From Gordonia asplenii (lineage in GTDB: Bacteria; Actinomycetota; Actinomycetes; Mycobacteriales; Mycobacteriaceae): 64,000 bases of DNA. A model generated the notes under the pieces. The model searched no databases and was not told the DNA's origin. It worked only from the letters and a program-made list of their open reading frames with translations. The translations under genes and the position numbers were made by a program. Of this stretch, positions 1 through 64,000 are shown one piece after another. Position 1 is the stretch's first letter; each line of letters starts with the position of its first letter. The stretch is from contig NZ_JABBNB010000030.1 of the NCBI RefSeq assembly GCF_012933505.1, positions 1-64,000 on the forward strand, in the 5' to 3' direction.

Positions 1-262
1 ATCCACTCCGCTGGTTGAACCGGGCCGGAGCGTTAGCGTAGGCCCGTGTCGAAACCACGCAACCCGACGATGCCAGCACACCAAACACCTAGCGACAGCT
101 GGCAATTCATCTCACCATGATTTCGACACGCTCGTCGCTAACGCTCCTCACGGCTCAACCACCGGACGGGCACCACGGTTTCGACACGCTCGTCGCTAAC
201 GCTCCTCACGGCTCAACCAGCGGAGGGCCTGCCGCAGCGAATCCCGGCCCCAACACCGGGCC
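1..262. repeat. Interspersed repeat R1, three copies (one +, two - orientation)
   Basis: This gene-free stretch lies 3' of lysX. One copy at 8-58 reads on the plus strand (CCGCTGGTTGAACC ... GTGTCGAAACCAC). Two copies at 121-163 and 177-223 are the reverse complement (TTTCGACACGCTCGTCGCT ... GGCTCAACCA). The same roughly 48-bp element recurs near 13.4, 46.6, 60.7 and 60.9 kb. The opposed copies could fold into a long hairpin and might act as a transcription barrier downstream of lysX, but no function is established. No ORF of interest is present. Confidence 0.8.
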
Positions 263-3200
263 CTAAACCGGCTTCACCAATGGGAATGCGAGCGACTCGC
301 GGATCGACTGGCCGGTGATCAGCATCGCGATGCGGTCCACCCCGAGTCCCAGACCGCCCGTCGGCGGCATCGCGTATTCGAGCGCCTGCAGGAAGTCCTC
401 GTCGATTTCCATCGCTTCCGGGTCACCGCCCGCGGCCAGCAACGACTGTGCCGTCAGCCTGCGGCGCTGTTCCACCGGATCGGTGAGTTCCGTATAGGCG
501 GTACCCAGCTCGACGCCCCAGGCGACCAGATCCCAGCGCTCCGACACGCCGTCGATGCTGCGGTGCGGTCGGGTCAGCGGCGACACCGACGACGGGAAGT
601 CGATGTAGAAGGTCGGCGTGGTGGTCAGCGCCTCGCCGAAGTGCTCGTACAACTCCTGCACGATCTGCCCCGCATCCCACGTGGGGCGGATCGGAACGCC
701 AACGCGCGCGCTGTGTTCGCGTAGTTCCTCGACGGTCGTCGACGGCGTCACCTCGACTCCGACGCCGTCGGTCACGACGTCGTAGACCGAACGCACCGGC
801 CACTGTCCGGAGATGTCGACCCACTCCCGTTCGCCCGCATCGTCGGTGCGCACGATCTTCGGCGATCCGTGCACGGCGGTCGCCGCGTACTGGATCATGT
901 CCCGGGTGAGGTCGAGCATCTTGCGGTAATCACTGTGCGCCTCATAGGCTTCCAGCGAGGTGAACTCCGGATTGTGCGAGAAGTCGACACCCTCGTTGCG
1001 GAAATTGCGGCCGATTTCGAAGACCCGCTCGACGCCGCCGACACAGAGTCGCTTGAGGTAGAGCTCGGGGGCGATACGCAGATACAGGTCGAGGTTGTAG
1101 GCGTTGATGTGCGTCAGGAACGGCGTGGCGTTGGCGCCGCCGTGAATCCGTTGCAGGATCGGCGTCTCCACCTCGATGAAGTCTCGGTTGTCGAGGAAGT
1201 CGCGCAGCGCGCGCACCACCGTGCTGCGGGTCTTGAGCAGGCGCCGACTGTCGGCGTTGATCGCCAGATCCACATACCGCTGCCGCACCCGCGACTCCGG
1301 GTCGGTGAGCCCACTCCACTTGTCCGGCAACGGATGCAGGCACTTTCCGATCATCGTCCACGACGTCGCCAGCACCGACGTCACGCCGGTTCGGCTGGTT
1401 CCCATCGGTCCGGTGACGCTGATCAGGTCGCCGAGATCGACGCTCGCGGCGAAGTCTTCAGTTCCGGGCCGCAGCGCGGCGGGCTCCACCAGGACCTGTA
1501 CCTCGCCCGACCAATCGTGCAACTGCGCGAAGACCACCCCGCCGAAGTCACGCACCCGGGTGACGCGCCCCGCGACGACGACCCCGGTGCCCGCTTCGCT
1601 CGACATCGCGTCGACAACCGTGTGCGACGGCGGATCGGCGACCGGGTAGGGATCGATTCCCTTGTCGCGCAACGCTTGCAACTTCGCCATCCGCACCCGG
1701 ACCTGTTCCGGGCGACGCGAGGTCTCCTTGTCGGCGACGCGCTCGACGTCGAGCTGAACGAGCAATGCACCGAGGTCCACACCCGCGGGCACCGACGATT
1801 GGCCCGCTACGTACTGGCGGCGCCGCCAGGTCAACGACGGCAATGTGATGAAGCCTTCGGCCACCACGCTGGCCAGACCCACCCGCGGGATCATCCGCGA
1901 GTCTTCGTAGCAGAGGTAGCGCGGCACCCAGTCCGGGAAGTATTTCGCGTTGGACTTGTACAGCGATTCCATCTGAAAGAACTTGGAGCCGAACATCAAT
2001 ACCGAGTACGACAGCCGCATCACCGGTCCCGCGCCGATCTGGCTGCCCTGTTCGAAGAACGCGCGGAAAGTCGCGAAGTTCAGCGAAATATCGGTCACGC
2101 CGACGTCCTCGGCGTTGCGGGCCAGCTCGCTGACCATCAGCTCGACGATGCCGTTGACCGATTCGCGGTCGCGCCGCATGACGTCGAGTGACACTCCGGT
2201 GCGCCCCCACGGCACGAAGGACAGCATACCGACCACCTTCGGATGGTCGGTCTCCAACCCCGAAACCGCCTCCACCAGAAGGCAATTGCCGTCTTGATCG
2301 TCGCCGAGCCGGCCGAGTGCCATGGCGAAGCCGCGCTCGTCCTCGGTGTCGCGCCACTGGTCGGCAAGGGACACCATCTCGGCGCGCTCGGCGTCGGACA
2401 GTTCCGAATGACGTCTGATCCGCACGCCGATACCGGCCCGTTTGGCGCGGGTCACCGCCTGTCGCACACTCTTCATCGTCGGACCGTTGAGGCTGAAACC
2501 CGCGGTGTGCAGAATCGCCTCGTCGCCGATGCTGAGACTGCTGAACCCGGCGAGATGGTAGGCCTGCGCGCCGCGGGAGCTCGCGCCCATCGCAGACGGA
2601 TGCCATCCGTAGCGGTCACACAGGGTCAGAAAAGCCTCGATGGCGGCCGGCCACGACTGCGGGTCGCCGATCGGGTCACCACCGGCGACGCCGACGCTGA
2701 GTTCGACGCGGTAGGTGATCGCTGCCCGACCGTCCGGCGCGAACACCACCGCCTTGTCGCGCCGCGTCGAGAAGTACGCGAGCGAATCGTCGTCGTTGAA
2801 CGTCGTGATCAGGGCCCGGACAAGCCGCTCGTCGTCGACTGTCATGAACGACTTGAGACGCTGCGAGCGCAGTAGTACGACGGCCGCGGCCATCAAGGCG
2901 AGCGCCCCGAACAAGCCGAGCAGTCCGTTGATCGGCGGATAGGTGTGGTGACCGTCGAAGGTCCGCGAGTCGACCGACCCGAACGCGACCACCCGGTTGA
3001 GGGCGTAGGCCAGGCGCTCACCGTGCTGCAGGTCACGCGGGAACAGCATCACCAGTCCCCAGCCGATCAGGGTGGCGACGGCAAGCCCGCCGAACAGCAC
3101 CGCGAGCGCTGCCAATCCGGCGCCGCGCCGCACGCGCGTATAGAACTGGCGGTAGGTGACGATCAGAAAGGCCAACGCGACGACGTCGAACCCGAGACCC

Positions 3201-3613
3201 ACGTAGATGCTGATGCGTTCGGTGTCGTCGACGTCGAACTGCGAGGCGATCGGGTCGAACAGGTACACGACGTTCGACGCCATGAAGAGTACGAGATAGC
3301 CGACGAAGATCCACCAGGCCATCCGCTTGCGCCGACCCAGCGCGATGGCGACCATGGCGAGCACGAACGCCCACGCGAAGCTCGTGTCGGGCATCGAGAT
3401 GATGAAGCTGTCGATGAAGTCGCGCGGCACATGGATGAGACGCCGAAACGGCGGCAGGATGCTCGACGCCAGGGACAATCCCGCGAGCACGCCGAGAACC
3501 GTCGCGGCGATACGCGGGGCGTCGGCGCCGAACCCGCGGGGACGTCGAATATGTTCGATCAGGTCATTCGAGCGCCAGTTCGCCTCGCGCGCCCGCACCG
3601 TGTCCACTGCCAT
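263..3613 (-). CDS. lysX: Bifunctional lysylphosphatidylglycerol synthase / lysine--tRNA ligase LysX
   Basis: A 1116-residue fusion, the usual size of mycobacterial LysX. It makes Lys-tRNA and transfers lysine to phosphatidylglycerol, lowering surface negative charge and giving tolerance to cationic peptides. Residues about 30-250 carry several hydrophobic segments (membrane domain). Residues about 260-560 match the DUF2156/MprF-type lysyltransferase. An OB-fold follows (about 670-780), then a class II LysRS core containing the motif 2 region [17 protein letters not shown] and the C-terminal motif 3 [12 protein letters not shown]. The ATG at 3613 is divergent from the S4 gene. A TACCGT element 7-12 bases upstream suggests a leaderless or short-leader transcript. 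A separate housekeeping lysS is expected elsewhere, as in relatives. Confidence 0.96.
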
Positions 3614-3635
3614 GGGTCAACGGTAGCCTCCGGGT

Positions 3636-3671
3636 CGGACAGGCACGGCAGTCGACACTACAATCGCAGCG
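3636..3671 (+). promoter_or_regulatory. Candidate promoter for the S4 gene giving a leaderless transcript
   Basis: A -10-like TACAAT (3659-3664) follows a -35-like CGGACA (3636-3641) at 17-bp spacing. The GTG start at 3672 lies 7 bases after the -10, so transcription would start at or next to the initiation codon. No Shine-Dalgarno sequence is seen. Sequence match only. Confidence 0.45.
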
Positions 3672-3884
3672 GTGAGCGATATTCCGATCCGCGACGACTC
3701 AATTCGCTTGGGACAGTTCTTGAAACTAGCTAATCTGATCGACTCGGGCGCAGACGCCAAAGCTGTCATCGCCGACGGAATGGTCAGTGTCAACGGGGAA
3801 GTCGAGACCCGGCGGGGGCGGCAACTGGTCGTCGGCGACACGGTCGAGTTCGAAGGCGAGAGCGCCCGCGTCATCGGCGAGTAG
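3672..3884 (+). CDS. Small S4-domain RNA-binding protein (YaaA/RlbA type)
   Basis: A 70-residue protein that is essentially one S4 fold: IRLGQFLKLANLIDSGADAK, then the loop VSVNGEVETRRGRQLVVGD. S4 proteins of this size bind structured RNA, usually rRNA or tRNA; the exact target is unknown. It starts with GTG and is divergent from lysX across 58 bases. The promoter placement suggests a leaderless mRNA. It ends about 15 bases before the convergent small ORF at 3899-4054. The family call is firm; no specific gene name is justified. Confidence 0.88.
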   Translation: MSDIPIRDDSIRLGQFLKLANLIDSGADAKAVIADGMVSVNGEVETRRGRQLVVGDTVEFEGESARVIGE

Positions 3885-3898
3885 CGCACGCCCCGCCG

Positions 3899-4054
3899 CT
3901 ATGAGGTGAGGCTCTTGAGCTCCGCGCTCGTGATCAACCGCTCGGCTTCCTCGGGAAACAGGCGGGACACGCGTGGACGACGCAGGCGTCCGGCCGCGAT
4001 GGTGGTCAACGACAACGACTTACGATGACTGAGACGTGCGGATGCGTGCCTCAT
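3899..4054 (-). CDS. Unrecognised 51-residue basic protein
   Basis: A short ORF with ATG at 4054, preceded by a good ribosome site (GGGGAG, 7 bases upstream), so translation is plausible. The N-terminal half is basic (MRHASARLSHRKSLSL, then GRLRRPRVSR). The C-terminal half is amphipathic and acidic (LFPEEAERLITSAELKSL). There is no signal peptide, membrane segment or cysteine. It is convergent with the S4 gene (about 14 bases between stops). I do not recognise a family. A 94-residue extension in the same frame to 4183 lacks a ribosome site and looks unlikely. It could be a small regulatory protein or a chance ORF. Confidence 0.45.
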   Translation of the reverse strand: MRHASARLSHRKSLSLTTIAAGRLRRPRVSRLFPEEAERLITSAELKSLTS

Positions 4055-4293
4055 ATCAATCACTCCCCGGGAGTTACTCTGCTGCGGGTTGCAGCTGGCG
4101 GTCAATCTTCTACGTTCAACTGTAGTGGCAATTCTCGATGGCGCACTTCCAATGGCGAAGAAGTGGCCAACGACACTAGGCACTGCCCAGCAAGCGTTAC
4201 ATATGAACTATCGAGTAGGGCATCGACGCCGTTACCCGTGTAGGACGAACGGATGAACGCACGTGCGTCGACATGCGAGTTGCGAGCCTTCGG

Positions 4294-5187
4294 TTACCGC
4301 AGCTTCGCGAGGAAGTTGTGGGCCCAGGCCACCGCGGTCACGCCGGGCTTCACTTCGAATCTGGTGTAGTCCGAGTGGGCGCCCGACTCGAGGAACCGGT
4401 TGAACTCGATGATCTGCTCGCGTGCCTTGGCGTTGCTCAACTCGCCCGGAATGGCGCCCAGCCCGCCGCGCAGCGTCAGGTCGACGAAGATGGCTGCCGC
4501 CTCACCCTGATACTGCGCGATCTGACTGGGCGTCGGATCACTCGTCTCGGCCAGGTAGCCGACGATGCGGGTGACGTAGTAGTCCCGCGGAACGTTGCAG
4601 TAGAGGTCCTGCGGTGCGCAGATGGTGAAGGTCTTGTTGCTGACCCACCCGAATCCGTTGAGCCGCGCGCCGCCGCTTCCCTGACCGGTCAGCGGCGGCC
4701 CGACGAGCGCGTCGCGCCGCGACCGCCGCGGATCTGAGATGAGCACCGCCCCCGCGAACTGGCTCGGTCGGATCACGCCCTGGCCGGTTCCGATCTCCGA
4801 TGCGACGTCACCCGCGGCGTCGGCGCCCTGGCTGTAGCCGGTCAGCGCGATCCGGGCGCCGGGACAGCGACGCAGCATGGCGAGCGCGAGTCCGCGGGTA
4901 TTGGCGGCGGCCTGCGCCTTGGAATGTCCGTAGATGGCGCCGCCGTTCTCCCAGGGGAAGGCGGTCGCGTTGTATCCGACGATCTCGACCTGCGTCTGCG
5001 GCCCCAGTCCGGAGATGACCGAACCCAACACACCCGGGCCGGACGCCCACGTGCCGGGCACCGCGAGAACGAAGATCTTCGGGCATCCCGACGTGGGCTG
5101 CGCCTGAGTCGCCGCGGGCATGACCAGTCCCCCGGTGAGCGCCGATACCACTGCCGCCAACACGATAAGGCCGCGTCGCATGACCAC
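4294..5187 (-). CDS. Secreted cutinase-family serine esterase
   Basis: About 297 residues with an N-terminal signal peptide (MRRGLIVLAAVVSALTGG, cleavage likely near ATQAQP). It has the cutinase nucleophile motif GYSQG (Ser about 119), paired cysteines around the catalytic Asp (ICAPQDLYCN) and a late His (GAHSDY). Actinobacterial members hydrolyse cutin-like polyesters, triglycerides or envelope lipids outside the cell; the substrate here is unknown. GTG at 5187 is chosen because AAGGAG sits 6 bases upstream. ATG at 5193 abuts the ribosome site and ATG at 5181 is 12 bases from it. It is transcribed in the same direction as gltBD but separated from it by a strong terminator. Confidence 0.92.
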   Translation of the reverse strand: MVMRRGLIVLAAVVSALTGGLVMPAATQAQPTSGCPKIFVLAVPGTWASGPGVLGSVISGLGPQTQVEIVGYNATAFPWENGGAIYGHSKAQAAANTRGLALAMLRRCPGARIALTGYSQGADAAGDVASEIGTGQGVIRPSQFAGAVLISDPRRSRRDALVGPPLTGQGSGGARLNGFGWVSNKTFTICAPQDLYCNVPRDYYVTRIVGYLAETSDPTPSQIAQYQGEAAAIFVDLTLRGGLGAIPGELSNAKAREQIIEFNRFLESGAHSDYTRFEVKPGVTAVAWAHNFLAKLR

Positions 5188-5290
5188 GTTCATCTCCTTC
5201 CGAGCCCGCCGAGTGTTCTTCGGCGCGTTCGACGGTGCAAGTGTAGTTATCTTCGCCTACGTCGGCGAACCCGTCTTTTCCCGCAAAGAC

Positions 5291-5320
5291 CGCGAGCCCG
5301 GACATATGTCCGGGCTCGCG
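5291..5320 (-). terminator. Perfect 30-bp palindrome, terminator of gltBD
   Basis: The arms CGCGAGCCCGGACAT and its exact complement form a perfect palindrome 20 bases downstream of the gltD stop. No long T-run follows, which is usual for intrinsic-like terminators in high-GC actinobacteria. Confidence 0.75.
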
Positions 5321-5340
5321 ACTGCGTTGCGTCTGACTAT

Positions 5341-6792
5341 CTAGCGCTGTGCGACCTGAGTCGGAACGATCGGTGCGGGCAGATCCGACGATCCGGTCAG
5401 GAATTCATCGGCGGCAGCCGCGGCCGATCGGCCCTCGGCGATCGCCCACACGATGAGCGACTGACCACGGCCCGCGTCACCCGCGACGAACACACCGGGG
5501 ACGGTGGTCTCGAATTTGTCGTTGCGCTTGATGTTGCCGCGAGCGTCGTATTCGACGCCGAGCTTGTCGAGCAGGTCGCCCCGCTCCGGCCCGACGAAGC
5601 CCATCGCGAAGAGCACGAGGTCGGCCTCGATCTCGAAGTCACTGCCTTCGACCTTCTCGAACCGTCCCGCGTTCATCTTGACCTCGTGGGCCTTGAGTGC
5701 GGTGACCTTGCCGTCGCTACCGACGAACTTCTCGGTGTTGACCGAGTAGACGCGATCGCCGCCCTCTTCGTGCGCCGACGACACGCGGTACATCAGCGGG
5801 TAGGTCGGCCACGGCGTGGACTCGGCGCGCTCGGTCGGCGGCTTGGGCATGATCTCGAACTGGTGCACCACCTCGGCACCCTGCCGCAGCGACGTGCCGA
5901 GGCAGTCCGCGCCGGTGTCGCCGCCGCCGATGATGACCACCTTCTTGCCGGTCGCGGTGATCTGGTCGACCACCTCGTCGCCGTGCTGGATGCGGTTGGC
6001 CTGCGGCAGGAACTCCATCGCCTGATGGATGCCGTCGAGCTCGCGGCCCGGCACCGGCAGGTCACGCGCGATGGTCGAACCGTTGGCCAGGATGACGGCG
6101 TCGAAGTCGCCGCGCAGTTGCTCGACGGTCACGTCGACGCCGACGTTGACGCCGGCCCGGAAGACGGTGCCCTCGGCTTCCATCTGCTCCAGGCGGCGGT
6201 CGATGTAGTGCTTCTCCATCTTGAACTCGGGGATGCCGTAGCGCATCAATCCGCCGATGCGGTCGGCCCGCTCGAAGACGGTGACGTCGTGTCCGGCACG
6301 CGTAAGCTGCTGCGCCGCAGCCAATCCGGCCGGACCCGACCCGACGACGGCAACCTTCTTGCCGGTCTTCTCGGTGGCCGGCAGCGGTGTGACCCAGTTA
6401 CTCGAGTAGGCGTTCTCGATGAGCTCCACCTCGACCTGCTTGATGGTCACCGGCGGCTGGTTGATGCCCAGCACGCACGACGCCTCACACGGAGCCGGGC
6501 ACAGGCGACCGGTGAACTCCGGAAAGTTGTTGGTCGCGTGCAGCCGGTCGATGCCGTCGGCCCACCGGTCGCGGTAGACCAGGTCGTTCCACTCCGGAAT
6601 CAGGTTTCCGAGCGGACAGCCGTTGTGGCAGAACGGAATACCGCAGTCCATACACCGGCTGGCCTGCGTCTTGAGGGCGGACTTGTCGAAGTCGGTGTAG
6701 ACCTCTTTCCAGTCCATCAGGCGCAGGTCGACGGGCCGGCGATCCGGGGTCTCGCGGTCGGTGTGCTTGAGGAATCCACGTGGGTCAGCCAT
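5341..6792 (-). CDS. gltD: Glutamate synthase [NADPH] small (beta) subunit
   Basis: A 483-residue flavoprotein that passes electrons from NADPH to the large subunit for glutamate formation from glutamine and 2-oxoglutarate. The N-terminal Fe-S cysteines are visible in [17 protein letters not shown] and a second group in CPAPCEASC. The FAD-binding motif is [15 protein letters not shown] and the NADPH-binding motif is [13 protein letters not shown] late FAD motif ([11 protein letters not shown]) completes the fold. The start ATG overlaps the gltB stop by 8 bases (ATGGCTGA), which indicates translational coupling. Length is normal. Confidence 0.97.
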
Positions 6793-9700
6793 TGTTTGCA
6801 GCCTCCATGATCGCGTCGTTGACGTCGCGGCCGGTCCGTTCGGCGGTTTCGATCGCCAGCAGGACTCGCTTGTAGTCGCGGGGCATCACCTTGCGGAAGG
6901 CGGCCTTCGCGGTGTCATTGAGCCCGCTCGCTCCGCTCCCGGCGCTCGTGTCGAAATTGTCGAGAATCGCTGCGGCGACAGGCGATTCGGTCTCGTTGCG
7001 GTGCTGGGCGATGATGTCGGTGAGGAACGCGACGTCGTCGTCGTCGAGTTCCTCGATGTCGACGAGCTCGCGATTCAGGTTCTCCGACAACACATTGCGC
7101 GGGTCGTAGACATAGGCCACGCCACCGGACATGCCGGCCGCGAAGTTACGTCCGGTGTCGCCGAGGACCACCACCCGACCACCGGTCATGTACTCGCAGC
7201 CGTGGTCGCCGACGCCTTCCACGACGGCGGTCACGCCCGAGTTGCGGACGCAGAACCGCTCACCGACGACGCCGCGCAGGAAGATCTGCCCCGACGTCGC
7301 GCCGAAACCGATGACGTTGCCCGCGATGATGTTGTCTTCTGCGACAAAGCCTTCCGGTGTGGCAGCCGCCGGCCGAACGACGATCCGGCCGCCGGAGAGT
7401 CCCTTGCCGACGAAGTCGTTGGCGTCGCCCGCCAGCCGCAGCGTGATGCCCTTGGGCACGAACGCACCGAAGCTGTTGCCCGCCGACCCGGTGAAGTCGA
7501 TACGGATGGTGCCGTCCGGAAGTCCGTGGGCGCCATAGGCTTTGGTGACCTCGTGGCCGAGCATCGTGCCGACGGTGCGGTTGACGTTGGTGATCTTCGA
7601 CGTGAACGACACCGGCTTCTGGGTGTCGATCGCCTCTCGCGCCTGCGCGATCAGCTGGTTGTCGAGGGCCTTGTCCAGACCGTGGTCCTGGGTGCCGGTG
7701 CAATACAGGTCCTGGTTCATGAACGGCGAAGCCGGGAAGGCCAGGATCGGCGACAGGTCGAGCTTGCCGGCCTTCGCCGAACTCCAGTGCGCCAACGCCT
7801 TTGCCGTGTCGAGCGCCTCGACCTGGCCGACAGCTTCCGCCAGGGTGCGGAAGCCCAAGCGCGCCAACAGTTCCCGAACCTCTTCGGCGATGAACAGGAA
7901 GAAGTTCTCGACGAACTCCGGCTTACCGGCGAACCGCTCACGCAGCAGCGGGTTCTGGGTGGCCACACCGACCGGGCAGGTGTCGAGGTGACACACGCGC
8001 ATCATGATGCAGCCCGACACGACCAGCGGCGCGGTCGCGAAACCGAATTCCTCGCCACCGAGCAGCGCGGCGATCACGACGTCGCGGCCGGTCTTGAGCT
8101 GACCGTCGACCTGCACCACGATGCGATCGCGAAGTCCGTTGAGCAGCAACGTCTGCTGGGTCTCGGCCAGACCGAGCTCCCACGGTGCACCCGCATGCTT
8201 GAGCGAGGTGAGCGGCGTGGCTCCGGTGCCGCCGTCGTGACCGGAGATCAGCACGACGTCGGCGTGTGCCTTCGACACACCCGCGGCGACCGTTCCGACG
8301 CCCACCTCGGAGACCAGCTTCACGTGGACGCGGGCCTTCGGATTGGCGTTCTTCAGGTCGTGGATCAGCTGTGCGAGATCCTCGATCGAGTAGATGTCGT
8401 GGTGCGGCGGCGGCGAGATCAGCCCGACGCCCGGCGTCGAACCGCGGACCTCGGCGACCCACGGGTACACCTTGTGCGGCGGAAGCTGGCCGCCCTCACC
8501 GGGTTTCGCGCCCTGCGCCATCTTGATCTGGATGTCGGTGCAGTTGCTCAGGTAGTGCGACGTCACGCCGAAGCGGCCCGACGCGACCTGCTTGATCGCA
8601 CTGCGCCGCCAGTCGCCGTTCTCGTCGTGGTGGAAGCGGCGCGGGTCTTCGCCGCCCTCACCCGAGTTCGAGCGGCCGCCGAGGCGGTTCATCGCGATGG
8701 CGAGCGTCTCATGGGCCTCGGCCGAGATGGAGCCATAACTCATCGCACCGGTGGAGAATCGCTTGACGATCTCGCTGGCCGGTTCGACCTTGTCGATCGG
8801 GATCGGGTCGCGGTCACCGAAGTTGAAGTCGAAGAGTCCGCGCAGCGAAGCCATCCGGCGAGACTGGTCGTCGACGAGCTTGGTGTACTCCTTGAAGATC
8901 GAGTACTGGCCGGTGCGTGTCGCGTGCTGCAACTTGAAGACGGTGTCCGGGTTGAACAGGTGGTATTCGCCTTCGCGACGCCACTGGTACTCACCGCCCA
9001 CTTCGAGTTCACGGTAGGCGCGCTCGGCGGGCCGCTCGCTGAACGCCAACTGGTGGCGCGCGGCGACGTCGGCGGCGATCTCGTCGAGACCGATGCCACC
9101 GAGCTGGCTGTTCAGCCCGGTGAAGAATTCATCGGTGACTTCCTGCGAAAGGCCGATGACCTGGAACAACTGGGCACCGGTGTACGAACCGACAGTCGAG
9201 ATGCCCATCTTGCTCATCACCTTCAGCACGCCCTTGCCGGCTGCCTTGATGTAGTTGGCACGGGCCTTGGCGAAGTCGGTCGCGAGGTCGCCGGTGGCGC
9301 CCGGCAGACCGAGTGCATCCCGTTCGAGCAGGTCTTCGATCGATTCGAAGGCCATGTACGGGTTGATCGCAGCCGCACCGAAGCCGACGAGGGTGGCCAT
9401 GTGGTGCACCTCGCGGGCATCACCGCTCTCCACGACGATCGAGACATAACGGCGTGTCTTCTCGCGGACCAGGTGATGGTGCACGGCCGACATCAGCAGC
9501 AGCGACGGGATCGGCGCGAGAGTCTCGTCGGACTCGCGGTCGGACAGCACGATGATCCGCACGCCGTCGGCGATCGCCTTCGACGCCTCGGCGCGCACGG
9601 CGTCGAGCGCGGTCCGCAGTCCGGTGCCGCCCTCGGCGACCGGGTAGAGGCCGCGGATCACGATCGGTCGGAACTCCGGGTACTTCTCGACGTCGATCTC

Positions 9701-11428
9701 GACCAGACGCGCGAGGTCGTCGTTGGCGATGATCGGCGAGGCGCCGACGATCTGCCGGCACGACGTCGCGTCCGGGTTGAGGATGTCGTGCTCGGCACCG
9801 AGACGGATGCCGAGGCTGGTCACGACCTCTTCGCGAATGGCGTCCAACGGCGGGTTGGTGACCTGGGCGAACAGCTGCTGGAAGTAGTCGAAGAGCATCC
9901 GCGGGCGGTTGGAGAGAACCGCGATCGGGGTGTCGGTGCCCATCGAACCGATCGCCTCGGCGCCGGTGCGCGCCATCGGCGAGACGAGCAGGTTGAGATC
10001 TTCGGTGCTGTAGCCGAACACCTGCTGGCGCAACGCGACTCGGTCGTGCGGCATGTGGGTGTGCGGCGGCGACGGCAGATCGGCGAGGCCGACCTGGTTC
10101 TCGGCGAGCCACTGCTCGTACGGGTGTTCGGCGGCGAGCTGGTCCTTGATCTCGACGTCGTCGACGATGCGGCCCTGCACGGTGTCGACCAGGAACATCT
10201 TGCCCGGCTGCAGACGCAGCTTCTGCACGACGTCGGCGTGGTCGATGTCGAGGACGCCGACCTCCGAGCCGAGCACGACGAGGCCGTCGCGGGTGACCCA
10301 GATACGCGAGGGGCGCAGTCCGTTGCGGTCGAGCACGGCGCCGATCACGTCGCCGTCGGTGAAACACACCGACGCCGGACCGTCCCAGGCCTCCATCAGT
10401 GCCGAGTGGTACTCGTAGAACGCGCGGTGCTCGGGCTTCATCGACTCATGGCGTTCCCACGCTTCGGGGATCATCATCAGCACGGCGTGCGGCAGCGATC
10501 GGCCGGCGAGGTGCAGCAGTTCGAGCGTCTCGTCGAAGCGAGCGGTGTCCGACGCTCCCGGGGTGACGATCGGGAAGAGCTTCTCGCTGACGTCCTCGCC
10601 GAACACCGAGGTGTCCATGAGCGCTTCGCGGGCACGCATCCAGTTCTCGTTGCCGTTGACGGTGTTGATCTCACCGTTATGGGCGACCCGACGATACGGG
10701 TGCGCCAGCGGCCAACTGGGGAAGGTGTTGGTGGAGAACCGCGAGTGGACCAGGCCCAGCGCGCTCTCCACGCGACCGTCCTGCAGGTCGAGGTAGAAGT
10801 CGCGCAGCTGCGGGGTGGTCAGCATGCCCTTGTAGACGAAGGTCCGGCCGGACAGGCTGGGGAAGTAGACGGTCTCCGACGCTTCGGCGCCCTGACCCGC
10901 ACCCTTGTTGCCGAGTTCGTGCTCGACGCGCTTGCGGATGATGTAGGTCCGGCGTTCGAGTTCCATACCCGACGCGCCGGCAATGAAGACCTGCTTGAAG
11001 GTAGGCATCGCATCGCGGGCGAGCGCGCCCAGGGAGGACTCGTCGGTCGGCACGTCACGCCAACCGAGGATTTGCAGGCCCTCTGCCTCGACGATCTTCT
11101 CGACGCCGGCGACCGCGTGGCGGGCGTCTTCGCTGCCCTGCGGCAGAAACGCGATGCCGGTCGCGTACTCCCCCTGCTCGGGCAGCGTGAAGTCGACGAC
11201 CTCACGGAAGAACCGGTCGGGAACCTGGATCAGGATGCCCGCGCCGTCGCCGGTGTTCGGCTCGGCACCCGCCGCGCCGCGGTGCTCGAGGTTCACCAGC
11301 GCGGTGATCGCCTTTTCGACGATGTCGCGGCTGCGTCGTCCATGCATGTCGACGACGAACGCGACGCCACATGCGTCGTGTTCGTTGGCCGGATCGTACA
11401 GCCCCTGTGGGCCGGGAGCCTGCTTCAT
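6785..11428 (-). CDS. gltB: Glutamate synthase large (alpha) subunit
   Basis: 1547 residues, the full length of bacterial GltB. It begins with a short propeptide; the class II amidotransferase nucleophile is Cys20 ([10 protein letters not shown]), exposed by removing residues 1-19. Then come a central domain, the FMN/2-oxoglutarate domain ([25 protein letters not shown]), the 3Fe-4S cysteines ([15 protein letters not shown]) and the C-terminal beta-helix (GxGxG) domain. Ammonia from glutamine is channelled to 2-oxoglutarate. An AGGGGC ribosome site precedes the ATG. It is first gene of gltBD. Large plus-strand ORFs opposite it are GC-driven shadows. Confidence 0.97.
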
Positions 11429-11827
11429 TATTGCCCCTACTCTGTGCGCGACGCTGCGCCGCGAAATTCAACGACAAGAATCATCCGGACATACTTCGCG
11501 CGAACCCAGGGGTTACGGGTGCGCTCGCTTGCGGCGGCTGGGCTGCAGTCGCCGTGATGTCGCGAGCGTCGCCCAGGTGTTTCTGGTAGCGACGTCCGGG
11601 CCAGCGTCGTTGCTGACCGAATTCGGATCGGAACACCGGGCTTGGTGGCCAGGCTTCTCGATGCCTACTGCCCACGAGAGCATTGGTTGTATTTTCGCAC
11701 GCTTGGGCGCAACTATCGAAATCAATTGCCGAAGGCTGCCGCGGCTGGGCGCTGACCTGCGGTGATCGGGTCGGGAAAGTTCGCGATTCGGTGCGTGGCC
11801 CCAGCTTTGACATCTTATGGTGACTTT
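11429..11827. other. Intergenic region between divergent gltB and the esterase gene
   Basis: This holds the 5' regions of gltB (minus) and the esterase (plus). I see no clear nitrogen-regulator site, riboswitch or small gene. Near the right end TTGACA (11807-11812) and TGTCAA (11829-11834) form an inverted repeat with a 16-bp spacer around a TATGGT -10-like element (11816-11821). ORFs reading through this stretch have no domain signal. Confidence 0.4.
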
Positions 11828-12922
11828 GTGTCAATACTTGCCTCGCCGCCGCTCCCGGCCGCCACCGGTCGGCCGACCATCAGCTGCGCGGCCCGTCGCT
11901 CGACGTCGCCGGCGGCCGCGCGCCACGACGACTGGCTGCGTCCACACGGATCAGTGCGTTCCCGGATGGTCAACGGCTACCTCTCGCTGGTCGCGCCGCG
12001 GGCGATGGCCGCGGTCGAGCTGATTCCGCCGGCATTCGCACCGGCGATGGTGACCACATTGCGTCCCGCGGTGAATTCGACGCTGGTCGCGCTCAGTCCG
12101 ACACCTCGCGGGACCACTGCGCGCCCGGTATCGGTGTCGGTGCGCGGCACCCTGCCCGGCCGACCGGTCGAACATGTACGCGGCGAGTGGGTCTACGGAC
12201 CCGATGTCGAAAGACCGGTGGACCCGGCGTCGGCGTCGATCATCTACTACCTGCACGGCAGCGGTTACGTCGTCTGCTCGCCGCGGACGCATCGCGGACT
12301 GGTGTCGAGACTGTCGCAGCGGACGAGTCGCGCCGTGTTCAGCCTCGACTATCGGCTCGGCCCCCGCTATCACCAGCCGGCGGGCGGCGACGACACCATC
12401 CGCGGCTACCACTGGCTGCTCGACCTCGGGTATCGGCCGGAGAACATCGTCGTCGCGGGCGATTCCGCGGGCGGGCATCTCGCGCTGGACCTACTCGCCG
12501 ACAATCATCGGACCGGGACGGCGCAACCCGGCGGAATGGTCTTGTTCTCGCCGCTGCTCGACCCGACGTTCGGTCTCGCGGTGAACCGGCAGGCGCGCGG
12601 CGTTCGGGATCCGATCATCGATGCGGCGGCCGCCGCACGCTTCCTCGAGCTCTACACCGGTCGCGTCCAGCGCGACGACCCGCGCGTCATCGCGCCGATC
12701 ACCGCGGGAATGTCGTTGCCGCCCACGCTGATTCAGGTCGGCGCGCGCGAGGTGATGGCCGACGACGCGCGTGGCATCTACGACGAATTGCGAGTCGCGG
12801 GCGGGTTCGTGCAGTTACAGGAGTGGCCGGATCAAGGTCACGTGTTCCAGATGTTCCCGTATCTCACGCCGGAGTCGAGGCGCGCGGTCAGCGAGGCGGC
12901 CCGGTTCATCCGCGGGTTGTAG
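11828..12922 (+). CDS. Alpha/beta hydrolase, hormone-sensitive-lipase family esterase
   Basis: The HSL oxyanion motif appears as YLHGSGYV (HGSG in place of the usual HGGG). The nucleophile motif is GDSAGGH and the late catalytic residues lie in VGAREVMADD and DQGHVFQMF. It probably hydrolyses short- or medium-chain esters in the cytosol. The start is uncertain. GTG at 11828 (364 residues) follows a TATGGT -10-like element by 6 bases, fitting a leaderless transcript. ATG at 11966 (318 residues, MVNGYLSL) is where family-like sequence becomes clear. The upstream frame has coding-like third-position GC. It is followed by a hairpin shared with the convergent phasin-like gene. Confidence 0.85.
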   Translation: MSILASPPLPAATGRPTISCAARRSTSPAAARHDDWLRPHGSVRSRMVNGYLSLVAPRAMAAVELIPPAFAPAMVTTLRPAVNSTLVALSPTPRGTTARPVSVSVRGTLPGRPVEHVRGEWVYGPDVERPVDPASASIIYYLHGSGYVVCSPRTHRGLVSRLSQRTSRAVFSLDYRLGPRYHQPAGGDDTIRGYHWLLDLGYRPENIVVAGDSAGGHLALDLLADNHRTGTAQPGGMVLFSPLLDPTFGLAVNRQARGVRDPIIDAAAAARFLELYTGRVQRDDPRVIAPITAGMSLPPTLIQVGAREVMADDARGIYDELRVAGGFVQLQEWPDQGHVFQMFPYLTPESRRAVSEAARFIRGL

Positions 12923-12940
12923 TCCCCCGCCCCGCAACAA

Positions 12941-12996
12941 CTGAAAACCCCCCGTCACGAGGAGGGATTCTCCTCGGGCCGGGGGATTGTTTTCAG
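12941..12996. terminator. Bidirectional hairpin between esterase and phasin-like gene 1
   Basis: CTGAAAACCCCC pairs with GGGGG ... TTTTCAG around an inner stem CGAGGA/TCCTCG. The outer A and T runs give a terminator of intrinsic type in both directions. A diverged copy of the same hairpin lies at 13581-13634 downstream of phasin-like gene 2, so it was duplicated with the gene. Confidence 0.7.
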
Positions 12997-13013
12997 AGTT
13001 GTGTTCGGCTGTC

Positions 13014-13316
13014 TCACGCGGTCTTGCGGACGATCGAGAGCTTCTCGACCGAATCGGTCAGCGAGATGACCTGCTTGCGAATCGACTCGATGTTCTTGTC
13101 GGTCGGGCGCACAGAGTCGCGGATGTCGACGACGCGGCGGCGAGTGCCTTTCTCGACGTCGGCGGCAGTGTCGATCAGGTCGTCGAGAACATCTTTGGTG
13201 GAGTCGACGAACGACGACAGGAAGTCAGCCAGATGAGCCGTCTGCTTGACGCTCTTCTTCTTGGTGCCCTTGGCCTTGGCGGTAGCGGCGGTCTTGGTGG
13301 TGGTCTTTGTAGCCAT
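13014..13316 (-). CDS. Phasin-like PHA-granule protein, copy 1
   Basis: 100 residues with a Lys/Thr/Ala-rich tail (about 1-25) and then a long amphipathic helical stretch (FLSSFVDSTKDVLDDLIDTA, ending SIRKQVISLTDSVEKL). It has no cysteine, signal or membrane segment. Small helical proteins with a basic tail next to PhaR regulators are typical granule-coating phasins; here the assignment rests on architecture, the related gene at 23.1 kb beside a PhaR-like gene, and the shared promoter. AAGGAG lies 10 bases upstream of the ATG. Apart from the N-terminal tail it is nearly identical to copy 2. It could instead be another small coiled-coil or nucleoid-like protein. Confidence 0.65.
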   Translation of the reverse strand: MATKTTTKTAATAKAKGTKKKSVKQTAHLADFLSSFVDSTKDVLDDLIDTAADVEKGTRRRVVDIRDSVRPTDKNIESIRKQVISLTDSVEKLSIVRKTA

Positions 13317-13347
13317 GTCAGTGTCTCCTTGGTTGAGGTGTTCCCGT

Positions 13348-13390
13348 TTGCGTAATCAATACTTTACGCATCGCGTTATTGATTACGCAA
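13348..13390 (-). promoter_or_regulatory. Putative PhaR operator, phasin-like gene 1
   Basis: A perfect 14-bp inverted repeat, TTGCGTAATCAATA (13348-13361) and its complement (13377-13390), encloses a third half-site TTACGCA (13364-13370). It sits 32-74 bases upstream of the ATG, over the likely core promoter. The same half-site layout occurs at 13990-14032 and 23389-23430. Confidence 0.7.
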
Positions 13391-13395
13391 TGCGT

Positions 13396-13411
13396 TGTGA
13401 GACAAGTCACG
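13396..13411. promoter_or_regulatory. CRP/GlxR-like box, phasin-like gene 1
   Basis: TGTGAGACAAGTCACG matches TGTGA-N6-TCACA with one mismatch. It lies 5 bases from the putative PhaR operator on the upstream side of the promoter, about 87 bases from the start codon. Confidence 0.55.
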
Positions 13412-13423
13412 TGAGTGCCACCC

Positions 13424-13540
13424 GCCGGTTGAGCCGGGCCGGAGCGCAAGCGAAGGCCCGTGTCGAAACCACGCGACACACTCAAACTCGCGCGCCATGC
13501 CCGGGTTTCGACTCGGCTTCGCCTCGCTCAACCAACGGAA
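13424..13540. repeat. Inverted pair of interspersed repeat R1
   Basis: Plus-oriented copy at 13424-13473 (CCGGTTGAGCCGGGCCGGAG ...) and shorter minus-oriented copy at 13503-13540 (GGTTTCGACTCGGCTTCGCC ...). The pair lies between the two duplicated phasin-like units. Confidence 0.7.
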
Positions 13541-13580
13541 GAGGCGCTCGCTCAACAACGGAAGCAGTGGGCCCCGGACA

Positions 13581-13634
13581 TGAAAATCCCCCGACGACGT
13601 GGAGAGATTCTCCACGGTCAGGGGATTGTTTTCA
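13581..13634 (-). terminator. Terminator hairpin of phasin-like gene 2
   Basis: TGAAAATCCCC pairs with GGGGATTGTTTTCA, with an inner stem GTGGAGA/TCTCCAC. It is a diverged copy of the 12941-12996 hairpin, and compensating arm changes preserve the fold. Confidence 0.7.
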
Positions 13635-13652
13635 GAGCTGTGTTCGTCTGTC

Positions 13653-13958
13653 TCACGCGGTCTTGCGGACGATCGAGAGCTTCTCGACCGAATCGGTCAG
13701 CGAGATGACCTGCTTGCGAATCGACTCGATGTTCTTGTCGGTCGGGCGCACAGAGTCCCGAATGTCGACGACGCGGCGACGAGTACCCTTCTCCACGTCG
13801 GCGGCAGTATCGATCAGATCGTCGAGAACATCCTTGGTCGAATCGACGAACGACGACAGGAAGTCAGCCAGGTGAGCGGTCTGCTTGGCGCTCTTCTTCT
13901 TGGTGCCCTTGGCCTTGGTGGCGGTGGCGGTCTTGGTGGTGGTGGTCTTGGTAGCCAT
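13653..13958 (-). CDS. Phasin-like PHA-granule protein, copy 2
   Basis: 101 residues. From residue about 22 to the end it equals copy 1 (13014-13316) apart from one Val/Ala change; differences otherwise lie in the Lys/Thr-rich tail. The leader, ribosome site and operator are also nearly identical, so gene plus control region was duplicated recently as one unit. Many synonymous third-base changes with almost no amino-acid change suggest selection to keep the protein. It is divergent from the isocitrate-lyase-family gene, and the CRP-like box at 14038-14053 could serve both. Function is assigned as for copy 1. Confidence 0.65.
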   Translation of the reverse strand: MATKTTTTKTATATKAKGTKKKSAKQTAHLADFLSSFVDSTKDVLDDLIDTAADVEKGTRRRVVDIRDSVRPTDKNIESIRKQVISLTDSVEKLSIVRKTA

Positions 13959-13989
13959 GTCAGTGTCTCCTTGGTTGAGGTGTTCCCGT

Positions 13990-14032
13990 TTGCGTAATCA
14001 ATACTTTACGCACCGCGTTATTGATTACGCAA
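13990..14032 (-). promoter_or_regulatory. Putative PhaR operator, phasin-like gene 2
   Basis: The same perfect 14-bp inverted repeat as at gene 1 (13990-14003 and 14019-14032), with the internal TTACGCA half-site at 14006-14012. One base in the spacer differs from copy 1. Confidence 0.7.
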
Positions 14033-14037
14033 TGCGT

Positions 14038-14053
14038 TGTGGCTGAGCTCACA
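14038..14053. promoter_or_regulatory. CRP/GlxR-like box between phasin-like gene 2 and the ICL-family gene
   Basis: TGTGGCTGAGCTCACA matches TGTGA-N6-TCACA with one mismatch. The six central bases and the flanks differ completely from copy 1, yet the box is kept at the same distance, which argues for function. Confidence 0.55.
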
Positions 14054-14112
14054 GTTGAACCGGACCGCGCGAAACTCTCGACGATGTCGTACCCACGGAG
14101 TAGGCAGTACAC

Positions 14113-14880
14113 ATGACTACCCCCACCGACACCCTGCGCGGCTACGCCGACACCCTCCTCGCCCTGCATCAGCCCGGAAACCCCGTCGTCCTGCCCACCG
14201 TCTGGGACGCTTGGTCGGCAAAGCTCGCCGTCGACGCCGGATTCTCCGCACTCACCGTAGGCAGCCACCCGGTCTCGGACTCGATCGGCAAACCCGACAA
14301 CGAAGGCCTTACCTTCGACGATCTGTTGACCCGGGTCGCACAGATCACCGCTGCCGTCGACGTCCCCATCTCCGTCGACATCGAGTCGGGTTACGGCGAG
14401 ACCGCGCAGCGGTTGATCACCGGACTCCTCGACGCAGGGGCCGTCGGCCTCAATATCGAAGACACCGTGCACAGCGAGGGCGGACGCCTGCGAACATCGA
14501 CCGAACACGCGGAACTCGTTGGCGAACTGCGAAAGTCAGCCGACGATGCCGGCGTGCACGTCGTCGTGAATGCACGCACGGACCTCTTCATCCGCAACGA
14601 CGGCGACGATTCGGACCGAGTCGAACGCGTCATCGCCCGCCTCAACGAGGCCGCTGACGCCGGCGCCGATTCGCTGTACCCGGTCGGGCGCCACGACCCC
14701 GACACGCAACGTCGGCTCACCGGCGAACTGCGCCTGCCGGTCAATGCGATCGCGTTGCCCGGCGTCGACGATCCGGCGTCGTTCGGCCCGCTCGGCGTCG
14801 GCCGGATCAGCTTCGGACCGTTCCTACAGGGGGCGCTGGCCGGACACGCGACAACGCTGTTGGGTCGCTGGACCGACTGA
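14113..14880 (+). CDS. Isocitrate lyase/PEP mutase superfamily protein
   Basis: 255 residues, a single TIM-barrel of the ICL/PEPM superfamily. The Mg/substrate region is visible as PISVDIESGYGE, GLNIEDTV and VVVNARTDLF. It lacks the KKCGH-type catalytic loop of true isocitrate lyases, so it belongs to the small-enzyme group (2-methylisocitrate-lyase-like, oxaloacetate-decarboxylase-like or phosphonopyruvate-hydrolase-like). The substrate cannot be read from sequence. It is divergent from phasin-like gene 2 with a CRP-like box between them. A weak GGAG lies about 14 bases upstream of the ATG. Confidence 0.85.
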   Translation: MTTPTDTLRGYADTLLALHQPGNPVVLPTVWDAWSAKLAVDAGFSALTVGSHPVSDSIGKPDNEGLTFDDLLTRVAQITAAVDVPISVDIESGYGETAQRLITGLLDAGAVGLNIEDTVHSEGGRLRTSTEHAELVGELRKSADDAGVHVVVNARTDLFIRNDGDDSDRVERVIARLNEAADAGADSLYPVGRHDPDTQRRLTGELRLPVNAIALPGVDDPASFGPLGVGRISFGPFLQGALAGHATTLLGRWTD

Positions 14881-15030
14881 GACATCGGCAGGCAGTGTTG
14901 CGGCCCCGAGGCGCGCAACTGTCGGTATCCGGTAGCAGCGTGGCGCCTGGAACACAGCGCGAACGAACTGGCGTGCCCGGCCACTTTCGCCTGCGGGTCC
15001 CGGCCGGCACTCCGTTACCGGCCAGGACGA

Positions 15031-15999
15031 CTACGACCTTGTGTCCCAGCGGGATTCGACCGTCAGCACCAGTGCTGCCAACGTGGCATTGACCGGCGCA
15101 TGCAATCCGACCTTGGCGGCCTCGACCGGCACGGCACCGTTTATCACCCCGATCTCGCTCGGGCGCAGCGCTTCATGATCGAGGAGTGCCGACGGCTTGG
15201 CGTCCGGCATCTGCCGGCCGAACGCGATCGCGAACTCCACTGGATCGGCGACGGTGATCGGGATCTCCAACGCACGGGCCGTAGTCCAGGCCTCTGTCGC
15301 TGCGTCCTGACTGATCGGGGCCATAACGGCATCATCGATCACCTCGCCGACCGTCATTCCGGTCAGCGCGCATGGTGCGCTGTACGCGACGTTGCAGATC
15401 AGCTTCTCCCATTGCATCGCAGCGATATTCGATACGGCTTCCGCATCGAAACCGCCAGCCCTCCAGGCCTGCGCAACCCGTTCGACGCGTTCTCCGCTGA
15501 GTCCCGCATAGCTGCCGAGTCGGATGGCTCGCATCGCGTTGTGGTGTGCACGGCCGGGTCCGGTGCGCGCGGCGCCGAAGCCGCTGGCGATCCCCACCGC
15601 CAGCCGATCCGCCCCGACATGTTCGGCCACGAGGTCCGCCGAACCCAATCCGTTCTGAATTGTCAGGACCACTGTGTCAGTGCCGAGGAGCGGCCCAAGT
15701 GACCGCGCTGCGGCCGCGACGCCCGCTGCTTTGACCGCGAGCACGACCAGATCGACTGGCACGTCGGGTACGGATGTGTAGGCAGGCAGTCGAATTCCGA
15801 ATTCCCCGTCCGGGCCATCGACATATAGGCCCGCGGTGCTGATGGCAGCCACGTGATCGGCCCCTCGGTCGACCACGATCACATGGTGACCGGCACGAGC
15901 TAATCGTCCCGCATACACCGAGCCCATTGCACCGCAGCCGACCACGGCTACCGACATGGGTGCAGCGCGGTGTACCTGGCTCTCCTCGGCGTCGCTCAT
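15031..15999 (-). CDS. Ketopantoate reductase family NAD(P)H-dependent dehydrogenase
   Basis: 322 residues. The N-terminal Rossmann motif is AVVGCGAMGSVYAGRLARAG. Further ApbA/PanE-like signatures are VLAVKAAGV, TIQNGLG and WEKLICNVAYSAPCALTG. Such enzymes reduce 2-ketoacids; a true pantothenate role is unlikely because this is the last gene of a catabolic operon. The ATG at 15999 overlaps the preceding stop as ATGA; a second Met (MSVAVVG, 15957) is an alternative start. It likely acts on a ketoacid made by the upstream dehydratase-like enzyme (inference). Confidence 0.87.
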   Translation of the reverse strand: MSDAEESQVHRAAPMSVAVVGCGAMGSVYAGRLARAGHHVIVVDRGADHVAAISTAGLYVDGPDGEFGIRLPAYTSVPDVPVDLVVLAVKAAGVAAAARSLGPLLGTDTVVLTIQNGLGSADLVAEHVGADRLAVGIASGFGAARTGPGRAHHNAMRAIRLGSYAGLSGERVERVAQAWRAGGFDAEAVSNIAAMQWEKLICNVAYSAPCALTGMTVGEVIDDAVMAPISQDAATEAWTTARALEIPITVADPVEFAIAFGRQMPDAKPSALLDHEALRPSEIGVINGAVPVEAAKVGLHAPVNATLAALVLTVESRWDTRS

Positions 16000-17162
16000 C
16001 CCAACAGTGCCCCGATCTCGACGTCCAGACCTGGTTTGCCTTCGAGTCCGAATCCTGGGCGCTGTCCCGGGGTGATGACGCCGTCGACGACCGCGCAGTC
16101 GTCCGTGTACCCGCCGAAAGGTGCGAATACACCCGGATACGCCTCGCAGCCACCGAGTCCCATACCAGTGACGATGTGCAGATTGATCAGGTGCCCACCG
16201 TGCGGCACCGCCTGCCTGCGATCAAACCCTCGCTGCTCCATCAGATCGATCATCGCGGCGTACTCGGTAAGGCCATAGCTCAGCCCCGCATCCATCTGCA
16301 ACAGGTCGCGATCGGGCCGAAGTCCGCCGAAATCAAGGAGATTCACGGTATCGCCGACCGAGAAGAGGTTCTCACCCGTCGCGAGTGCGCCGCTATATGC
16401 CCCGGCGAGTTCACGATGCGACCGCAGATCCAGCGGGTCGACCGGTTCCTCGTACCAGCGCAGCCGATACGGCTCCAGCGCCTGGCCATACGCCAGCGCA
16501 GTCGCACAGTCGAAACGCCCGTTAGCGTCGACGGCCAGCCGTCCGCCATCACCGACGACGCTCAGCACTGCCTCGATGCGGCGTCGATCCTCGTCCAGCG
16601 GCGCGCCGCCGATCTTGATCTTCACCGCCTGATAGCCCGCATCGAGATAGCCGCACACCTCATCGACGAGTCCTCGGTCATCCCCGTCGCTGCGGTAATA
16701 GCCGCCCGCGGCATACACCGGAACTCCAGCGCTATTCGGTTGTCTGCCATGGTGATCGGCGATGATGGCATGCGCGGGTACATCGTCGATCTTGGCCAGC
16801 AGATCCCAGCACGCCAGTTCGATCGACGCGGCAGCCGCTGCGCGATCGCCGTGCCCTCCGGGCTTCTCGTCGCGCATCGCGGATGCCAGCACCCGCGCTG
16901 GATCGATCCGCCCGCTATCGGTGTCCAGCAATGTTTCTGGTGGTGCCGCAAGCACTCTCGGTATCATCCGGTCTCGGAGGATGCCGCTCTGAGCGAATCG
17001 GCCGATCGAGTTGAAAGCCACCCCTGCGACTGGGCGGCCGTCACGGATCACATCACTGATCACCGCGACCAGCGACACCGTGTGATCGGCGAAGCTGACC
17101 ACCGAGTTGCTGATCGCTCCACGAAGCGGCACACTGCGCTCGCGAATATCGACGATGCGCAT
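15996..17162 (-). CDS. Enolase-superfamily dehydratase, D-tartrate dehydratase-like
   Basis: 388 residues of the mandelate racemase/muconate-lactonizing family. Sequence blocks recall Bradyrhizobium D-tartrate dehydratase: NSIGRFAQSGILRDR, NEKPGGHG-type DEKPGGHG, VYAAGGYY, KIKIGGAP, AVDANGRF, ATGENLF, LSYGLTEY and VPHGGH. Predicted catalytic Lys183 and His321 and metal ligands Asp212, Glu238 or Glu239, and Glu264 are all present. Abstraction of a proton alpha to a carboxylate with loss of water would give a 2-ketoacid. ATG at 17162 overlaps the ligase stop by one base (TGATG). An upstream extension in frame is ligase shadow. The exact diacid or sugar-acid substrate is not certain. Confidence 0.82.
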   Translation of the reverse strand: MRIVDIRERSVPLRGAISNSVVSFADHTVSLVAVISDVIRDGRPVAGVAFNSIGRFAQSGILRDRMIPRVLAAPPETLLDTDSGRIDPARVLASAMRDEKPGGHGDRAAAAASIELACWDLLAKIDDVPAHAIIADHHGRQPNSAGVPVYAAGGYYRSDGDDRGLVDEVCGYLDAGYQAVKIKIGGAPLDEDRRRIEAVLSVVGDGGRLAVDANGRFDCATALAYGQALEPYRLRWYEEPVDPLDLRSHRELAGAYSGALATGENLFSVGDTVNLLDFGGLRPDRDLLQMDAGLSYGLTEYAAMIDLMEQRGFDRRQAVPHGGHLINLHIVTGMGLGGCEAYPGVFAPFGGYTDDCAVVDGVITPGQRPGFGLEGKPGLDVEIGALLG

Positions 17163-18697
17163 CAGGTGTCGGCCCGCTCTGCCACGAGGTCTGGTAGTCG
17201 GTGTTTGACGACCTTGCCGCTGGCCGTGCGCGGCAGCTCGTTGACTACCTCCACGTGTGTCGGGCATTTGTAGTGCGCGATCCGCTCCCGGCAGTACGCG
17301 ATCAATTCCCTCGGGTCCGGGTCGGTTGCGTCGGCGGCGACAACCACCGCCACCACGGTCTCGCCCCAACGGTGATGCGGCATCCCGAACACGCCCACCT
17401 CACTGACCGCCGGATGCTCGGCCAGCACGTTCTCGATCTCGACCGGGTAGACGTTCTCGCCGCCGGTGATGATCATGTCCGACATGCGGTCGGTCAGATA
17501 GAGATAGCCGTCAGCGTCGAGGTGTCCGGCATCCCCGGTACGGAACCACCGATCCGCATCGAAGGCTTTGACGTTGTCCTCGTCGTTCTGCCAGTATCCG
17601 GGCGTGACCAGCGGGCTGCGCGTCCAGACTTCGCCGGTCTCCCCGATGGCGGCATCGCCAGCGGTTCCGGGTACCCGCACCGCGATCTCGACACCGGCGG
17701 CCGGCCGCCCGGCCGATGCCAGCCGCGCGCCGCCGGTCCGGTGATCCTCGATGTCGAGAAATGTGATGGGACCGCAGGTCTCGGTCATGCCATAGCTCTG
17801 GATGAAGTCGCAGCCGAGGACCGATTGCGCCTCGACGATCAACGCCGGCGGCATCGGTGACCCCGCATAGATGAGGGTCTGCAGTTGGGGCAGCTCGATG
17901 GTCGCCGCCTCGGGTACACGCACCATCTCCTGCAGGATTGCCGGCACCGTCAGCATGTGGGTGGCCCCTACCTCCACCATGGTCGCGAGCACGCTCGCCG
18001 GTGACGCGCCGCCGGTACCGACGAAGCGGGCGCCGCGACCCAAGCAGTAGAAGAGCCAACCGGTTCCGGACAAGTGGAACAGCGGCGCCGGAACGCAGAT
18101 CACCGAGTTGTCGTCAATGACCCAGGGAGACGCGGCGGCCAGATTCGCCGCGATCTGGCCGTTGGTGACGCGTACCGCCTTGGGTGTGCCGGAGGTACCA
18201 GAGGTGTACATGAGAAGGACATCTTCGTCGGCCGGGTGATCGCGGGCGGGAACTTCAGTGGGCCCGTCCGCGCCCCAATCGGCATATTCTCCGACACGGT
18301 CTCGCTCTGCGTCGAACACCACGGTCACCGACTCATTCGACAGCGCCGGATTCACCAGCGCCGCAAACGCCACGTCGGCCACCACGACCGTCGGTCGGCA
18401 GTGACGGAGCAGACGATCGACCTCGCTCGGTGACAGCCGCCAGTTGATCGGGACCGCCGCGATGCCGGTCTTGCTGGCCGCGACCATGATCTCTGCCCAC
18501 GTCACCGGGTCGGCACCGACATACGCGATCGGCCCGGGAATTCCGGCGAGAACGGTCGAGAGCTGCGACGCACGACGGTCCAATCCCGCGAAAGTCTGCC
18601 GATGGCCTGCGACACTTGCGACCGCGATCGCATCGGGTTGGACCACCGCCCAGTGCTCGGTCATCGAGGCGATCGATTCCCACATCCGTATGTCCAT
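17162..18697 (-). CDS. AMP-dependent acyl-CoA ligase
   Basis: 511 residues of the ANL superfamily: P-loop LLMYTSGTSGTPKAV, A5 motif QSYGMTETCGP, hinge region FRTGDAGHLDADGYLYLTDR, and A10 lysine in PRTASGKVVKH. It activates a carboxylic acid to an acyl-CoA using ATP. The operon context (hydrolase before, dehydratase and reductase after) suggests the acid is an intermediate of the same catabolic route. It is 71 bases downstream of the hydrolase gene and coupled to the dehydratase gene. It lacks membrane segments, so it is soluble. Acid specificity cannot be predicted. Confidence 0.9.
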   Translation of the reverse strand: MDIRMWESIASMTEHWAVVQPDAIAVASVAGHRQTFAGLDRRASQLSTVLAGIPGPIAYVGADPVTWAEIMVAASKTGIAAVPINWRLSPSEVDRLLRHCRPTVVVADVAFAALVNPALSNESVTVVFDAERDRVGEYADWGADGPTEVPARDHPADEDVLLMYTSGTSGTPKAVRVTNGQIAANLAAASPWVIDDNSVICVPAPLFHLSGTGWLFYCLGRGARFVGTGGASPASVLATMVEVGATHMLTVPAILQEMVRVPEAATIELPQLQTLIYAGSPMPPALIVEAQSVLGCDFIQSYGMTETCGPITFLDIEDHRTGGARLASAGRPAAGVEIAVRVPGTAGDAAIGETGEVWTRSPLVTPGYWQNDEDNVKAFDADRWFRTGDAGHLDADGYLYLTDRMSDMIITGGENVYPVEIENVLAEHPAVSEVGVFGMPHHRWGETVVAVVVAADATDPDPRELIAYCRERIAHYKCPTHVEVVNELPRTASGKVVKHRLPDLVAERADT

Positions 18698-18768
18698 GTC
18701 GCCGTTTCTCTTTCGCGGAAGTCGGGTGAGGCTGGTGTCTCGTGTCGGAGCACTCGTGCCCCGGGTCG

Positions 18769-19890
18769 CTAGTTCAGCCGGTCGGCGATCCAGCCCGCGA
18801 CGAGATCTGCCATCTCGACCCGGGCGCCGTCGTCGCCGTTCGGCCGCCGGAAGTAGTGGTCGGCCGAGATGACATGCTGCTGAATGTCTTTCGATCCCAA
18901 GGCGGCCACGATGGCTGCGGCATCGCTGGGAAACACACCGGTGTCGCCGTCGGCATTGATCACCAGTGCGGGTTCGGTGATCCGCCCGAGGTGGGGAGCC
19001 GCACTGGTCTGCGAATCCTGGAGACTCCAGAGCGAAAGCCAGGTGCGCAGACTATTGGTGCCGGCGATGCCGAAGATCGAGTAGTTGGCCCTTGCCGGAA
19101 CACCGGCGTAGCAGGAATTCGGCTCTCGATTCGTCGGCTCGATCGACGGATCAACCATCCGCGGATCGGCCCACGCGCGGTACAGGTTGAAGAGCCGGTC
19201 GTGATATCCAGCCTCCTGCACGCGCGCGAGCTCCTTCTTGACCCAGTCGGTGATCCGATGATTGCGGGCCACCTGAGCCGCGCGGTACCGGTCGATGAAC
19301 TCGGCGTCGAACGGTGGCGTGCGCCCATCTCGGAACAGGCTGAGCTCGGGATCGGTTGCCAGTGGATCGTTTTCGTCAGTTACCGACGGATCGAACCAGT
19401 TCGTCAGTACTTCTGGACGCCCCAGGTGCGCGGCGGTGGACACATAGAGATCGGCCGCGGGCAGGTCTTCCACGCCGGTCGCCGGGCGCATGCCGTCTAG
19501 CGGCCGGACATTCGCCTCCTTGGCCTGTGACTGATAGGCGGCCATCAATGAACCGCCACCCGAGTTCCCCAGCAGCACGACATTTTCCACACCCTGTTCG
19601 CGCAGCCAGCGCACCCCTTGTCCGATGTCGACGAGCGCGTGATCGAGCAGAAAGGTGTGCTCGTTCCCGCGGAAACGGGTGTTCCAGCCCAAGAATCCGA
19701 TGCCCCGCTGGGCCATGTATTCGGCGAGATAGTGCTCGGAGAAGTCGATCGCATAATGCGCGGCGATCATCGCCGTCTTCGGCATCGCGCCGGCCGGCCG
19801 GTGATACACCCCCTGGCACGGATGGCCGCCCGCGCCGTGCCGCGCCGCCGTGGACGAATCGAGCGCGACCCAGTCGCGTTCGATTCTCAC
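18769..19890 (-). CDS. Alpha/beta hydrolase
   Basis: 373 residues with nucleophile motif LLGNSGGGSLMAAYQ, a C-terminal acid region (ALVINADGDTGVFPSDA) and a final His region (VISADHYFRRP). A middle cap of about 100 residues (WFDPSVTDEN ... RANYSIFGIAG) separates the halves. It probably cleaves an ester or a C-C bond of a ring-cleavage-type intermediate, in line with the VOC gene just upstream. It starts with GTG, overlapping the VOC stop as GTGA, so the two are co-translated. The substrate is unknown. Confidence 0.85.
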   Translation of the reverse strand: MRIERDWVALDSSTAARHGAGGHPCQGVYHRPAGAMPKTAMIAAHYAIDFSEHYLAEYMAQRGIGFLGWNTRFRGNEHTFLLDHALVDIGQGVRWLREQGVENVVLLGNSGGGSLMAAYQSQAKEANVRPLDGMRPATGVEDLPAADLYVSTAAHLGRPEVLTNWFDPSVTDENDPLATDPELSLFRDGRTPPFDAEFIDRYRAAQVARNHRITDWVKKELARVQEAGYHDRLFNLYRAWADPRMVDPSIEPTNREPNSCYAGVPARANYSIFGIAGTNSLRTWLSLWSLQDSQTSAAPHLGRITEPALVINADGDTGVFPSDAAAIVAALGSKDIQQHVISADHYFRRPNGDDGARVEMADLVAGWIADRLN

Positions 19891-20459
19891 CGCTGATTCG
19901 CCAGGGCTCGGATCCGTCGCTCACTCGCTGTCCGCGGTGTATGCGCCACGTCGTCGGGCGTGAATTCCCGGAGCCAACAGGCGAATTCGAGGAGAATACC
20001 GTCAGGATCCTGGAAATAGAACGACCGCACGTACACGCCGGGATGCATCTGTCTCGCGACCTGGGTCTCGCTGTCGTCATGGTTGACCACCGGACCGACC
20101 GCGACTCCGGCCTCCTTGAGCTTGCGGCGGTACTCGACGAACTTCTCGGCCGGTACGTCGAACGCGATGTGGTTCATCGAGCTGACCGCGCTGATCCACT
20201 CGCCGAAACCGGGTTTCTCGACCGGTGCCGACGCACCCGGGATCCCGTCGGGGGCCTCGGTGAACCAGAAGAAGGCAAGCGAGTTGCCGTTACCGGCATC
20301 GAAGAAGAAGTGCTGTCCCAAGCCGCCGGGCAGCTCGACCGTCTTGGTCAGCGGCATCCCCAGGACGCCCGAGTAGAAGTCCACGGTCCGCTGCATGTCG
20401 GAGCAGACGAGTGCCAGATGGTTGAAGCCCCGGAATTCAAAGGGACGATCTGTGGTCAT
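19887..20459 (-). CDS. VOC-family protein (extradiol dioxygenase/glyoxalase fold)
   Basis: 190 residues with vicinal-oxygen-chelate modules: FNHLALVCSDMQRTVDFYSG, then MNHIAFDVPAEKF and YFQDPDGILLEFACW. Possible metal ligands are His in FNHLAL, His in MNHIAF and Glu in LLEFACW, the usual 2-His-1-Glu pattern. It is likely an extradiol-type dioxygenase or a lyase/isomerase on the catabolic substrate. ATG at 20459 is chosen because of GAAAGG just upstream; the longer frame to 20621 has no support. It is the first gene of the operon and lies downstream of a candidate TetR operator. Confidence 0.85.
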   Translation of the reverse strand: MTTDRPFEFRGFNHLALVCSDMQRTVDFYSGVLGMPLTKTVELPGGLGQHFFFDAGNGNSLAFFWFTEAPDGIPGASAPVEKPGFGEWISAVSSMNHIAFDVPAEKFVEYRRKLKEAGVAVGPVVNHDDSETQVARQMHPGVYVRSFYFQDPDGILLEFACWLREFTPDDVAHTPRTASERRIRALANQR

Positions 20460-20479
20460 GGTCACACCTTTCGACAGAC

Positions 20480-20495
20480 CTGATACTAACGTCAG
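20480..20495. promoter_or_regulatory. Candidate TetR operator of the VOC operon
   Basis: CTGATACTAACGTCAG has 4-bp inverted arms CTGA/TCAG. It sits 21-36 bases upstream of the VOC start and 53 bases from the 3' end of the TetR gene, in the only gap where an operon promoter could be. The assignment is by position and symmetry only. Confidence 0.35.
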
Positions 20496-20547
20496 ATTCA
20501 TATTTTGGAAACCCCTCGACCGGCGCGGACGAGTGTCCGGTCGGCGG

Positions 20548-21177
20548 CTACGGATACCAGTAGATGGCTCGATACCAGATGTCCGCGAGCGTGGACACGG
20601 CCACGTCCTCCGCCACCCCACGGCCGTGACGGCGGTCAGCCAGCTGCTCGTAGCAGAACTGGTTGAGCATTGCGACGATCGCCTCCGCCGTCACATCGGG
20701 CCTGATCCCCGGGCAGTATCCGTCCGACTGCGCGCGCACGATCGTCTGCGCGATGCCGTCGATCGCAACACCGCACAGGTCGTGCCAATAGTGGGCGAAA
20801 TCGTCATCGACCATCGCCAGCTGACTGATCGCGATCATCTCCGCCAGCCGATCTCGGTAAGTGTCCCAATGCGCATGGGCAGAACGATCGATTCGATCAC
20901 GCGCCGTGAGCCCGTGTTCGTACGCGGGAGCCACCCGCTCACGGACCTCGTCCTGGAATCCTTTCGCCCAGTACCTGACGAGATCTTCCTTGGAGTCGAA
21001 GTAGTTGTAGAACGACGCCGAGGACCGGCCCGACTCGGCAGCGATATCACTGACCGTCAGTCGCAGGAAGCCCTTGTCCTCGATGACCTTTCGCGCCGCC
21101 GCCTCGATCGCCGCCAGCGTCTCCCGCCCGCGCGCGGTCGGACGCGCAAGTGCCCTCTTCGGTTCCGGCTCCATCAT
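20548..21177 (-). CDS. TetR-family transcriptional regulator
   Basis: 209 residues. The N-terminal helix-turn-helix is clear: AAARKVIEDKGFLRLTVSDI, AAESGRSSASFYNYFDSKED. The C-terminal ligand domain is unassigned. It is upstream of and co-oriented with the VOC-hydrolase-ligase-dehydratase-reductase operon, 88 bases away, so it is the natural local regulator; ligand likely a pathway substrate or CoA ester (inference). It may also be the first gene of the same transcript. Confidence 0.92.
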   Translation of the reverse strand: MMEPEPKRALARPTARGRETLAAIEAAARKVIEDKGFLRLTVSDIAAESGRSSASFYNYFDSKEDLVRYWAKGFQDEVRERVAPAYEHGLTARDRIDRSAHAHWDTYRDRLAEMIAISQLAMVDDDFAHYWHDLCGVAIDGIAQTIVRAQSDGYCPGIRPDVTAEAIVAMLNQFCYEQLADRRHGRGVAEDVAVSTLADIWYRAIYWYP

Positions 21178-21360
21178 CGGCGATGCCCGCCCGGCAGATC
21201 CCTCACGCGAGACACGTTACGACCCACCGGGCAACCGCACGTATGAAACATCGTGCGCTATCCGAGACCAGAGACCGCTATTTCAGCGCAGGTGAGTGAC
21301 GGAGGCGTCGTGGTACGCGCGGCGAGCCGGCGTGGGAAAGTCGGCAAAATAGCAGGTCAC

Positions 21361-21379
21361 CAAGGGCAGAATGCCCTTG
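21361..21379. other. Hairpin in the 5' region of the DUF389 gene
   Basis: CAAGGGCA and TGCCCTTG form a perfect 8-bp stem with a GAA loop, 88 bases before the probable start codon. It may be a leader structure or a terminator. The remaining gap (21178-21466) shows nothing I recognise. Confidence 0.4.
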
Positions 21380-21466
21380 CCGGAACAAATATCGACGGGT
21401 TTTCGCGAGCGGCCAGCCCCCCACGCAGCTGGCGTACACGCTCGGGTACCGGGCAGAATCTCGCCT

Positions 21467-22414
21467 GTGCTGAACATCCGGGTCATTGCGCCCGCTCACC
21501 TCTGCGACGCCGCCCGTGCACTCGTCGACGACGATCCCACCGTCGCCGACGTCGTGCAATTGGCCGGTACAGCCGACAACGGTCTGCTGCTGTTCGACGT
21601 CGCGCGCGAGAACGCCAATGCAGTCCTCGCCGGGCTTCGTGCGCTGGGCATCGAACGGTCGGGATCGATCACCCTCACCGAGCCGCTGACGACGATCTCC
21701 GACGCCGCGCACGCGGCCGAGGCCCACGCACCCGGCCATCCCGACGACGCCCTCGTCTGGGAGCAGATCGAAGACCAGGCCCGGGACAGTTCGCGTTGGT
21801 CGTGGTCGTTCATCGGATTTCTGTTGCTGGCGACGCTGATCGCCAGTGTCGGGCGGTACACCGATCAGCCCATCCTCATCGTCGGAGCGATGGTCGTCGG
21901 ACCGGAGTTCGCCCCGATCAGTGCCGTCTGCATCGCCCTGGTGCGTGGGCGTCTATCGCTGATCCCTCGCGCGTTCGGCACTCTGCTGGGCGGATTCCTG
22001 CTGGCCTGCGCTCTGACGTGGATGCTGTGGGCGATCGCCTACGCACTCGGCTGGATCGACTTCACCAAGGCGACCACCGGCGAGCTCACCGAGTTCATCG
22101 TCGCCCCCGACATCTGGTCGTTCCTGATCGCTCTGCTCGCCGGGTGTGCGGGCGTGCTGTCGCTGACCTCGTCGAAGTCAGCGGCGTTGGTCGGCGTGTT
22201 CATCTCCGTCACGACCGTGCCCGCGGTGGCCACCCTCGGCCTGACCCTCGCGGTGGGCGCCTGGGCCGAGACCTGGTCGGCGTTCGTTCAACTGGCGGTG
22301 AACGTCGCCGGACTACTCATCGCGGGAACCGCGACGCTGCTGGCGCAACGGCTCGCGTGGCACCGGTTCGGCCGGCTGCCCAAGGCGATGATCACTCCCC
22401 GGTCTGCTGCTTGA
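21467..22414 (+). CDS. DUF389 integral membrane protein
   Basis: 315 residues starting at GTG 21467 (VLNIRVIAP). An N-terminal soluble part of about 110 residues is followed by 5-6 hydrophobic segments, including WSFIGFLLLATLIASVG, the conserved PILIVGAMVVGPEFAPISA and LIALLAGCAGVLSL. DUF389 proteins are widespread and uncharacterised; transport or envelope roles have been suggested. An upstream in-frame ATG (21371) adds poorly conserved residues. The 3' end overlaps the convergent phaR-like gene by 23 bases. Function unknown. Confidence 0.88.
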   Translation: MLNIRVIAPAHLCDAARALVDDDPTVADVVQLAGTADNGLLLFDVARENANAVLAGLRALGIERSGSITLTEPLTTISDAAHAAEAHAPGHPDDALVWEQIEDQARDSSRWSWSFIGFLLLATLIASVGRYTDQPILIVGAMVVGPEFAPISAVCIALVRGRLSLIPRAFGTLLGGFLLACALTWMLWAIAYALGWIDFTKATTGELTEFIVAPDIWSFLIALLAGCAGVLSLTSSKSAALVGVFISVTTVPAVATLGLTLAVGAWAETWSAFVQLAVNVAGLLIAGTATLLAQRLAWHRFGRLPKAMITPRSAA

Positions 22415-22934
22415 GGAGCAGCGTCACCGCCTCGGTCAGCTGCGCGACCTGATCGCGCAGCTCCTGGATCTCGGCCTCCTGCCGCTCGATCTGGGCGTTG
22501 GCTTCGTTGAGACCGTTGGACTTGTCGGTATCCCCGCCGGCCAACGCTCGTGCGGCGTTCACCAGCGCGGCGATGTCGGCGGAGCTTGTTCGTTTTCCGG
22601 TCACCGCCTCCTCCTTCTTCTCCGAACCGATATCTGAAATGCGGCTGTCCAAACCCGTCCCCTCGACGACGGTCTTGGCGACGTCAGCCGGCGCCCGCAA
22701 CAGATCGGCCAGGAAATTCGACGACCCCGGCGTCGACTGCGCTTTGCGCCGGAGCACCTGCGCGAGCACCTCGTCGGTACGATCGACACCCGAGTCATGG
22801 TCGCGCACAACGACTTTCTTCCCGTCGTCGAGTAACGCCGCCACCTCGTCGAGCGTCGTGAACTTGCGCCGGACCGAGTCGTACAGTTTGCGGTTCGAGT
22901 ACCGCTTGATCAAATATTCTTCGTCGTCAGACAT
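22392..22934 (-). CDS. phaR: PHA synthesis regulator PhaR-like DNA-binding protein
   Basis: 180 residues. Residues about 6-65 match the PHB/PHA accumulation regulator domain (LIKRYSNRKLYDS, then KFTTLDEVAALLDDGKKVVV). The C-terminus is a predicted coiled coil (QIERQEAEIQELRDQVAQLT). In known systems PhaR binds PHA granules and phasin promoters, releasing DNA when polymer appears. The ATG has GAGG 9 bases upstream. It is immediately downstream of, and co-oriented with, phasin-like gene 3, whose promoter carries the shared operator. I see no operator copy at its own start. The regulatory role here is inferred. Confidence 0.85.
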   Translation of the reverse strand: MSDDEEYLIKRYSNRKLYDSVRRKFTTLDEVAALLDDGKKVVVRDHDSGVDRTDEVLAQVLRRKAQSTPGSSNFLADLLRAPADVAKTVVEGTGLDSRISDIGSEKKEEAVTGKRTSSADIAALVNAARALAGGDTDKSNGLNEANAQIERQEAEIQELRDQVAQLTEAVTLLLKQQTGE

Positions 22935-23069
22935 CTGCCGTCCTCATATCCGCGCCTGCCACGCCCGTTGCCGGCGTCATCGTCCCAGCCTAATCGTCGC
23001 CGAACACGACAAACGCCCGGACGCGGTCTTAGGACCTCGGCCGGACGTCAGCGCGGGAAAGCGCGTCGA

Positions 23070-23360
23070 TCACTTAGTCGAAACGCGCAGGTTGGCGAGC
23101 TTCTCCACCTGATCGGACAGGTTGCGGACCTGCTTGCGCAGCGACTCGATGTCGATGTTCGACGGCGTGACCGTCTCGCGGACGTCGTCGGCGCGCTCAC
23201 GAACGTCCTTCTCGACGTCGCCCGCGGTTTCGAGCAGGTCGTCGACGAGATCCTTGGTGGAGTCGATGACCGACGAGAGGAAGTTGGTGATGTGAGCTTC
23301 CTGGGTCTTCTTGGCCTTCTTGCCTTCGGTGGACTTGGTCGACTTCTTGCTGCTTGCCAT
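23070..23360 (-). CDS. Phasin-like PHA-granule protein, copy 3
   Basis: 96 residues. It has a Lys/Ser-rich N-terminal tail followed by an amphipathic helix (FLSSVIDSTKDLVDDLLETA, ESLRKQVRNLSDQVEKLANL) clearly homologous to copies 1 and 2 but diverged. ATG at 23360 is preferred because GGAG is 8 bases upstream; a GTG 9 bases earlier is in frame. It precedes the phaR-like gene by 135 bases in the same direction. The promoter carries the three-half-site operator and a perfect CRP-like box. No phaC synthase is in the window. Confidence 0.68.
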   Translation of the reverse strand: MASSKKSTKSTEGKKAKKTQEAHITNFLSSVIDSTKDLVDDLLETAGDVEKDVRERADDVRETVTPSNIDIESLRKQVRNLSDQVEKLANLRVSTK

Positions 23361-23388
23361 GCTGATCACTCCTTGTTGGTGTTCGCGT

Positions 23389-23430
23389 TTGCGTAACTAA
23401 GACATTACGCAGACGCGTAAGTTTACGCAA
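23389..23430 (-). promoter_or_regulatory. Putative PhaR operator, phasin-like gene 3
   Basis: Half-sites TTGCGTAA (23389-23396), TTACGCA (23405-23411) and TTACGCAA (23423-23430) repeat the spacing seen at genes 1 and 2 (8 bases, then 11 instead of 12). Flanking sequence differs, so the half-sites stand out as conserved. Confidence 0.7.
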
Positions 23431-23435
23431 CGCGT

Positions 23436-23451
23436 TGTGATGCAGTTCACA
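23436..23451. promoter_or_regulatory. CRP/GlxR-like box, phasin-like gene 3
   Basis: TGTGATGCAGTTCACA is a perfect TGTGA-N6-TCACA match, 5 bases beyond the operator on the upstream side, the same placement as at genes 1 and 2. Confidence 0.65.
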
Positions 23452-23460
23452 CCAATGGAG

Positions 23461-24852
23461 TTAGTGGACCAGGTTCTCCATCAGCACCACCTGCAGGTCA
23501 CCGACGAGGAAGCCCAGGATGGCACCGACCATGATCAGGGTGTTCTCGTCGGCCTGGAAGGCCGGACGCAGCACGCCCTCGAACTCCTCCGGAGTCATGG
23601 CGACCATCTTCTCGACCATGGTCTCCTTAATGCGTAACGCCGAATCGAGATACTCCTCGGCCGGGCCGGCCATCAGCTTCGGCATCACATCGACGAGGTC
23701 TTCGGCCGCGGCCTGGCACATCGGCTGGATCTGCAGCACATCGAGCCCGACTCCGGTGACGCCCTTGAGCGGCACACTGGCCGCACCCGTGACCGCCCCC
23801 AACAGGTTGCCCACCGAGACCGGGCCCACGCCGAGCTCTTTGAGTCCCGACAAGTCGCCGACCTGGGATTCGACCATCTTGTCGACGTCGCCGACCTCGT
23901 CGCGCAGCGACTCTTCGATGATCCCCGCGAACAGGTCGACGAGCTTCTTGCGGTGCGGTCCTTCAAACAATCCGCGGACCAGCCGGTCAGCGGTAAGCAC
24001 GCGCGTTGCGATCAGCACGCCGTATTCCTGCGAGACCGGGATCTTGTGCTTGAGGAACAGTCCGTGCCACTTGATCACGCCGAAGTACTTCTTCGGCTCC
24101 TTCGGGTTGAAGATCAGGCGCAGCGCGGCCCAGTCGGTGAACCAACCGGTGAACAGGCCGAACAGCGGCATCATGATCGGGCTGCGGAAGATCAGCCACA
24201 CGCAAACCTGGACCAGACCGATGAGGAAACCGAAGAACAGGCCACTGCGCCGGATGAAGGCGAACTCGCGGCTGCCGACCTCCAGGAACATCTTCTCCAG
24301 GGTGTCTGGATCGGCAAGGAACTCCTTGGTCACCATCGCCTGCAGATCGAACACCTCGTCGATGTTTTCGGTCAGCGAATCCACCAGGGACACAACGGCA
24401 TCGGGTGCGGCGCGCTGCGTCCTCTCCACGACGAGGTCGCGCGCCGGGCTGGGCAGGATGTTCCACGCCGCCGGCTGGTACTCCTCGGCGACGTCGCGGA
24501 CGATCCGCGCCACTTCGGCACGCATCGGTCGATCGATGAGCGCCGCGAGTTCGGCGCCGTCGACGCGCTCGATGATCTCCTGGGACGAGATCAGCCGGCC
24601 GGTCAGGGTGTCGCAGAGCACCTCGACCATCTCCGGCGCCCGTTTGGGGATGATGCCCTGCCACCCGATCGGGCCGATGCCCTTGAACTTCTGCGGCCGG
24701 AACATCATCTTGATGGCCACGATCTTGGTGCCGTAACCGATGAGTGCCGCGATAATCGGCATCGTCGCGTACACCCACCAGTGATGTTCGATGTCGGTGA
24801 TGATCTCGGGAACGGATTGAATCGTCGCCGTAAAGATGTCGGACCATTGCAT
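23461..24852 (-). CDS. DUF445 family membrane protein
   Basis: 463 residues from ATG 24852 (MQWSD). Hydrophobic segments lie at the N-terminus (YATMPIIAALIGYGTKIVAI), the middle (GLFFGFLIGLVQVCVWLIF) and the C-terminus (MVGAILGFLVGDLQVVLM), separated by long soluble helical stretches with DUF445 blocks MMFRPQKFKGIGPIGWQG and IIPKRAPEMVE. The family is uncharacterised. Upstream in-frame extension to 25032 lacks a ribosome site. It lies upstream of phasin-like gene 3 in the same direction; the phasin promoter elements start 10 bases after its stop, so it is probably a separate transcript. Confidence 0.87.
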   Translation of the reverse strand: MQWSDIFTATIQSVPEIITDIEHHWWVYATMPIIAALIGYGTKIVAIKMMFRPQKFKGIGPIGWQGIIPKRAPEMVEVLCDTLTGRLISSQEIIERVDGAELAALIDRPMRAEVARIVRDVAEEYQPAAWNILPSPARDLVVERTQRAAPDAVVSLVDSLTENIDEVFDLQAMVTKEFLADPDTLEKMFLEVGSREFAFIRRSGLFFGFLIGLVQVCVWLIFRSPIMMPLFGLFTGWFTDWAALRLIFNPKEPKKYFGVIKWHGLFLKHKIPVSQEYGVLIATRVLTADRLVRGLFEGPHRKKLVDLFAGIIEESLRDEVGDVDKMVESQVGDLSGLKELGVGPVSVGNLLGAVTGAASVPLKGVTGVGLDVLQIQPMCQAAAEDLVDVMPKLMAGPAEEYLDSALRIKETMVEKMVAMTPEEFEGVLRPAFQADENTLIMVGAILGFLVGDLQVVLMENLVH

Positions 24853-25044
24853 GACAGCGATTGTTCCGCACATAACCGCGGTGATAGGCCGTTTCCCGAC
24901 ACACATGGTCGGTCGACCAGAATCTTGTCCCACGACTCGTAAAGGCGATGGACGCGCCGCTATCCGACGTCCAGCGCGTTGACATGTCCGATCGGACGAG
25001 TCGGGCAGTAGTGTGATGCCCGACTCGTCCAATCAAGGAGAAGA

Positions 25045-25620
25045 ATGTCCGACCTCGATGAACTCTTGAAGCAGATTCCCCTCGACGACATCGCCGCGCA
25101 ACTCGGCGTCGAACCCGCCGAAGCCGACGCTGCGGTCAAGCAGGCTGTGCCCGCATTGCTGCACGGACTGCAGAACACCGCCGAGGCCGGGGACGGCACA
25201 GCTGACCTGGAAGCGGCGGTCGGCGACGAGGACGGTGACCGGATCGTCGCGTCGCTGTTCGGGGACAAGACCGACGACGTCGCGCACGCACTGTCGGGTC
25301 AGGTGCCCGCCGCGTCGGTCAACCAGGATCTGGTCAAGCAGTTGCTGCCGATCCTCGCGCCGATCGTCATCGCGTTCGTCTTGAAACGGGTCGGCGGCGG
25401 GCACAATGACACGACCGAGCAATCGACACAGCCCGAGCAGCCCCAGCAGAACAACGGCGGCGGCGGTCTGGGTGACATCCTGTCCGGCGCGCTGGGCGGC
25501 AACGGAGGCGCGCTCGGCAGCATCCTCGGCGGTCTGCTGGGCGGCTCCAACAGCGGCGGCGGCAACGCCGGGGGCGCACTCGGCAGCATTCTGGGGAGCA
25601 TCCTCGGCGGCAAGAAGTAG
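25045..25620 (+). CDS. DUF937 domain protein with Gly-rich C-terminus
   Basis: 191 residues. Residues about 1-115 form a helical DUF937-type domain (LLKQIPLDDIAAQLGVEPAE, then ILAPIVIAFVLKRV). A Gln/Pro linker follows, then a tail rich in Gly, Leu and Ser (GDILSGAL, GSILGGLLGG repeats). It starts at an ATG with AAGGAG about 6 bases upstream. No signal peptide. The molecular role is unknown. It is divergent from the DUF445 gene and ends in a strong hairpin shared with the DUF779 gene. Confidence 0.85.
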   Translation: MSDLDELLKQIPLDDIAAQLGVEPAEADAAVKQAVPALLHGLQNTAEAGDGTADLEAAVGDEDGDRIVASLFGDKTDDVAHALSGQVPAASVNQDLVKQLLPILAPIVIAFVLKRVGGGHNDTTEQSTQPEQPQQNNGGGGLGDILSGALGGNGGALGSILGGLLGGSNSGGGNAGGALGSILGSILGGKK

Positions 25621-25645
25621 CCCGCTCCCGAACCCGACGAAAGAC

Positions 25646-25676
25646 CCCGATGTGGTTGTACGACAACCACATCGGG
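25646..25676. terminator. Bidirectional terminator hairpin
   Basis: CCCGATGTGGTTGT (25646-25659) pairs perfectly with 25663-25676 across a 3-base loop. It lies between the convergent DUF937 and DUF779 genes, 25 bases from one stop and 15 from the other. Confidence 0.85.
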
Positions 25677-25690
25677 CCTTCTGCCAGACT

Positions 25691-26137
25691 TCACTGCTCC
25701 AGTTGAGCACCCACCATCGGCGGATTCTGCGCGAGGATCGCGTTCTCCTCGGGGGTGAAAGTCCTTGAGCGGGAAAGGAACCGCACTCCCTCCGGCGCTT
25801 CGAGACTGAATCCGGCACCGCGCCCGGGCACGACGTCGAGGATCAGCTGGGTGTGCTTCCACAGATCGAACTGATCGCCGTTGATCCAAATCCGCACTGC
25901 CGGAAGCGGATCGGGCAAGCCGATCTCACCGACCAGGACGTCGCGTTGACCGATGCGATAGTCACCGACGGGGTAGCACATCGGTGCCGACCCATCGCAG
26001 CAACCGCCGGATTGATGGATCATGAGCCCGCCGTGCAACTCCGACAGTTTGGTCAGGAGCTGCACGGCGGAGTCTTTGGCGACAACGCGATCGGGAACCG
26101 CACCGGTGGATGTGTCCGTCACGTCTTGCGCTGTCAT
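25691..26137 (-). CDS. DUF779 domain protein
   Basis: 148 residues with the family's cysteine signature HQSGGCCDGSAPMCYP and a later INGDQFDLWKHTQLILDVV block. DUF779 genes are commonly found beside acetaldehyde or alcohol dehydrogenase genes, and this one follows the ALDH stop by 15 bases in the same direction. Clustered Cys suggest metal binding or redox function, but the role is undetermined. It ends at the hairpin 25646-25676. Confidence 0.9.
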   Translation of the reverse strand: MTAQDVTDTSTGAVPDRVVAKDSAVQLLTKLSELHGGLMIHQSGGCCDGSAPMCYPVGDYRIGQRDVLVGEIGLPDPLPAVRIWINGDQFDLWKHTQLILDVVPGRGAGFSLEAPEGVRFLSRSRTFTPEENAILAQNPPMVGAQLEQ

Positions 26138-26152
26138 CGTTATCTCTCTTCT

Positions 26153-27676
<1,524 letters not shown>

Positions 27677-27707
27677 GTGTGCGCTCCTTCTCAAGGCGGA
27701 ACTGAAT

Positions 27708-27723
27708 GTGAACTGATTCACAC
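27708..27723. promoter_or_regulatory. CRP/GlxR-like box upstream of ALDH
   Basis: TGTGAACTGATTCACA is a perfect TGTGA-N6-TCACA palindrome centred about 39 bases upstream of the ALDH start codon. Corynebacterial ald is a known GlxR target, which makes the match credible. Its closeness to the start could mean repression. Confidence 0.65.
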
Positions 27724-27739
27724 CCTAGGGTCGGCAACG

Positions 27740-27770
27740 TTGCAACGAGGTTGCACGCGTGGTTGCACGG
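27740..27770. promoter_or_regulatory. Three GTTGCA direct repeats in the ALDH promoter
   Basis: GTTGCAAC (27740), GTTGCACG (27751) and GTTGCACG (27763) are spaced 11 and 12 bp, close to one helical turn, upstream of the CRP-like box. They fall between ALDH and the GAF-regulator stop and are good candidate activator sites for that regulator. Confidence 0.5.
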
Positions 27771-27786
27771 GTGCCGACGTCCCGTA

Positions 27787-29040
27787 TTACCTGCTCAGAC
27801 GCCGATCCAGCACGCGGATCCGACCGGTGACCAACGCGCGGTCGGGGTGGTCGGCGCCCAGGCGGCGAGCGAGCGCCTGCCACGCTTCGAGGTCTTCCCG
27901 GCCGTGCACCGATTCGGTCCAGCGGGTCAACGCCGCGACGTCCCGACTCGATATGGCCCGCGACCGAATGTCCTCACGGAGTTCCTCGAACAGATCGACG
28001 ATGCCCGGTGCGATGGAATCGGCCAGCAGTCCGCCCCTGCCGAGCGCGTCTATCGCCGACGACAGCGGCAGCCCGGCCCGGACCTGAACCTGCACCTTGT
28101 GCCAATCGGACTCGACGTCGACGCCCAGCCGGTACGGGCGCGACGCGATGATGTCGGCGCCGAGGTCGCGCCGTAGTCGAGAGATCTCCGCGCGTACGGT
28201 CACCGCATCGACGCCGTCCTCGGCCAGAGCCATCGCCAATTGCTCGGTGTTCATTCCCTCCGGATGCGCCTGCAGCAATGTCAGGATCTCGGCATGCCGC
28301 CGCGACAGTTGACTGACCGAGCCGTCCGCGGGAATCCACGTGTACGGATCCCCGCCGAGGACGCGCAGTTCGGCCGTCGCCCGGGCAAACACTCTCGGAT
28401 CAGCGAGATCGACACTGGGAGAACGTAATTCACGTTCCACCGCCGCGACGACGGACCGCACCGCGGCCAGCGCGAAGGGCGCCGCGGCCGCGCGGCCGCC
28501 GGTGACGTCGACGACGCCGATGACATGCCCGGTGATCGGATCGTGCACGGGCGCCGCCGCGCAGTTGAATTCCTGAACCGATTCGGTGAAGTGCTCGGCT
28601 CCGACGATCTGCACTCCGCGGTCGACGGCGAGTGCGACCCCGGGCGCATTGGTGCCGACGGCGTCCTCGCTCCAGATAGCTCCCTCGACGAAGTCGATCC
28701 GGGCGGCCTCGTCGCGCGCGGACCGGTCACCCTCGACCCACAGCAGACGGCCGTGTTCGTCGGTCAGCGCGACCACGACACCGGTGTCGGCGATGTCGTC
28801 GAGCATCAGCGATCGAACGAGCGTGCGCGCCGCCGACATCGGATGCGCCTGCCGGTACGCCTGGAATTCGGCGGCCGACATCGTGGCTCCGCCGGGATGC
28901 TGCCGGGCCGGGTCGACGCCGCGCAGGACCGATCGGCTCCAGGATTCACGAACGATGGTGCGGACGCCGGGATCATTGGGTGTGCCACCGGACCGCAATT
29001 TCTCGTAGGCAGCGCGGACTGCAGATGCCGCGTCGCCCAT
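27787..29040 (-). CDS. GAF-domain transcriptional regulator of the ALDH module
   Basis: About 417 residues. A GAF sensor (about residues 80-215; DTGVVVALTDEHGRLLWVEG, EFNCAAAPVHDPITGHVIGV) resembles the AcoR N-terminus, but there is no AAA+ or sigma-54 domain. A winged-helix DNA-binding region follows (LSRRHAEILTLLQAHPEGMN, TVRAEISRLRRDLGADII). Such proteins sit beside acetaldehyde dehydrogenase genes and probably activate them. ATG 29040 is chosen because GGAGG is 4 bases upstream; an ATG at 29070 and TTG at 29076 are alternatives. Co-oriented with ALDH and 110 bases upstream of its start. Confidence 0.85.
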   Translation of the reverse strand: MGDAASAVRAAYEKLRSGGTPNDPGVRTIVRESWSRSVLRGVDPARQHPGGATMSAAEFQAYRQAHPMSAARTLVRSLMLDDIADTGVVVALTDEHGRLLWVEGDRSARDEAARIDFVEGAIWSEDAVGTNAPGVALAVDRGVQIVGAEHFTESVQEFNCAAAPVHDPITGHVIGVVDVTGGRAAAAPFALAAVRSVVAAVERELRSPSVDLADPRVFARATAELRVLGGDPYTWIPADGSVSQLSRRHAEILTLLQAHPEGMNTEQLAMALAEDGVDAVTVRAEISRLRRDLGADIIASRPYRLGVDVESDWHKVQVQVRAGLPLSSAIDALGRGGLLADSIAPGIVDLFEELREDIRSRAISSRDVAALTRWTESVHGREDLEAWQALARRLGADHPDRALVTGRIRVLDRRLSR

Positions 29041-29233
29041 ACCGCCTCCGGTTCCCGCGGGCCGCATCATTCTCAAGTGCCGACGGCCCGAATTCCAGTG
29101 TAGCGAGTGCGCTGTGACCTGGGTAACTACGGTCGGCGAGGTCGGCAGACTGCGAATCCATCGCCGCAGGTGCCCCTACGATCGCGCATAACCGAGTAAC
29201 TTCGGCAATTACCGCACACGGAAGGCGACGATC

Positions 29234-29797
29234 ATGAATGAATCGACCGCGACACTGGTGGTAGTCGGCGTGCTCATCGCCGCACTCACGATCCTCGGGA
29301 TCGTCGCCTTCCGTAGGCTGCGACGCGCCGATCGCGCGACGTCGACGGCCCTGCGCGAGATCGACGCAGCGTTGCATCGACGCGCCGCCCTCGTCGACGA
29401 GATCGCCGCCCTGATGGACACCTTCGGCGCGCATGACGATCCCGCGCTGCTCCACGCGCGCAAGGCCGCGGCCTATGCCGTCGACACCGACAGCGTCGAG
29501 CACAAAGCCGCCGCCGACGACTGCACGCTTCGAGGTCTGACGAAGACGCTGGCGGCCACCGAGAACATCCCCGACCTCGCCGACTCGTCGGATCTGCGCC
29601 GAATCCGCGCCGAACTGTCCGACGCCACCGAATCGCTCGCCTTCGCCCGGCAGTTCTACAACGACGGCGTGCGGCAACTCAACGACCTGACGAAGACGGT
29701 TCCGTGGGTGTTCTTCGCCGGGTTCGCCGGCGTCAAACCACGCTGCTACTTCCAGGTGCCCCAGCGCCCCGGCACCGGACCCCGCGTCGAATCCTGA
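29234..29797 (+). CDS. LemA family protein
   Basis: 187 residues. A single N-terminal membrane anchor (TLVVVGVLIAALTILGIVAF) is followed by long helices and the LemA end motif FARQFYNDGVRQLNDLTKTV ... FFAGFAGVKPRCYF. LemA proteins are cell-surface helical proteins of unclear role, often linked to envelope maintenance. The gene stands alone, divergent from the GAF regulator. It ends 77 bases before the MpaB-family start. Confidence 0.85.
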   Translation: MNESTATLVVVGVLIAALTILGIVAFRRLRRADRATSTALREIDAALHRRAALVDEIAALMDTFGAHDDPALLHARKAAAYAVDTDSVEHKAAADDCTLRGLTKTLAATENIPDLADSSDLRRIRAELSDATESLAFARQFYNDGVRQLNDLTKTVPWVFFAGFAGVKPRCYFQVPQRPGTGPRVES

Positions 29798-29824
29798 CTA
29801 TCTCGTGGTAGCCTACCTGCGAAT

Positions 29825-29850
29825 TGAGACGCATTCGAATATCCGTCTCA
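29825..29850. promoter_or_regulatory. Inverted-repeat operator upstream of the MpaB-family gene
   Basis: TGAGACG (29825-29831) and CGTCTCA (29844-29850) are perfect 7-bp arms. The spacer contains the palindrome ATTCGAAT (29833-29840). A third CGTCTC lies at 29858-29863, right before the ribosome site. Candidate repressor operator; no regulator gene is adjacent. Confidence 0.5.
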
Positions 29851-29874
29851 CCCCATTCGTCTCAGGAGGCGACG

Positions 29875-31170
29875 ATGACCGACGCAGTTGAACTAACGGC
29901 CGACCAGACTGGCGACCGCATCGTCACGCGTCCCCGCCCCACGGCCTTCACCTGGCGGCCCGGCTATCCGGGCACCGCCCACGGTCGGGTGCGCGAGGCC
30001 GTGCTGCGCGCCGCCGGCTTCGACCTCGCGCCCCGCGACGACCTCGCCGCCGACTACTTCGACCGGCTCTGGCTGACCGATCCGCTCGCCGAACGCTTCG
30101 TCGACGAGGTCTATTACGGCGACATCGGCTTCGAACGCGGCAAACAGATGTTGGAGCAGGCGGCGCGGGACGGCATCGATTCGATGCCCGACGCCCCGGC
30201 GTCGATGCGTGCGTTGTTCGACGAGCTCGAGGCGGTTCCGGAGTGGGCCGACGTCGAAGAGATCGAGCGCGGCGCAGCCGTCTGGCGACGCTGGGCCTAC
30301 GACATGGGTGCGATGGGCAACGCGGGCACCATCGACACCTACACCGAGGCGTGGCTGGCGGTTCCGTTGTCGCTGTCCGGTGGGTACGCCGGGGCCAGCG
30401 CGCTGAACCGCTATCTGGAGACGAGCCGCTGGTGGATCGAATGCGCACAGCCCTACGCGGTGACGACCGTCGGATCGATGGCCAAGTTGCTGTCGATCAA
30501 GGTCCGGGTGATGCATGTGTCGGTTCGACGCGGCGTCGCCAACCACCCGGAATGGGATGAAGCCAAGTGGGGCAAGCCGATCAGTCAGTCGGCGCAGATG
30601 CTCACGCTGCTCGGCGGCAGCGTGGCGCCGGGACTCGCGCTGTTCGGGATCGGCCATCTGTCGAGCCCCGCCGAGCTGCGCGCGGTGCTGGAGTTCAACC
30701 GCTACCTCGGCTACCTGCTCGGCGTGGACCCGCAACTGTGCCCGGCGACCGTCGCCGACGGTGTGCGGATGCTCTTCCACTTCGACGCCACGCGCTCGCT
30801 CGACTCCGGCGACGTCGGGTCCGAACTCGCCGCCTCGTTCGTGCCGTCCTTTGAGCCACAGCCGGATTGGTCGTTGCGCGACAAGATCCGCGGCCACTTC
30901 CACCTCCAGTTGCAGGCCGGTTTCTCGCGCCTGTACATCCTGCCGTGGAACCGCAAGAGATTCGACGGCCTGCCCGGCGGATGGCTGGGTACCGGGTACC
31001 TGCTGGCTCGCCTGCCGATCATCGTCGGCGTCGAGCTAGCTCGACGGGTGTTTCCCAGCGTCGACGCCGCGTGGCAGCGTCGTCGCACCGAGGCGTGGCG
31101 AGCATGGCTCGACTGGCAGACCCGCGACAACGAGCACTCGTTCAAGCCCACCACGCAGATGCGCCGCTGA
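29875..31170 (+). CDS. MpaB/rubber-oxygenase-like DUF2236 protein
   Basis: 431 residues from an ATG with GGAGG 6 bases upstream. The conserved MpaB/Lcp-type helix appears as SIKVRVMHVSVRRGV; its His is a probable heme ligand in characterised relatives such as latex-clearing protein. Other family blocks are WRRWAYDMGAMGNAGTIDTY and LFGIGHLSS. No signal peptide is seen, unlike secreted Lcp, so it is more like intracellular MpaB-type oxygenases. The substrate is unknown. A perfect inverted repeat just upstream suggests specific regulation. Confidence 0.82.
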   Translation: MTDAVELTADQTGDRIVTRPRPTAFTWRPGYPGTAHGRVREAVLRAAGFDLAPRDDLAADYFDRLWLTDPLAERFVDEVYYGDIGFERGKQMLEQAARDGIDSMPDAPASMRALFDELEAVPEWADVEEIERGAAVWRRWAYDMGAMGNAGTIDTYTEAWLAVPLSLSGGYAGASALNRYLETSRWWIECAQPYAVTTVGSMAKLLSIKVRVMHVSVRRGVANHPEWDEAKWGKPISQSAQMLTLLGGSVAPGLALFGIGHLSSPAELRAVLEFNRYLGYLLGVDPQLCPATVADGVRMLFHFDATRSLDSGDVGSELAASFVPSFEPQPDWSLRDKIRGHFHLQLQAGFSRLYILPWNRKRFDGLPGGWLGTGYLLARLPIIVGVELARRVFPSVDAAWQRRRTEAWRAWLDWQTRDNEHSFKPTTQMRR

Positions 31171-31203
31171 CGCCGACCCGACCGCGCCGCGCATACTGGA
31201 GGA

Positions 31204-31587
31204 ATGAAGTTCATCCTCAACGTCATTTGGCTTGTGCTGTGCGGATTCTGGATGGCAATCGGGTATCTGGTCGCCGGAATCATCTGCTGCATCCTGATCA
31301 TCACCATCCCGTTCGGGATCGCGTCCTTCCGGATGGCCAACTACGCGCTGTGGCCGTTCGGCCGCACCGTCGTACGCAAGCCGACCGCGGGCACGGCGTC
31401 GGCGATCGGTAACGTCGTCTGGATTCTTCTCGCCGGACTCTGGCTGGCCATCGGGCACATCTGCACCGGAATCGCCATGTGCATCACCATCATCGGCATT
31501 CCGCTGGGCATTGCCAGCTTCAAGATGATCCCGGTGTCTTTGATGCCGCTCGGCGCGGAGATCGTGTCGACCGACCAAATGTCGTAG
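31204..31587 (+). CDS. YccF domain membrane protein
   Basis: 127 residues built of two repeated YccF modules: ILNVIWLVLCGFWMAIGYLV and VVWILLAGLWLAIGHICTGI, each followed by TIPFGIASFRM or GIPLGIASFKM. Four membrane segments are predicted. The function of the family is unknown. GGAGGA directly precedes the ATG. It is 33 bases after the MpaB-family gene in the same direction and may be co-transcribed. Confidence 0.9.
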   Translation: MKFILNVIWLVLCGFWMAIGYLVAGIICCILIITIPFGIASFRMANYALWPFGRTVVRKPTAGTASAIGNVVWILLAGLWLAIGHICTGIAMCITIIGIPLGIASFKMIPVSLMPLGAEIVSTDQMS

Positions 31588-31615
31588 GTTCACCGCGACA
31601 GAATTCTGCGAAAGC

Positions 31616-33133
31616 CTACTTCCGCAGCCCCCGCACCGTCTCGATGGTGTCGGCATCTCCGGCGTCCTTATCCGGTCGGTACCTGACCACCCGCGCGAAA
31701 CGCAGAGCCACACCGCCCGGATATCGCGAACTCCCCTGCACTCCGTCCAACTCGATCTCGACGACGAGTACCGGCCGCAGATACACCGCCCACTCGTCCC
31801 TCGACGACTCGTGTTTCGGGAATTCCGCTGTCTGCCAACGCAATAGCTCGTCAGTCAGGCCTTTGAACGTCTTCCCGACCATGATCGGCAGGCCGCCCTG
31901 CGGATCACGTGCGCCCAGATGCAGATTCGACAGCCACCCCCGACGTCGCCCCGAACCCCATTCCGCACCGAGGACTATCAGGTCGACGGTGTGCGTCGGC
32001 TTGACCTTCTGCCACGTCTTGCCCCGGCGTCCCGCCGCGTACACGCTGTCGAGCGCCTTGACCATCACGCCCTCGTGCCCGGCGGCGAGTGCATCGGCGT
32101 TGATCCGCTCGGCATCGGCGGCGTCGACGGGCCGCGCACTGGGAATCCGATGATCCGGCGCCACCCGCCCCAACGCCGCGAGCCGCCGCGCCAGCGGATC
32201 GTCGATCAGGTCGACGCCGTCGACGTGCAAACAGTCGAAGAAGTAGGGGCGCAACACATCTGCGGCCGACGCCGCTCCCGACGATCCGAATCGACTCATC
32301 GTCTCCTGAAACGGCCGCGGCCGCCCGGCGTCGTCGAGCACCAACGTTTCGCCGTCGAGAATTACTGTATTGCAATCGAATCCGCGTACCACCTCGACGA
32401 TGTCAGGCAATCGATCGGTCACGTCGTTGAGGGTTCGCGTGAAGATCCGCACCTCGTCGTCCCGACGGTGCACCTGAATCCGCGCGCCGTCGAATTTGTG
32501 ATCGACGACGACGTCGGGCCCCAGCGCCGCATACGCGTCGGCCATCGACTCCGCCGGTGTGGCGAGCATCGGCGACAGCGGTCGGCCGACTTCGATCGTC
32601 AACGCGCCCAACGCCTCTGCTCCCCCGGTACGTGCGAGCACGGCGGTCTGCGGCAATGATCCGGTGAGCATCACCGCCCGCCGCACCACGTCGAGTTCGA
32701 GTTTCGACGCCACCGCGATCGCGTCGGCCATCACTCCGGCGAGCGCTCCCTGGCGCAGTTCGCCGGAGATCAACCGTCCCAGGAACTTCTGCTCGGCAGG
32801 CGATGCCGCGCCGAACAGCGCCTCGACCGCCTCGCTTCGCCGACCCGACGATCCCGACCCCGACAATCCCGCGATCGCGGTGAACGCGGCGTCGACGTCG
32901 CCGATCGTCAGCGTCGAATCCTCCACCGCCGCAATGTCTCGTGCTGCGACCAGCCCGCGCCAGCCGACGCCGATCCGCCCCTGCGGCAGATCACCCGCCA
33001 GCCACGCGACGACGACGGGGATCTCGTCGACGTCGGCGGCGGCTATCACCTCGGCGATCCCGTCCCGCTTGGCCCGACGCGACGACGTCGCCGCGACCGC
33101 ACTCGACGCCTCGACCACGCGACTCAGTCTCAC
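31616..33133 (-). CDS. ligB: ATP-dependent DNA ligase LigB
   Basis: 505 residues, matching mycobacterial LigB in length. The adenylation lysine is K213 in motif I HKFDGARIQ. Motif III-like FFDCLHVDG, motif IV EGVMVK and motif V WQKVKPTHTVDL are present. The N-terminal DNA-binding helical domain (about 1-185) and C-terminal OB fold are intact. It seals nicks with ATP as cofactor; the essential replicative ligase in this group is the NAD-dependent LigA, so this is a repair or backup enzyme. GTG start overlaps the SulP stop as GTGA, an odd partner for a repair gene. Confidence 0.93.
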   Translation of the reverse strand: MRLSRVVEASSAVAATSSRRAKRDGIAEVIAAADVDEIPVVVAWLAGDLPQGRIGVGWRGLVAARDIAAVEDSTLTIGDVDAAFTAIAGLSGSGSSGRRSEAVEALFGAASPAEQKFLGRLISGELRQGALAGVMADAIAVASKLELDVVRRAVMLTGSLPQTAVLARTGGAEALGALTIEVGRPLSPMLATPAESMADAYAALGPDVVVDHKFDGARIQVHRRDDEVRIFTRTLNDVTDRLPDIVEVVRGFDCNTVILDGETLVLDDAGRPRPFQETMSRFGSSGAASAADVLRPYFFDCLHVDGVDLIDDPLARRLAALGRVAPDHRIPSARPVDAADAERINADALAAGHEGVMVKALDSVYAAGRRGKTWQKVKPTHTVDLIVLGAEWGSGRRRGWLSNLHLGARDPQGGLPIMVGKTFKGLTDELLRWQTAEFPKHESSRDEWAVYLRPVLVVEIELDGVQGSSRYPGGVALRFARVVRYRPDKDAGDADTIETVRGLRK

Positions 33134-34935
33134 GCGCTCGCCCCGGTCGTCGATGCATCGTCGTCGTGCCGCTTGCCGCGATGTTTCCTCTTGTGCTGCT
33201 TGGGATGTCGTGGCTCATCGACCACCGGCGAATCCTGTCCGCCGGCGGACTCCCAGGCCCGGAAGCCGGCGACTGCGGCCGGGATGTCGGCGTAGACGTG
33301 GTCGGGATCGACGTCGCCGAGCACGCCGTTGGTGAGCAAGGCGTCGCGCAGTTCGGGGTCGACGCCGGCCAGCACGAAATGCGCGTGGTGGGAATGCACA
33401 TAGTCGATGAGATCGTTGAGCACCTTCGACGCCGAGTAGTCGACGTCGGCGATGGCCGAACAGTCGAGGATGAGCCACCGGACCGGATCGGGGGCCGCCT
33501 CGATCAGCGACATCACGTCGTCGGCGAACCGAGAAGCATTGGCGTAGAACAACTCTGCGTCGTAGCGGAAGACGATGAGACCGGGCGCCGACTGGGTGCC
33601 GGGCTGCGCGGAGATGAACGTGGGTGCACCGTTCTCCCGTACGCCGATCACGAACCGATTCGGCGAGTATTGCCGCCGGATGATCTCGATCAACGACAGC
33701 ACCATGGCGATGATGATGCCGTCGCGCACAGACATGAACACGACGACCGCGGCCGTGACGAGGGCGATCGCGAACTCGATCCTACGGACCTCCCAGATGC
33801 GGCGAAGGTCGTGAAAGTGGATGAGCCGCACCGCGATCAGTGAGACGATCGCGCCGAGGACGGCATGCGGCAGATAGGTGAGCTGGTCGGTCAGGAACAA
33901 CACGACCGCCAAGGCCACGACAGCCATCGTGATGTTCGCGACCTGGGATCGACCATGTTGCTCATCGAGAAGTTCCGTCTTGGTGGGGCTGCCGTTGACG
34001 ACGAACGTGCCGGTGAGCCCGGCCGCGACGTTGGCTCCGGCCAGGCCCAGCAGATCCCGGTTGACGTCGGGTTCCTGTCCGTGTCGCTGCGCGAAACTGC
34101 GTGCGGTCGCGGCACTTTGGGCGATGACGACCAGCGCGCAGCCGGCTGCGATGGGCAGCACGGTCACGACGTCGTGCCAGGCGAGGCCGCCGGGCCAGCC
34201 GAACTTCGGCAGGCCTCCGCTCACCGACCCGACGACGGGGAGCCGATCAGACCAATGCGCCAGTCGCACAACGACTATCGACCCGACGACGATGAGGACC
34301 GCGAACGGCACATGGCGCGCGAATCGGTCTCCGGCGAGGATCGCCCCGAGCGTGATGGCCGCAAACGCCACCGCCAAGAAGTTGACGTCGCCGAGATGCC
34401 GCACCACCGAGACGATCTTCTCCGCGGCGTTGCCGTGCTCGCCGGGCAGCCCGAGGATTGCCGCCAGCTGCCCGATGAACACCGAAACACCCACGCCGGT
34501 AAGGAATCCCGTCAACACCGACGTCGACAGAAAATCCCCGAGAAAGCCCAACCGCAACACCCAGGCGATCAAGAGCAGCACGCCGGTGACTATCGCGATC
34601 AGCGCGCACCAGTCGAGCCACCGTTGCGTACCGGAACTGAGCCCGGCGATCGCCAGTCCGGTGACGCCGGACGCCATCAGCGCCGCTGTTGCCGAGTCGG
34701 CACCGACGACGAGGAGTCGCGACGCCCCCAACAGCGCGAAGATCACGGCGGGAATGATGATCGTATAGAGCCCCGCGCTCACCGGAACCTGCGCGATGGA
34801 GCTGTAGCCCATGCATTCCGGAATCGCCACCGCCGCCAGCGTGACACCGGCAACGATGTCCGCCCGCAACCAATTTCGCTGATATCCGCGCAGGGCCGGC
34901 GGAATGACCGTCGACACCCAACCCGACGTCGCCAA
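33130..34935 (-). CDS. SulP family anion transporter with STAS domain
   Basis: 601 residues. The membrane domain has about 10-12 helices with SulP blocks VTLAAVAIPECMGYSSIAQVP and SASFTGTFVVNGSPTKTELL-like AAGLTGTFVVNGSPTKTELL. The C-terminal STAS domain (about 455-565) includes RWLILDCSAIADVDYSA. A basic, His-rich tail ends the protein. It likely carries sulfate, bicarbonate or another anion. TTG start at 34935 is supported by GAGG 9 bases upstream, 4 bases after the MHS stop; a GTG at 34914 is the alternative. Substrate not determined. Confidence 0.87.
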   Translation of the reverse strand: MATSGWVSTVIPPALRGYQRNWLRADIVAGVTLAAVAIPECMGYSSIAQVPVSAGLYTIIIPAVIFALLGASRLLVVGADSATAALMASGVTGLAIAGLSSGTQRWLDWCALIAIVTGVLLLIAWVLRLGFLGDFLSTSVLTGFLTGVGVSVFIGQLAAILGLPGEHGNAAEKIVSVVRHLGDVNFLAVAFAAITLGAILAGDRFARHVPFAVLIVVGSIVVVRLAHWSDRLPVVGSVSGGLPKFGWPGGLAWHDVVTVLPIAAGCALVVIAQSAATARSFAQRHGQEPDVNRDLLGLAGANVAAGLTGTFVVNGSPTKTELLDEQHGRSQVANITMAVVALAVVLFLTDQLTYLPHAVLGAIVSLIAVRLIHFHDLRRIWEVRRIEFAIALVTAAVVVFMSVRDGIIIAMVLSLIEIIRRQYSPNRFVIGVRENGAPTFISAQPGTQSAPGLIVFRYDAELFYANASRFADDVMSLIEAAPDPVRWLILDCSAIADVDYSASKVLNDLIDYVHSHHAHFVLAGVDPELRDALLTNGVLGDVDPDHVYADIPAAVAGFRAWESAGGQDSPVVDEPRHPKQHKRKHRGKRHDDDASTTGASA

Positions 34936-34939
34936 TGCG

Positions 34940-36298
34940 CTACACCTCGCTCAACTCCACATCGCGAGTCTCCCGCACGGCGAGGATCGCGATGAACGTC
35001 AGCGCACCCGCGATCGCGAGGTACACACCGACCCACGCTACGCCGTAACTGTGCACCAGCCACGTTGCGATGAACGGCGCCACGGCGGCGCCGATGATCG
35101 ACGCGAAGTTGTAGGCGATACCCGACCCGGTATAGCGGACATTCGTCGGGAACAGCTCGGGCAGCACCGCGCTCATCGGCCCAAAGGTCAAGCCCATCAA
35201 CGTCATTCCGACGATCAAGAAGGTCAGCATCACCGAGTCGGTGACGCTCGACGGGTCGAGGAACCAGCCGAAGGACACACCGAAGACGATGATGCCCGCG
35301 GTGATGATCAGCAACACCGGACGTCGGCCGAAGCGGTCGGCCAGCCAGCCCGAGACCGGCACGAAAGCCGCGAAGAACAGCACCGAGATGAGCTGCATCC
35401 CAAGGAAATCGGTGTACGAGATGGAAAGTTTCACTCCGGAGGCGTCGACCACCTTGCCGGTGCCGTAGGACGTGGTCCAGGTAGTCACCACGTAGAACAG
35501 CGTGTAGGTCGCGAGCATCACGAAGGTGCCGATGATGAGTTGGCGCCACGACGTCTTGACCACTTCGGCCAACGGGGTGCGCACCTTCTTGCCCTCGGCG
35601 ACGGCCTGCGTGAACACCGGCGTCTCGGTGAGCTTCAGCCGCACGTAGAGTCCGACGACGACGATGATCGAGCTCGCCAGGAACGGCACCCGCCAGCCCC
35701 AGGTGAGGAAGGCGTGATTGCTCGCCGCGGTCTTGGCGTCGAAGTCGAGCCACTTCATCAACAGCAGGAACATGCCGTTGGCGAAGAAGAATCCGATGGG
35801 CGCACCGAGCTGCGGCCACATCGCGGCCCACCCGCGTTTACCCTTCTCCGCGGTCTCGGTGGCCAACAATGCCGCGCCCGACCATTCGCCGCCCAGTCCC
35901 AATCCCTGGCAGAAACGCATCAGCGCGAGCAGAGTGGGGGCCAGGTAGCTGACGCTGGTGAACGTCGGCAGCAGCCCGATGACGAAGGTGGCGATACCCA
36001 TCGTCAGCAGTGAGCCGACCAGCGTCGCCTTTCGCCCGACCCGGTCGCCGAAGTGGCCGAACAGCATCGAGCCGATCGGTCGGGCGACGAACGCCAGACC
36101 GAAGGTGGCGAACGACGACAGGAGTGCGGCCGTGTCGTCGCCCTTGGGGAAGAACAGCGTCGGGAAGACGAGGACCGCCGCCGTCGCATAGATGTAGAAG
36201 TCGAAGAATTCGATGCTGGTGCCGACCATCGACGCGATGACGATACGACGACGTGGAACCGGCGGCGCGGACTCAGGTGTGCTGGCGATGTCTGTCAC
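34940..36298 (-). CDS. MHS-type MFS transporter (metabolite:H+ symporter)
   Basis: 452 residues with 12 predicted membrane helices. The MHS signatures are RRIVIASMVGTSIEFFDFYI at the N-terminus, FGHFGDRVGRKATLVGSLLTMG between helices 2 and 3, and LMRFCQGLGLGGEWSGAALL. Relatives (ShiA, ProP, KgtP types) import organic acids or osmolytes with protons. The substrate cannot be deduced. It is the first gene of a tight three-gene set with sulP and ligB, gaps of 4 and -4 bases. Confidence 0.9.
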   Translation of the reverse strand: MTDIASTPESAPPVPRRRIVIASMVGTSIEFFDFYIYATAAVLVFPTLFFPKGDDTAALLSSFATFGLAFVARPIGSMLFGHFGDRVGRKATLVGSLLTMGIATFVIGLLPTFTSVSYLAPTLLALMRFCQGLGLGGEWSGAALLATETAEKGKRGWAAMWPQLGAPIGFFFANGMFLLLMKWLDFDAKTAASNHAFLTWGWRVPFLASSIIVVVGLYVRLKLTETPVFTQAVAEGKKVRTPLAEVVKTSWRQLIIGTFVMLATYTLFYVVTTWTTSYGTGKVVDASGVKLSISYTDFLGMQLISVLFFAAFVPVSGWLADRFGRRPVLLIITAGIIVFGVSFGWFLDPSSVTDSVMLTFLIVGMTLMGLTFGPMSAVLPELFPTNVRYTGSGIAYNFASIIGAAVAPFIATWLVHSYGVAWVGVYLAIAGALTFIAILAVRETRDVELSEV

Positions 36299-36395
36299 TG
36301 ACTGAGATTACAACGCCGCGGACGGCCGAACCTGCGGGAACCGCAGATCAATCGTCGTGCGGCCGTGGGCAATCCAGTCTCTCCTCGACACCTGC

Positions 36396-37595
36396 CTACC
36401 ACGCGTCGACGATGTGCAACGCCAGCTCGACATAGACGCGACGCTCGTCGACGCCGTGGCCCAGCAGTTCCTCGGCCTGGCGGATTCGATAGCGGATCGT
36501 GTTGGGATGGACCGTCAATCGCTCGCCCGCGACGTGTGCGTTGCCGGCCGACGACAGGTAGACGCGCAGCGTGTCGCGCAGGCGGGCGGTGGTGTCGTCG
36601 GCTGCGGCCAGTTGCCCCAGTTCCCGGCGCGCCATCCGCCGCGCTCCCTCCCGGCCGGTCAATCCATATGCCAGACAAGTCAATTCGACGTCGGCGTACG
36701 CGGTATACGGACGGCCGCGGGACACGCTCTGCGCGGCGAGCGCCTCGAGATGGCTGTCGCGGAACCCGTCAATCCCACGCGACGACGTACCGCTCGCGAC
36801 CGAGGCCAACGGTTCGGTGCAGCACAGCCGTCCGTCGGCCGGTGCGGCCGTCGCCACCCAGCACCACATCGCCCTCGACCCGCTGCTCACCGCGAGCAGA
36901 TTATGCGAACCGACGTCGCCGGCGACCGCGCGAGCCGTCGTGTCGAGGAGATGCTGCACGTCGGCGTCGGGCGCGTCGTCGGCGACGCCCACGACGAACG
37001 CGACGTGCCATTGGTCGAGAGGATAGGTCAGTGCCGCGCTCGCCGCCCCGACGTCGACCGTCTGCCCGCCGAGGATGGCCTGCACCACCTCGGATCGCCG
37101 CGCGAGTGATCCGCGCTGCCATTCTTCACGTTCGGCCGTGTAGGCCATGATCATTTCTTCGACGGCGGTGTCGAGCCAGTCCTGCATACGTCCCCAGAAC
37201 TGCATCAGGATCGTCGATCGCAGCTCGGCGTCGACGACGTCGTCGGTGAGAATGCCGGTGATGTACGTCCACACCGCGCGTTGACCCACCCGGTATATCG
37301 AGAGCAGGACAGGCAGCTCGGCACCCCGCCGCGCGAGTGTGCGGGCCAGGTCGAACGCCTCCGAACCCAGCTGCACCTCGAAATCGTCGCGAGCCACCTT
37401 CGCCGCGAACCCACGCCAGTGCGCGCGGGTGCTCGCGTGGAGTTCGGCGAGGAACGTCGCGTCGGAATCGAGGTCGGGCAGCGTGCTGATGATCCGCCTG
37501 TTGACCATGTCGACGAGGCGATCGAGCTGCGCGCCGTCCTCGGACTCCTGCGCGAACCGATGCAACCATTCCTGCGGCGTCGTCACCGAATCCAT
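36396..37595 (-). CDS. PucR/CdaR-family transcriptional regulator
   Basis: About 399 residues from ATG 37595. The N-terminal region is a helical sensor (RsbRD-like: [40 protein letters not shown]). The C-terminal PucR HTH_30 domain reads [20 protein letters not shown], then [20 protein letters not shown]. Such regulators activate adjacent catabolic genes. It is divergent from the ALDH-GMC operon across 143 bases that contain an inverted repeat. A frame extension to 37787 lacks support. A GTG a few codons upstream is an alternative start. Confidence 0.88.
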
Positions 37596-37620
37596 CCTCA
37601 CCACCCTCGTCGTTGCGTTT

Positions 37621-37660
37621 GTCGCCGTCGACAACGGTTCCGGAATTTGTTGTCGGCGAC
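37621..37660. promoter_or_regulatory. Inverted repeat in the pucR-ALDH divergent promoter
   Basis: GTCGCCGTCGACAAC (37621-37635) opposes GTTGTCGGCGAC (37649-37660); the arms match except for a 2-3 base bulge. It sits 26 bases from the PucR start and 78 bases from the ALDH start. Candidate binding site for the PucR protein. Confidence 0.4.
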
Positions 37661-37738
37661 CATCAAGACCGTGCACGGCCTCACAGCCGATTCTGAATGC
37701 GGCCCAGTTCACACCCGATTCTCCACCAGGGGGTTCCC

Positions 37739-39160
37739 ATGATCGAGCACCGCTCGCACTACATCGACGGCGCATGGCAGTCGTCACACGGCACCGGACG
37801 GCTCGACGTCGTCAATTCCGCCACCGAAGAAGTCATCGGGAGCGTCGCGGCCGGCGACGCCGACGACGCGAAGGCAGCGGTCGCCGCGGCGCGGGCCGCA
37901 TTCGACGCCTGGGCCGCGACCCCGGTGACCGAACGCGCCGCGTACCTCACCCGCGCCGCGCAGGCGTTGCGCACCCGGCAGACCGAGGTCGCGACACTGA
38001 TCAGTCAGGAGGTCGGGATGCCGTTCGCCTACAGCAACGTCGTGCAGACGGGGTTGCCGCTGCAGTCATTCGTGTCGATCGCGCAGGTCGCACTCGACTT
38101 TCCGTTCGAGGAACAGGTGTACAACTCGCTGGTCGTGCGCGAGCCGATCGGCGTCGTCGTCGCGATCACCCCGTGGAACTACCCGCTGCATCAGATCGTC
38201 GCGAAGGTCGCGCCCGCGCTGGCAGCGGGCTGCACCGTCGTCCTCAAACCGAGCGAGGTCGCACCCCTCAACGCCTTCGTGCTCGCCGACGTCTTCGACT
38301 CCATCGGGCTTCCGCCGGGTGTGTTCAACGTGGTCACCGGTACCGGCACCGACGTCGGCGAGCCACTCGTCGCTCATCCCGACGTCGACATGGTGTCGTT
38401 GACCGGCTCGACCGTCGCGGGGCGGCGAATCGGCGCGGTCGCCGCGCAGAGCATCAAGCGGGTCGCTCTCGAACTCGGCGGCAAGTCCCCCATGGTCGTG
38501 CTCGACGACGCCGACCTCGTCGCCGCGGTCGGGGCCGCGCTCAACGGCTGTTTCCTGAACTCCGGGCAGACCTGCATCGCCCTGACTCGGATGATCGTCC
38601 CGCGGGCCAGGCTCGCCGAGGTCGAGGCGATCGCCAAATCCGGTGTCGAGGCCATCGCGGTCGGCGACCCCTTCGATCCGGCGACCGTTCTCGGACCACT
38701 CGTGTCAGAACTACAACGCGACCGCGTCGTCGGGTACATCCGCACGGGCATCGACGAGGGCGCCCGCGTCGTCGTCGGCGGACCGTCGGCACCCGCCGGG
38801 CTCGATCGCGGGTACTACGTGCAGCCGACGGTGTTCTCCGACGTCACACCGGACATGACCATCGTGCGGGAGGAGATCTTCGGTCCGGTGCTGGTCATCC
38901 AGGCATACGACGACGAGGCCGAGGCGGTCCGACTGGCCAACGATTCGATCTACGGCCTCAACGCCGCCGTGTTCTCCGCCGACCAGGACCGGGCGGTGAC
39001 GTTCGCCCGCCGGATCCGGGCCGGCCAGGTGCAGATCAATGAGGGCGCCTTCAACATTAACGCTCCGTTCGGCGGTTACGGCCAGTCCGGCAACGGCCGC
39101 GAATTCGGCAAGTGGGGCCTCGAAGAGTTCCTGGAGACCAAGTCGATGCAACTGCCCTGA
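37739..39160 (+). CDS. Aldehyde dehydrogenase of the alcohol-oxidation cluster
   Basis: 473 residues from ATG 37739. ALDH motifs: [32 protein letters not shown], general base [10 protein letters not shown], catalytic Cys in [11 protein letters not shown], and the C-terminal [16 protein letters not shown]. It converts an aldehyde to the acid using NAD(P). The GMC oxidoreductase gene follows after 63 bases, so the pair would take a primary alcohol to its acid. Different subfamily from the ALDH at 26.2-27.7 kb. Likely under the divergent PucR protein. Confidence 0.92.
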
Positions 39161-39223
39161 CCGACGCTCCGCCGCCCCCACTCCCTCCCATCTGGATCGC
39201 TCACTTCGCTAAGGACTTCAGCC

Positions 39224-41179
39224 ATGACCAACACTTTCACCGCCCTGCAGCAGGCGACGCTGACCGCCGTCGTCGATACCTTCGTCGCCTCGGTCGATCG
39301 CGACGACGACCCCGACCGCTTCTACGCCACCAAGGGCAGCGACCTGGGTGCCGACGCCGCCGTCGCGCATTATCTCGCCAGTCATCTGCCCCCGGAACAA
39401 TTCGCCGGCTTGGCCCAGCTCCTCGACACGGCCGCCGTCGTCGGCCTCAAGAATCAACCGCAGAGCGTGCGCGAGGTCATCGTCGGCAATCTCGCCGGCA
39501 TCTCACCGGAGACCCGGGGCGCCGTTGCGGCGCTCTACCAGTTGTCGGTGTTGTTCTCCTACGGCCTGTTCGACGCCGAGGGGCGAAACCCACTGTGGAC
39601 CGGAATGGGCTATCCCGGCATCACGCGGCAGCCACCGGCCACCCCAAAGACCCTGACGGTGATCACTCCGACCGAGGACGTCACCCTCACCGCCGACGTC
39701 GTGGTGATCGGCTCAGGCAGCGGCGGCGGCGTGGCAGCCGGGATGCTGGCACAGGCGGGTCGCAGTGTCATCGTGCTGGAATCCGGCGGATACCGCAACG
39801 AGTCCGACTTCGTGCAGTCTGAACTCGTCGCCTACCAGAACCTGTTTCTGCGCGGCGGCTTCTTCCCCACCGCCGACGGCATGGTGTCGCTCGCGGCAGG
39901 CGGAACCGTCGGCGGCGGCAGCACGGTGAACTGGTCGAACTCCCTGAAGACGCCCGACGCCGTACGAGCGGTCTGGGCCGACGAGTACAAACTGAGCGAC
40001 GTCACCGGACCGGAATTCGACGAGCATCTCGCGGCGGTCTTCGAACGGGTGAAGTGCAACAGCGGCGTCGCGCTGCAGAACGAGCCGCACCACCGGCTCT
40101 CCGACGGCGCAGACGCGCTCGGCTACTCCTACGTGGTGGCCGACCTGAACATCGATCCCGATCGGTTCGACCCGGCGGTCATCGGCTACAGCGGCATGGG
40201 TGATCAGACCGGCGCGAAGCAAGGCACCCTGCGGACCTATCTGCAGGACGCGTCGGATGCCGGTGCCCGACTGATCCCGCAGACCCGCGCCGACAAGATC
40301 GACGTCGTCGACGGCCGCGCCGTGGGGGTCAGCGCGACGTATACCGCTGCCGACGGGCAGACCCACCGGGTCGTCGTCGAAGCCGCCGACGTGGTCGTCG
40401 CGGCGGGCAGCTTGGAGACCCCGGCAGTCCTGTTGCGTTCGGGTATCGGCGGGCCCGCGGTGGGCACCGGCCTCCATCTGCATCCGGCGACGCTGGTCAG
40501 CGGCGTGTACGACGAACCGCAGGATCCGTGGCACGGTCCGGCGATGGCGGGTGTGATGAACGAATTCGCCGAGAAGCACGACGGCCACGGCTATCTGATC
40601 GAATGCGTCCAGCATCTGCCCGGGCTGTTCACCACCGTCGTCCCGTGGCTGTCGGGCGCCGGCCACAAAGAGCTGGCGAAAACCTACAGCCGCCGAGCCG
40701 ACTGGGTGATCCTCGTCAAAGACCGCGGTGCCGGGACGGTGACCCTCGACGACGCGGGCAATGCGGTGCACCACTACCCGTTCTCCGACGAACTCGATCG
40801 GCGCAACTTCCGCGAGGGCATCGAGACCGCCATCCGGATGCAGGAAGCCGCCGGCGCGCAGCAGATCTTCGCGGCGGGCCAGCCGTTCGCTCCGTGGACG
40901 CGGGGCGAGGATCTCGAGACGTTCATCGCCGCCGTCAGCGAGATCCCCATCGGCCCCGGCGGGATTCCGGTCTTCAGCGCACATCAGATGTCGAGCGCGA
41001 AGCTCGGCGCCGACCCCACCACCGCGGTCGCCGACACCGAAGGGCAACTGCACGACACTCGGGGCGTGTGGATCGCCGATGCCAGCGGCATGCCGACCTG
41101 CTCCGGCGTCAATCCGATGATCTCGACGATGGCGCTGGCCCGGCGCACCGCCGCCAACATGCTCGCGACGACCCACTGA
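39224..41179 (+). CDS. GMC-family FAD alcohol oxidoreductase (long-chain alcohol oxidase type)
   Basis: 651 residues. The N-terminal ~140 residues form a helical domain like gluconate dehydrogenase subunit 3. The FAD motif is VVVIGSGSGGGVAAGMLAQAG (161-181 region, split here as VIGSGSGGG and AAGMLAQAG). GMC blocks GGTVGGGSTVNWSNSL, AAGSLETPAVLLRSGIG, FSAHQMSSAKLG (active His) and SGVNPMISTMALARR follow. It oxidises an alcohol to an aldehyde, passing electrons to oxygen or a quinone. No signal peptide. Substrate not determined; the paired ALDH supports a primary alcohol. Confidence 0.9.
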   Translation: MTNTFTALQQATLTAVVDTFVASVDRDDDPDRFYATKGSDLGADAAVAHYLASHLPPEQFAGLAQLLDTAAVVGLKNQPQSVREVIVGNLAGISPETRGAVAALYQLSVLFSYGLFDAEGRNPLWTGMGYPGITRQPPATPKTLTVITPTEDVTLTADVVVIGSGSGGGVAAGMLAQAGRSVIVLESGGYRNESDFVQSELVAYQNLFLRGGFFPTADGMVSLAAGGTVGGGSTVNWSNSLKTPDAVRAVWADEYKLSDVTGPEFDEHLAAVFERVKCNSGVALQNEPHHRLSDGADALGYSYVVADLNIDPDRFDPAVIGYSGMGDQTGAKQGTLRTYLQDASDAGARLIPQTRADKIDVVDGRAVGVSATYTAADGQTHRVVVEAADVVVAAGSLETPAVLLRSGIGGPAVGTGLHLHPATLVSGVYDEPQDPWHGPAMAGVMNEFAEKHDGHGYLIECVQHLPGLFTTVVPWLSGAGHKELAKTYSRRADWVILVKDRGAGTVTLDDAGNAVHHYPFSDELDRRNFREGIETAIRMQEAAGAQQIFAAGQPFAPWTRGEDLETFIAAVSEIPIGPGGIPVFSAHQMSSAKLGADPTTAVADTEGQLHDTRGVWIADASGMPTCSGVNPMISTMALARRTAANMLATTH

Positions 41180-41200
41180 GCGGACGCACCACTACGGTGC

Positions 41201-41260
41201 ACGACGCCACCTGTGGTAAACCAAACAAGTACTTGCTTGGTTTGCTGGAGGTGGCGTCGT
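41201..41260. promoter_or_regulatory. 60-bp interrupted palindrome over the SDR promoter and start
   Basis: Outer arms ACGACGCCACCT (41201-41212) and its complement (41249-41260) match perfectly over 12 bp. After a 5-base unmatched segment on each side, inner arms AAACCAA (41218-41224) and TTGGTTT match. One mismatched pair follows, then the centre CAAGTACTTG (41226-41235). The inner part resembles TetR operators. The outer right arm contains part of the ribosome site GGAGG (41247-41251) and the first two bases of the GTG start. Confidence 0.8.
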
Positions 41261-42047
41261 GCCGAGTTCGCAACAACATGGTCCGTGGGCCCTCGTCGTC
41301 GGCGGCTCGGAGGGCGTCGGTGCCGCATTCGCCGAGCAACTCGCCCACGACGGACTCAACGTCGTGCTGGTCGCGCGCACGGCGTCGACGCTGGCGGACA
41401 CCGCCACCGGGATCCGCGCACTCGGTGTCGAGGTACGCACCATCGCCGTCGATCTGCTCGCCGACGACGCCACCGCACAGATCGCCGACGCCACCTCCGA
41501 CATCGCGGTGGGGCTGCTCATCCTCAACGCGGGCGCGAACACCTACGGACACGACTTCGTCTCGGGCGATCTCGACCGGCTCAGCCAGATGGTCACCTTG
41601 AACATTTCGCGACAACTCGAACTCGTCCACCATTTCGGCGGACCGATGGCCCAGCGCGGTCGCGGCGGCATCATTCTGGTCGGCTCGCTCGCCGGCTACC
41701 TCGGCACCGCACACGAGTCGGTGTACGCGGGCGCCAAAGCCTTCAGTCGTGTATTCGCCGAAGGACTCTGGGCCGAACTGCAGCCGCACGGCGTCGACGT
41801 TCTGGAGTTGGTCCTCGGCGTGACCCGCACCCCCGCGATGGAACGCGCGGGTCTTCGCTTCGACCTGCCCGGCCTCAACGTGGCCGAACCTGCCGACGTC
41901 GCGGCCGAAGGGCTCGCTCACCTCGCCGACGGTCCCGTGTGGGTGGCCGGCGGCAATTACGAAGCAGCACAGAAACGCTCGCGATTTCCACGAAATATCT
42001 TGGTACGCAAGGCATCCGATGCCATCGCCGCGATGATGGGCCGCTGA
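41259..42047 (+). CDS. Short-chain dehydrogenase/reductase (SDR)
   Basis: 262 residues. The Rossmann motif is LVVGGSEGVGAAFAEQLA. The core has LILNAGANTYG, catalytic Ser in ILVGSLAGYLG and the YAGAK catalytic Tyr/Lys pair (VYAGAKAF). It resembles SDRs of the oxidoreductase group acting on lipids or secondary alcohols. GTG start with GGAGG 7 bases upstream, both within the 60-bp palindrome. It is followed after one base by the LLM gene and then the SnoaL-like gene, forming a three-gene operon that may be transcribed apart from ALDH-GMC. Confidence 0.9.
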   Translation: MPSSQQHGPWALVVGGSEGVGAAFAEQLAHDGLNVVLVARTASTLADTATGIRALGVEVRTIAVDLLADDATAQIADATSDIAVGLLILNAGANTYGHDFVSGDLDRLSQMVTLNISRQLELVHHFGGPMAQRGRGGIILVGSLAGYLGTAHESVYAGAKAFSRVFAEGLWAELQPHGVDVLELVLGVTRTPAMERAGLRFDLPGLNVAEPADVAAEGLAHLADGPVWVAGGNYEAAQKRSRFPRNILVRKASDAIAAMMGR

Positions 42048-42048
42048 C

Positions 42049-42936
42049 GTGCGTCTCGGCGTCGCGCTGCCCGTCGTCACCGCGCACCCGGCGTCATCGA
42101 ATGCGTGGGAGGCCGCTGCCGGAATCGGCGAGATATCGTCGATCGCCGCGGCCGCCGATGCCCTCGGCTACCACCACGTGACGTGCAGCGAACACGTCGC
42201 CATCCCCGCCGACGTCGCCGCCGAGCGTGGCGGCACCTACTGGGATCCGTTGGCCACCTTCGGTTTTCTCGCCGCGACGACGTCGCAGATCCGCCTCGCC
42301 ACCAACGTTCTGGTACTGGGCTACCACCACCCGCTCGAGGTCGCGAAGCGATACGGCACGCTCGACCAGGTATCCGGCGGGAGACTCGTCCTCGGCGTCG
42401 GCGTCGGCAGCCTCGAATCCGAATTCGCTGTGCTGGGTGCACAATTCGCCGATCGAGGCGCGCGCGCCGACGACGCCCTCGCCGCGATCCGCTCCGCTTT
42501 CTCCACCGGCCGCCCCACCCACGACGGCCCGTTCTACTCCTACGACCACATCGTCGTCGAACCGCATGCTGCGCAACGCCGGGTTCCTGTCTGGGTCGGC
42601 GGCCGGACGCGCCGGGCGTTGCGTCGGGCCGTCGAATTGGGCGACGCCTTCTGCCCATTCGCGCTGTCGCCCGAGGAGATCGCGGCGATGCTCGCCGACG
42701 TCGAGCGGCCCGCCGGATTCGGCGTCGTGCTCACCACCGGTCGACTCGACCCGATCGCCGCCGCCGATTCCGCACTGCGCCAACTGAATCGGCTGCGCGA
42801 CGCCGGAGCGACCGTCGTCTCGGCGACCATCGCATCGTCGAGCGCCGACCACCACATCGAACAGCTTGAGTCGCTGAAAAACCTTGCCACACAGCTTGAT
42901 ATCGAGTTCACGCCACCCGAGGAGAGCGTCACATGA
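42049..42936 (+). CDS. LLM-class F420-dependent oxidoreductase
   Basis: 295 residues. Luciferase-like monooxygenase fold: MRLGVALPVVTAHPASS, AADALGYHHVTCSEHV, LATNVLVLGYHHPLEVAKRY, LDQVSGGRLVLGVGVGSLES and VPVWVGGRTRRALRRAVELG. Actinobacterial members of this type mostly use F420, reducing or oxidising small organic compounds. GTG start one base after the SDR stop; its own stop overlaps the next ATG as ATGA. Cofactor is assigned by family; substrate unknown. Confidence 0.88.
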   Translation: MRLGVALPVVTAHPASSNAWEAAAGIGEISSIAAAADALGYHHVTCSEHVAIPADVAAERGGTYWDPLATFGFLAATTSQIRLATNVLVLGYHHPLEVAKRYGTLDQVSGGRLVLGVGVGSLESEFAVLGAQFADRGARADDALAAIRSAFSTGRPTHDGPFYSYDHIVVEPHAAQRRVPVWVGGRTRRALRRAVELGDAFCPFALSPEEIAAMLADVERPAGFGVVLTTGRLDPIAAADSALRQLNRLRDAGATVVSATIASSSADHHIEQLESLKNLATQLDIEFTPPEESVT

Positions 42937-43448
42937 CCATCGAGGAACGCCTCGCCGCCCTGGAACGACGCCTCCAGGTCGCTGAAGATCAGCTCGCCAT
43001 CACCCAACTCGTCTACAGCTACGGACCCGCCGTCGACACCGGTTCGGCCGATGCCTCGGCGGAGTTGTTCACCGCCGACGCCGTCTACGACGTCGACACC
43101 GGGATCATGCGCGGCCACGACGAGATCGGCGCGATGGTAAGCGGCGCAGAACATCAATCGATCATCGCCTCCGGCGCCGGACACGTCATGGCCGCGCCGC
43201 AGATCAGGCTCGATGGTGATCAGGCGACGGTCGTGAGCTATTCGATGCTGGTGCTACGACGTTCGGCGGGAACCTTCGTCGTCGCGCGGCTCACCGCGAA
43301 CCGCTGGGAACTCGCACGCGTCGACGGCCGCTGGAAGATCTCCCACCGCACGGCACGGCTGGTCGACGACTCCGGCGAGGGGCGCACGGTTTTGCAGACG
43401 CTGACCCGCCCGGACACCCCAACCGCGACGGTCAGCTCCCGCGTTTGA
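42933..43448 (+). CDS. SnoaL/NTF2-like protein
   Basis: 171 residues. NTF2-type cone fold: IEERLAALERRLQVAEDQLA, ITQLVYSYGPAVDTGSADAS, ELFTADAVYDV and WKISHRTARLVD. The family includes dehydratases, isomerases and non-catalytic steroid or polyketide binders. It starts with ATGA coupling to the LLM gene and ends with a 17-base convergent overlap on the metallo-hydrolase gene. In context it may handle an intermediate of the SDR/LLM steps. The exact activity is unknown. Confidence 0.87.
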   Translation: MTIEERLAALERRLQVAEDQLAITQLVYSYGPAVDTGSADASAELFTADAVYDVDTGIMRGHDEIGAMVSGAEHQSIIASGAGHVMAAPQIRLDGDQATVVSYSMLVLRRSAGTFVVARLTANRWELARVDGRWKISHRTARLVDDSGEGRTVLQTLTRPDTPTATVSSRV

Positions 43449-44058
43449 TCCACTCCTCCAGGTGCGGCGCCTCGGCACCGATCGTTGTCGAATCACCGTG
43501 GCCGGTGTTCACGACGGTCTCCGGCGGAAGGCCGAGCAGACGTTCGCGAATCGAGTCGATGATCAGGTCGAAACTGGAGAACGAGCGGCCGGTGGCACCG
43601 GGGCCACCGTTGAACAGCGTGTCCCCGGAGAACAGCGTCCGCAGTGCCGGCGCGTACACCACACACGACCCGGGCGAGTGCCCCGGCGTATTGATGATCT
43701 CCAGTTCGACGCCGCCGACGGTGATGCGCTGACCGTCGGACAGTTCGCCGTGCGCGACGTCGGGATGGGTTTGCTGCCACAGCATTTCGTCGCCCGGATG
43801 CAGTAGCACCGGGGCGCCGGTCGCTTCGGCGAGCTCAGGTGCGACGGTCACGTGATCGTTGTGCCCGTGCGTCAGCACGATCGCCTTGACGGTACGACCG
43901 GCGACGGCGTCGAGGATCGGTGCCGCCTGGTGCGCGGCGTCGATCACGACGACCTCGGCGTCGTCGCCGATGAGCCAGATGTTGTTGTCGACGTCCCAGG
44001 TTCCGCCGTCGAGGGAGAAGGTGCCCGACGTGACGACCCGATCGATGCGTGCGGTCAT
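43432..44058 (-). CDS. MBL-fold metallo-hydrolase, mscR partner
   Basis: 208 residues of the glyoxalase II-like group. The zinc motif is LTHGHNDHV; further ligands lie in NTPGHSPGSC and FSGDTLF and the C-terminal NTGHGDST. Its gene directly follows mscR with no gap, as in mycobacteria (Rv2259-Rv2260), which suggests hydrolysis of S-formyl- or another acyl-mycothiol thioester made by MscR. That role is inferred from the pairing. Its 3' end overlaps the convergent SnoaL-like gene by 17 bases. Confidence 0.88.
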   Translation of the reverse strand: MTARIDRVVTSGTFSLDGGTWDVDNNIWLIGDDAEVVVIDAAHQAAPILDAVAGRTVKAIVLTHGHNDHVTVAPELAEATGAPVLLHPGDEMLWQQTHPDVAHGELSDGQRITVGGVELEIINTPGHSPGSCVVYAPALRTLFSGDTLFNGGPGATGRSFSSFDLIIDSIRERLLGLPPETVVNTGHGDSTTIGAEAPHLEEWIKRGS

Positions 44059-45147
44059 TTAGAGTTCCACCACCGAACGCAGGACGGTGCCCTTGTGCAT
44101 GGCGTCGAACGCGGCTTCGATGTCGGTCAGCCCGACACGTTCGGTGACGAACTTCTCCAGCGGCAGACGCCCCTGCTGATAGAGGTCGATGAGCATCGGG
44201 AAGTCGCGTTCGGGCAGGCAGTCGCCGTACCAGGACGACTTGAGCGCCCCACCGCGGGAGAAGAAGTCGACGAGCGGCAGTTCGAGTTTCATCTCCGGCG
44301 TCGGCACCCCGACCAGCACCACCACTCCGGCGAGATCACGCGCATAGAAGGCGGTCTCGTAGGTCTCCGGGCGACCCACGGCGTCGACGACGACGTCGGC
44401 GCCGTTGCCGTCGGTGAGTTCCTGCACGGCGGCGACGATGTCGTCGACCGCCGAGCCGTCGATGGTGTGGGTGGCACCGAGGTCCTTGGCCCACTCCAGC
44501 TTGTTCGCGTCGCGGTCGATGGCGATGATCTTCGTCGCGCCGGCCAGCTTCGCTCCGGCGATCGCGGCGTCGCCGACGCCGCCGCAGCCGATCACCGCCA
44601 CCGAGTCGCCGCGGCCGACGCCGCCGGTGTTCATCGCCGCGCCCAGGCCCGCCATGACGCCGCAACCGAGAAGGCCTGCGACAGCCGGGTCGACGCTGGG
44701 ATCGACTTTGGTGCACTGCAATTCGTGGACGAGAGTCTTGTCGGCGAAGGCGCCGATGCCCAGGGCGGGAGTCAGTTCGGTACCGTCGGTCAGCGTCATC
44801 GGGGCCGAAGCGTTGAAGGTGTTGAAGCAGTACCAGGGACGACCGCGCTTACAGGCCCGGCACTCGCCGCAGACGGCACGCCAGTTGAGGATGACGAAAT
44901 CGCCGACCGCGACATGGGTGACGTCGGAGCCGACCGACTCGACGATGCCCGCGGCCTCGTGGCCCAGCAGGAAGGGGTACTCGTCGTTGATGCCGCCCTC
45001 GCGGTAGGCGAGGTCGGTATGGCAGACGCCGCAGGCCTTGATGTCGACGACGACGTCGCGGGCACCCGGGTCGGGGATCACGACGTCGACGAGTTCGGTG
45101 GGTGCCTTCTTGCTACGCGCAATGACGCCGCGGACGGTCTGGGGCAT
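44059..45147 (-). CDS. mscR: S-(hydroxymethyl)mycothiol dehydrogenase / S-nitrosomycothiol reductase
   Basis: 362 residues of the zinc alcohol dehydrogenase class III type. Catalytic zinc ligands are in ACGVCHTD and [12 protein letters not shown]. The structural zinc cysteines are in [15 protein letters not shown]. The NAD motif is [20 protein letters not shown]. It oxidises the formaldehyde-mycothiol adduct and reduces S-nitrosomycothiol, so it needs mycothiol, consistent with an actinobacterial host. The MBL gene begins at the next base. It is divergent from the ferredoxin reductase gene. Confidence 0.94.
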
Positions 45148-45325
45148 CGAGACTCCTTCTGGGAGATACGTGGATCACGCTCGCCGGTTGTGGTGAGCTA
45201 CCTGACAACCCTACTAAGTAGCACTGACATCGCGGGCCGAAGTGCGTGGGTCGCCTCAGCGTTGCGCACGTGTCGAATACGGCCGAAAGCCCCATCGACC
45301 GCCCGTCCGGCGTACCGTCGACCTC

Positions 45326-46570
45326 ATGGCCGTTTCAGAATCGCAAGCGAAGGAAACCATCATCATCGCGGGCGCCGGGCTGGCCGGCGCGAAGTCTGCA
45401 GAAGCCTTGCGCGACAAGGGTTTCAGTGGACGAATCGTGCTGATAGGCACCGAACGCCATCTGCCGTACGAGCGGCCTCCGCTGTCGAAGGAGGTTCTCA
45501 CCGGGCACAAACACCTCGCCGACTTCACCGTTCACGACGCCACGTGGTACCGCGATCACGACGTCGAACTGCGGCTCGGCGAGACGGTCTCCGGCGTCGA
45601 TCTCGCGGACAAGCAGATCACGCTGGCCGACGGTGCGACCGTCGGCTACGACACACTGATCCTCGCGACGGGGTCGTCGTCGAAGCATCCCCCGATTCCC
45701 GGCGCCGACGCCGACAACGTGTTGTTTCTGCGAACCGTCGACGAGGCCCGCGAGATAAAACATGCGCTCAAGACCGGTTCGACGCTCGCCGTCGTCGGGG
45801 CGGGGTGGATCGGGCTGGAGGTGACCGCCGCCGCGCGAGCCGCCGGTGTCACGGTCAGCGTCGTCGAGTCGGCCGATTCGCCATTGCTCGCGGCACTCGG
45901 TCCGGAGTTGGGCGAGGTGTTCGCCGATCTGCACCGCGAACACAACGTCGACTTCCGATTCGGCAGCGGCGTCAAAGAGATCACCACCGCCGACGGCCGC
46001 GCCACCGGACTTCGGCTCACCGACGGTTCGCTGATCAAAGCCGACGCCGTGTTGGTCGCGGTGGGCGCTGCGCCGAATATCGAGATCGCCGAGGCGGCCG
46101 GGCTGGACATCGTCGACGGCGGCGTCGCGGCGAGTTCGTCGCTACGGACCAGCGACCCCGACGTCTACGCCGTCGGCGACATCGCCGCTGCCGATAATCC
46201 GTTCTACGACACCAGGATTCGTACCGAGCACTGGGCGAATGCACTCAATCAGCCGGCCGTCGCCGCAGCCGCGATCCTCGGCGACGACGCCGTTTACGAC
46301 GCTCTGCCCTACTTCTTCACCGACCAGTACGATCTTGGCATGGAGTACGTCGGGCACGCGGCGTCGTACACGTCGACGATCATCCGCGGCAACCTCGCCA
46401 CCCGCGAATTCATCGCCTTCTGGCTGGACGCCGACGATCGAGTACTCGCCGGAATGAACGTCAACGTCTGGGGCGTGACCGACGACGTGAAGGCCCTGAT
46501 CCGCTCGCGAAAGTCGGTGGACACCGCGAAGCTGGCCGATACCGGTGTGCCGTTGGCCGACTTGGCGTGA
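45326..46570 (+). CDS. FAD-dependent ferredoxin/rubredoxin reductase family protein
   Basis: 414 residues from ATG 45326. The FAD motif is IIIAGAGLAGAKSAEALRDK and the NAD motif is LAVVGAGWIGLEVTAAARAAG. The third signature is DVYAVGDIAAADNPF. A C-terminal reductase domain completes the length typical of rhodocoxin/putidaredoxin reductases. It likely passes electrons from NAD(P)H to a ferredoxin serving a P450 or dioxygenase, but no such partner is adjacent. An in-frame extension to 45242 lacks a ribosome site. A repeat region follows. Confidence 0.9.
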   Translation: MAVSESQAKETIIIAGAGLAGAKSAEALRDKGFSGRIVLIGTERHLPYERPPLSKEVLTGHKHLADFTVHDATWYRDHDVELRLGETVSGVDLADKQITLADGATVGYDTLILATGSSSKHPPIPGADADNVLFLRTVDEAREIKHALKTGSTLAVVGAGWIGLEVTAAARAAGVTVSVVESADSPLLAALGPELGEVFADLHREHNVDFRFGSGVKEITTADGRATGLRLTDGSLIKADAVLVAVGAAPNIEIAEAAGLDIVDGGVAASSSLRTSDPDVYAVGDIAAADNPFYDTRIRTEHWANALNQPAVAAAAILGDDAVYDALPYFFTDQYDLGMEYVGHAASYTSTIIRGNLATREFIAFWLDADDRVLAGMNVNVWGVTDDVKALIRSRKSVDTAKLADTGVPLADLA

Positions 46571-46617
46571 CTCCGACGCGGTTCGGCTGGGACGCTTTGG
46601 CGTCTCGATGAGCTTGT

Positions 46618-46855
46618 GGATTGAGCGAGCGCAGCGAGTCGAAATCGCGTGACCGCGGCTGCGGGACGCAACCACAACGAGCTACCGAGAATTCGGAACA
46701 CCCCGCCCCCCGAGCACCCAAGCCAGGAACGAGCTTCGGAACACCCCGCCCCCCGAGCACCCAAGCCAGGAACGAGATTCGGAACACCCCGCTCCCCGAG
46801 TACCGAAGCGAGGAACGAGCTTCGGTGTAACGAGGGGTCTGGCGAGCCGCACGCC
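46618..46855. repeat. R1 fragment and 43-bp tandem repeat array R2
   Basis: A partial R1 copy at 46618-46646 is followed by an array with exact 43-bp period: TTCGGAACACC or TTCGGTG at 46692, 46735, 46778 and 46821. The unit carries CCCCGAG(C/T)ACC and AGGAACGAGCTTCGG. The last unit has a hairpin CCGAAGC/GCTTCGG. The array ends with GTAACGAGGGGTCTGGCGAG, the same end as the array at 61.2 kb. The gap 46856-47247 shows no gene or further signal I can support. Confidence 0.8.
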
Positions 46856-47247
46856 CATCTCTGGATGGGCGAGCCGCACAGACAAGCAACACGCCCAATC
46901 CTGGGTGGTCGAGGACGGGTCTTACAGCTAGCTGTAGCGACGAGGCATATCTCTGAGGTAGCTGGTCGAGACCCGTGGGGTGACCGCGGCAGCGCCGGAA
47001 CGCGCACATCAGCGCTGCCGTCCCCCGCACAGTTCACCTCATACCGAGACCCGCGGCCCGCACGGCGTCGGCCGCGGCCGGAAGCTCGACAGCAGAGGTC
47101 ACGCGAAACCTGTTGTCACCTCCAGGTCCGACTCGGACTCGCCTCTCAACCAGCAAGAAGTGGCAGCCCACCCCGGATCGACCGTGAATCCACACTGAAA
47201 CCAGCGGTCTGCGGCCGCCGTCGGCGACGAACACGCGACCTGACGTG

Positions 47248-47316
47248 AACTGGCGTCCCCTTCGCGACGATCCGAGGGCAATATGCCCTTCGACCATCGT
47301 CAGGGGGACGCCAGTT
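47248..47316. terminator. Long stem-loop downstream of the acyl-CoA dehydrogenase gene
   Basis: The outer stem AACTGGCGTCCCC (47248-47260) pairs perfectly with 47304-47316. A middle stem GACGAT (47266-47271) pairs with 47296-47301, and an inner stem AGGGCA/TGCCCT (47275-47289) has a 3-base loop. It lies 10 bases after the dehydrogenase stop on the minus strand. Terminator is the simplest reading; a small mobile or structured element is possible. Confidence 0.6.
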
Positions 47317-47325
47317 GACGGCTCA

Positions 47326-49065
47326 CTACTCCGGCATCGTGTACACCCCGTCGAGTGCCCTCACCTGCTGCCAGACGCGGTCGAAGCCCTCCGCGTCGAC
47401 CGCGGGGCGTCGAACCGCCGACAAGGCCCAATCCTGTTGTGCCACAGTCGCCGACGGTTTGCCATACAGCGCGACGACGTAGCCGGAGAAGTCTCGGATC
47501 TGGAAGTCGAAGATGCGGTTGAGCACATCGTCGTCGAGCCCGATGATCTCGGCCTGCTCGAGGATCAGCTGACCGTAGACGACGAGTGAAAAGAGGTGCC
47601 CGATGGTAAGGACAAAGTCGAGGTCCTTCTGCTGCTCGGCACTCGGGGCAGCGGTCAGCAGCAGCTTCTGCAGCGCCTTGGCCTGCTCGTAGAACACCGC
47701 GACGTTGGCGAGGTCCGGACGCCGCTCGTAGGAGGCGGTCCAATCGCCGAATCGAACCTTGCCCGCACCGCCGACCGGGCCCTGCGCGAAGAAGAACGCA
47801 TCGTCGGCGGCGTCGAGGCGAGTGCCGATCTGCGGATACTCCACCGGATTGAACAGGTAATTGGGCATGAACTTGAGGATCTGCGCGACGTTGACGTGCA
47901 CCGTCCCCTCCAGCCGCGGCAGCCACCCGATGAACCGGTTGGCCTGGTGGAAATACGTGTTCTTCTCGTAACCCTTGGCGGCCATCACGTCGAGCAGCAG
48001 GGTCATCACGGTCTCGCCCTCGGAGGTGACCTTCGACTTGGTGACCGGGTTGAACAGGAGGTAGCGACGATCGTCGAGGCTTGCACTGCGGAAGTAGTCG
48101 ACGGCGCGATCGCTGAACAACTTCATCGCGGTCAGACGCGCGTAAGCATCGACGAAGTTGCCCTGGACGTGGGAGAAGTCGGTGACCGGATTGCCGTACA
48201 GAATCCTGTTGTTGGAGTGGGTGATCGCTTCATACAGCGAGTGCTCGCACATGCCGACCGACCCGTGACACAGGTTGAACTTGCCGACGTTGACCGTGTT
48301 GAGCGCGGCGGCGAACGCCGCCGGACCGGTGTGCAGGATGTCGTCGGCGGAGACCGGGTACTCGTCGAGTTCGAACGTCGACACGAACATCTGCCCGTGC
48401 ACGACGTTGTCGATCAACTTGTAATTGGGATGGCGGCTGTCGGCGGTGAAGAAGACGTAGCCTTCTGGGCCGTCGACGTCGGCGCGGCGGCCGAACACCG
48501 ACACCATCCCCGCGACGTTGCCGTTGCCGATGTAGTACTTGGTACCCGACGCCGTGAAGCCGCCGGCGACATCCGACGCCGCACCTTCCTCGGCGGGGGT
48601 CAGGATCATGTCGGTGCTGTAGACGTCAGCGCCGTGGGCTCGCTCGGACAGCCCGAACGCCATCACTTCCCCGTCGACGAGTTGTTGTGCCGCTTTGGTT
48701 TTGGCGGTCTCGTTGGCCGACATCCAGATCGGTCCGAGACCGAGGATGGTCACCTGCTCGGCGTACCAGTAGGCCAATCCGAAGAAGCCGAAGATCTCGC
48801 TCAGCGCCGCATTTCGGGCGCCGTCCCAGCGACGATTCTCGTCCCCGTCGGCGTAGGCGGCGGGGGTGAGGAACGTCGCGAACAGTTTCTCGTTCTTCTC
48901 GAATTCCAGGAAGTCGGCGACCCACTCGGCATTGAGATCCGCCGTGAGCAGGCGCTCCTTGCCGTAGGACTCGAAGAAGTCGATGGTCGCACGCAGCAAC
49001 CGGCGGGTCTCGGCGTCGAAGTGCGAGTAGTCGGCGGACGTGGGATTCAGGAGGACTCCAGACAT
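47326..49065 (-). CDS. Acyl-CoA dehydrogenase family flavoprotein
   Basis: 579 residues, longer than classical 380-residue dehydrogenases and closer to the acyl-CoA oxidase-like layout. Recognisable blocks are ALSEIFGFFGLAYWYAEQVT, MAFGLSERAHGADVYSTDM, FTASGTKYYIGNGNVAGMV and VNVGKFNLCHGSVGMCEHSL. An extra C-terminal helical region of about 150 residues (VRFGDWTASYERRPDLANVA onward) follows. It introduces a double bond into an acyl-CoA. It sits downstream of the LuxR regulator in the same direction. Substrate chain unknown. Confidence 0.87.
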   Translation of the reverse strand: MSGVLLNPTSADYSHFDAETRRLLRATIDFFESYGKERLLTADLNAEWVADFLEFEKNEKLFATFLTPAAYADGDENRRWDGARNAALSEIFGFFGLAYWYAEQVTILGLGPIWMSANETAKTKAAQQLVDGEVMAFGLSERAHGADVYSTDMILTPAEEGAASDVAGGFTASGTKYYIGNGNVAGMVSVFGRRADVDGPEGYVFFTADSRHPNYKLIDNVVHGQMFVSTFELDEYPVSADDILHTGPAAFAAALNTVNVGKFNLCHGSVGMCEHSLYEAITHSNNRILYGNPVTDFSHVQGNFVDAYARLTAMKLFSDRAVDYFRSASLDDRRYLLFNPVTKSKVTSEGETVMTLLLDVMAAKGYEKNTYFHQANRFIGWLPRLEGTVHVNVAQILKFMPNYLFNPVEYPQIGTRLDAADDAFFFAQGPVGGAGKVRFGDWTASYERRPDLANVAVFYEQAKALQKLLLTAAPSAEQQKDLDFVLTIGHLFSLVVYGQLILEQAEIIGLDDDVLNRIFDFQIRDFSGYVVALYGKPSATVAQQDWALSAVRRPAVDAEGFDRVWQQVRALDGVYTMPE

Positions 49066-49106
49066 GCGCCCACTGTAGGCGATTTCAGATACCGGCGGTC
49101 TGTGAC

Positions 49107-49898
49107 CTATGCGATCAGGCCACCCCGGCGCGCGAGCACTACCGCTTCCCGGCGATTCGACGCCCCCAACTTGCGCATCGCGTCGCGCATGTAACTCTTC
49201 ACCGTGTACAGCGTCAGGGTCAGTTCGGCGGCAATCTGAGAATTCGAATATCCAAGTGCGGCAAGGGAAATCACGTCCAGCTCACGTTGAGTGAGGGCGA
49301 CGCCGGTTGCCTCCTCGCCGCGCAACAACTCCGCGAGCTCGGTGAGCTGCGCCGCGATGAGCGGATCGTCGACGTCGCCGCTCAGCTGCCGGATCCGCGC
49401 GAACGCCAACGCGACTCGATCGTGCAGCGCCGCGTCCTCTGAAGCCTGAGCCAGCGCGGCCCGACGAATGAGCACCTGCTCGACGGCGCGCGCCTCAGCG
49501 GCCAGGGAATCCAGCGTTCGCCCGCCGATGACGTCGTCGGTGTGCAGAGCCGCGTACAGCACGGCGACCGGCCGTCGGTCGACGATGATCGGCGCGGCAG
49601 CCATCGCACGCAGCCCTTCGGCTGCGATCACCCGGTCATAGCGATGCGTGATCCGCGACGTTCGCAGGTAGTCGTCGACGACGATGGGTCGCCCCAACGA
49701 CACCACCTTCCCGCCCAGTCCGTGCCCGATGGCGACCGGGATGTCGCGTAATGCCCCCATCGTCGAACCGACGAAATGTCGCAGGCGCAGCCGGTCGGAA
49801 TCCTCGACGACGCCCAGGAACGCGAGGGAGACGCCGCTGTCGGCACGTAGGCGGGTCAGTGCGTCGCCGACGTCGGCGCCCGACAATTCGACTGACAT
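49107..49898 (-). CDS. LuxR-family regulator with GAF domain
   Basis: 263 residues. A GAF-like sensor occupies about residues 20-140 (GVSLAFLGVVEDSDRLRLRH, IVVDDYLRTSRI). The C-terminal LuxR HTH reads LTQRELDVISLAALGYSNSQ, then IAAELTLTLYTVKSYMRDAM and RKLGASNRREAV. It is 41 bases upstream of the acyl-CoA dehydrogenase gene and divergent from the acyl-CoA synthetase gene, so it is placed to control both and tie fatty- or aromatic-acid activation to oxidation. The ligand is unknown. Confidence 0.9.
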   Translation of the reverse strand: MSVELSGADVGDALTRLRADSGVSLAFLGVVEDSDRLRLRHFVGSTMGALRDIPVAIGHGLGGKVVSLGRPIVVDDYLRTSRITHRYDRVIAAEGLRAMAAAPIIVDRRPVAVLYAALHTDDVIGGRTLDSLAAEARAVEQVLIRRAALAQASEDAALHDRVALAFARIRQLSGDVDDPLIAAQLTELAELLRGEEATGVALTQRELDVISLAALGYSNSQIAAELTLTLYTVKSYMRDAMRKLGASNRREAVVLARRGGLIA

Positions 49899-49914
49899 GG
49901 CGGCTGACCTTTCC

Positions 49915-49974
49915 CACCCTCTTCGGAGGGTGTCGCGTACCGGCGCAGGATGCGATCCTGTGACTCAAGTTACA
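49915..49974. promoter_or_regulatory. Divergent luxR / acyl-CoA synthetase control region
   Basis: Three elements: a 7-bp hairpin CACCCTC/GAGGGTG (49915-49932) in the luxR leader; a palindrome CAGGATGCGATCCTG (49946-49960), a candidate LuxR-protein site; and TGTGACTCAAGTTACA (49959-49974), a CRP/GlxR-like box with one mismatch, 24 bases before the synthetase start. Confidence 0.45.
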
Positions 49975-49997
49975 GACTATCCGCAGGTGAGGAACCC

Positions 49998-51557
49998 ATG
50001 TCGCAGACCCAGCCGCCCGCCGTCGACGCCGCTCTGACCGAGTGGCTCACGACCTTCAGTGCCGCCGACGCCAACGCAGCGCACCTGCTCGTCGACCGGC
50101 ACGATCCGTCTGCCGTCGCGTTCACCCAGATCGACGTCGACGAGCAGGGCGAGTTGGCCATGACCGACCTGACCTACGGCGAGCTCGCGGCGGAGTCGAA
50201 GCGGCTCGCCACTGCCCTTGCCGCACAAGGTATTTCGCAAGGTGACACGGTCGGGGTGTTGATGGGCAAGCGAGCCGAGCTGGTGGTGTCGTTGCTCGCC
50301 ATCGCACGGCTGGGGGCGGTGTACATTCCGTTGTTCACCGCATTCGCGACGCCGGCTATCGAGATGCGGCTCACCGGCGGCAACGCGAAGCTCGTCATCA
50401 CCGAAGACAGCCAGGTGAGCAAGCTGGACGGGATCGAGGGAATCACCACGATCGTCGCGGGCCCGCAGTTTTCGGCGCTGATCGAGGAGAGTGAGCCGAT
50501 CGCGACGTCCGTTGCGGCGGGTGGCGATGCTCCGTTGGTGCTCATCTTTACCAGCGGGACAACGGGTGCGCCGAAGGGCGTGCCGGTGCCGGTGCGATCG
50601 CTGGCGGCGTTCGTCGCATACCTGACTTATGGGCTCGACGTCCGCGCCGACGACGTCTTCTGGAACGCCGCCGACCCCGGTTGGGCGTATGGCCTCTACT
50701 ACGGCATCCTCGGTCCGCTGGCCGCGGGGCGTCGAAACATCTTGCTGCACGCCGGATTCTCGGCTGCGGTCACCTCGAAACTGATCACCGAGCTGGGCGT
50801 CACCAACTTCGCCGCCGCCCCGACCGTCTACCGCAGCATCAAAACCGATCCGGCGATCTCCGGCTTCCACCTGCGTCGCGCATCGTCGGCGGGCGAGCCG
50901 CTGACCCCTGACGTCATCACCTGGTCGGTCGATGCGCTGGGTACCGAGGTTCGCGACCACTACGGACAGACCGAGCACGGGATGTTCGTCAACAATCACT
51001 GGCACGACGACCTGCGCAAGGATCTCATTCCCGGATCGATGGGCTATGCGATGCCGGGCTTCTCGGTCGACGTCGTCGACGGCCAGATCGCCATCGACAC
51101 CACCGCGAGCCCGCTGATGTGGTTCACCGGCTACCTCGACGCTCCGGAGAAGACGGCCCAGCGTTACACCGACGACGGCCGCTGGTACCTGACCGGAGAC
51201 ACCGGCCGCAAGGACGAGGAGGACCGGTTCTTCTTCACCGCGCGCGACGACGACGTGATCATCATGGCGGGGTACCGGATCGGGCCGTTCGACGTCGAGA
51301 GCGTGCTGATCACACACCCCGCGGTGATCGACGTCGCCGTCGTGGGACGGCCCGACGAACTGCGCGGCGAAGTCCTGGAGGCATTCGTGGTGACGGCCGA
51401 CGACGTAGAGGGCGACGCAGCCTTGGAAGCCGAGCTGCAACAACTTGTCAAGACCGGCTTCGCTGCGCACGCGTACCCGCGGACCGTCCACTTCGTGGAC
51501 GCGCTCCCGAAGACACCGAGCGGCAAGGTCCAGCGGTTCTTACTGCGTCAAAGGTAG
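49998..51557 (+). CDS. AMP-dependent acyl-CoA synthetase
   Basis: 519 residues from ATG 49998 with GAGGA upstream. ANL motifs: LIFTSGTTGAPKGVPVP, A5 region DHYGQTEHGM, YLTGDTGRKDEEDRFFFTAR and the A10 lysine PKTPSGKVQRFLL. The layout resembles acetyl- and medium-chain acyl-CoA synthetases. It converts a carboxylate to its CoA ester, feeding the neighbouring acyl-CoA dehydrogenase. A CRP-like box in the promoter fits carbon-source control. A 104-bp tandem repeat starts right at the stop codon. Confidence 0.9.
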   Translation: MSQTQPPAVDAALTEWLTTFSAADANAAHLLVDRHDPSAVAFTQIDVDEQGELAMTDLTYGELAAESKRLATALAAQGISQGDTVGVLMGKRAELVVSLLAIARLGAVYIPLFTAFATPAIEMRLTGGNAKLVITEDSQVSKLDGIEGITTIVAGPQFSALIEESEPIATSVAAGGDAPLVLIFTSGTTGAPKGVPVPVRSLAAFVAYLTYGLDVRADDVFWNAADPGWAYGLYYGILGPLAAGRRNILLHAGFSAAVTSKLITELGVTNFAAAPTVYRSIKTDPAISGFHLRRASSAGEPLTPDVITWSVDALGTEVRDHYGQTEHGMFVNNHWHDDLRKDLIPGSMGYAMPGFSVDVVDGQIAIDTTASPLMWFTGYLDAPEKTAQRYTDDGRWYLTGDTGRKDEEDRFFFTARDDDVIIMAGYRIGPFDVESVLITHPAVIDVAVVGRPDELRGEVLEAFVVTADDVEGDAALEAELQQLVKTGFAAHAYPRTVHFVDALPKTPSGKVQRFLLRQR

Positions 51558-51845
51558 GGGCCGATTACAAACTGCCACCTCAGCGTCGGCGAGGGACCCG
51601 CTCCCCCGACGTCGGTGACGGGGCAGATTACACTCGGCTCGGCCAAGCCACCACGACCCCGGGGCTGATTACAAACTGCCACCTCACCGCCGGCAAGGGA
51701 CCCGCTCCCCCGACGTCGGTGACGGGGCAGATTCCACTCAGCTCGGCCAAGCCACGACGACCCCAGGTCCGATTACAAACCGCCAACTCACCGCCGGCAA
51801 GGGACCGGCTCCCCCGACGTCGACCACAGGACAGATTCCAATCCG
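51557..51845. repeat. 104-bp tandem repeat, about 2.7 copies
   Basis: GATTACAAACTGCC recurs at 51563, 51667 and 51771 (third copy GATTACAAACCGCC), exactly 104 bp apart. Each unit carries GGGACCSGCTCCCCCGACGTC-type sequence (S = C or G) and a second GGRCAGATT-type block. Copies differ by a few substitutions and the third is most diverged. It fills the gap between the convergent synthetase and SDR genes. There is no ORF and no spacer-like unique sequence, so it is not a CRISPR. Confidence 0.85.
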
Positions 51846-51857
51846 TCCCGCGCCGAC

Positions 51858-52673
51858 TCAGAACACGGTCTGCCCGCCGTCGACGGCGAAGGCGGCGGCG
51901 GTGATGAATTTCGCCTCGTCGGACGCCAGGAACGCGACCATGTTGGAGATCTCTTCCGGCTCGGCGATGAACTGGTTGAGGAACGGCATACCCATCCCCT
52001 GCAGGCGAGGGTTGGTCGCGGCGGTGTCTTGCAGTCGCTGGACCATCGACCCGGACCCCATCGGCGACGCCACGGCACCGGGATGAACGGTGTTGACGCG
52101 GATGTTGTGGTTGCCGAGTTCCGCCGCGAACCCGCGTGCCATCCCGACGAGCGCGTGCTTGCTCGTCGTGTAGTGCACCATGAACGGCTGCATCTTGATT
52201 CCGGCGGCCGAACTGATCAGGATCACCGAGCCGCCGCCACGTTCGATGAGGTGTGACGCCGAGGCCATCACGGTATTCCAGGTTCCGGTGACATTGATGT
52301 CCATGACGTCGGCGAAGCTCGTCGGGGTGATCTCGTTCCACGCCTCGGGCACGCAGATACCCGCGTTCGCGACGACGACGTCGAGCCCACCGAAGAGTGA
52401 AACACCCTCAGCGACAATCGCATTGAGCCCATCGACGTCGCGCGTATCCATCTGCACCAAATGCGATCGCACCCCTTCGCCCTCGACCAGCGCACGCGTC
52501 TGCGCCAGATCCTCGGGTGTCGCCGAGTCATAGGGCACGGCACCGGGGAGCGGCCCGGCGATGTCGACGCCGATGATGTGCGCACCCTCCCGCGCGAGCC
52601 GGACGGCATGCGCGCGACCCTGCCCGCGCGCGACGCCGGTGATGAATGCGACTTTTCCGTCGAGGGTGCCCAT
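51858..52673 (-). CDS. Mycofactocin-dependent SDR family oxidoreductase
   Basis: 271 residues from ATG 52673 (MGTLDGKVAFITGVARGQGR). The GxxxGxG motif followed by AHAVRLAREGAHIIGVD is characteristic of the mycofactocin-coupled SDR group, in which NAD is held tightly and re-oxidised by mycofactocin. Catalytic residues are Ser in ILISSAAG and the YTTSK Tyr/Lys pair. The C-terminus reads FITAAAFAVDGGQTVF. It probably oxidises a secondary alcohol. The promoter has ACTGA/TCAGT arms near 52754-52768. Mycofactocin genes are not in the window. Confidence 0.87.
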   Translation of the reverse strand: MGTLDGKVAFITGVARGQGRAHAVRLAREGAHIIGVDIAGPLPGAVPYDSATPEDLAQTRALVEGEGVRSHLVQMDTRDVDGLNAIVAEGVSLFGGLDVVVANAGICVPEAWNEITPTSFADVMDINVTGTWNTVMASASHLIERGGGSVILISSAAGIKMQPFMVHYTTSKHALVGMARGFAAELGNHNIRVNTVHPGAVASPMGSGSMVQRLQDTAATNPRLQGMGMPFLNQFIAEPEEISNMVAFLASDEAKFITAAAFAVDGGQTVF

Positions 52674-52887
52674 GGCCAGGTGTCCTTGCTGTCGAGTCCG
52701 GCGTCGACGCCGGCGAACGTGTCCATATGTAGGGTACACACGAAGTTAAGTCGACTGACTGTTTCAGTGAATCCGGGAGTCGATCGGTTGCCTGAACGAC
52801 TTACTAAATTCGCAGTCCGCGATAGCGTCGATTGTCGGCCAAAACGGCCACACCGAGTCGCGAACATCTCTGGGGAGACGCACCTTG

Positions 52888-53466
52888 ATGCTGCTGAGAT
52901 CCTTGCACCGGCGCGCAGCCTCCCCCGGGGTCGACGCGTTGAAGACCTTGGTCCCGCCGCCGGAAACAGCAACGTCGATCAATTGGACCGACGTGCGCAA
53001 ACGCTTCGGACTGAACCTGCCCGACGATTACGAATTGATCGTCGAACGCTACGGCGCCGGACGATTCGACGGCGCGCTGACCGTTTGGGTGCCCGACGGT
53101 CGCGGCGGCGACGATCTCTTCGCTTTCGCCACCGCGGCAGCCGAAGAACTCGAAGACGCTCGCGACGGTGCCCCGACCCATTTGTGGACCGAGCCCGACG
53201 GCAGCGAGTGCGCCGTCGACCTCGGCACCGGCGCGATGATGTTCACACCTTGGGGCGCCGCCGTCGGCGGGTACTACGGCTACTGGCACCGCAACCACAA
53301 GGACCCCAACAAGTGGCCGGTCCTATTCACCGACCTCGACGGCGTGTGGCTCTACCACCGCCAAGGACTGGCGCAGTTCATGGTCGATCTACTGGACGGA
53401 AAGTTCCCCTGCGGACGGCTCCGCGGCGGCGTCGAACATCAGTTCCTCGCCGCGAGTCCGACCTGA
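52888..53466 (+). CDS. SMI1/KNR4 (SUKH) family protein
   Basis: 192 residues. The SUKH-like region holds NWTDVRKRFGLNLPDDYELI, ERYGAGRFDGALTVWVPDG and GYYGYWHRNHKDPNKWPVLF. In bacteria SUKH proteins are often immunity proteins of toxin systems, but many are housekeeping orphans. No toxin or secretion gene is adjacent here. A GGGGAG ribosome site lies 7 bases before a TTG and 10 before the ATG. A perfect hairpin directly follows the stop. Function cannot be given. Confidence 0.75.
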   Translation: MLLRSLHRRAASPGVDALKTLVPPPETATSINWTDVRKRFGLNLPDDYELIVERYGAGRFDGALTVWVPDGRGGDDLFAFATAAAEELEDARDGAPTHLWTEPDGSECAVDLGTGAMMFTPWGAAVGGYYGYWHRNHKDPNKWPVLFTDLDGVWLYHRQGLAQFMVDLLDGKFPCGRLRGGVEHQFLAASPT

Positions 53467-53510
53467 AGGCCCAGATCCGACCCGAGAATTCTCGGATCGG
53501 ATCTGGGCCT
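53467..53510. terminator. Perfect 44-base terminator hairpin
   Basis: AGGCCCAGATCCGA (53467-53480) pairs with 53497-53510, with an inner stem CCGAG/CTCGG and AATT loop. It starts at the base after the SUKH stop and lies 19 bases from the convergent ohr stop, so it can end both transcripts. Confidence 0.85.
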
Positions 53511-53528
53511 GTCAGTGGGATCGCGGAG

Positions 53529-53951
53529 TCAGTCGTCGCTCACCGTAATCGTGACCGGGATGTTGCCGCGAGTGGCGTTTGAGTAGGGGCAGACCTGGTG
53601 GGCCTTGTCGGCGAGCGCCTGAGCGGTGTCGTGGTCGAGATTCGGCAGAGTCACTTCGAGGGTGACCTGCAGGGCGAAGCCGCCCGCATCATTCGGGCCG
53701 ATGCCCACCCGGGCGCCGACCGACGAGTCGGTGACGTCGGCCTTCTCCTGCCGCGCGACGAGCTGAAGCGCCGAGTGGAAACATGCGGCGTACCCGACGG
53801 CGAACAGCTGCTCCGGGTTGGTTCCCTGCCCACTGCCACCCATTTCGGCGGGGATGGCGAGGTCGAGGTCGAGGCGACCGTCCGACGTCCGGCCGTGGCC
53901 GTTGCGTCCTTCGCCGGTGGCCAGCGCTTCTGCGGTGTAAATGGCACTCAT
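53529..53951 (-). CDS. ohr: Organic hydroperoxide resistance protein
   Basis: 140 residues from ATG 53951 (MSAIYTAEALATGEGRNGHG). The two catalytic cysteines are in GYAACFHSAL and AHQVCPYSNATRGN, as in Ohr/OsmC-family peroxidases. It reduces organic and fatty-acid hydroperoxides with lipoyl-type thiols. Ohr-type features (GTNPEQLFAVGYAACF) distinguish it from OsmC. It lies 48 bases downstream of ohrR in the same direction, either co-transcribed or with its own promoter. An upstream in-frame ATG (53963) is less likely. Confidence 0.95.
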   Translation of the reverse strand: MSAIYTAEALATGEGRNGHGRTSDGRLDLDLAIPAEMGGSGQGTNPEQLFAVGYAACFHSALQLVARQEKADVTDSSVGARVGIGPNDAGGFALQVTLEVTLPNLDHDTAQALADKAHQVCPYSNATRGNIPVTITVSDD

Positions 53952-53999
53952 GACAGTTTCCAATCTCTCAGGGGACTTGCGAGGGGGTTTGGGGACCGA

Positions 54000-54440
54000 C
54001 TACGACTCGTCGGGCGACTGCAGCGCCGCGGTGAGTCTCACCAATGAGCCATGCAACGCGGCCGCCTCATCGAGGTCGAGCTTGGTACGTGTGGCGAGGC
54101 AGTGCGGGATCTTCACGGCCTCGTCGCGCAGCGCGCGCCCGGCCTCGGTGAGGTGAACCTCGACCCGACGTTCGTCGGCGGCCAATCGTCGGCGCTCGAT
54201 GAAACCAAGCGCTTCAAGCCTTTTCAGCAACGGCGACAGGGTTCCGGTGTCGAGGTCGAGTTCGGTCCCGATCTCGCGCACCCCCCTGCCGTCGCGTTCC
54301 CACAGCACCAGCAACACCAGGTACTGCGGATAGGTGACCCCGAGCTCGTCGAGCATCGGCCGGTAGACGGCCGTCATCGCCCTCGACGCCGCATACAGCG
54401 CGAAACACAGTTGCTTGTCGAGTGCGAGTTCGTCGGTCAC
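54000..54440 (-). CDS. ohrR: OhrR, MarR-family organic peroxide sensor
   Basis: 146 residues from GTG 54440 ([13 protein letters not shown]); a longer frame from ATG 54461 is possible. The peroxidatic Cys is residue 12 in [10 protein letters not shown]. The MarR wing region reads [40 protein letters not shown] and [20 protein letters not shown]. It represses ohr and itself until the cysteine is oxidised by hydroperoxide. The operator lies immediately upstream at 54463-54492. Confidence 0.93.
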
Positions 54441-54462
54441 AAGAAGGACAGTAGCCCACATT

Positions 54463-54492
54463 TAGATTGTGCGCAACCTAGTTGTGGGCAAC
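54463..54492 (-). promoter_or_regulatory. OhrR-type operator pair
   Basis: TAGATTGTGCGCAACCTA (54463-54480) keeps the symmetric pattern TAG-TTG-GC-CAA-CTA around TTGTGCGCAA. It is followed by GTTGTGGGCAAC (54481-54492), arms GTTG/CAAC. It lies 22 bases upstream of the ohrR start and just past the nagA stop. Confidence 0.65.
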
Positions 54493-54495
54493 TCA

Positions 54496-55653
54496 TTAGA
54501 CCCATCGCCCTCGCGTGAACACCCCGACGACCCCGGCCCCCTCGTCGACGACGACGAAGTCGGCACGCTTACCCGCCGCGAGCTCCCCGACGTCGGCCCG
54601 CCCCAGCGTGCGCGCGGGCGTCGACGACGTCATCGCCACCGCCGCGAGCAACGCATCCGAGTCGCTCAATCCGTTCGGCCCTTCGGTCAACAGCGTGGCC
54701 GCTCGCGCGAAAAGCACCCCCATCGTCGCGGTGCTTCCCGCGATCGCGCCCGTATCCCGCACGCGTGCAACCGAATCCACCACGTCGACGTCGAGAACCC
54801 CCAACCGGTACGACCCGTCGCGCATGCCGGCAGCAGCCATCGCGTCGGTGACCAGCGAAACCCGGTCGGGGCCCGCGGCCTCCGCGACGTAGGACACCAG
54901 GTCGGGATGCACGTGCACCCCGTCGCCGACGATCTCGATCGTGACCCGCGGATCCTCCAGCAGCGCGAGGATCGGCCCCGGCTCACGATGATGCAGCGGA
55001 CGCATCGCATTGAACAGATGCGTCGCCACCCGCGCCCCGCGCTCGATGGCGGCCCGCGCCTGCGCATACCCCGACTCCGTATGCCCCACTGCGACAAGCA
55101 CATCGGCGTCGACGAACTGTTCGACGGCATCCAGCGCGCCGGTCAGCTCCGGGGCCATCGTCACCATGGCGATGGCCCCGTCGCCTACCTGCAGCACACG
55201 CGTGATCTCCGCGGGGTCGGGATCACGCAGCGTGCCGGGATCGTGTGCGCCGCAACGATGATGGCTCAGCCAGGGACCCTCGAGATGGATCCCGGCGATC
55301 ACATCGTCGGCGACCAGTCCGCGCAGCGCTTCGATCTGTTCGAGCAACGACGCCGGGCTCGAGCTGACCAGACTCGCGACCGACGTCGTCGTTCCGTGGG
55401 ACCGATGAAATTCGACGCCGCGTCGAACCTCGTCGGCTACCCCGTCTGTGTAGGAATGACCGCCCCCGCCGTGGACGTGCATGTCGACGAATCCCGGAAC
55501 TATTGTGTGCGAAGGGAATTCACGATCGGCGGGACGAGGGGGCTGCCCCTCGCCGACGCCGGTGAGCACACCGTCGGCCGCTTCGATCCAGCCCGGGGAG
55601 AGCACCTGCCCGTCGGCGACGACACGTGCGGCGGAGACGATCATCGACGTCAC
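54496..55653 (-). CDS. nagA: N-acetylglucosamine-6-phosphate deacetylase
   Basis: 385 residues. Amidohydrolase motifs: VPGFVDMHVHGGGGHSYTDG at the N-terminus, GIHLEGPWLS, VAVGHTESGY, THLFNAMRPLHHREPG and SLVTDAMAAAGM. It removes acetate from GlcNAc-6-phosphate to give glucosamine-6-phosphate. The GTG start overlaps the SIS-gene stop as GTGA, so it is translated with it; it is last in the nag operon. Active-site His and Asp positions look intact. Confidence 0.94.
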   Translation of the reverse strand: MTSMIVSAARVVADGQVLSPGWIEAADGVLTGVGEGQPPRPADREFPSHTIVPGFVDMHVHGGGGHSYTDGVADEVRRGVEFHRSHGTTTSVASLVSSSPASLLEQIEALRGLVADDVIAGIHLEGPWLSHHRCGAHDPGTLRDPDPAEITRVLQVGDGAIAMVTMAPELTGALDAVEQFVDADVLVAVGHTESGYAQARAAIERGARVATHLFNAMRPLHHREPGPILALLEDPRVTIEIVGDGVHVHPDLVSYVAEAAGPDRVSLVTDAMAAAGMRDGSYRLGVLDVDVVDSVARVRDTGAIAGSTATMGVLFARAATLLTEGPNGLSDSDALLAAVAMTSSTPARTLGRADVGELAAGKRADFVVVDEGAGVVGVFTRGRWV

Positions 55654-56705
55654 AGGGTTTCCGTGACCTTGCGCAGACCGCGCGGGGTGTCCGGGTCGCC
55701 GCCGCGTGCGACTGCCAGGTGCAGCGCAAGTTGTTGCAGCGGAATGATTTCCAGCAGCGGCGACAGAACGTCGGGCACACCGGCCGGCAACGAGATGCCG
55801 CCCGCGAGACCGGCGATGCGATCGGCGGCGCCGACGCCGAACACGTCAGCGTTGCGCTCCGCGAGACGCTCGAGCACCGGGATCATGGCTTCGCCGCCGG
55901 CACCGGCGGGGACCACGGCCAGTACCGGAACCTGCGGGTCGACGGTCGCGAGCGGACCGTGCAGCAGATCCGCACCGGAGAACGCCTGCGCCGAGAGGTA
56001 TGACGTCTCCATCAACTTCAGCGCTCCCTCGCGGGCGGTCGGGTAGGAGTAGCCGCGGCCGGTGGCGATCAGCCGCTGCGCGAACCGATAGCGCTGCGCC
56101 ACCTCGCGAACGTGCGCGTCGCCGTCGAGCACCTGCGCGGCGAGATCCGGAAGTGCTTGTGCGAGTGAGCCATCGCCACCTCGAACACGATCGAGCAGCA
56201 GGTAGAGCGCCAGCAGCTCCGAGGTGTACGACTTGGTGGCCGCCACCGACTTCTCGGCGCCCGCGAGCACGTCGATGTGCAACTCGGCGGCCTGCGACAG
56301 CGGCGACGACTCGTTGTTCGTGATCGCCACGGTCAGCGCGCCCTGGGCGCGGGCCACCTCGACCGACTGCACGAGGTCGGGGGATCCGCCCGACTGGCTG
56401 ACCGCGATGTAGAGGACCTCGCGCAGGTCGGGCTGCGCGCCGTAGACGGTCATCGTCGACGGCGAGACCAGCCCCGCGGGCAGCTGATGCGAGATCTCGA
56501 CGATGTACTTCGCGTAGAGCGCGGCGTGGTCGCTGGTGCCGCGGGCCACGAACTGGACGAAGCGCGGATTGTATTCGACGATGCGGGCGGCTGCGGCGGC
56601 AATCGCCTCAGTTCCATTGTCCAACAACGTCTTCCATGCCTGTGGCTGCTCCGCGATCTCCGCGGCCATCAAGGCTCCGGGCTGATTCGCCTGCGTGGTG
56701 GTCAT
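55650..56705 (-). CDS. SIS-domain glucosamine-6-phosphate deaminase-like protein (NagB-II type)
   Basis: 351 residues with two SIS domains: FVQFVARGTSDHAALYAKYI and IAVSQSGGSPDLVQSVEVAR in the first; ATGRGYSYPTAREGALKLME and FSGADLLHGPLA in the second. It resembles the isomerase half of GlmS without the glutaminase domain. Beside nagA and a GlcNAc kinase it most likely deaminates glucosamine-6-phosphate to fructose-6-phosphate, replacing classical NagB, of which no copy is in the window. The kinase gene is 58 bases upstream. Confidence 0.85.
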   Translation of the reverse strand: MTTTQANQPGALMAAEIAEQPQAWKTLLDNGTEAIAAAAARIVEYNPRFVQFVARGTSDHAALYAKYIVEISHQLPAGLVSPSTMTVYGAQPDLREVLYIAVSQSGGSPDLVQSVEVARAQGALTVAITNNESSPLSQAAELHIDVLAGAEKSVAATKSYTSELLALYLLLDRVRGGDGSLAQALPDLAAQVLDGDAHVREVAQRYRFAQRLIATGRGYSYPTAREGALKLMETSYLSAQAFSGADLLHGPLATVDPQVPVLAVVPAGAGGEAMIPVLERLAERNADVFGVGAADRIAGLAGGISLPAGVPDVLSPLLEIIPLQQLALHLAVARGGDPDTPRGLRKVTETL

Positions 56706-56763
56706 GAAAGTCCTTTCGTAGGTGGCTTGCGCCGATTTCCGGAGAGGGTATGGATCGAGGATG

Positions 56764-57681
56764 TCACGACGCCGGCCGCGGGGCAGGCGAGTCGTCGTCG
56801 AGGAGTCGCCCCGCGAGTTCGACGGCGCCGCGCACCGGGTCGACCGACAGCACCCGGACGTCGGTGATGCCGCGTGCGCCGAGAACCCGGCGGACTCCGC
56901 GCTGCAGCGCGGGCTGATGAACGGCCAGGCCGCCGGCCATGACCACCGGGCCCTTCATCTGCAGCCGCGCGGCGACCTGCAGGACCAGCTCGGCGAGCGC
57001 CGTGGATGCGGCGTCGACGATTCCGGTGCTCAGCGGGTCGTCCGCCTGAGCCATCTCGAAGACGACCCGTGCGCGTCCGGCCCAGTAGCGGCGGTCGGTC
57101 TGCGCGTAGAAGTGATTGAGCAGTTCCATGGCGTCGGACAATCCGCAGTCGGCGGCGAGTTCCTGCCCGAGCGGCTGCCCGGGGTGGTTGTCGTCGATGC
57201 TGGCCAGGAGGCGGCGAATCGCTTCTCGCGCAACCCAATAGCCGCTGCCTTCGTCGCCGAGGAGGTAACCCCAGCCACCGGCGCGGGCGCTGGTGTCCCC
57301 GGCACGGCCCCAGGCGACCGAGCCGGTTCCGGAGATCACCGCGATGCCGTCGATCACTCCCGCCGCGGCGAGGATGATCTGACTGTCGTGGACCACGCGC
57401 ACCCGGGCCTGCGGGATGCGTTCGGAGATCAAGTCACGCAGAACCTTCACCGACGACGGGGTGTCGACGCCCGCGGCGCCCGCGCACACCGCGCGGATTC
57501 CGTCAGCGCCACCGACACGTTCGATGACGACGTCGAGCTGGCGACCCGCTTCGATGACGCCGACCGACGAGACGTTGGCGCTTCCGACGATGGATTCTGC
57601 GACGACGGCGCCGTTGCGGGCGAGGACCGCGTGGGTCTTGGAGCCGCCGATGTCGAGGGCGAGGACTGCGTGCTGACTCAT
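56764..57681 (-). CDS. N-acetylglucosamine kinase (BadF/BadG ATPase family)
   Basis: 305 residues from ATG 57681 (MSQHAVLALDIGGSKTHAVL). ASKHA fold: phosphate-1 loop LDIGGSKTHAVLA, CAGAAGVDT, phosphate-2 VISGTGSVAWG, GWGYLLGDEGSGYW and the adenosine region VVMAGGLAVHQ. It likely phosphorylates imported N-acetylglucosamine at O6. ATG is 4 bases after the transporter stop. The presence of a kinase plus an MFS porter implies non-PTS uptake. A longer frame to 57735 is not needed. Confidence 0.88.
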   Translation of the reverse strand: MSQHAVLALDIGGSKTHAVLARNGAVVAESIVGSANVSSVGVIEAGRQLDVVIERVGGADGIRAVCAGAAGVDTPSSVKVLRDLISERIPQARVRVVHDSQIILAAAGVIDGIAVISGTGSVAWGRAGDTSARAGGWGYLLGDEGSGYWVAREAIRRLLASIDDNHPGQPLGQELAADCGLSDAMELLNHFYAQTDRRYWAGRARVVFEMAQADDPLSTGIVDAASTALAELVLQVAARLQMKGPVVMAGGLAVHQPALQRGVRRVLGARGITDVRVLSVDPVRGAVELAGRLLDDDSPAPRPAS

Positions 57682-57685
57682 CGGA

Positions 57686-59113
57686 TCACTTGGCCGTTTC
57701 GATCGGGGCGGCCGAGTCCGCGGGCCAGGTGCCACCGTTCTGCCAGAAGTGCTGGATGTCTTCGAGCTTGCGGCCCTTGGTCTCCGGAGCGAACTTGAAG
57801 ACGAAGGCGAGCGCGCAGACGGTGAGGACTCCGAAGATCGCGAAGGTCGTCGAGCCGCCCAGGCCGTTGATCATGGTCAGGGTGAACTGAGCGACGATGG
57901 CGTTGGCGACGAGGTCGGCGGTCAGCATGGCGCTGGAACCGTAGGCGCGCAGCCGGGCCGGGAAGGCCTCACCCGCATAGACCCAGACGAGCGAACCGAA
58001 GCCGAAGGAGAAGCCGATGACGACCAGGACCAGACCGATGAATCCGACGATGCCCGCGGCGCCGCCGCCCTTGAACTCTCCGCCGGCCATCTGGTAGGCG
58101 ACGATCATCGTGATGAACGCAACGACCATGGTGGAGATACCGCCGAGCAGGATGGGGCGTCGGCCGAAGCGGTCGATGGTGAACAGGGACACGATCACCG
58201 CGGCCAAACCGAAGAGCTGAACGAACGCGGGCAGCATGTACTTGCCGAAGTTGTCGTTGTAGCCCATGCCGGCGAAGATGTCGGGGCTGTAGTAGATGAT
58301 CGCGTTGATGCCGGTGATCTGGATGAAGAAGCCGAGGCCGACGACGAAGAAGGTGGCGCGGGAGAAGGGCTTGCGGAACAGTTCGCGCAGACCGCCACCG
58401 GACTCGTCGCGCAGGGCCTGACGCATGTCGGCGAGCTCGTGCTCGATCTCGGCGGCGTCGGCGTCGGGCTCAACCCGCGAGAGTGCTTGGCGTGCTTCGT
58501 CTTCGCGATTCTGCGACATGTACCAGCGGGCAGTGTCGGGCAGGCGCATCAGGACCAGGGTGACCAAGACCGCCGGGATGGCGGCGATGCCGAGCATCCA
58601 GCGCCAGGCGCCCTGACCGCTGTCGGCGAGCATGAATCCGAAGACGTAGCCGAGGATGATGCCCACGATCGTCGCGAACTGGTAGGCGACGAGCATCGCA
58701 CCGCGGCTCTTGGCCGGTGCGGATTCGGCGACGAAGACCGGAACCACCACCACCGAGACGCCGACGGTGAGCCCCAGCATGAACCGGGCGACCAGCAGAA
58801 GTGCGACCGACGGGGCGATCGCGCTGCACAGCGCGAAGACCGCGTACGACGCGCCGACCGTGACCATCGCGGTCTTGCGGCCGACCCGGTTGGCGAACCA
58901 GCCGCCGACGATGGCGCCGAGGATTTCGCCGACGACGACCACGGTGGCCATCGCCTGGGTCATCCCGTCGCCCAGTGTGTACTGCTCTTTGATGAAGTCC
59001 TTGGCGGCGCCGATGTTCGACGTGTCGTAGCCGTAGATGATGCCCAGGCTCGCCGCCGCGATGGCGACGAGCGCGGCCAAGCCGGTGGTCTTCACCGGTA
59101 CTGGATTGGTCAT
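57686..59113 (-). CDS. MFS sugar porter family transporter, probable GlcNAc importer
   Basis: 475 residues, 12 membrane helices. Sugar-porter signatures: IIYGYDTSNIGAA in helix 1, GGWFANRVGRKTAM after helix 2, FMLGLTVGVSVVVVPVFVAE, RLPDTARWYM, FFIQITGINAIIYYSPDIFA, DRFGRRPILLGG and FAPETKGRKLEDIQ. First gene of the operon with kinase, SIS protein and nagA. A perfect dre-type operator lies 22 bases upstream of its start, so it is repressed by the divergent GntR protein and induced by an amino-sugar phosphate (by analogy with DasR/NagR). GlcNAc specificity is inferred from context. Confidence 0.9.
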   Translation of the reverse strand: MTNPVPVKTTGLAALVAIAAASLGIIYGYDTSNIGAAKDFIKEQYTLGDGMTQAMATVVVVGEILGAIVGGWFANRVGRKTAMVTVGASYAVFALCSAIAPSVALLLVARFMLGLTVGVSVVVVPVFVAESAPAKSRGAMLVAYQFATIVGIILGYVFGFMLADSGQGAWRWMLGIAAIPAVLVTLVLMRLPDTARWYMSQNREDEARQALSRVEPDADAAEIEHELADMRQALRDESGGGLRELFRKPFSRATFFVVGLGFFIQITGINAIIYYSPDIFAGMGYNDNFGKYMLPAFVQLFGLAAVIVSLFTIDRFGRRPILLGGISTMVVAFITMIVAYQMAGGEFKGGGAAGIVGFIGLVLVVIGFSFGFGSLVWVYAGEAFPARLRAYGSSAMLTADLVANAIVAQFTLTMINGLGGSTTFAIFGVLTVCALAFVFKFAPETKGRKLEDIQHFWQNGGTWPADSAAPIETAK

Positions 59114-59135
59114 GTCCTGCCTCTCTCGTGATCCA

Positions 59136-59155
59136 ACATTGGTCTAGACCAATGT
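59136..59155. promoter_or_regulatory. DasR/NagR-type operator, site 1
   Basis: ACATTGGTCTAGACCAATGT is a perfect 20-bp palindrome containing the dre core TGGTCTAGACCA. It lies 23 bases upstream of the transporter start on the minus strand. Confidence 0.9.
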
Positions 59156-59169
59156 GTGATGGGAACTAC

Positions 59170-59185
59170 ATTGGCATATACCAAT
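59170..59185. promoter_or_regulatory. DasR/NagR-type operator, site 2
   Basis: ATTGGCATATACCAAT keeps the dre arms ATTGG/CCAAT with an altered centre. Its centre is 32 bp from that of site 1, about three helical turns, and 28-43 bases upstream of the regulator start, so it is a likely autoregulatory or cooperative site. Confidence 0.7.
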
Positions 59186-59213
59186 TGCGTGCGCAATAGG
59201 TATCGTGAAATTC

Positions 59214-59933
59214 ATGACCACCGAATCCGCTGAGCAGCTCACCCGGTTGCCGCGTTACTTCCAGATCAAACTTGCACTCAGCGAACGGATCGCCGAGGCG
59301 GAACCCGGAACTTCGTTGCCCCCCGAGCGCCAATTGGCCGCTGAGCTGGGCACATCGCGCACGACGTTGCGCAAGGCGATCGCGGAGTTGACCGCCGAGG
59401 GCGTGTTGCGCCCCACGCAGGGCAGCGGGAACTACGTCTCACCGCCACGCTTGGTCCACGTCCGGCAGCTCACGTCGTTGACCCACGACCTCGGGGCGGA
59501 AGGCAAGACCGTCACCTCACGCCTGCTCTCCGCCGAGCGGATCCGCGCCGACGCCGAGCTCGCCGGCCACCTGGAGATCGCGATCGGCAGCCGTGTACAC
59601 CAGCTCACCAGGCTGCGCATCGTCGACGACGAGCCGATGGCCATCGAGACCGCGCACCTGCCCGGCCGGCTGCCCGGCCTCGTCGAACGAGTCGTCGCCA
59701 ACGGCTCGCTCTATGCCACCCTGCGCGACGACTACGGCATCGAGATCGACGCCGTCGAAGACAGCATCGAAACCGCACTCGCTACGCCGGTTGAAGCCGA
59801 TCTCCTCGAAATACCTTCTGGCGCACCGCTTCTCCTCGTGCACCGACAGGCCCGCAACTCTGCCGGGGTTGTCGTCGAGTGGACGCGATCGGCCTATCGC
59901 GGTGACCGATTTCGTTTCGTCGCAAGAAGTTGA
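59214..59933 (+). CDS. GntR/HutC-family repressor of the nag operon (DasR/NagR-like)
   Basis: 239 residues from ATG 59214; an in-frame GTG at 59205 is the alternative. N-terminal GntR winged helix: RYFQIKLALSERIAEAEPGT, LPPERQLAAELGTSRTTLRK, TQGSGNYVSPP. C-terminal UTRA effector domain: LTRLRIVDDEPMAIETAHLP, YGIEIDAVEDSIETA. DasR/NagR homologues bind TGGTCTAGACCA sites and release DNA with amino-sugar phosphates. It is divergent from the nag operon with two such sites in between. Confidence 0.92.
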   Translation: MTTESAEQLTRLPRYFQIKLALSERIAEAEPGTSLPPERQLAAELGTSRTTLRKAIAELTAEGVLRPTQGSGNYVSPPRLVHVRQLTSLTHDLGAEGKTVTSRLLSAERIRADAELAGHLEIAIGSRVHQLTRLRIVDDEPMAIETAHLPGRLPGLVERVVANGSLYATLRDDYGIEIDAVEDSIETALATPVEADLLEIPSGAPLLLVHRQARNSAGVVVEWTRSAYRGDRFRFVARS

Positions 59934-60023
59934 CGGTTCTGTTTCATTGTGGACAGATCTTGTCCTATATAGGCTGTAACTTCGGTGATGCCCGCAAGAA
60001 CCCGACAGGAAGAGGCATCCACC

Positions 60024-60578
60024 ATGGCCGGCACCTACACCGCCGTCGAACTGTCCCCCGACCTCACCGGCGAGAAGCGTGACCTGCTTCTACTGCTCCG
60101 CGACCAGCGCGAACTGCTCAAGATCACCCTGCGCAATCTCACCGACGAGCAAGCGCGACAACGCTCGACGGTGTCGGAGTTGACGCTCGGCGGTCTGCTC
60201 AAGCACGTGGCGATCGGCGACGCCGACACGGCCGCCGAGATAGTGGCGCGCGACGAGACGTCGGTATTCGACCCGGCCGCGGGCGTCGAATCGTACCTCT
60301 TCCGCGACGACGACACCGTCGAGCACTGGCTAGCCGAATACGACCGTGCCGGAGCACAATTCGACGCCGTGATCACCGAAGTGGACAGCCTCGACGAACT
60401 GATTCCGATGCCGACGGCACCGTGGCAGCCCGAGCGTGAGTGGTGGCCGGTCCGCCGCCTGGTCATGCACCGCCTACGTGAGACGGCCCACCACTGCGGC
60501 CACGCCGACATCATCCGCGAAGCACTGGACGGTCAGACGACGATGGGCGCGCTGATCGAAGGGATGGATCTGGGTTAG
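60024..60578 (+). CDS. DinB/DUF664 family protein (mycothiol-transferase-like)
   Basis: 184 residues from ATG 60024, with GGAAGAGG 8 bases upstream. The four-helix DinB fold carries the metal-ligand pattern His in LLKHVAIGDAD and HHCGHADIIREAL at the C-terminus, typical of DUF664 and mycothiol S-transferases. It may conjugate mycothiol to electrophiles; the substrate is unknown. It lies 90 bases after the GntR gene in the same direction and is probably unrelated to amino-sugar use. A repeat region follows. Confidence 0.87.
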   Translation: MAGTYTAVELSPDLTGEKRDLLLLLRDQRELLKITLRNLTDEQARQRSTVSELTLGGLLKHVAIGDADTAAEIVARDETSVFDPAAGVESYLFRDDDTVEHWLAEYDRAGAQFDAVITEVDSLDELIPMPTAPWQPEREWWPVRRLVMHRLRETAHHCGHADIIREALDGQTTMGALIEGMDLG

Positions 60579-60617
60579 TGGCCGGAGATGCCGACGGCTC
60601 GGCTAGTCGACGTCACG

Positions 60618-61221
60618 CCCGCTCCCGAATGCCTTCGGTGTCCCCCCGCTCCCCGAGTGAGGAACGAGCTTTCAGTGTCCCCCCGCTCCCCGAGCCTGGA
60701 TCCACCGATGGCAGGCCCTATCCGCTGGTTGAGCCGTGAGGAGCGTTAGCGACGAGCGTGTCGAAACCACTGTGAAACAACAGATTTCGGTGATTCGCGG
60801 CTGACCAGGACGGCAGCATCAGCGCAACCGTCGAATGCACCTGCTGGGTGCCTGGCTGGAGATAATCACCATGATCACAGCGTGAGATGAACGGACGCAC
60901 GAAACCTGTTGTGTCACCGTGGTTTCGACACGGGCCTCGGCTAGCGCCTCGGACCGGCTCAACCAGCGGAGCGGGTGCCATCGGTGGATCCAGGCCGAGT
61001 GCCGAAGCGAGGAACGTGCTTCGGTACCGCCCCGCTCCCCGAGTGCCGAAGGAGGAACGAGCTTCGGTGTAACCGCCGTGCTGAGTGACCGCGAGGAACG
61101 TGCTTCGGTTCCTCCCGCTCCCCGAGTGCCGAAGCGAGGAACGAGCTTTCAGTGTCCCCCCGCTCCCCGAGTGCCGAAGCGAGGAACGAGCTTCGGTGTA
61201 ACGAGGGGTCTGGCGAGACGA
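60618..61221. repeat. Composite repeat region: R2 arrays and an R1 inverted pair
   Basis: This gene-free region (60579-61350) begins with partial R2 units (60618-60703). An inverted structure spans 60694-60996: GCCTGGATCCACCGATGGCA plus an R1 copy (60722-60770) on the left, and R1 (60920-60970) plus the complement of that 20-mer (60977-60996) on the right. Further R2 units run to 61221 with hairpins CCGAAGC/GCTTCGG and the end GTAACGAGGGGTCTGGCGAG. ORFs through it are repeat translations, not genes. Confidence 0.8.
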
Positions 61222-61350
61222 AGAACCCAACCCAACCCGCTCCGCCCCATACACGGCTCCCACCGCGAGGTTACGCGCGCTCGGGTTTCTCGCACCCCCG
61301 ACATCGCCCGACAGTTGCGGCCCTCGGCTCCCGGCGTAGAAGATGGGCGC

Positions 61351-62196
61351 GTGCGAATACCACTGAAACGCAATGGCCGGCGAGTCCGCGGGAAGGTCGT
61401 GGCGGTCACCGGCGGGGCGCGCGGCATCGGGCATGCCATCGCAACCGAACTGACCGAGCGCGGTGCCGCCGTAGCCGTCGGCGACCTGGGACTGGACCGA
61501 TCGGGGCCGCTGGGAGCGGTTGGTTCCATCCGGCGGTATCCACTCGATGTCACTGATGAGGAGTCGTTCTCGACGTTCCTGTCCGACGTCGCCGCCGACC
61601 TCGGCCCCATCGACATCCTCATCAACAACGCGGGCGTGATGTGGGTCGGGCCGTTCGATGCCGAATCACCCGCGGCCGCGGAGAAGATGATCGCCGTGAA
61701 CCTGATGGGTGTGATCCGCGGTGTGCGACTGGCCGCGCCGACCATGCGCAAACGCGGCCGGGGGCAGATCATCACGATCGCGTCGGCGGCGTCGAAGCTG
61801 GCTCCTCCGGGCGAATCCACCTATGCCGCAACGAAACACGGCGTCCTTGGGTACTTGACCGGGGTGCGCGAGGAGCTACGCGGTAGCGGCGTCGTTCTGT
61901 CGGTGGTGATGCCAACCGTCGTGGAAACCGCACTGGCCGTCGGGACTTCGGCCGGCTCGGTGCGCCAGTTGCAACCGGGTGATGTCGCCGGCGCCGTTAT
62001 CTCGACCGTCGGGCGCAAGCGGTTTCACGTGTGGGTGCCCGCATCGGTCGGACCGCTGGTGGCGGTGTCGGGCCTGCTGCCACAGCGCGTGCGCGATCAG
62101 CTGCTACGCCGGGCCGTACCCAATCAGGTTGCGGCAGTATCTGATTCGACGATGCGCGCCGACTACGAGCGGATCCTCACGGAGGCGAACGAATGA
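61351..62196 (+). CDS. Short-chain dehydrogenase/reductase paired with MaoC
   Basis: 281 residues from GTG 61351. Rossmann motif VVAVTGGARGIGHAIATELT, LINNAGVMWVG, catalytic Ser in ITIASAASK and the YAATK Tyr/Lys pair. The C-terminal extension (VSGLLPQRVRDQLLRRAVPN) resembles SDRs acting on lipid substrates. The upstream open frame (to 60919) only translates repeats. Its stop overlaps the MaoC start as ATGA, so an oxidoreductase-hydratase pair acting on the same acyl or steroid intermediate is likely (inference). Confidence 0.88.
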   Translation: MRIPLKRNGRRVRGKVVAVTGGARGIGHAIATELTERGAAVAVGDLGLDRSGPLGAVGSIRRYPLDVTDEESFSTFLSDVAADLGPIDILINNAGVMWVGPFDAESPAAAEKMIAVNLMGVIRGVRLAAPTMRKRGRGQIITIASAASKLAPPGESTYAATKHGVLGYLTGVREELRGSGVVLSVVMPTVVETALAVGTSAGSVRQLQPGDVAGAVISTVGRKRFHVWVPASVGPLVAVSGLLPQRVRDQLLRRAVPNQVAAVSDSTMRADYERILTEANE

Positions 62197-62648
62197 CCCT
62201 GATCTACGCGGAGGATCTGCGAGTCGGTGAACGACGCGAGCTCGGCTCCTATCACTTGACTGCGCAGGACCTGGACTCCTTTGCCCGACAGTGGGATCCG
62301 CAGGACCATCACATCGACTCGGAGCGCGCCACAGCCGGCGTCTACGGTGGCGTGATCGCCAGCGGGCTGCACTCGCTGGCCATCCTTCAGCGGCTGTCCG
62401 TCATCAACATGCTCAACGATGTCGCTGTGATCGCCGGCCGGGAGCTGGGTCCGGTGCGATTCGTGCGTCCGGTCCGGGCGGGTACGACACTCGTCGGGAC
62501 CGCCCAGATCGACGCCGTCGAGTTCGACGATCGGCACCGCGCGCTGGTGAGTATGACCGGCCGCTTGTCCGACGAATCCACCGGAAAGACCCTCGTCGAA
62601 GTCGGCATGTCGTTCTACGCTCACGCGCGGTCCCAGCGGCCCGAGTAG
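62193..62648 (+). CDS. MaoC family (R)-specific hydratase/dehydratase-like protein
   Basis: 151 residues, single hot-dog fold. The hydratase signature is seen in QDLDSFARQWDPQDHHIDSE and GVIASGLHSLAILQRLSV; the Asp-His dyad equivalents are in WDPQDHHID. VRFVRPVRAGTTLVGTAQID is the second family block. It probably hydrates or dehydrates an acyl-CoA. Coupled to the SDR gene by a 4-base overlap. It ends 13 bases before the convergent NCS1 gene. Confidence 0.88.
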   Translation: MTLIYAEDLRVGERRELGSYHLTAQDLDSFARQWDPQDHHIDSERATAGVYGGVIASGLHSLAILQRLSVINMLNDVAVIAGRELGPVRFVRPVRAGTTLVGTAQIDAVEFDDRHRALVSMTGRLSDESTGKTLVEVGMSFYAHARSQRPE

Positions 62649-62661
62649 CTTAAGACAGCGG

Positions 62662-64000
62662 CTACTGGGGTACCTCGATCTCGGTCGTACTCGTGTTCAC
62701 GACATTGGTCACGGCGAACCGAGTGGTCTTGGTGGCCAGCAGGTAGTACAGGACAGACGCGACACCGCAGCCGATGAACCAGCTGTACTGTGCGGCGGTG
62801 TGCATGCCGTAAAGATTGGTGAACACCACCGGGAACACGGCGATCACCGCGCCGACGACGGTTGCGATCACCGCCGCGGGGTTGTACCCGCGCCGGTACC
62901 AGTACGTTCCCTTCGGCGACATCGTGAACAGATCGTCGACGACGACGTGCTGATGGCGCACCCGGTAATAGTCGGCGATGAGCACACCGAAGAGCGGTCC
63001 GATGAACGCGCCCAGCGTCTCCAGCGTGTAGTGGATGACGTCGGGATTGTTGTACAGGTTCCACGGCGTGATCAGGATTGAGCCGACTGCCGCGATCATT
63101 CCTCCCGCGCGCCAGCTGACTCGCTGCGGGCTGACGTTGGAGAAGTCGAACGCCGGCGAGATGAAGTTGGCGACGATGTTGATGCCGACCGTCGCAATGG
63201 CGAAAGTGAGTGCCCCCAACAGAATCGCGAAGGTGTTGTCGATGCGGGCGACGGTCTCCACCGGGTCGGTGATGAGTTCGCCGAAGACGGGAACGGTCAG
63301 CGATGCGGTCACCACGACCAGCAACGAGAACACCAGGAAGTTCAGCGGAAGTCCGAGGAAGTTGCCCTTCTTGACCGCGGCGAAACTCTTTCCATAGCGC
63401 GCGAAGTCGCCGAAGTTGAGCAGGGGACCGGAGAAGTACGACACGACCAGCGCGATCGCACCCAGCATCACCGGAATGGAGCTCCATCCGCTATGACTGA
63501 CCTCGCCGAGGTTGAGGTTGATCGAGCTCCAGCCGGCCTTCGAGATCAGGTATCCACACAGCACGAACATGACGACGTAAACCGCGGGTCCACAGAAGTC
63601 GATGAACTTGCGAATCGATTCCATCCCACGCCAGAAGACACATGCCTGGATGAACCACAGCGCCATGAAACTGGCCCAACCGAGCGCGGACAGTCCGAGG
63701 AAGCCGTAGTCGGCCACCTTCGCGTACGGGGCTAGTCCGGGAAACAGCTTGATCAGGACCACGTCCAGCGCCGCGGATGCCAAGAACGTCTGGATGCCGT
63801 ACCAGGCGACGGCGATCAACCCGCGAATGATCGCCGGCATGTTGGCGCCGAGCACCCCGAAGGCGCTTCTGCAGATCACCGGGTACGGAACGCCGGTCAC
63901 TTGGCTGGGTTTCGCGACCAGGTTGCACAGGAAGTACACGATGCCAATGCCGGCGACCAACGCCAGGAGGACTTGCCAGCTGGCCAATCCGAGGGCGAAC
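62662..64000 (-). CDS. NCS1 family nucleobase/hydantoin-type permease (5' end cut by window)
   Basis: At least 446 residues; the reading frame stays open to the right edge (FALGLASWQVLLALVAG), so the start is outside. NCS1 signatures: GVPYPVICRSAFGVLGANMP, IAVAWYGIQTFLASAAL, VSYFSGPLLNFGDFARYGKS and ITPWNLYNN. About 11-12 membrane helices are expected. The family imports cytosine, uracil, allantoin or hydantoins by cation symport; the substrate is not clear. The C-terminus is complete. It is convergent with the MaoC gene. Confidence 0.9.
   Translation of the reverse strand, partial: FALGLASWQVLLALVAGIGIVYFLCNLVAKPSQVTGVPYPVICRSAFGVLGANMPAIIRGLIAVAWYGIQTFLASAALDVVLIKLFPGLAPYAKVADYGFLGLSALGWASFMALWFIQACVFWRGMESIRKFIDFCGPAVYVVMFVLCGYLISKAGWSSINLNLGEVSHSGWSSIPVMLGAIALVVSYFSGPLLNFGDFARYGKSFAAVKKGNFLGLPLNFLVFSLLVVVTASLTVPVFGELITDPVETVARIDNTFAILLGALTFAIATVGINIVANFISPAFDFSNVSPQRVSWRAGGMIAAVGSILITPWNLYNNPDVIHYTLETLGAFIGPLFGVLIADYYRVRHQHVVVDDLFTMSPKGTYWYRRGYNPAAVIATVVGAVIAVFPVVFTNLYGMHTAAQYSWFIGCGVASVLYYLLATKTTRFAVTNVVNTSTTEIEVPQ

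Follow-up and report, generated by a model that had tools for sequence, protein, structure and literature searches.

Three tandem palindromic boxes at the phasin-like genes of Gordonia asplenii and the PhaR-like regulator proposed to bind them

Three phasin-like genes at two loci in a 64,000-nucleotide stretch of Gordonia asplenii DNA (the window) share one upstream arrangement of half-sites, which raises the question of which protein reads it, and in response to what. Genes 1 (13014..13316, 100 aa; open reading frame and alignment A2) and 2 (13653..13958, 101 aa; open reading frame) are tandem copies on the minus strand, with 92.6% identity across a 462-bp DNA stretch that takes in the promoter and 3' region. 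Gene 3 (23070..23360, minus strand, 96 aa; open reading frame and alignment A2) belongs to a DUF445-phasin-PhaR cassette. A DUF445 membrane-protein gene (23461..24852, minus strand; PF04286, 62.5 bits, cut-off 33.8) lies just upstream of it, and a gene for a 180-aa PhaR-like regulator with a PHB_acc_N domain (22392..22934, minus strand; PF07879, 60 bits, cut-off 25) lies 135 bp downstream on the same strand. Gene 3 starts with ATG at 23360 (the mechanical reading frame begins with GTG at 23369), and the DUF445 gene probably starts with ATG at 24852, the mechanical frame extending to 25032. The preliminary description had the coordinates of the phasin-like and PhaR-like genes right, and it placed the latter beside a phasin-like gene, but it missed the DUF445 gene and a CRP/GlxR-like site described below. 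The phasin-like proteins score 15.0–16.3 bits against Phasin PF05597 (gene 1: 15.0), below its cut-off of 28.8; with the phasin model TIGR01837, gene 3 scores 19 against a cut-off of 94.7 and genes 1 and 2 have no match.

The motif TTGCGTAA-N8-TTACGCA occurs in the window at 13348, 13990 and 23389, and was absent from each of 100 dinucleotide shuffles. TTACGCAA lies N12, N12 and N11 past it, at 13383, 14025 and 23423, so the three-part design and spacings reported earlier for these genes are borne out. TGCGTAA is present in 10 copies in the window versus 2.41 expected; nine are in the three phasin-like promoters and the tenth (23631) is within the DUF445 gene. The preliminary description had considered that the motif might turn up at many unrelated genes. 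Across the whole 6.64-Mb genome it is found at exactly three places, each upstream of a phasin-like gene, and a reversed control motif had no match in the same 6.64 Mb. Because the gene 1 and gene 2 loci are a tandem duplication, they are not independent occurrences; the independent evidence for the motif is the gene 3 site together with the sites in other genomes.

TGCGTAA had been proposed as the PhaR site. However, the probable recognition unit is not this arm by itself but a palindrome in which a partner arm lies 3–4 bp away: judged by the fit of these partners, each promoter carries three palindromic boxes, TTACGC-N3/4-GCGTAA, with the half-sites as their arms. The partner arm fitted best at a gap of 3 for the left (4.2/6) and middle (4.3/6) boxes and at a gap of 4 for the right box (5.1/6), while all remaining gaps in the range 0 to 12 gave at most 2.9/6. 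All boxes are on the minus strand. At gene 1 they are the left, upstream box at 13383..13397 (CAACGC-ATT-GCGTAA on the gene strand, 10/12), the middle box at 13364..13378 (TAACGC-GAT-GCGTAA, 11/12) and a degenerate right, downstream box at 13340..13355 (TTACGC-AAAC-GGGAAC, 9/12, N3 and N4 tying). Gene 2 has its left box at 14025..14039 (10/12), its middle box at 14006..14020 (11/12) and a degenerate right box at 13982..13997 (9/12, with the same tie). At gene 3 the boxes lie at 23423..23437 (left, CAACGC-GTT-GCGTAA, 10/12), 23405..23420 (middle, TTACGC-GTCT-GCGTAA, 12/12) and 23381..23396 (right, TTACGC-AAAC-GCGAAC, 10/12). All seven boxes in the window scoring at least 10/12 are inside the three phasin-like promoters, with none in the other 63.6 kb of the window or in 72.8 kb elsewhere in the genome; since the consensus was derived from such promoters, this count shows specificity and not independent discovery.

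We compared 14 promoters from Gordonia, four Tsukamurella, Mycobacterium aquaticum and one MAG, a set that contains two paralogous pairs, win1/win2 and MAG a/b. Loci L027, L031 and L034 are the same as those of genomes G020, G013 and G026, and each was counted once. Alignment A4 held 34 of the 80 fetched loci plus the window; alignment A6 held six loci plus the window, leaving aside L026, whose DUF445 is split into three matches, and L032, which has a stop close to where its match begins. Three boxes of at least 10/12 were present in 9/14 promoters and at least two boxes in 14/14; in M. aquaticum no right box can be recognised where the usual spacing would place it. The core of the N3 boxes, YGC-RNY-GCR, is that of the published proteobacterial PhaR box, given as WNWD2NYGCRNYGCRNH2WNW for S. 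meliloti in the available text of PMC12542648 and as YTKNTGCRNYGCANMAR for R. eutropha in that of PMC12849132. The left box fits this core, with its single-base centre, in every one of the 14 promoters and the middle box in eight as scored (that of Tsuk_8F also fits by eye), whereas for the right box N4 is better than the published centre in 11/13 and ties in 2/13. The earlier idea of a PhaR site in this lineage is borne out as to its confinement to phasin-like genes and PF07879 carriers, but the core was already known from Proteobacteria.

Could the conserved block be a mere promoter, served by an alternative sigma factor or CRP and otherwise simply inherited? The half-sites fall on putative -35 and -10 positions, and because the promoters are homologous, their conservation comes partly from descent. 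A CRP/GlxR-like site is also present on the minus strand at gene 1 (13396..13411, 9/10 arm bases, overlapping the left box by 2 bp), gene 2 (14038..14053, 9/10) and gene 3 (23436..23451, 10/10), scored on the outer arms of the consensus TGTGANNTANNTCACA with the central TA outside the score. The 2-bp overlap recurs in 13/14 compared promoters, and over 12 promoters conservation is 0.97 in the arms of the site but 0.61 in its spacer and 0.45 upstream. A CRP-type protein is encoded in 8/8 genomes tested, but the family was matched in all 14 control genomes too, so its presence lends little weight. What makes a mere promoter improbable is that the palindromes form at particular gaps and that conserved half-sites (0.98) alternate with a variable spacer (0.60) and flanks (0.45–0.49), figures taken over 12 promoters (win2 and G056b left out) or 11 where the right box was required. 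In addition, the cores agree with published PhaR boxes, and the motif is absent from PhaR-negative relatives.

Among these relatives the exact motif was found in 3/6 PhaR-positive versus 0/145 PhaR-negative genomes (Fisher p=4e-5), so that its tie to the PhaR-like gene, proposed from one genome, is upheld: only PF07879 carriers have it. The PhaR-like, phasin-like and close DUF445 genes are in the same 6/59 Gordonia genomes, and close full-length relatives of the DUF445 gene are restricted to PhaR-positive Gordonia. Outside the 14-promoter set were four G021/G026 promoters, Nocardioides caeni, an Anaerolineales locus and the second phasin-like gene of Tsukamurella 8F. G021 and G026, the lineages with the most diverged PhaR, have two boxes per promoter (at least 9/12) and not three, with no overlapping CRP site in any of the four; their separate phaR gene has an upstream box of its own, TGACGC-AGT-GCATAA, which also argues against a mere promoter. 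No box of at least 10/12 was found upstream of the phasin-like gene in N. caeni, despite its PhaR, phasin-like and DUF445 genes, and in Tsukamurella 8F the second phasin-like gene likewise lacks one.

The protein that we propose as the reader is the only PF07879 match in the genome. It scores 48.7 bits against the PhaR equivalog TIGR01848, short of the cut-off of 109.45, and we therefore call it PhaR-like and not PhaR. The C-terminal PHB_acc domain PF05233, which we take to be linked to PhaR, had no match at E<=1 in a search whose HMMER filters may lose weak matches, and residues 139–178 of the C-terminus are predicted to form a long helix. A different DNA-binding protein could read the boxes, such as the product of 20548–21177, labelled TetR-like by eye from its translation and encoded less than 3 kb from the cassette. 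We regard this as very improbable, in that the cassette common to related genomes is DUF445-phasin-PhaR, of which only PhaR is predicted to bind DNA.

The preliminary description had spoken of a PHA-granule regulon. The motif is indeed at phasin-like genes only, and the genome does not lack a PHA synthase, a possibility raised earlier: it has three full-length PhaC_N matches. However, no box of at least 10/12 lies in the 46.8 kb around these three PhaC genes, and two of the six PhaR-positive Gordonia, G013 and G021, lack any PhaC_N match, and their class-III PhaC-like matches reach no more than about 98 bits (cut-off 365). These two carry the DUF445, phasin-like and PhaR-like genes without a recognisable PHA synthase, and the granule may therefore be something other than PHA. 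G. shandongensis is among the species in which no PhaC was found. The same regulator and operator may then sense, in at least some species, triacylglycerol or wax-ester droplets instead of, or besides, PHA, a reading that we hold possible though clearly not the favoured one. Consistent with it, G026 has only a class-III-like synthase gene (275 bits), and full-length PhaC is only weakly associated with PhaR in Gordonia (3/6 PhaR-positive versus 8/53 others, Fisher p=0.07). According to the available text of PMC5504291, R. jostii RHA1 has MLDSR, a regulator from a different family that is titrated by lipid droplets. Weighing for PHA are the three synthase matches of the window genome and the PhaC_N matches in 7/8 PhaR-positive genomes outside Gordonia. 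Moreover, the cassette is in so few Gordonia, although triacylglycerol droplets are, to our knowledge, to be expected in all of them. More tentatively still, we speculate that PhaR is a general hydrophobic-inclusion sensor, that neutral-lipid droplets control the cassette in PHA-synthase-free Gordonia, and that the DUF445 protein is a hitherto unrecognised partner in forming or tethering the inclusion.

We consider it quite likely that a PhaR-like repressor blocks CRP-activated phasin-like promoters until granules titrate it off. The conserved block would serve granule-coat (phasin-like) genes as both operator and promoter, its three tandem boxes covering the core promoter: the -35 (TTGCGT) would fall in the left box and the -10 (TAAAGT/TAATGT) in the right arm of the middle box, and the right box would cover the transcription start. 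Counting against this reading is a sigma-70 scan of 12900–14200, which found no promoter. The single PhaR-like protein from the same cassette would bind the boxes, probably as one dimer per box, and keep the phasin-like genes shut as long as no inclusion surface is available. Once hydrophobic granules form, it would be drawn off the DNA and phasin-like protein would be made. Since phaR is probably co-transcribed with phasin-like gene 3, autoregulation would follow. The cAMP-CRP/GlxR site would add activation by carbon status, and because it overlaps the left box, activator and repressor would compete at the promoter.

If so, an actinobacterial PhaR-box regulon is defined to the base level, and DUF445, a domain of unknown function, becomes linked to storage inclusions. 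The presence or absence of a three-gene cassette across one genus makes what PhaR senses directly testable. The shared cores suggest that one operator code, YGC-N3/4-GCR, may be common to Proteobacteria and Actinobacteria, and the promoter design suggests that granule coating may be tuned to granule formation in the Gordonia group too.

The open-access literature yielded no report of DUF445 together with phasin, and no actinobacterial PhaR operator in the titles or abstract openings among the open-access matches listed. In the accessible part of one actinobacterial PHA paper, PhaR is a class IV synthase subunit of the same name (PMC8146576), and, for Rhodococcus RHA1, that of a 2008 study (PMC2667194) records no protein highly similar to known phasins. 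As the available text of PMC5504291 presents it, MLDSR-MLDS of R. jostii RHA1 likewise has an actinobacterial regulator, titrated by inclusions, that binds its own operon's operator and promoter; but MLDSR, with 126 aa and a predicted XRE-type HTH, differs from the PhaR-like protein in family and DNA box, and responds to lipid droplets instead of PHA. The PhaR/AniA systems of S. meliloti and other alpha-proteobacteria, in the available text of PMC12542648, are alike in having a PHB-binding PhaR regulator titrated by granules, as we propose here for the PhaR-like protein, and, as in the N3 boxes here, a palindromic box with a YGC-RNY-GCR core and AT-rich arms. They have two boxes per phasin promoter, flanking the -35, whereas G. 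asplenii has three over the putative core promoter, with arms mostly TTA/TAA and an N4 right box. G. asplenii further differs in its motif lying solely at phasin-like genes, its DUF445 partner and its attached CRP/GlxR-like site, Crp and cAMP being absent from the main text of that paper. R. eutropha PhaR-phaP1, in the available text of PMC12849132, also has three palindromic boxes, of which two sit next to the -35 box and the start site; its third box is in the ORF, its half-sites are TGC as opposed to CGC in G. asplenii, and that text mentions no CRP-type site for phaP1. Repression there is by steric hindrance with titration by granules, as would also apply to the PhaR-like protein here.

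Each of the three minus-strand phasin-like genes (gene 1, 13014-13316; gene 2, 13653-13958; gene 3, 23070-23360; 100, 101 and 96 codons) was preceded upstream by TTGCGTAA-N8-TTACGCA-N11/12-TTACGCAA, exactly where the preliminary description had placed it. The window held these 3 matches, far more than chance would give, and none of 100 shuffles held any; across the whole 6.64-Mb genome the motif was found nowhere except at these three promoters, and unrelated genes were free of it. Genes 1 and 2 are a tandem duplication that includes promoter and 3' region (12942-13399 and 13581-14041, 92.6% identical over 462 bp).

We re-parsed the operator using promoters of the same genes taken from other genomes. 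The TGCGTAA half-sites proposed as the PhaR unit are real at the phasin-like genes, but on sequence grounds each is one arm of a palindrome, TTACGC-N3/4-GCGTAA, and the unit is this palindrome with its partner arm across a gap of 3-4 bp. The best gap for the missing arm was 3 in the left box, the farthest upstream (4.2 of 6 matches), and in the middle box (4.3), and 4 in the right box (5.1), with at most 2.9 of 6 at all remaining gaps from 0 to 12. Perfect boxes occur in G. shandongensis (TTACGC-GTG-GCGTAA and TTACGC-AAAC-GCGTAA) and Tsukamurella pseudospumae (TTACGC-GCC-GCGTAA). In a set of 14 promoters from Gordonia, four Tsukamurella, Mycobacterium aquaticum and a MAG, the middle and right half-sites lay 8 bp apart in 13. 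All seven window boxes with at least 10/12 arm matches fell inside the three promoters. The other 63.6 kb of the window had no such box, and neither did 72.8 kb from elsewhere in the genome, its three full-length PhaC_N loci included; the consensus was derived from these same promoters, and the counts thus show specificity only.

The candidate regulator (22392-22934, 180 aa) has one PHB_acc_N domain (PF07879, 60 bits) and is the genome's single PF07879 match. It scored 48.7 of the 109.45 bits required by the PhaR equivalog TIGR01848, and is therefore named PhaR-like. The three small proteins scored 15.0-16.3 bits against a Phasin cut-off of 28.8, and that of gene 3 scored 19 of 94.7 bits on TIGR01837; they are phasin-like only by weak similarity and context. 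Directly upstream of gene 3 lies a DUF445 membrane-protein gene (23461-24852), an unexpected partner of the PhaR-like and phasin-like genes.

PF07879 was present in 6/151 relatives, all within the genus, and the exact motif in 3 of these 6 versus 0/145 other relatives. No motif place was far from the PhaR-like gene: the distance was at most about 10 kb in the window and at most 1 kb in each of the other two genomes. Among 59 genus genomes, an alignment search found phasin-like genes in the same 6, with a query built from those genomes' own genes that could miss more diverged phasins. Full-length DUF445 of at least 59% identity was likewise confined to these 6; five others had matches, four of them at 33-38%, while the PhaR-negative G028 has a truncated copy (68% over 68 residues) that is apparently the remnant of a lost cassette. 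DUF445 precedes a phasin-like gene in 6/6 PhaR-positive Gordonia, twice in each of G021 and the MAG G026, and is also linked to one in Tsukamurella and Nocardioides.

Among the best 80 of 270 loci outside the genus, DUF445-phasin-PhaR occurred in four Tsukamurella, with DUF445 apparently broken in PLM1. The stretches fetched from M. aquaticum and from a MAG with the label Acidobacteriaceae contain phasin-like and PhaR-like genes but no DUF445; in Nocardioides caeni, DUF445 is divergent from the phasin-like gene. Counting against the association of boxes with these genes, no box of at least 10/12 lies upstream of the N. caeni gene, the right box is missing from the M. aquaticum promoter, and of the two phasin-like genes in Tsukamurella 8F one is without boxes. 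The Acidobacteriaceae MAG locus (CAJCHX010000460.1) closely resembles the Tsukamurella loci in its two phasin-like genes, their operators and its PhaR-like gene, possibly through mis-binning or transfer. In an Anaerolineales MAG, TGACGC-AAT-GCGTCA (L036:2582-2596), whose 6-bp arms are perfect, immediately precedes a small, weakly phasin-like gene adjoining a PhaR-like gene, which suggests that the PhaR-type box extends to Chloroflexi.

A CRP/GlxR-like site, TGTGA-N6-TCACA, ran 2 bp into the left box in 13/14 promoters (the exception was G056b), with arm scores of 10/10 in 9, 9/10 in 3 and 8/10 in 1; an excerpt of published work gives the GlxR consensus as TGTGANNTANNTCACA (PMC4254451). Over 12 promoters, the arm columns were conserved at 0.97, the spacer at 0.61 and the columns immediately upstream at 0.45, which suggests more arm conservation than descent alone would give. 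A CRP-type protein is encoded in 8/8 genomes tested and likewise in 14/14 controls, and hence is little proof. In four G021/G026 promoters, scored apart, no CRP-like site of at least 8/10 overlapped a box; two had an 8/10 match 20 bp upstream, and the apparent -35 was TTGAC- in place of TTGCGT. This would agree with a trade-off of the activator against the strength of the -35, in one pair of close lineages only. A promoter scan found no promoter hexamers, and those named here are our own reading.

PHA synthase is not absent from the window genome, where PhaC_N was matched at full length three times and partially once. Full-length PhaC_N was found in 11/59 genus genomes (3/6 PhaR-positive versus 8/53 PhaR-negative, p=0.07) and in 7/8 PhaR-positive genomes outside the genus; G026 has a class-III-like synthase gene below cut-off (275 bits). 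G013 (G. shandongensis) and G021 have neither full-length PhaC_N nor a class-III-like gene (best about 98 bits in both), and so two Gordonia keep the cassette although no synthase can be recognised in them. Given PhaC_N here and in the genomes outside the genus, PHA is the likely inclusion in the window genome. The PHA-granule regulon proposed earlier is right in outline but was too firmly tied to PHA.

From promoter anatomy and the proteobacterial PhaR model, we infer that the PhaR-like protein would repress through boxes over the -35, -10 and start, and that its titration by granules would relieve repression. It may also regulate itself, by co-transcription of phaR with a phasin-like gene or, in G021 and G026, where phaR is convergent, through a box lying upstream of that gene; the S. 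meliloti authors, in the available part of their paper, doubt PhaR autoregulation as a general rule (PMC12542648). CRP/GlxR would activate the phasin-like promoters, judging from the putative site alone. These cassettes make testable the question of what PhaR senses.

The N-terminal domain of the PhaR-like protein is predicted to fold as strand-strand-strand-helix-strand-helix, with no clear match in the PDB, in contrast to the helix-turn-helix label in an excerpt of a recent paper (PMC12849132). Published PhaR motifs, as the accessible portions of these papers give them, are WNWD2NYGCRNYGCRNH2WNW in S. meliloti (PMC12542648), YTKNTGCRNYGCANMAR in R. eutropha (PMC12849132) and NGCN3GC[GA]N3 in B. 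diazoefficiens (PMC10888616). The first two have the core YGC-RNY-GCR in common with the boxes here, fitted by the left box in 14/14 promoters and by the middle box in 8/14 (with one row mis-parsed in that count). For the right box, N4 was the better spacing in 11/13 promoters and tied with N3 in the remaining two; this box therefore does not fit the single-base centre of the published core. The preliminary description knew of no described actinobacterial PhaR operator of this form, yet its core was already published as a PhaR box; because that core is common to both, the operator is, by its sequence, a variant of the known PhaR box and not a new recognition code.
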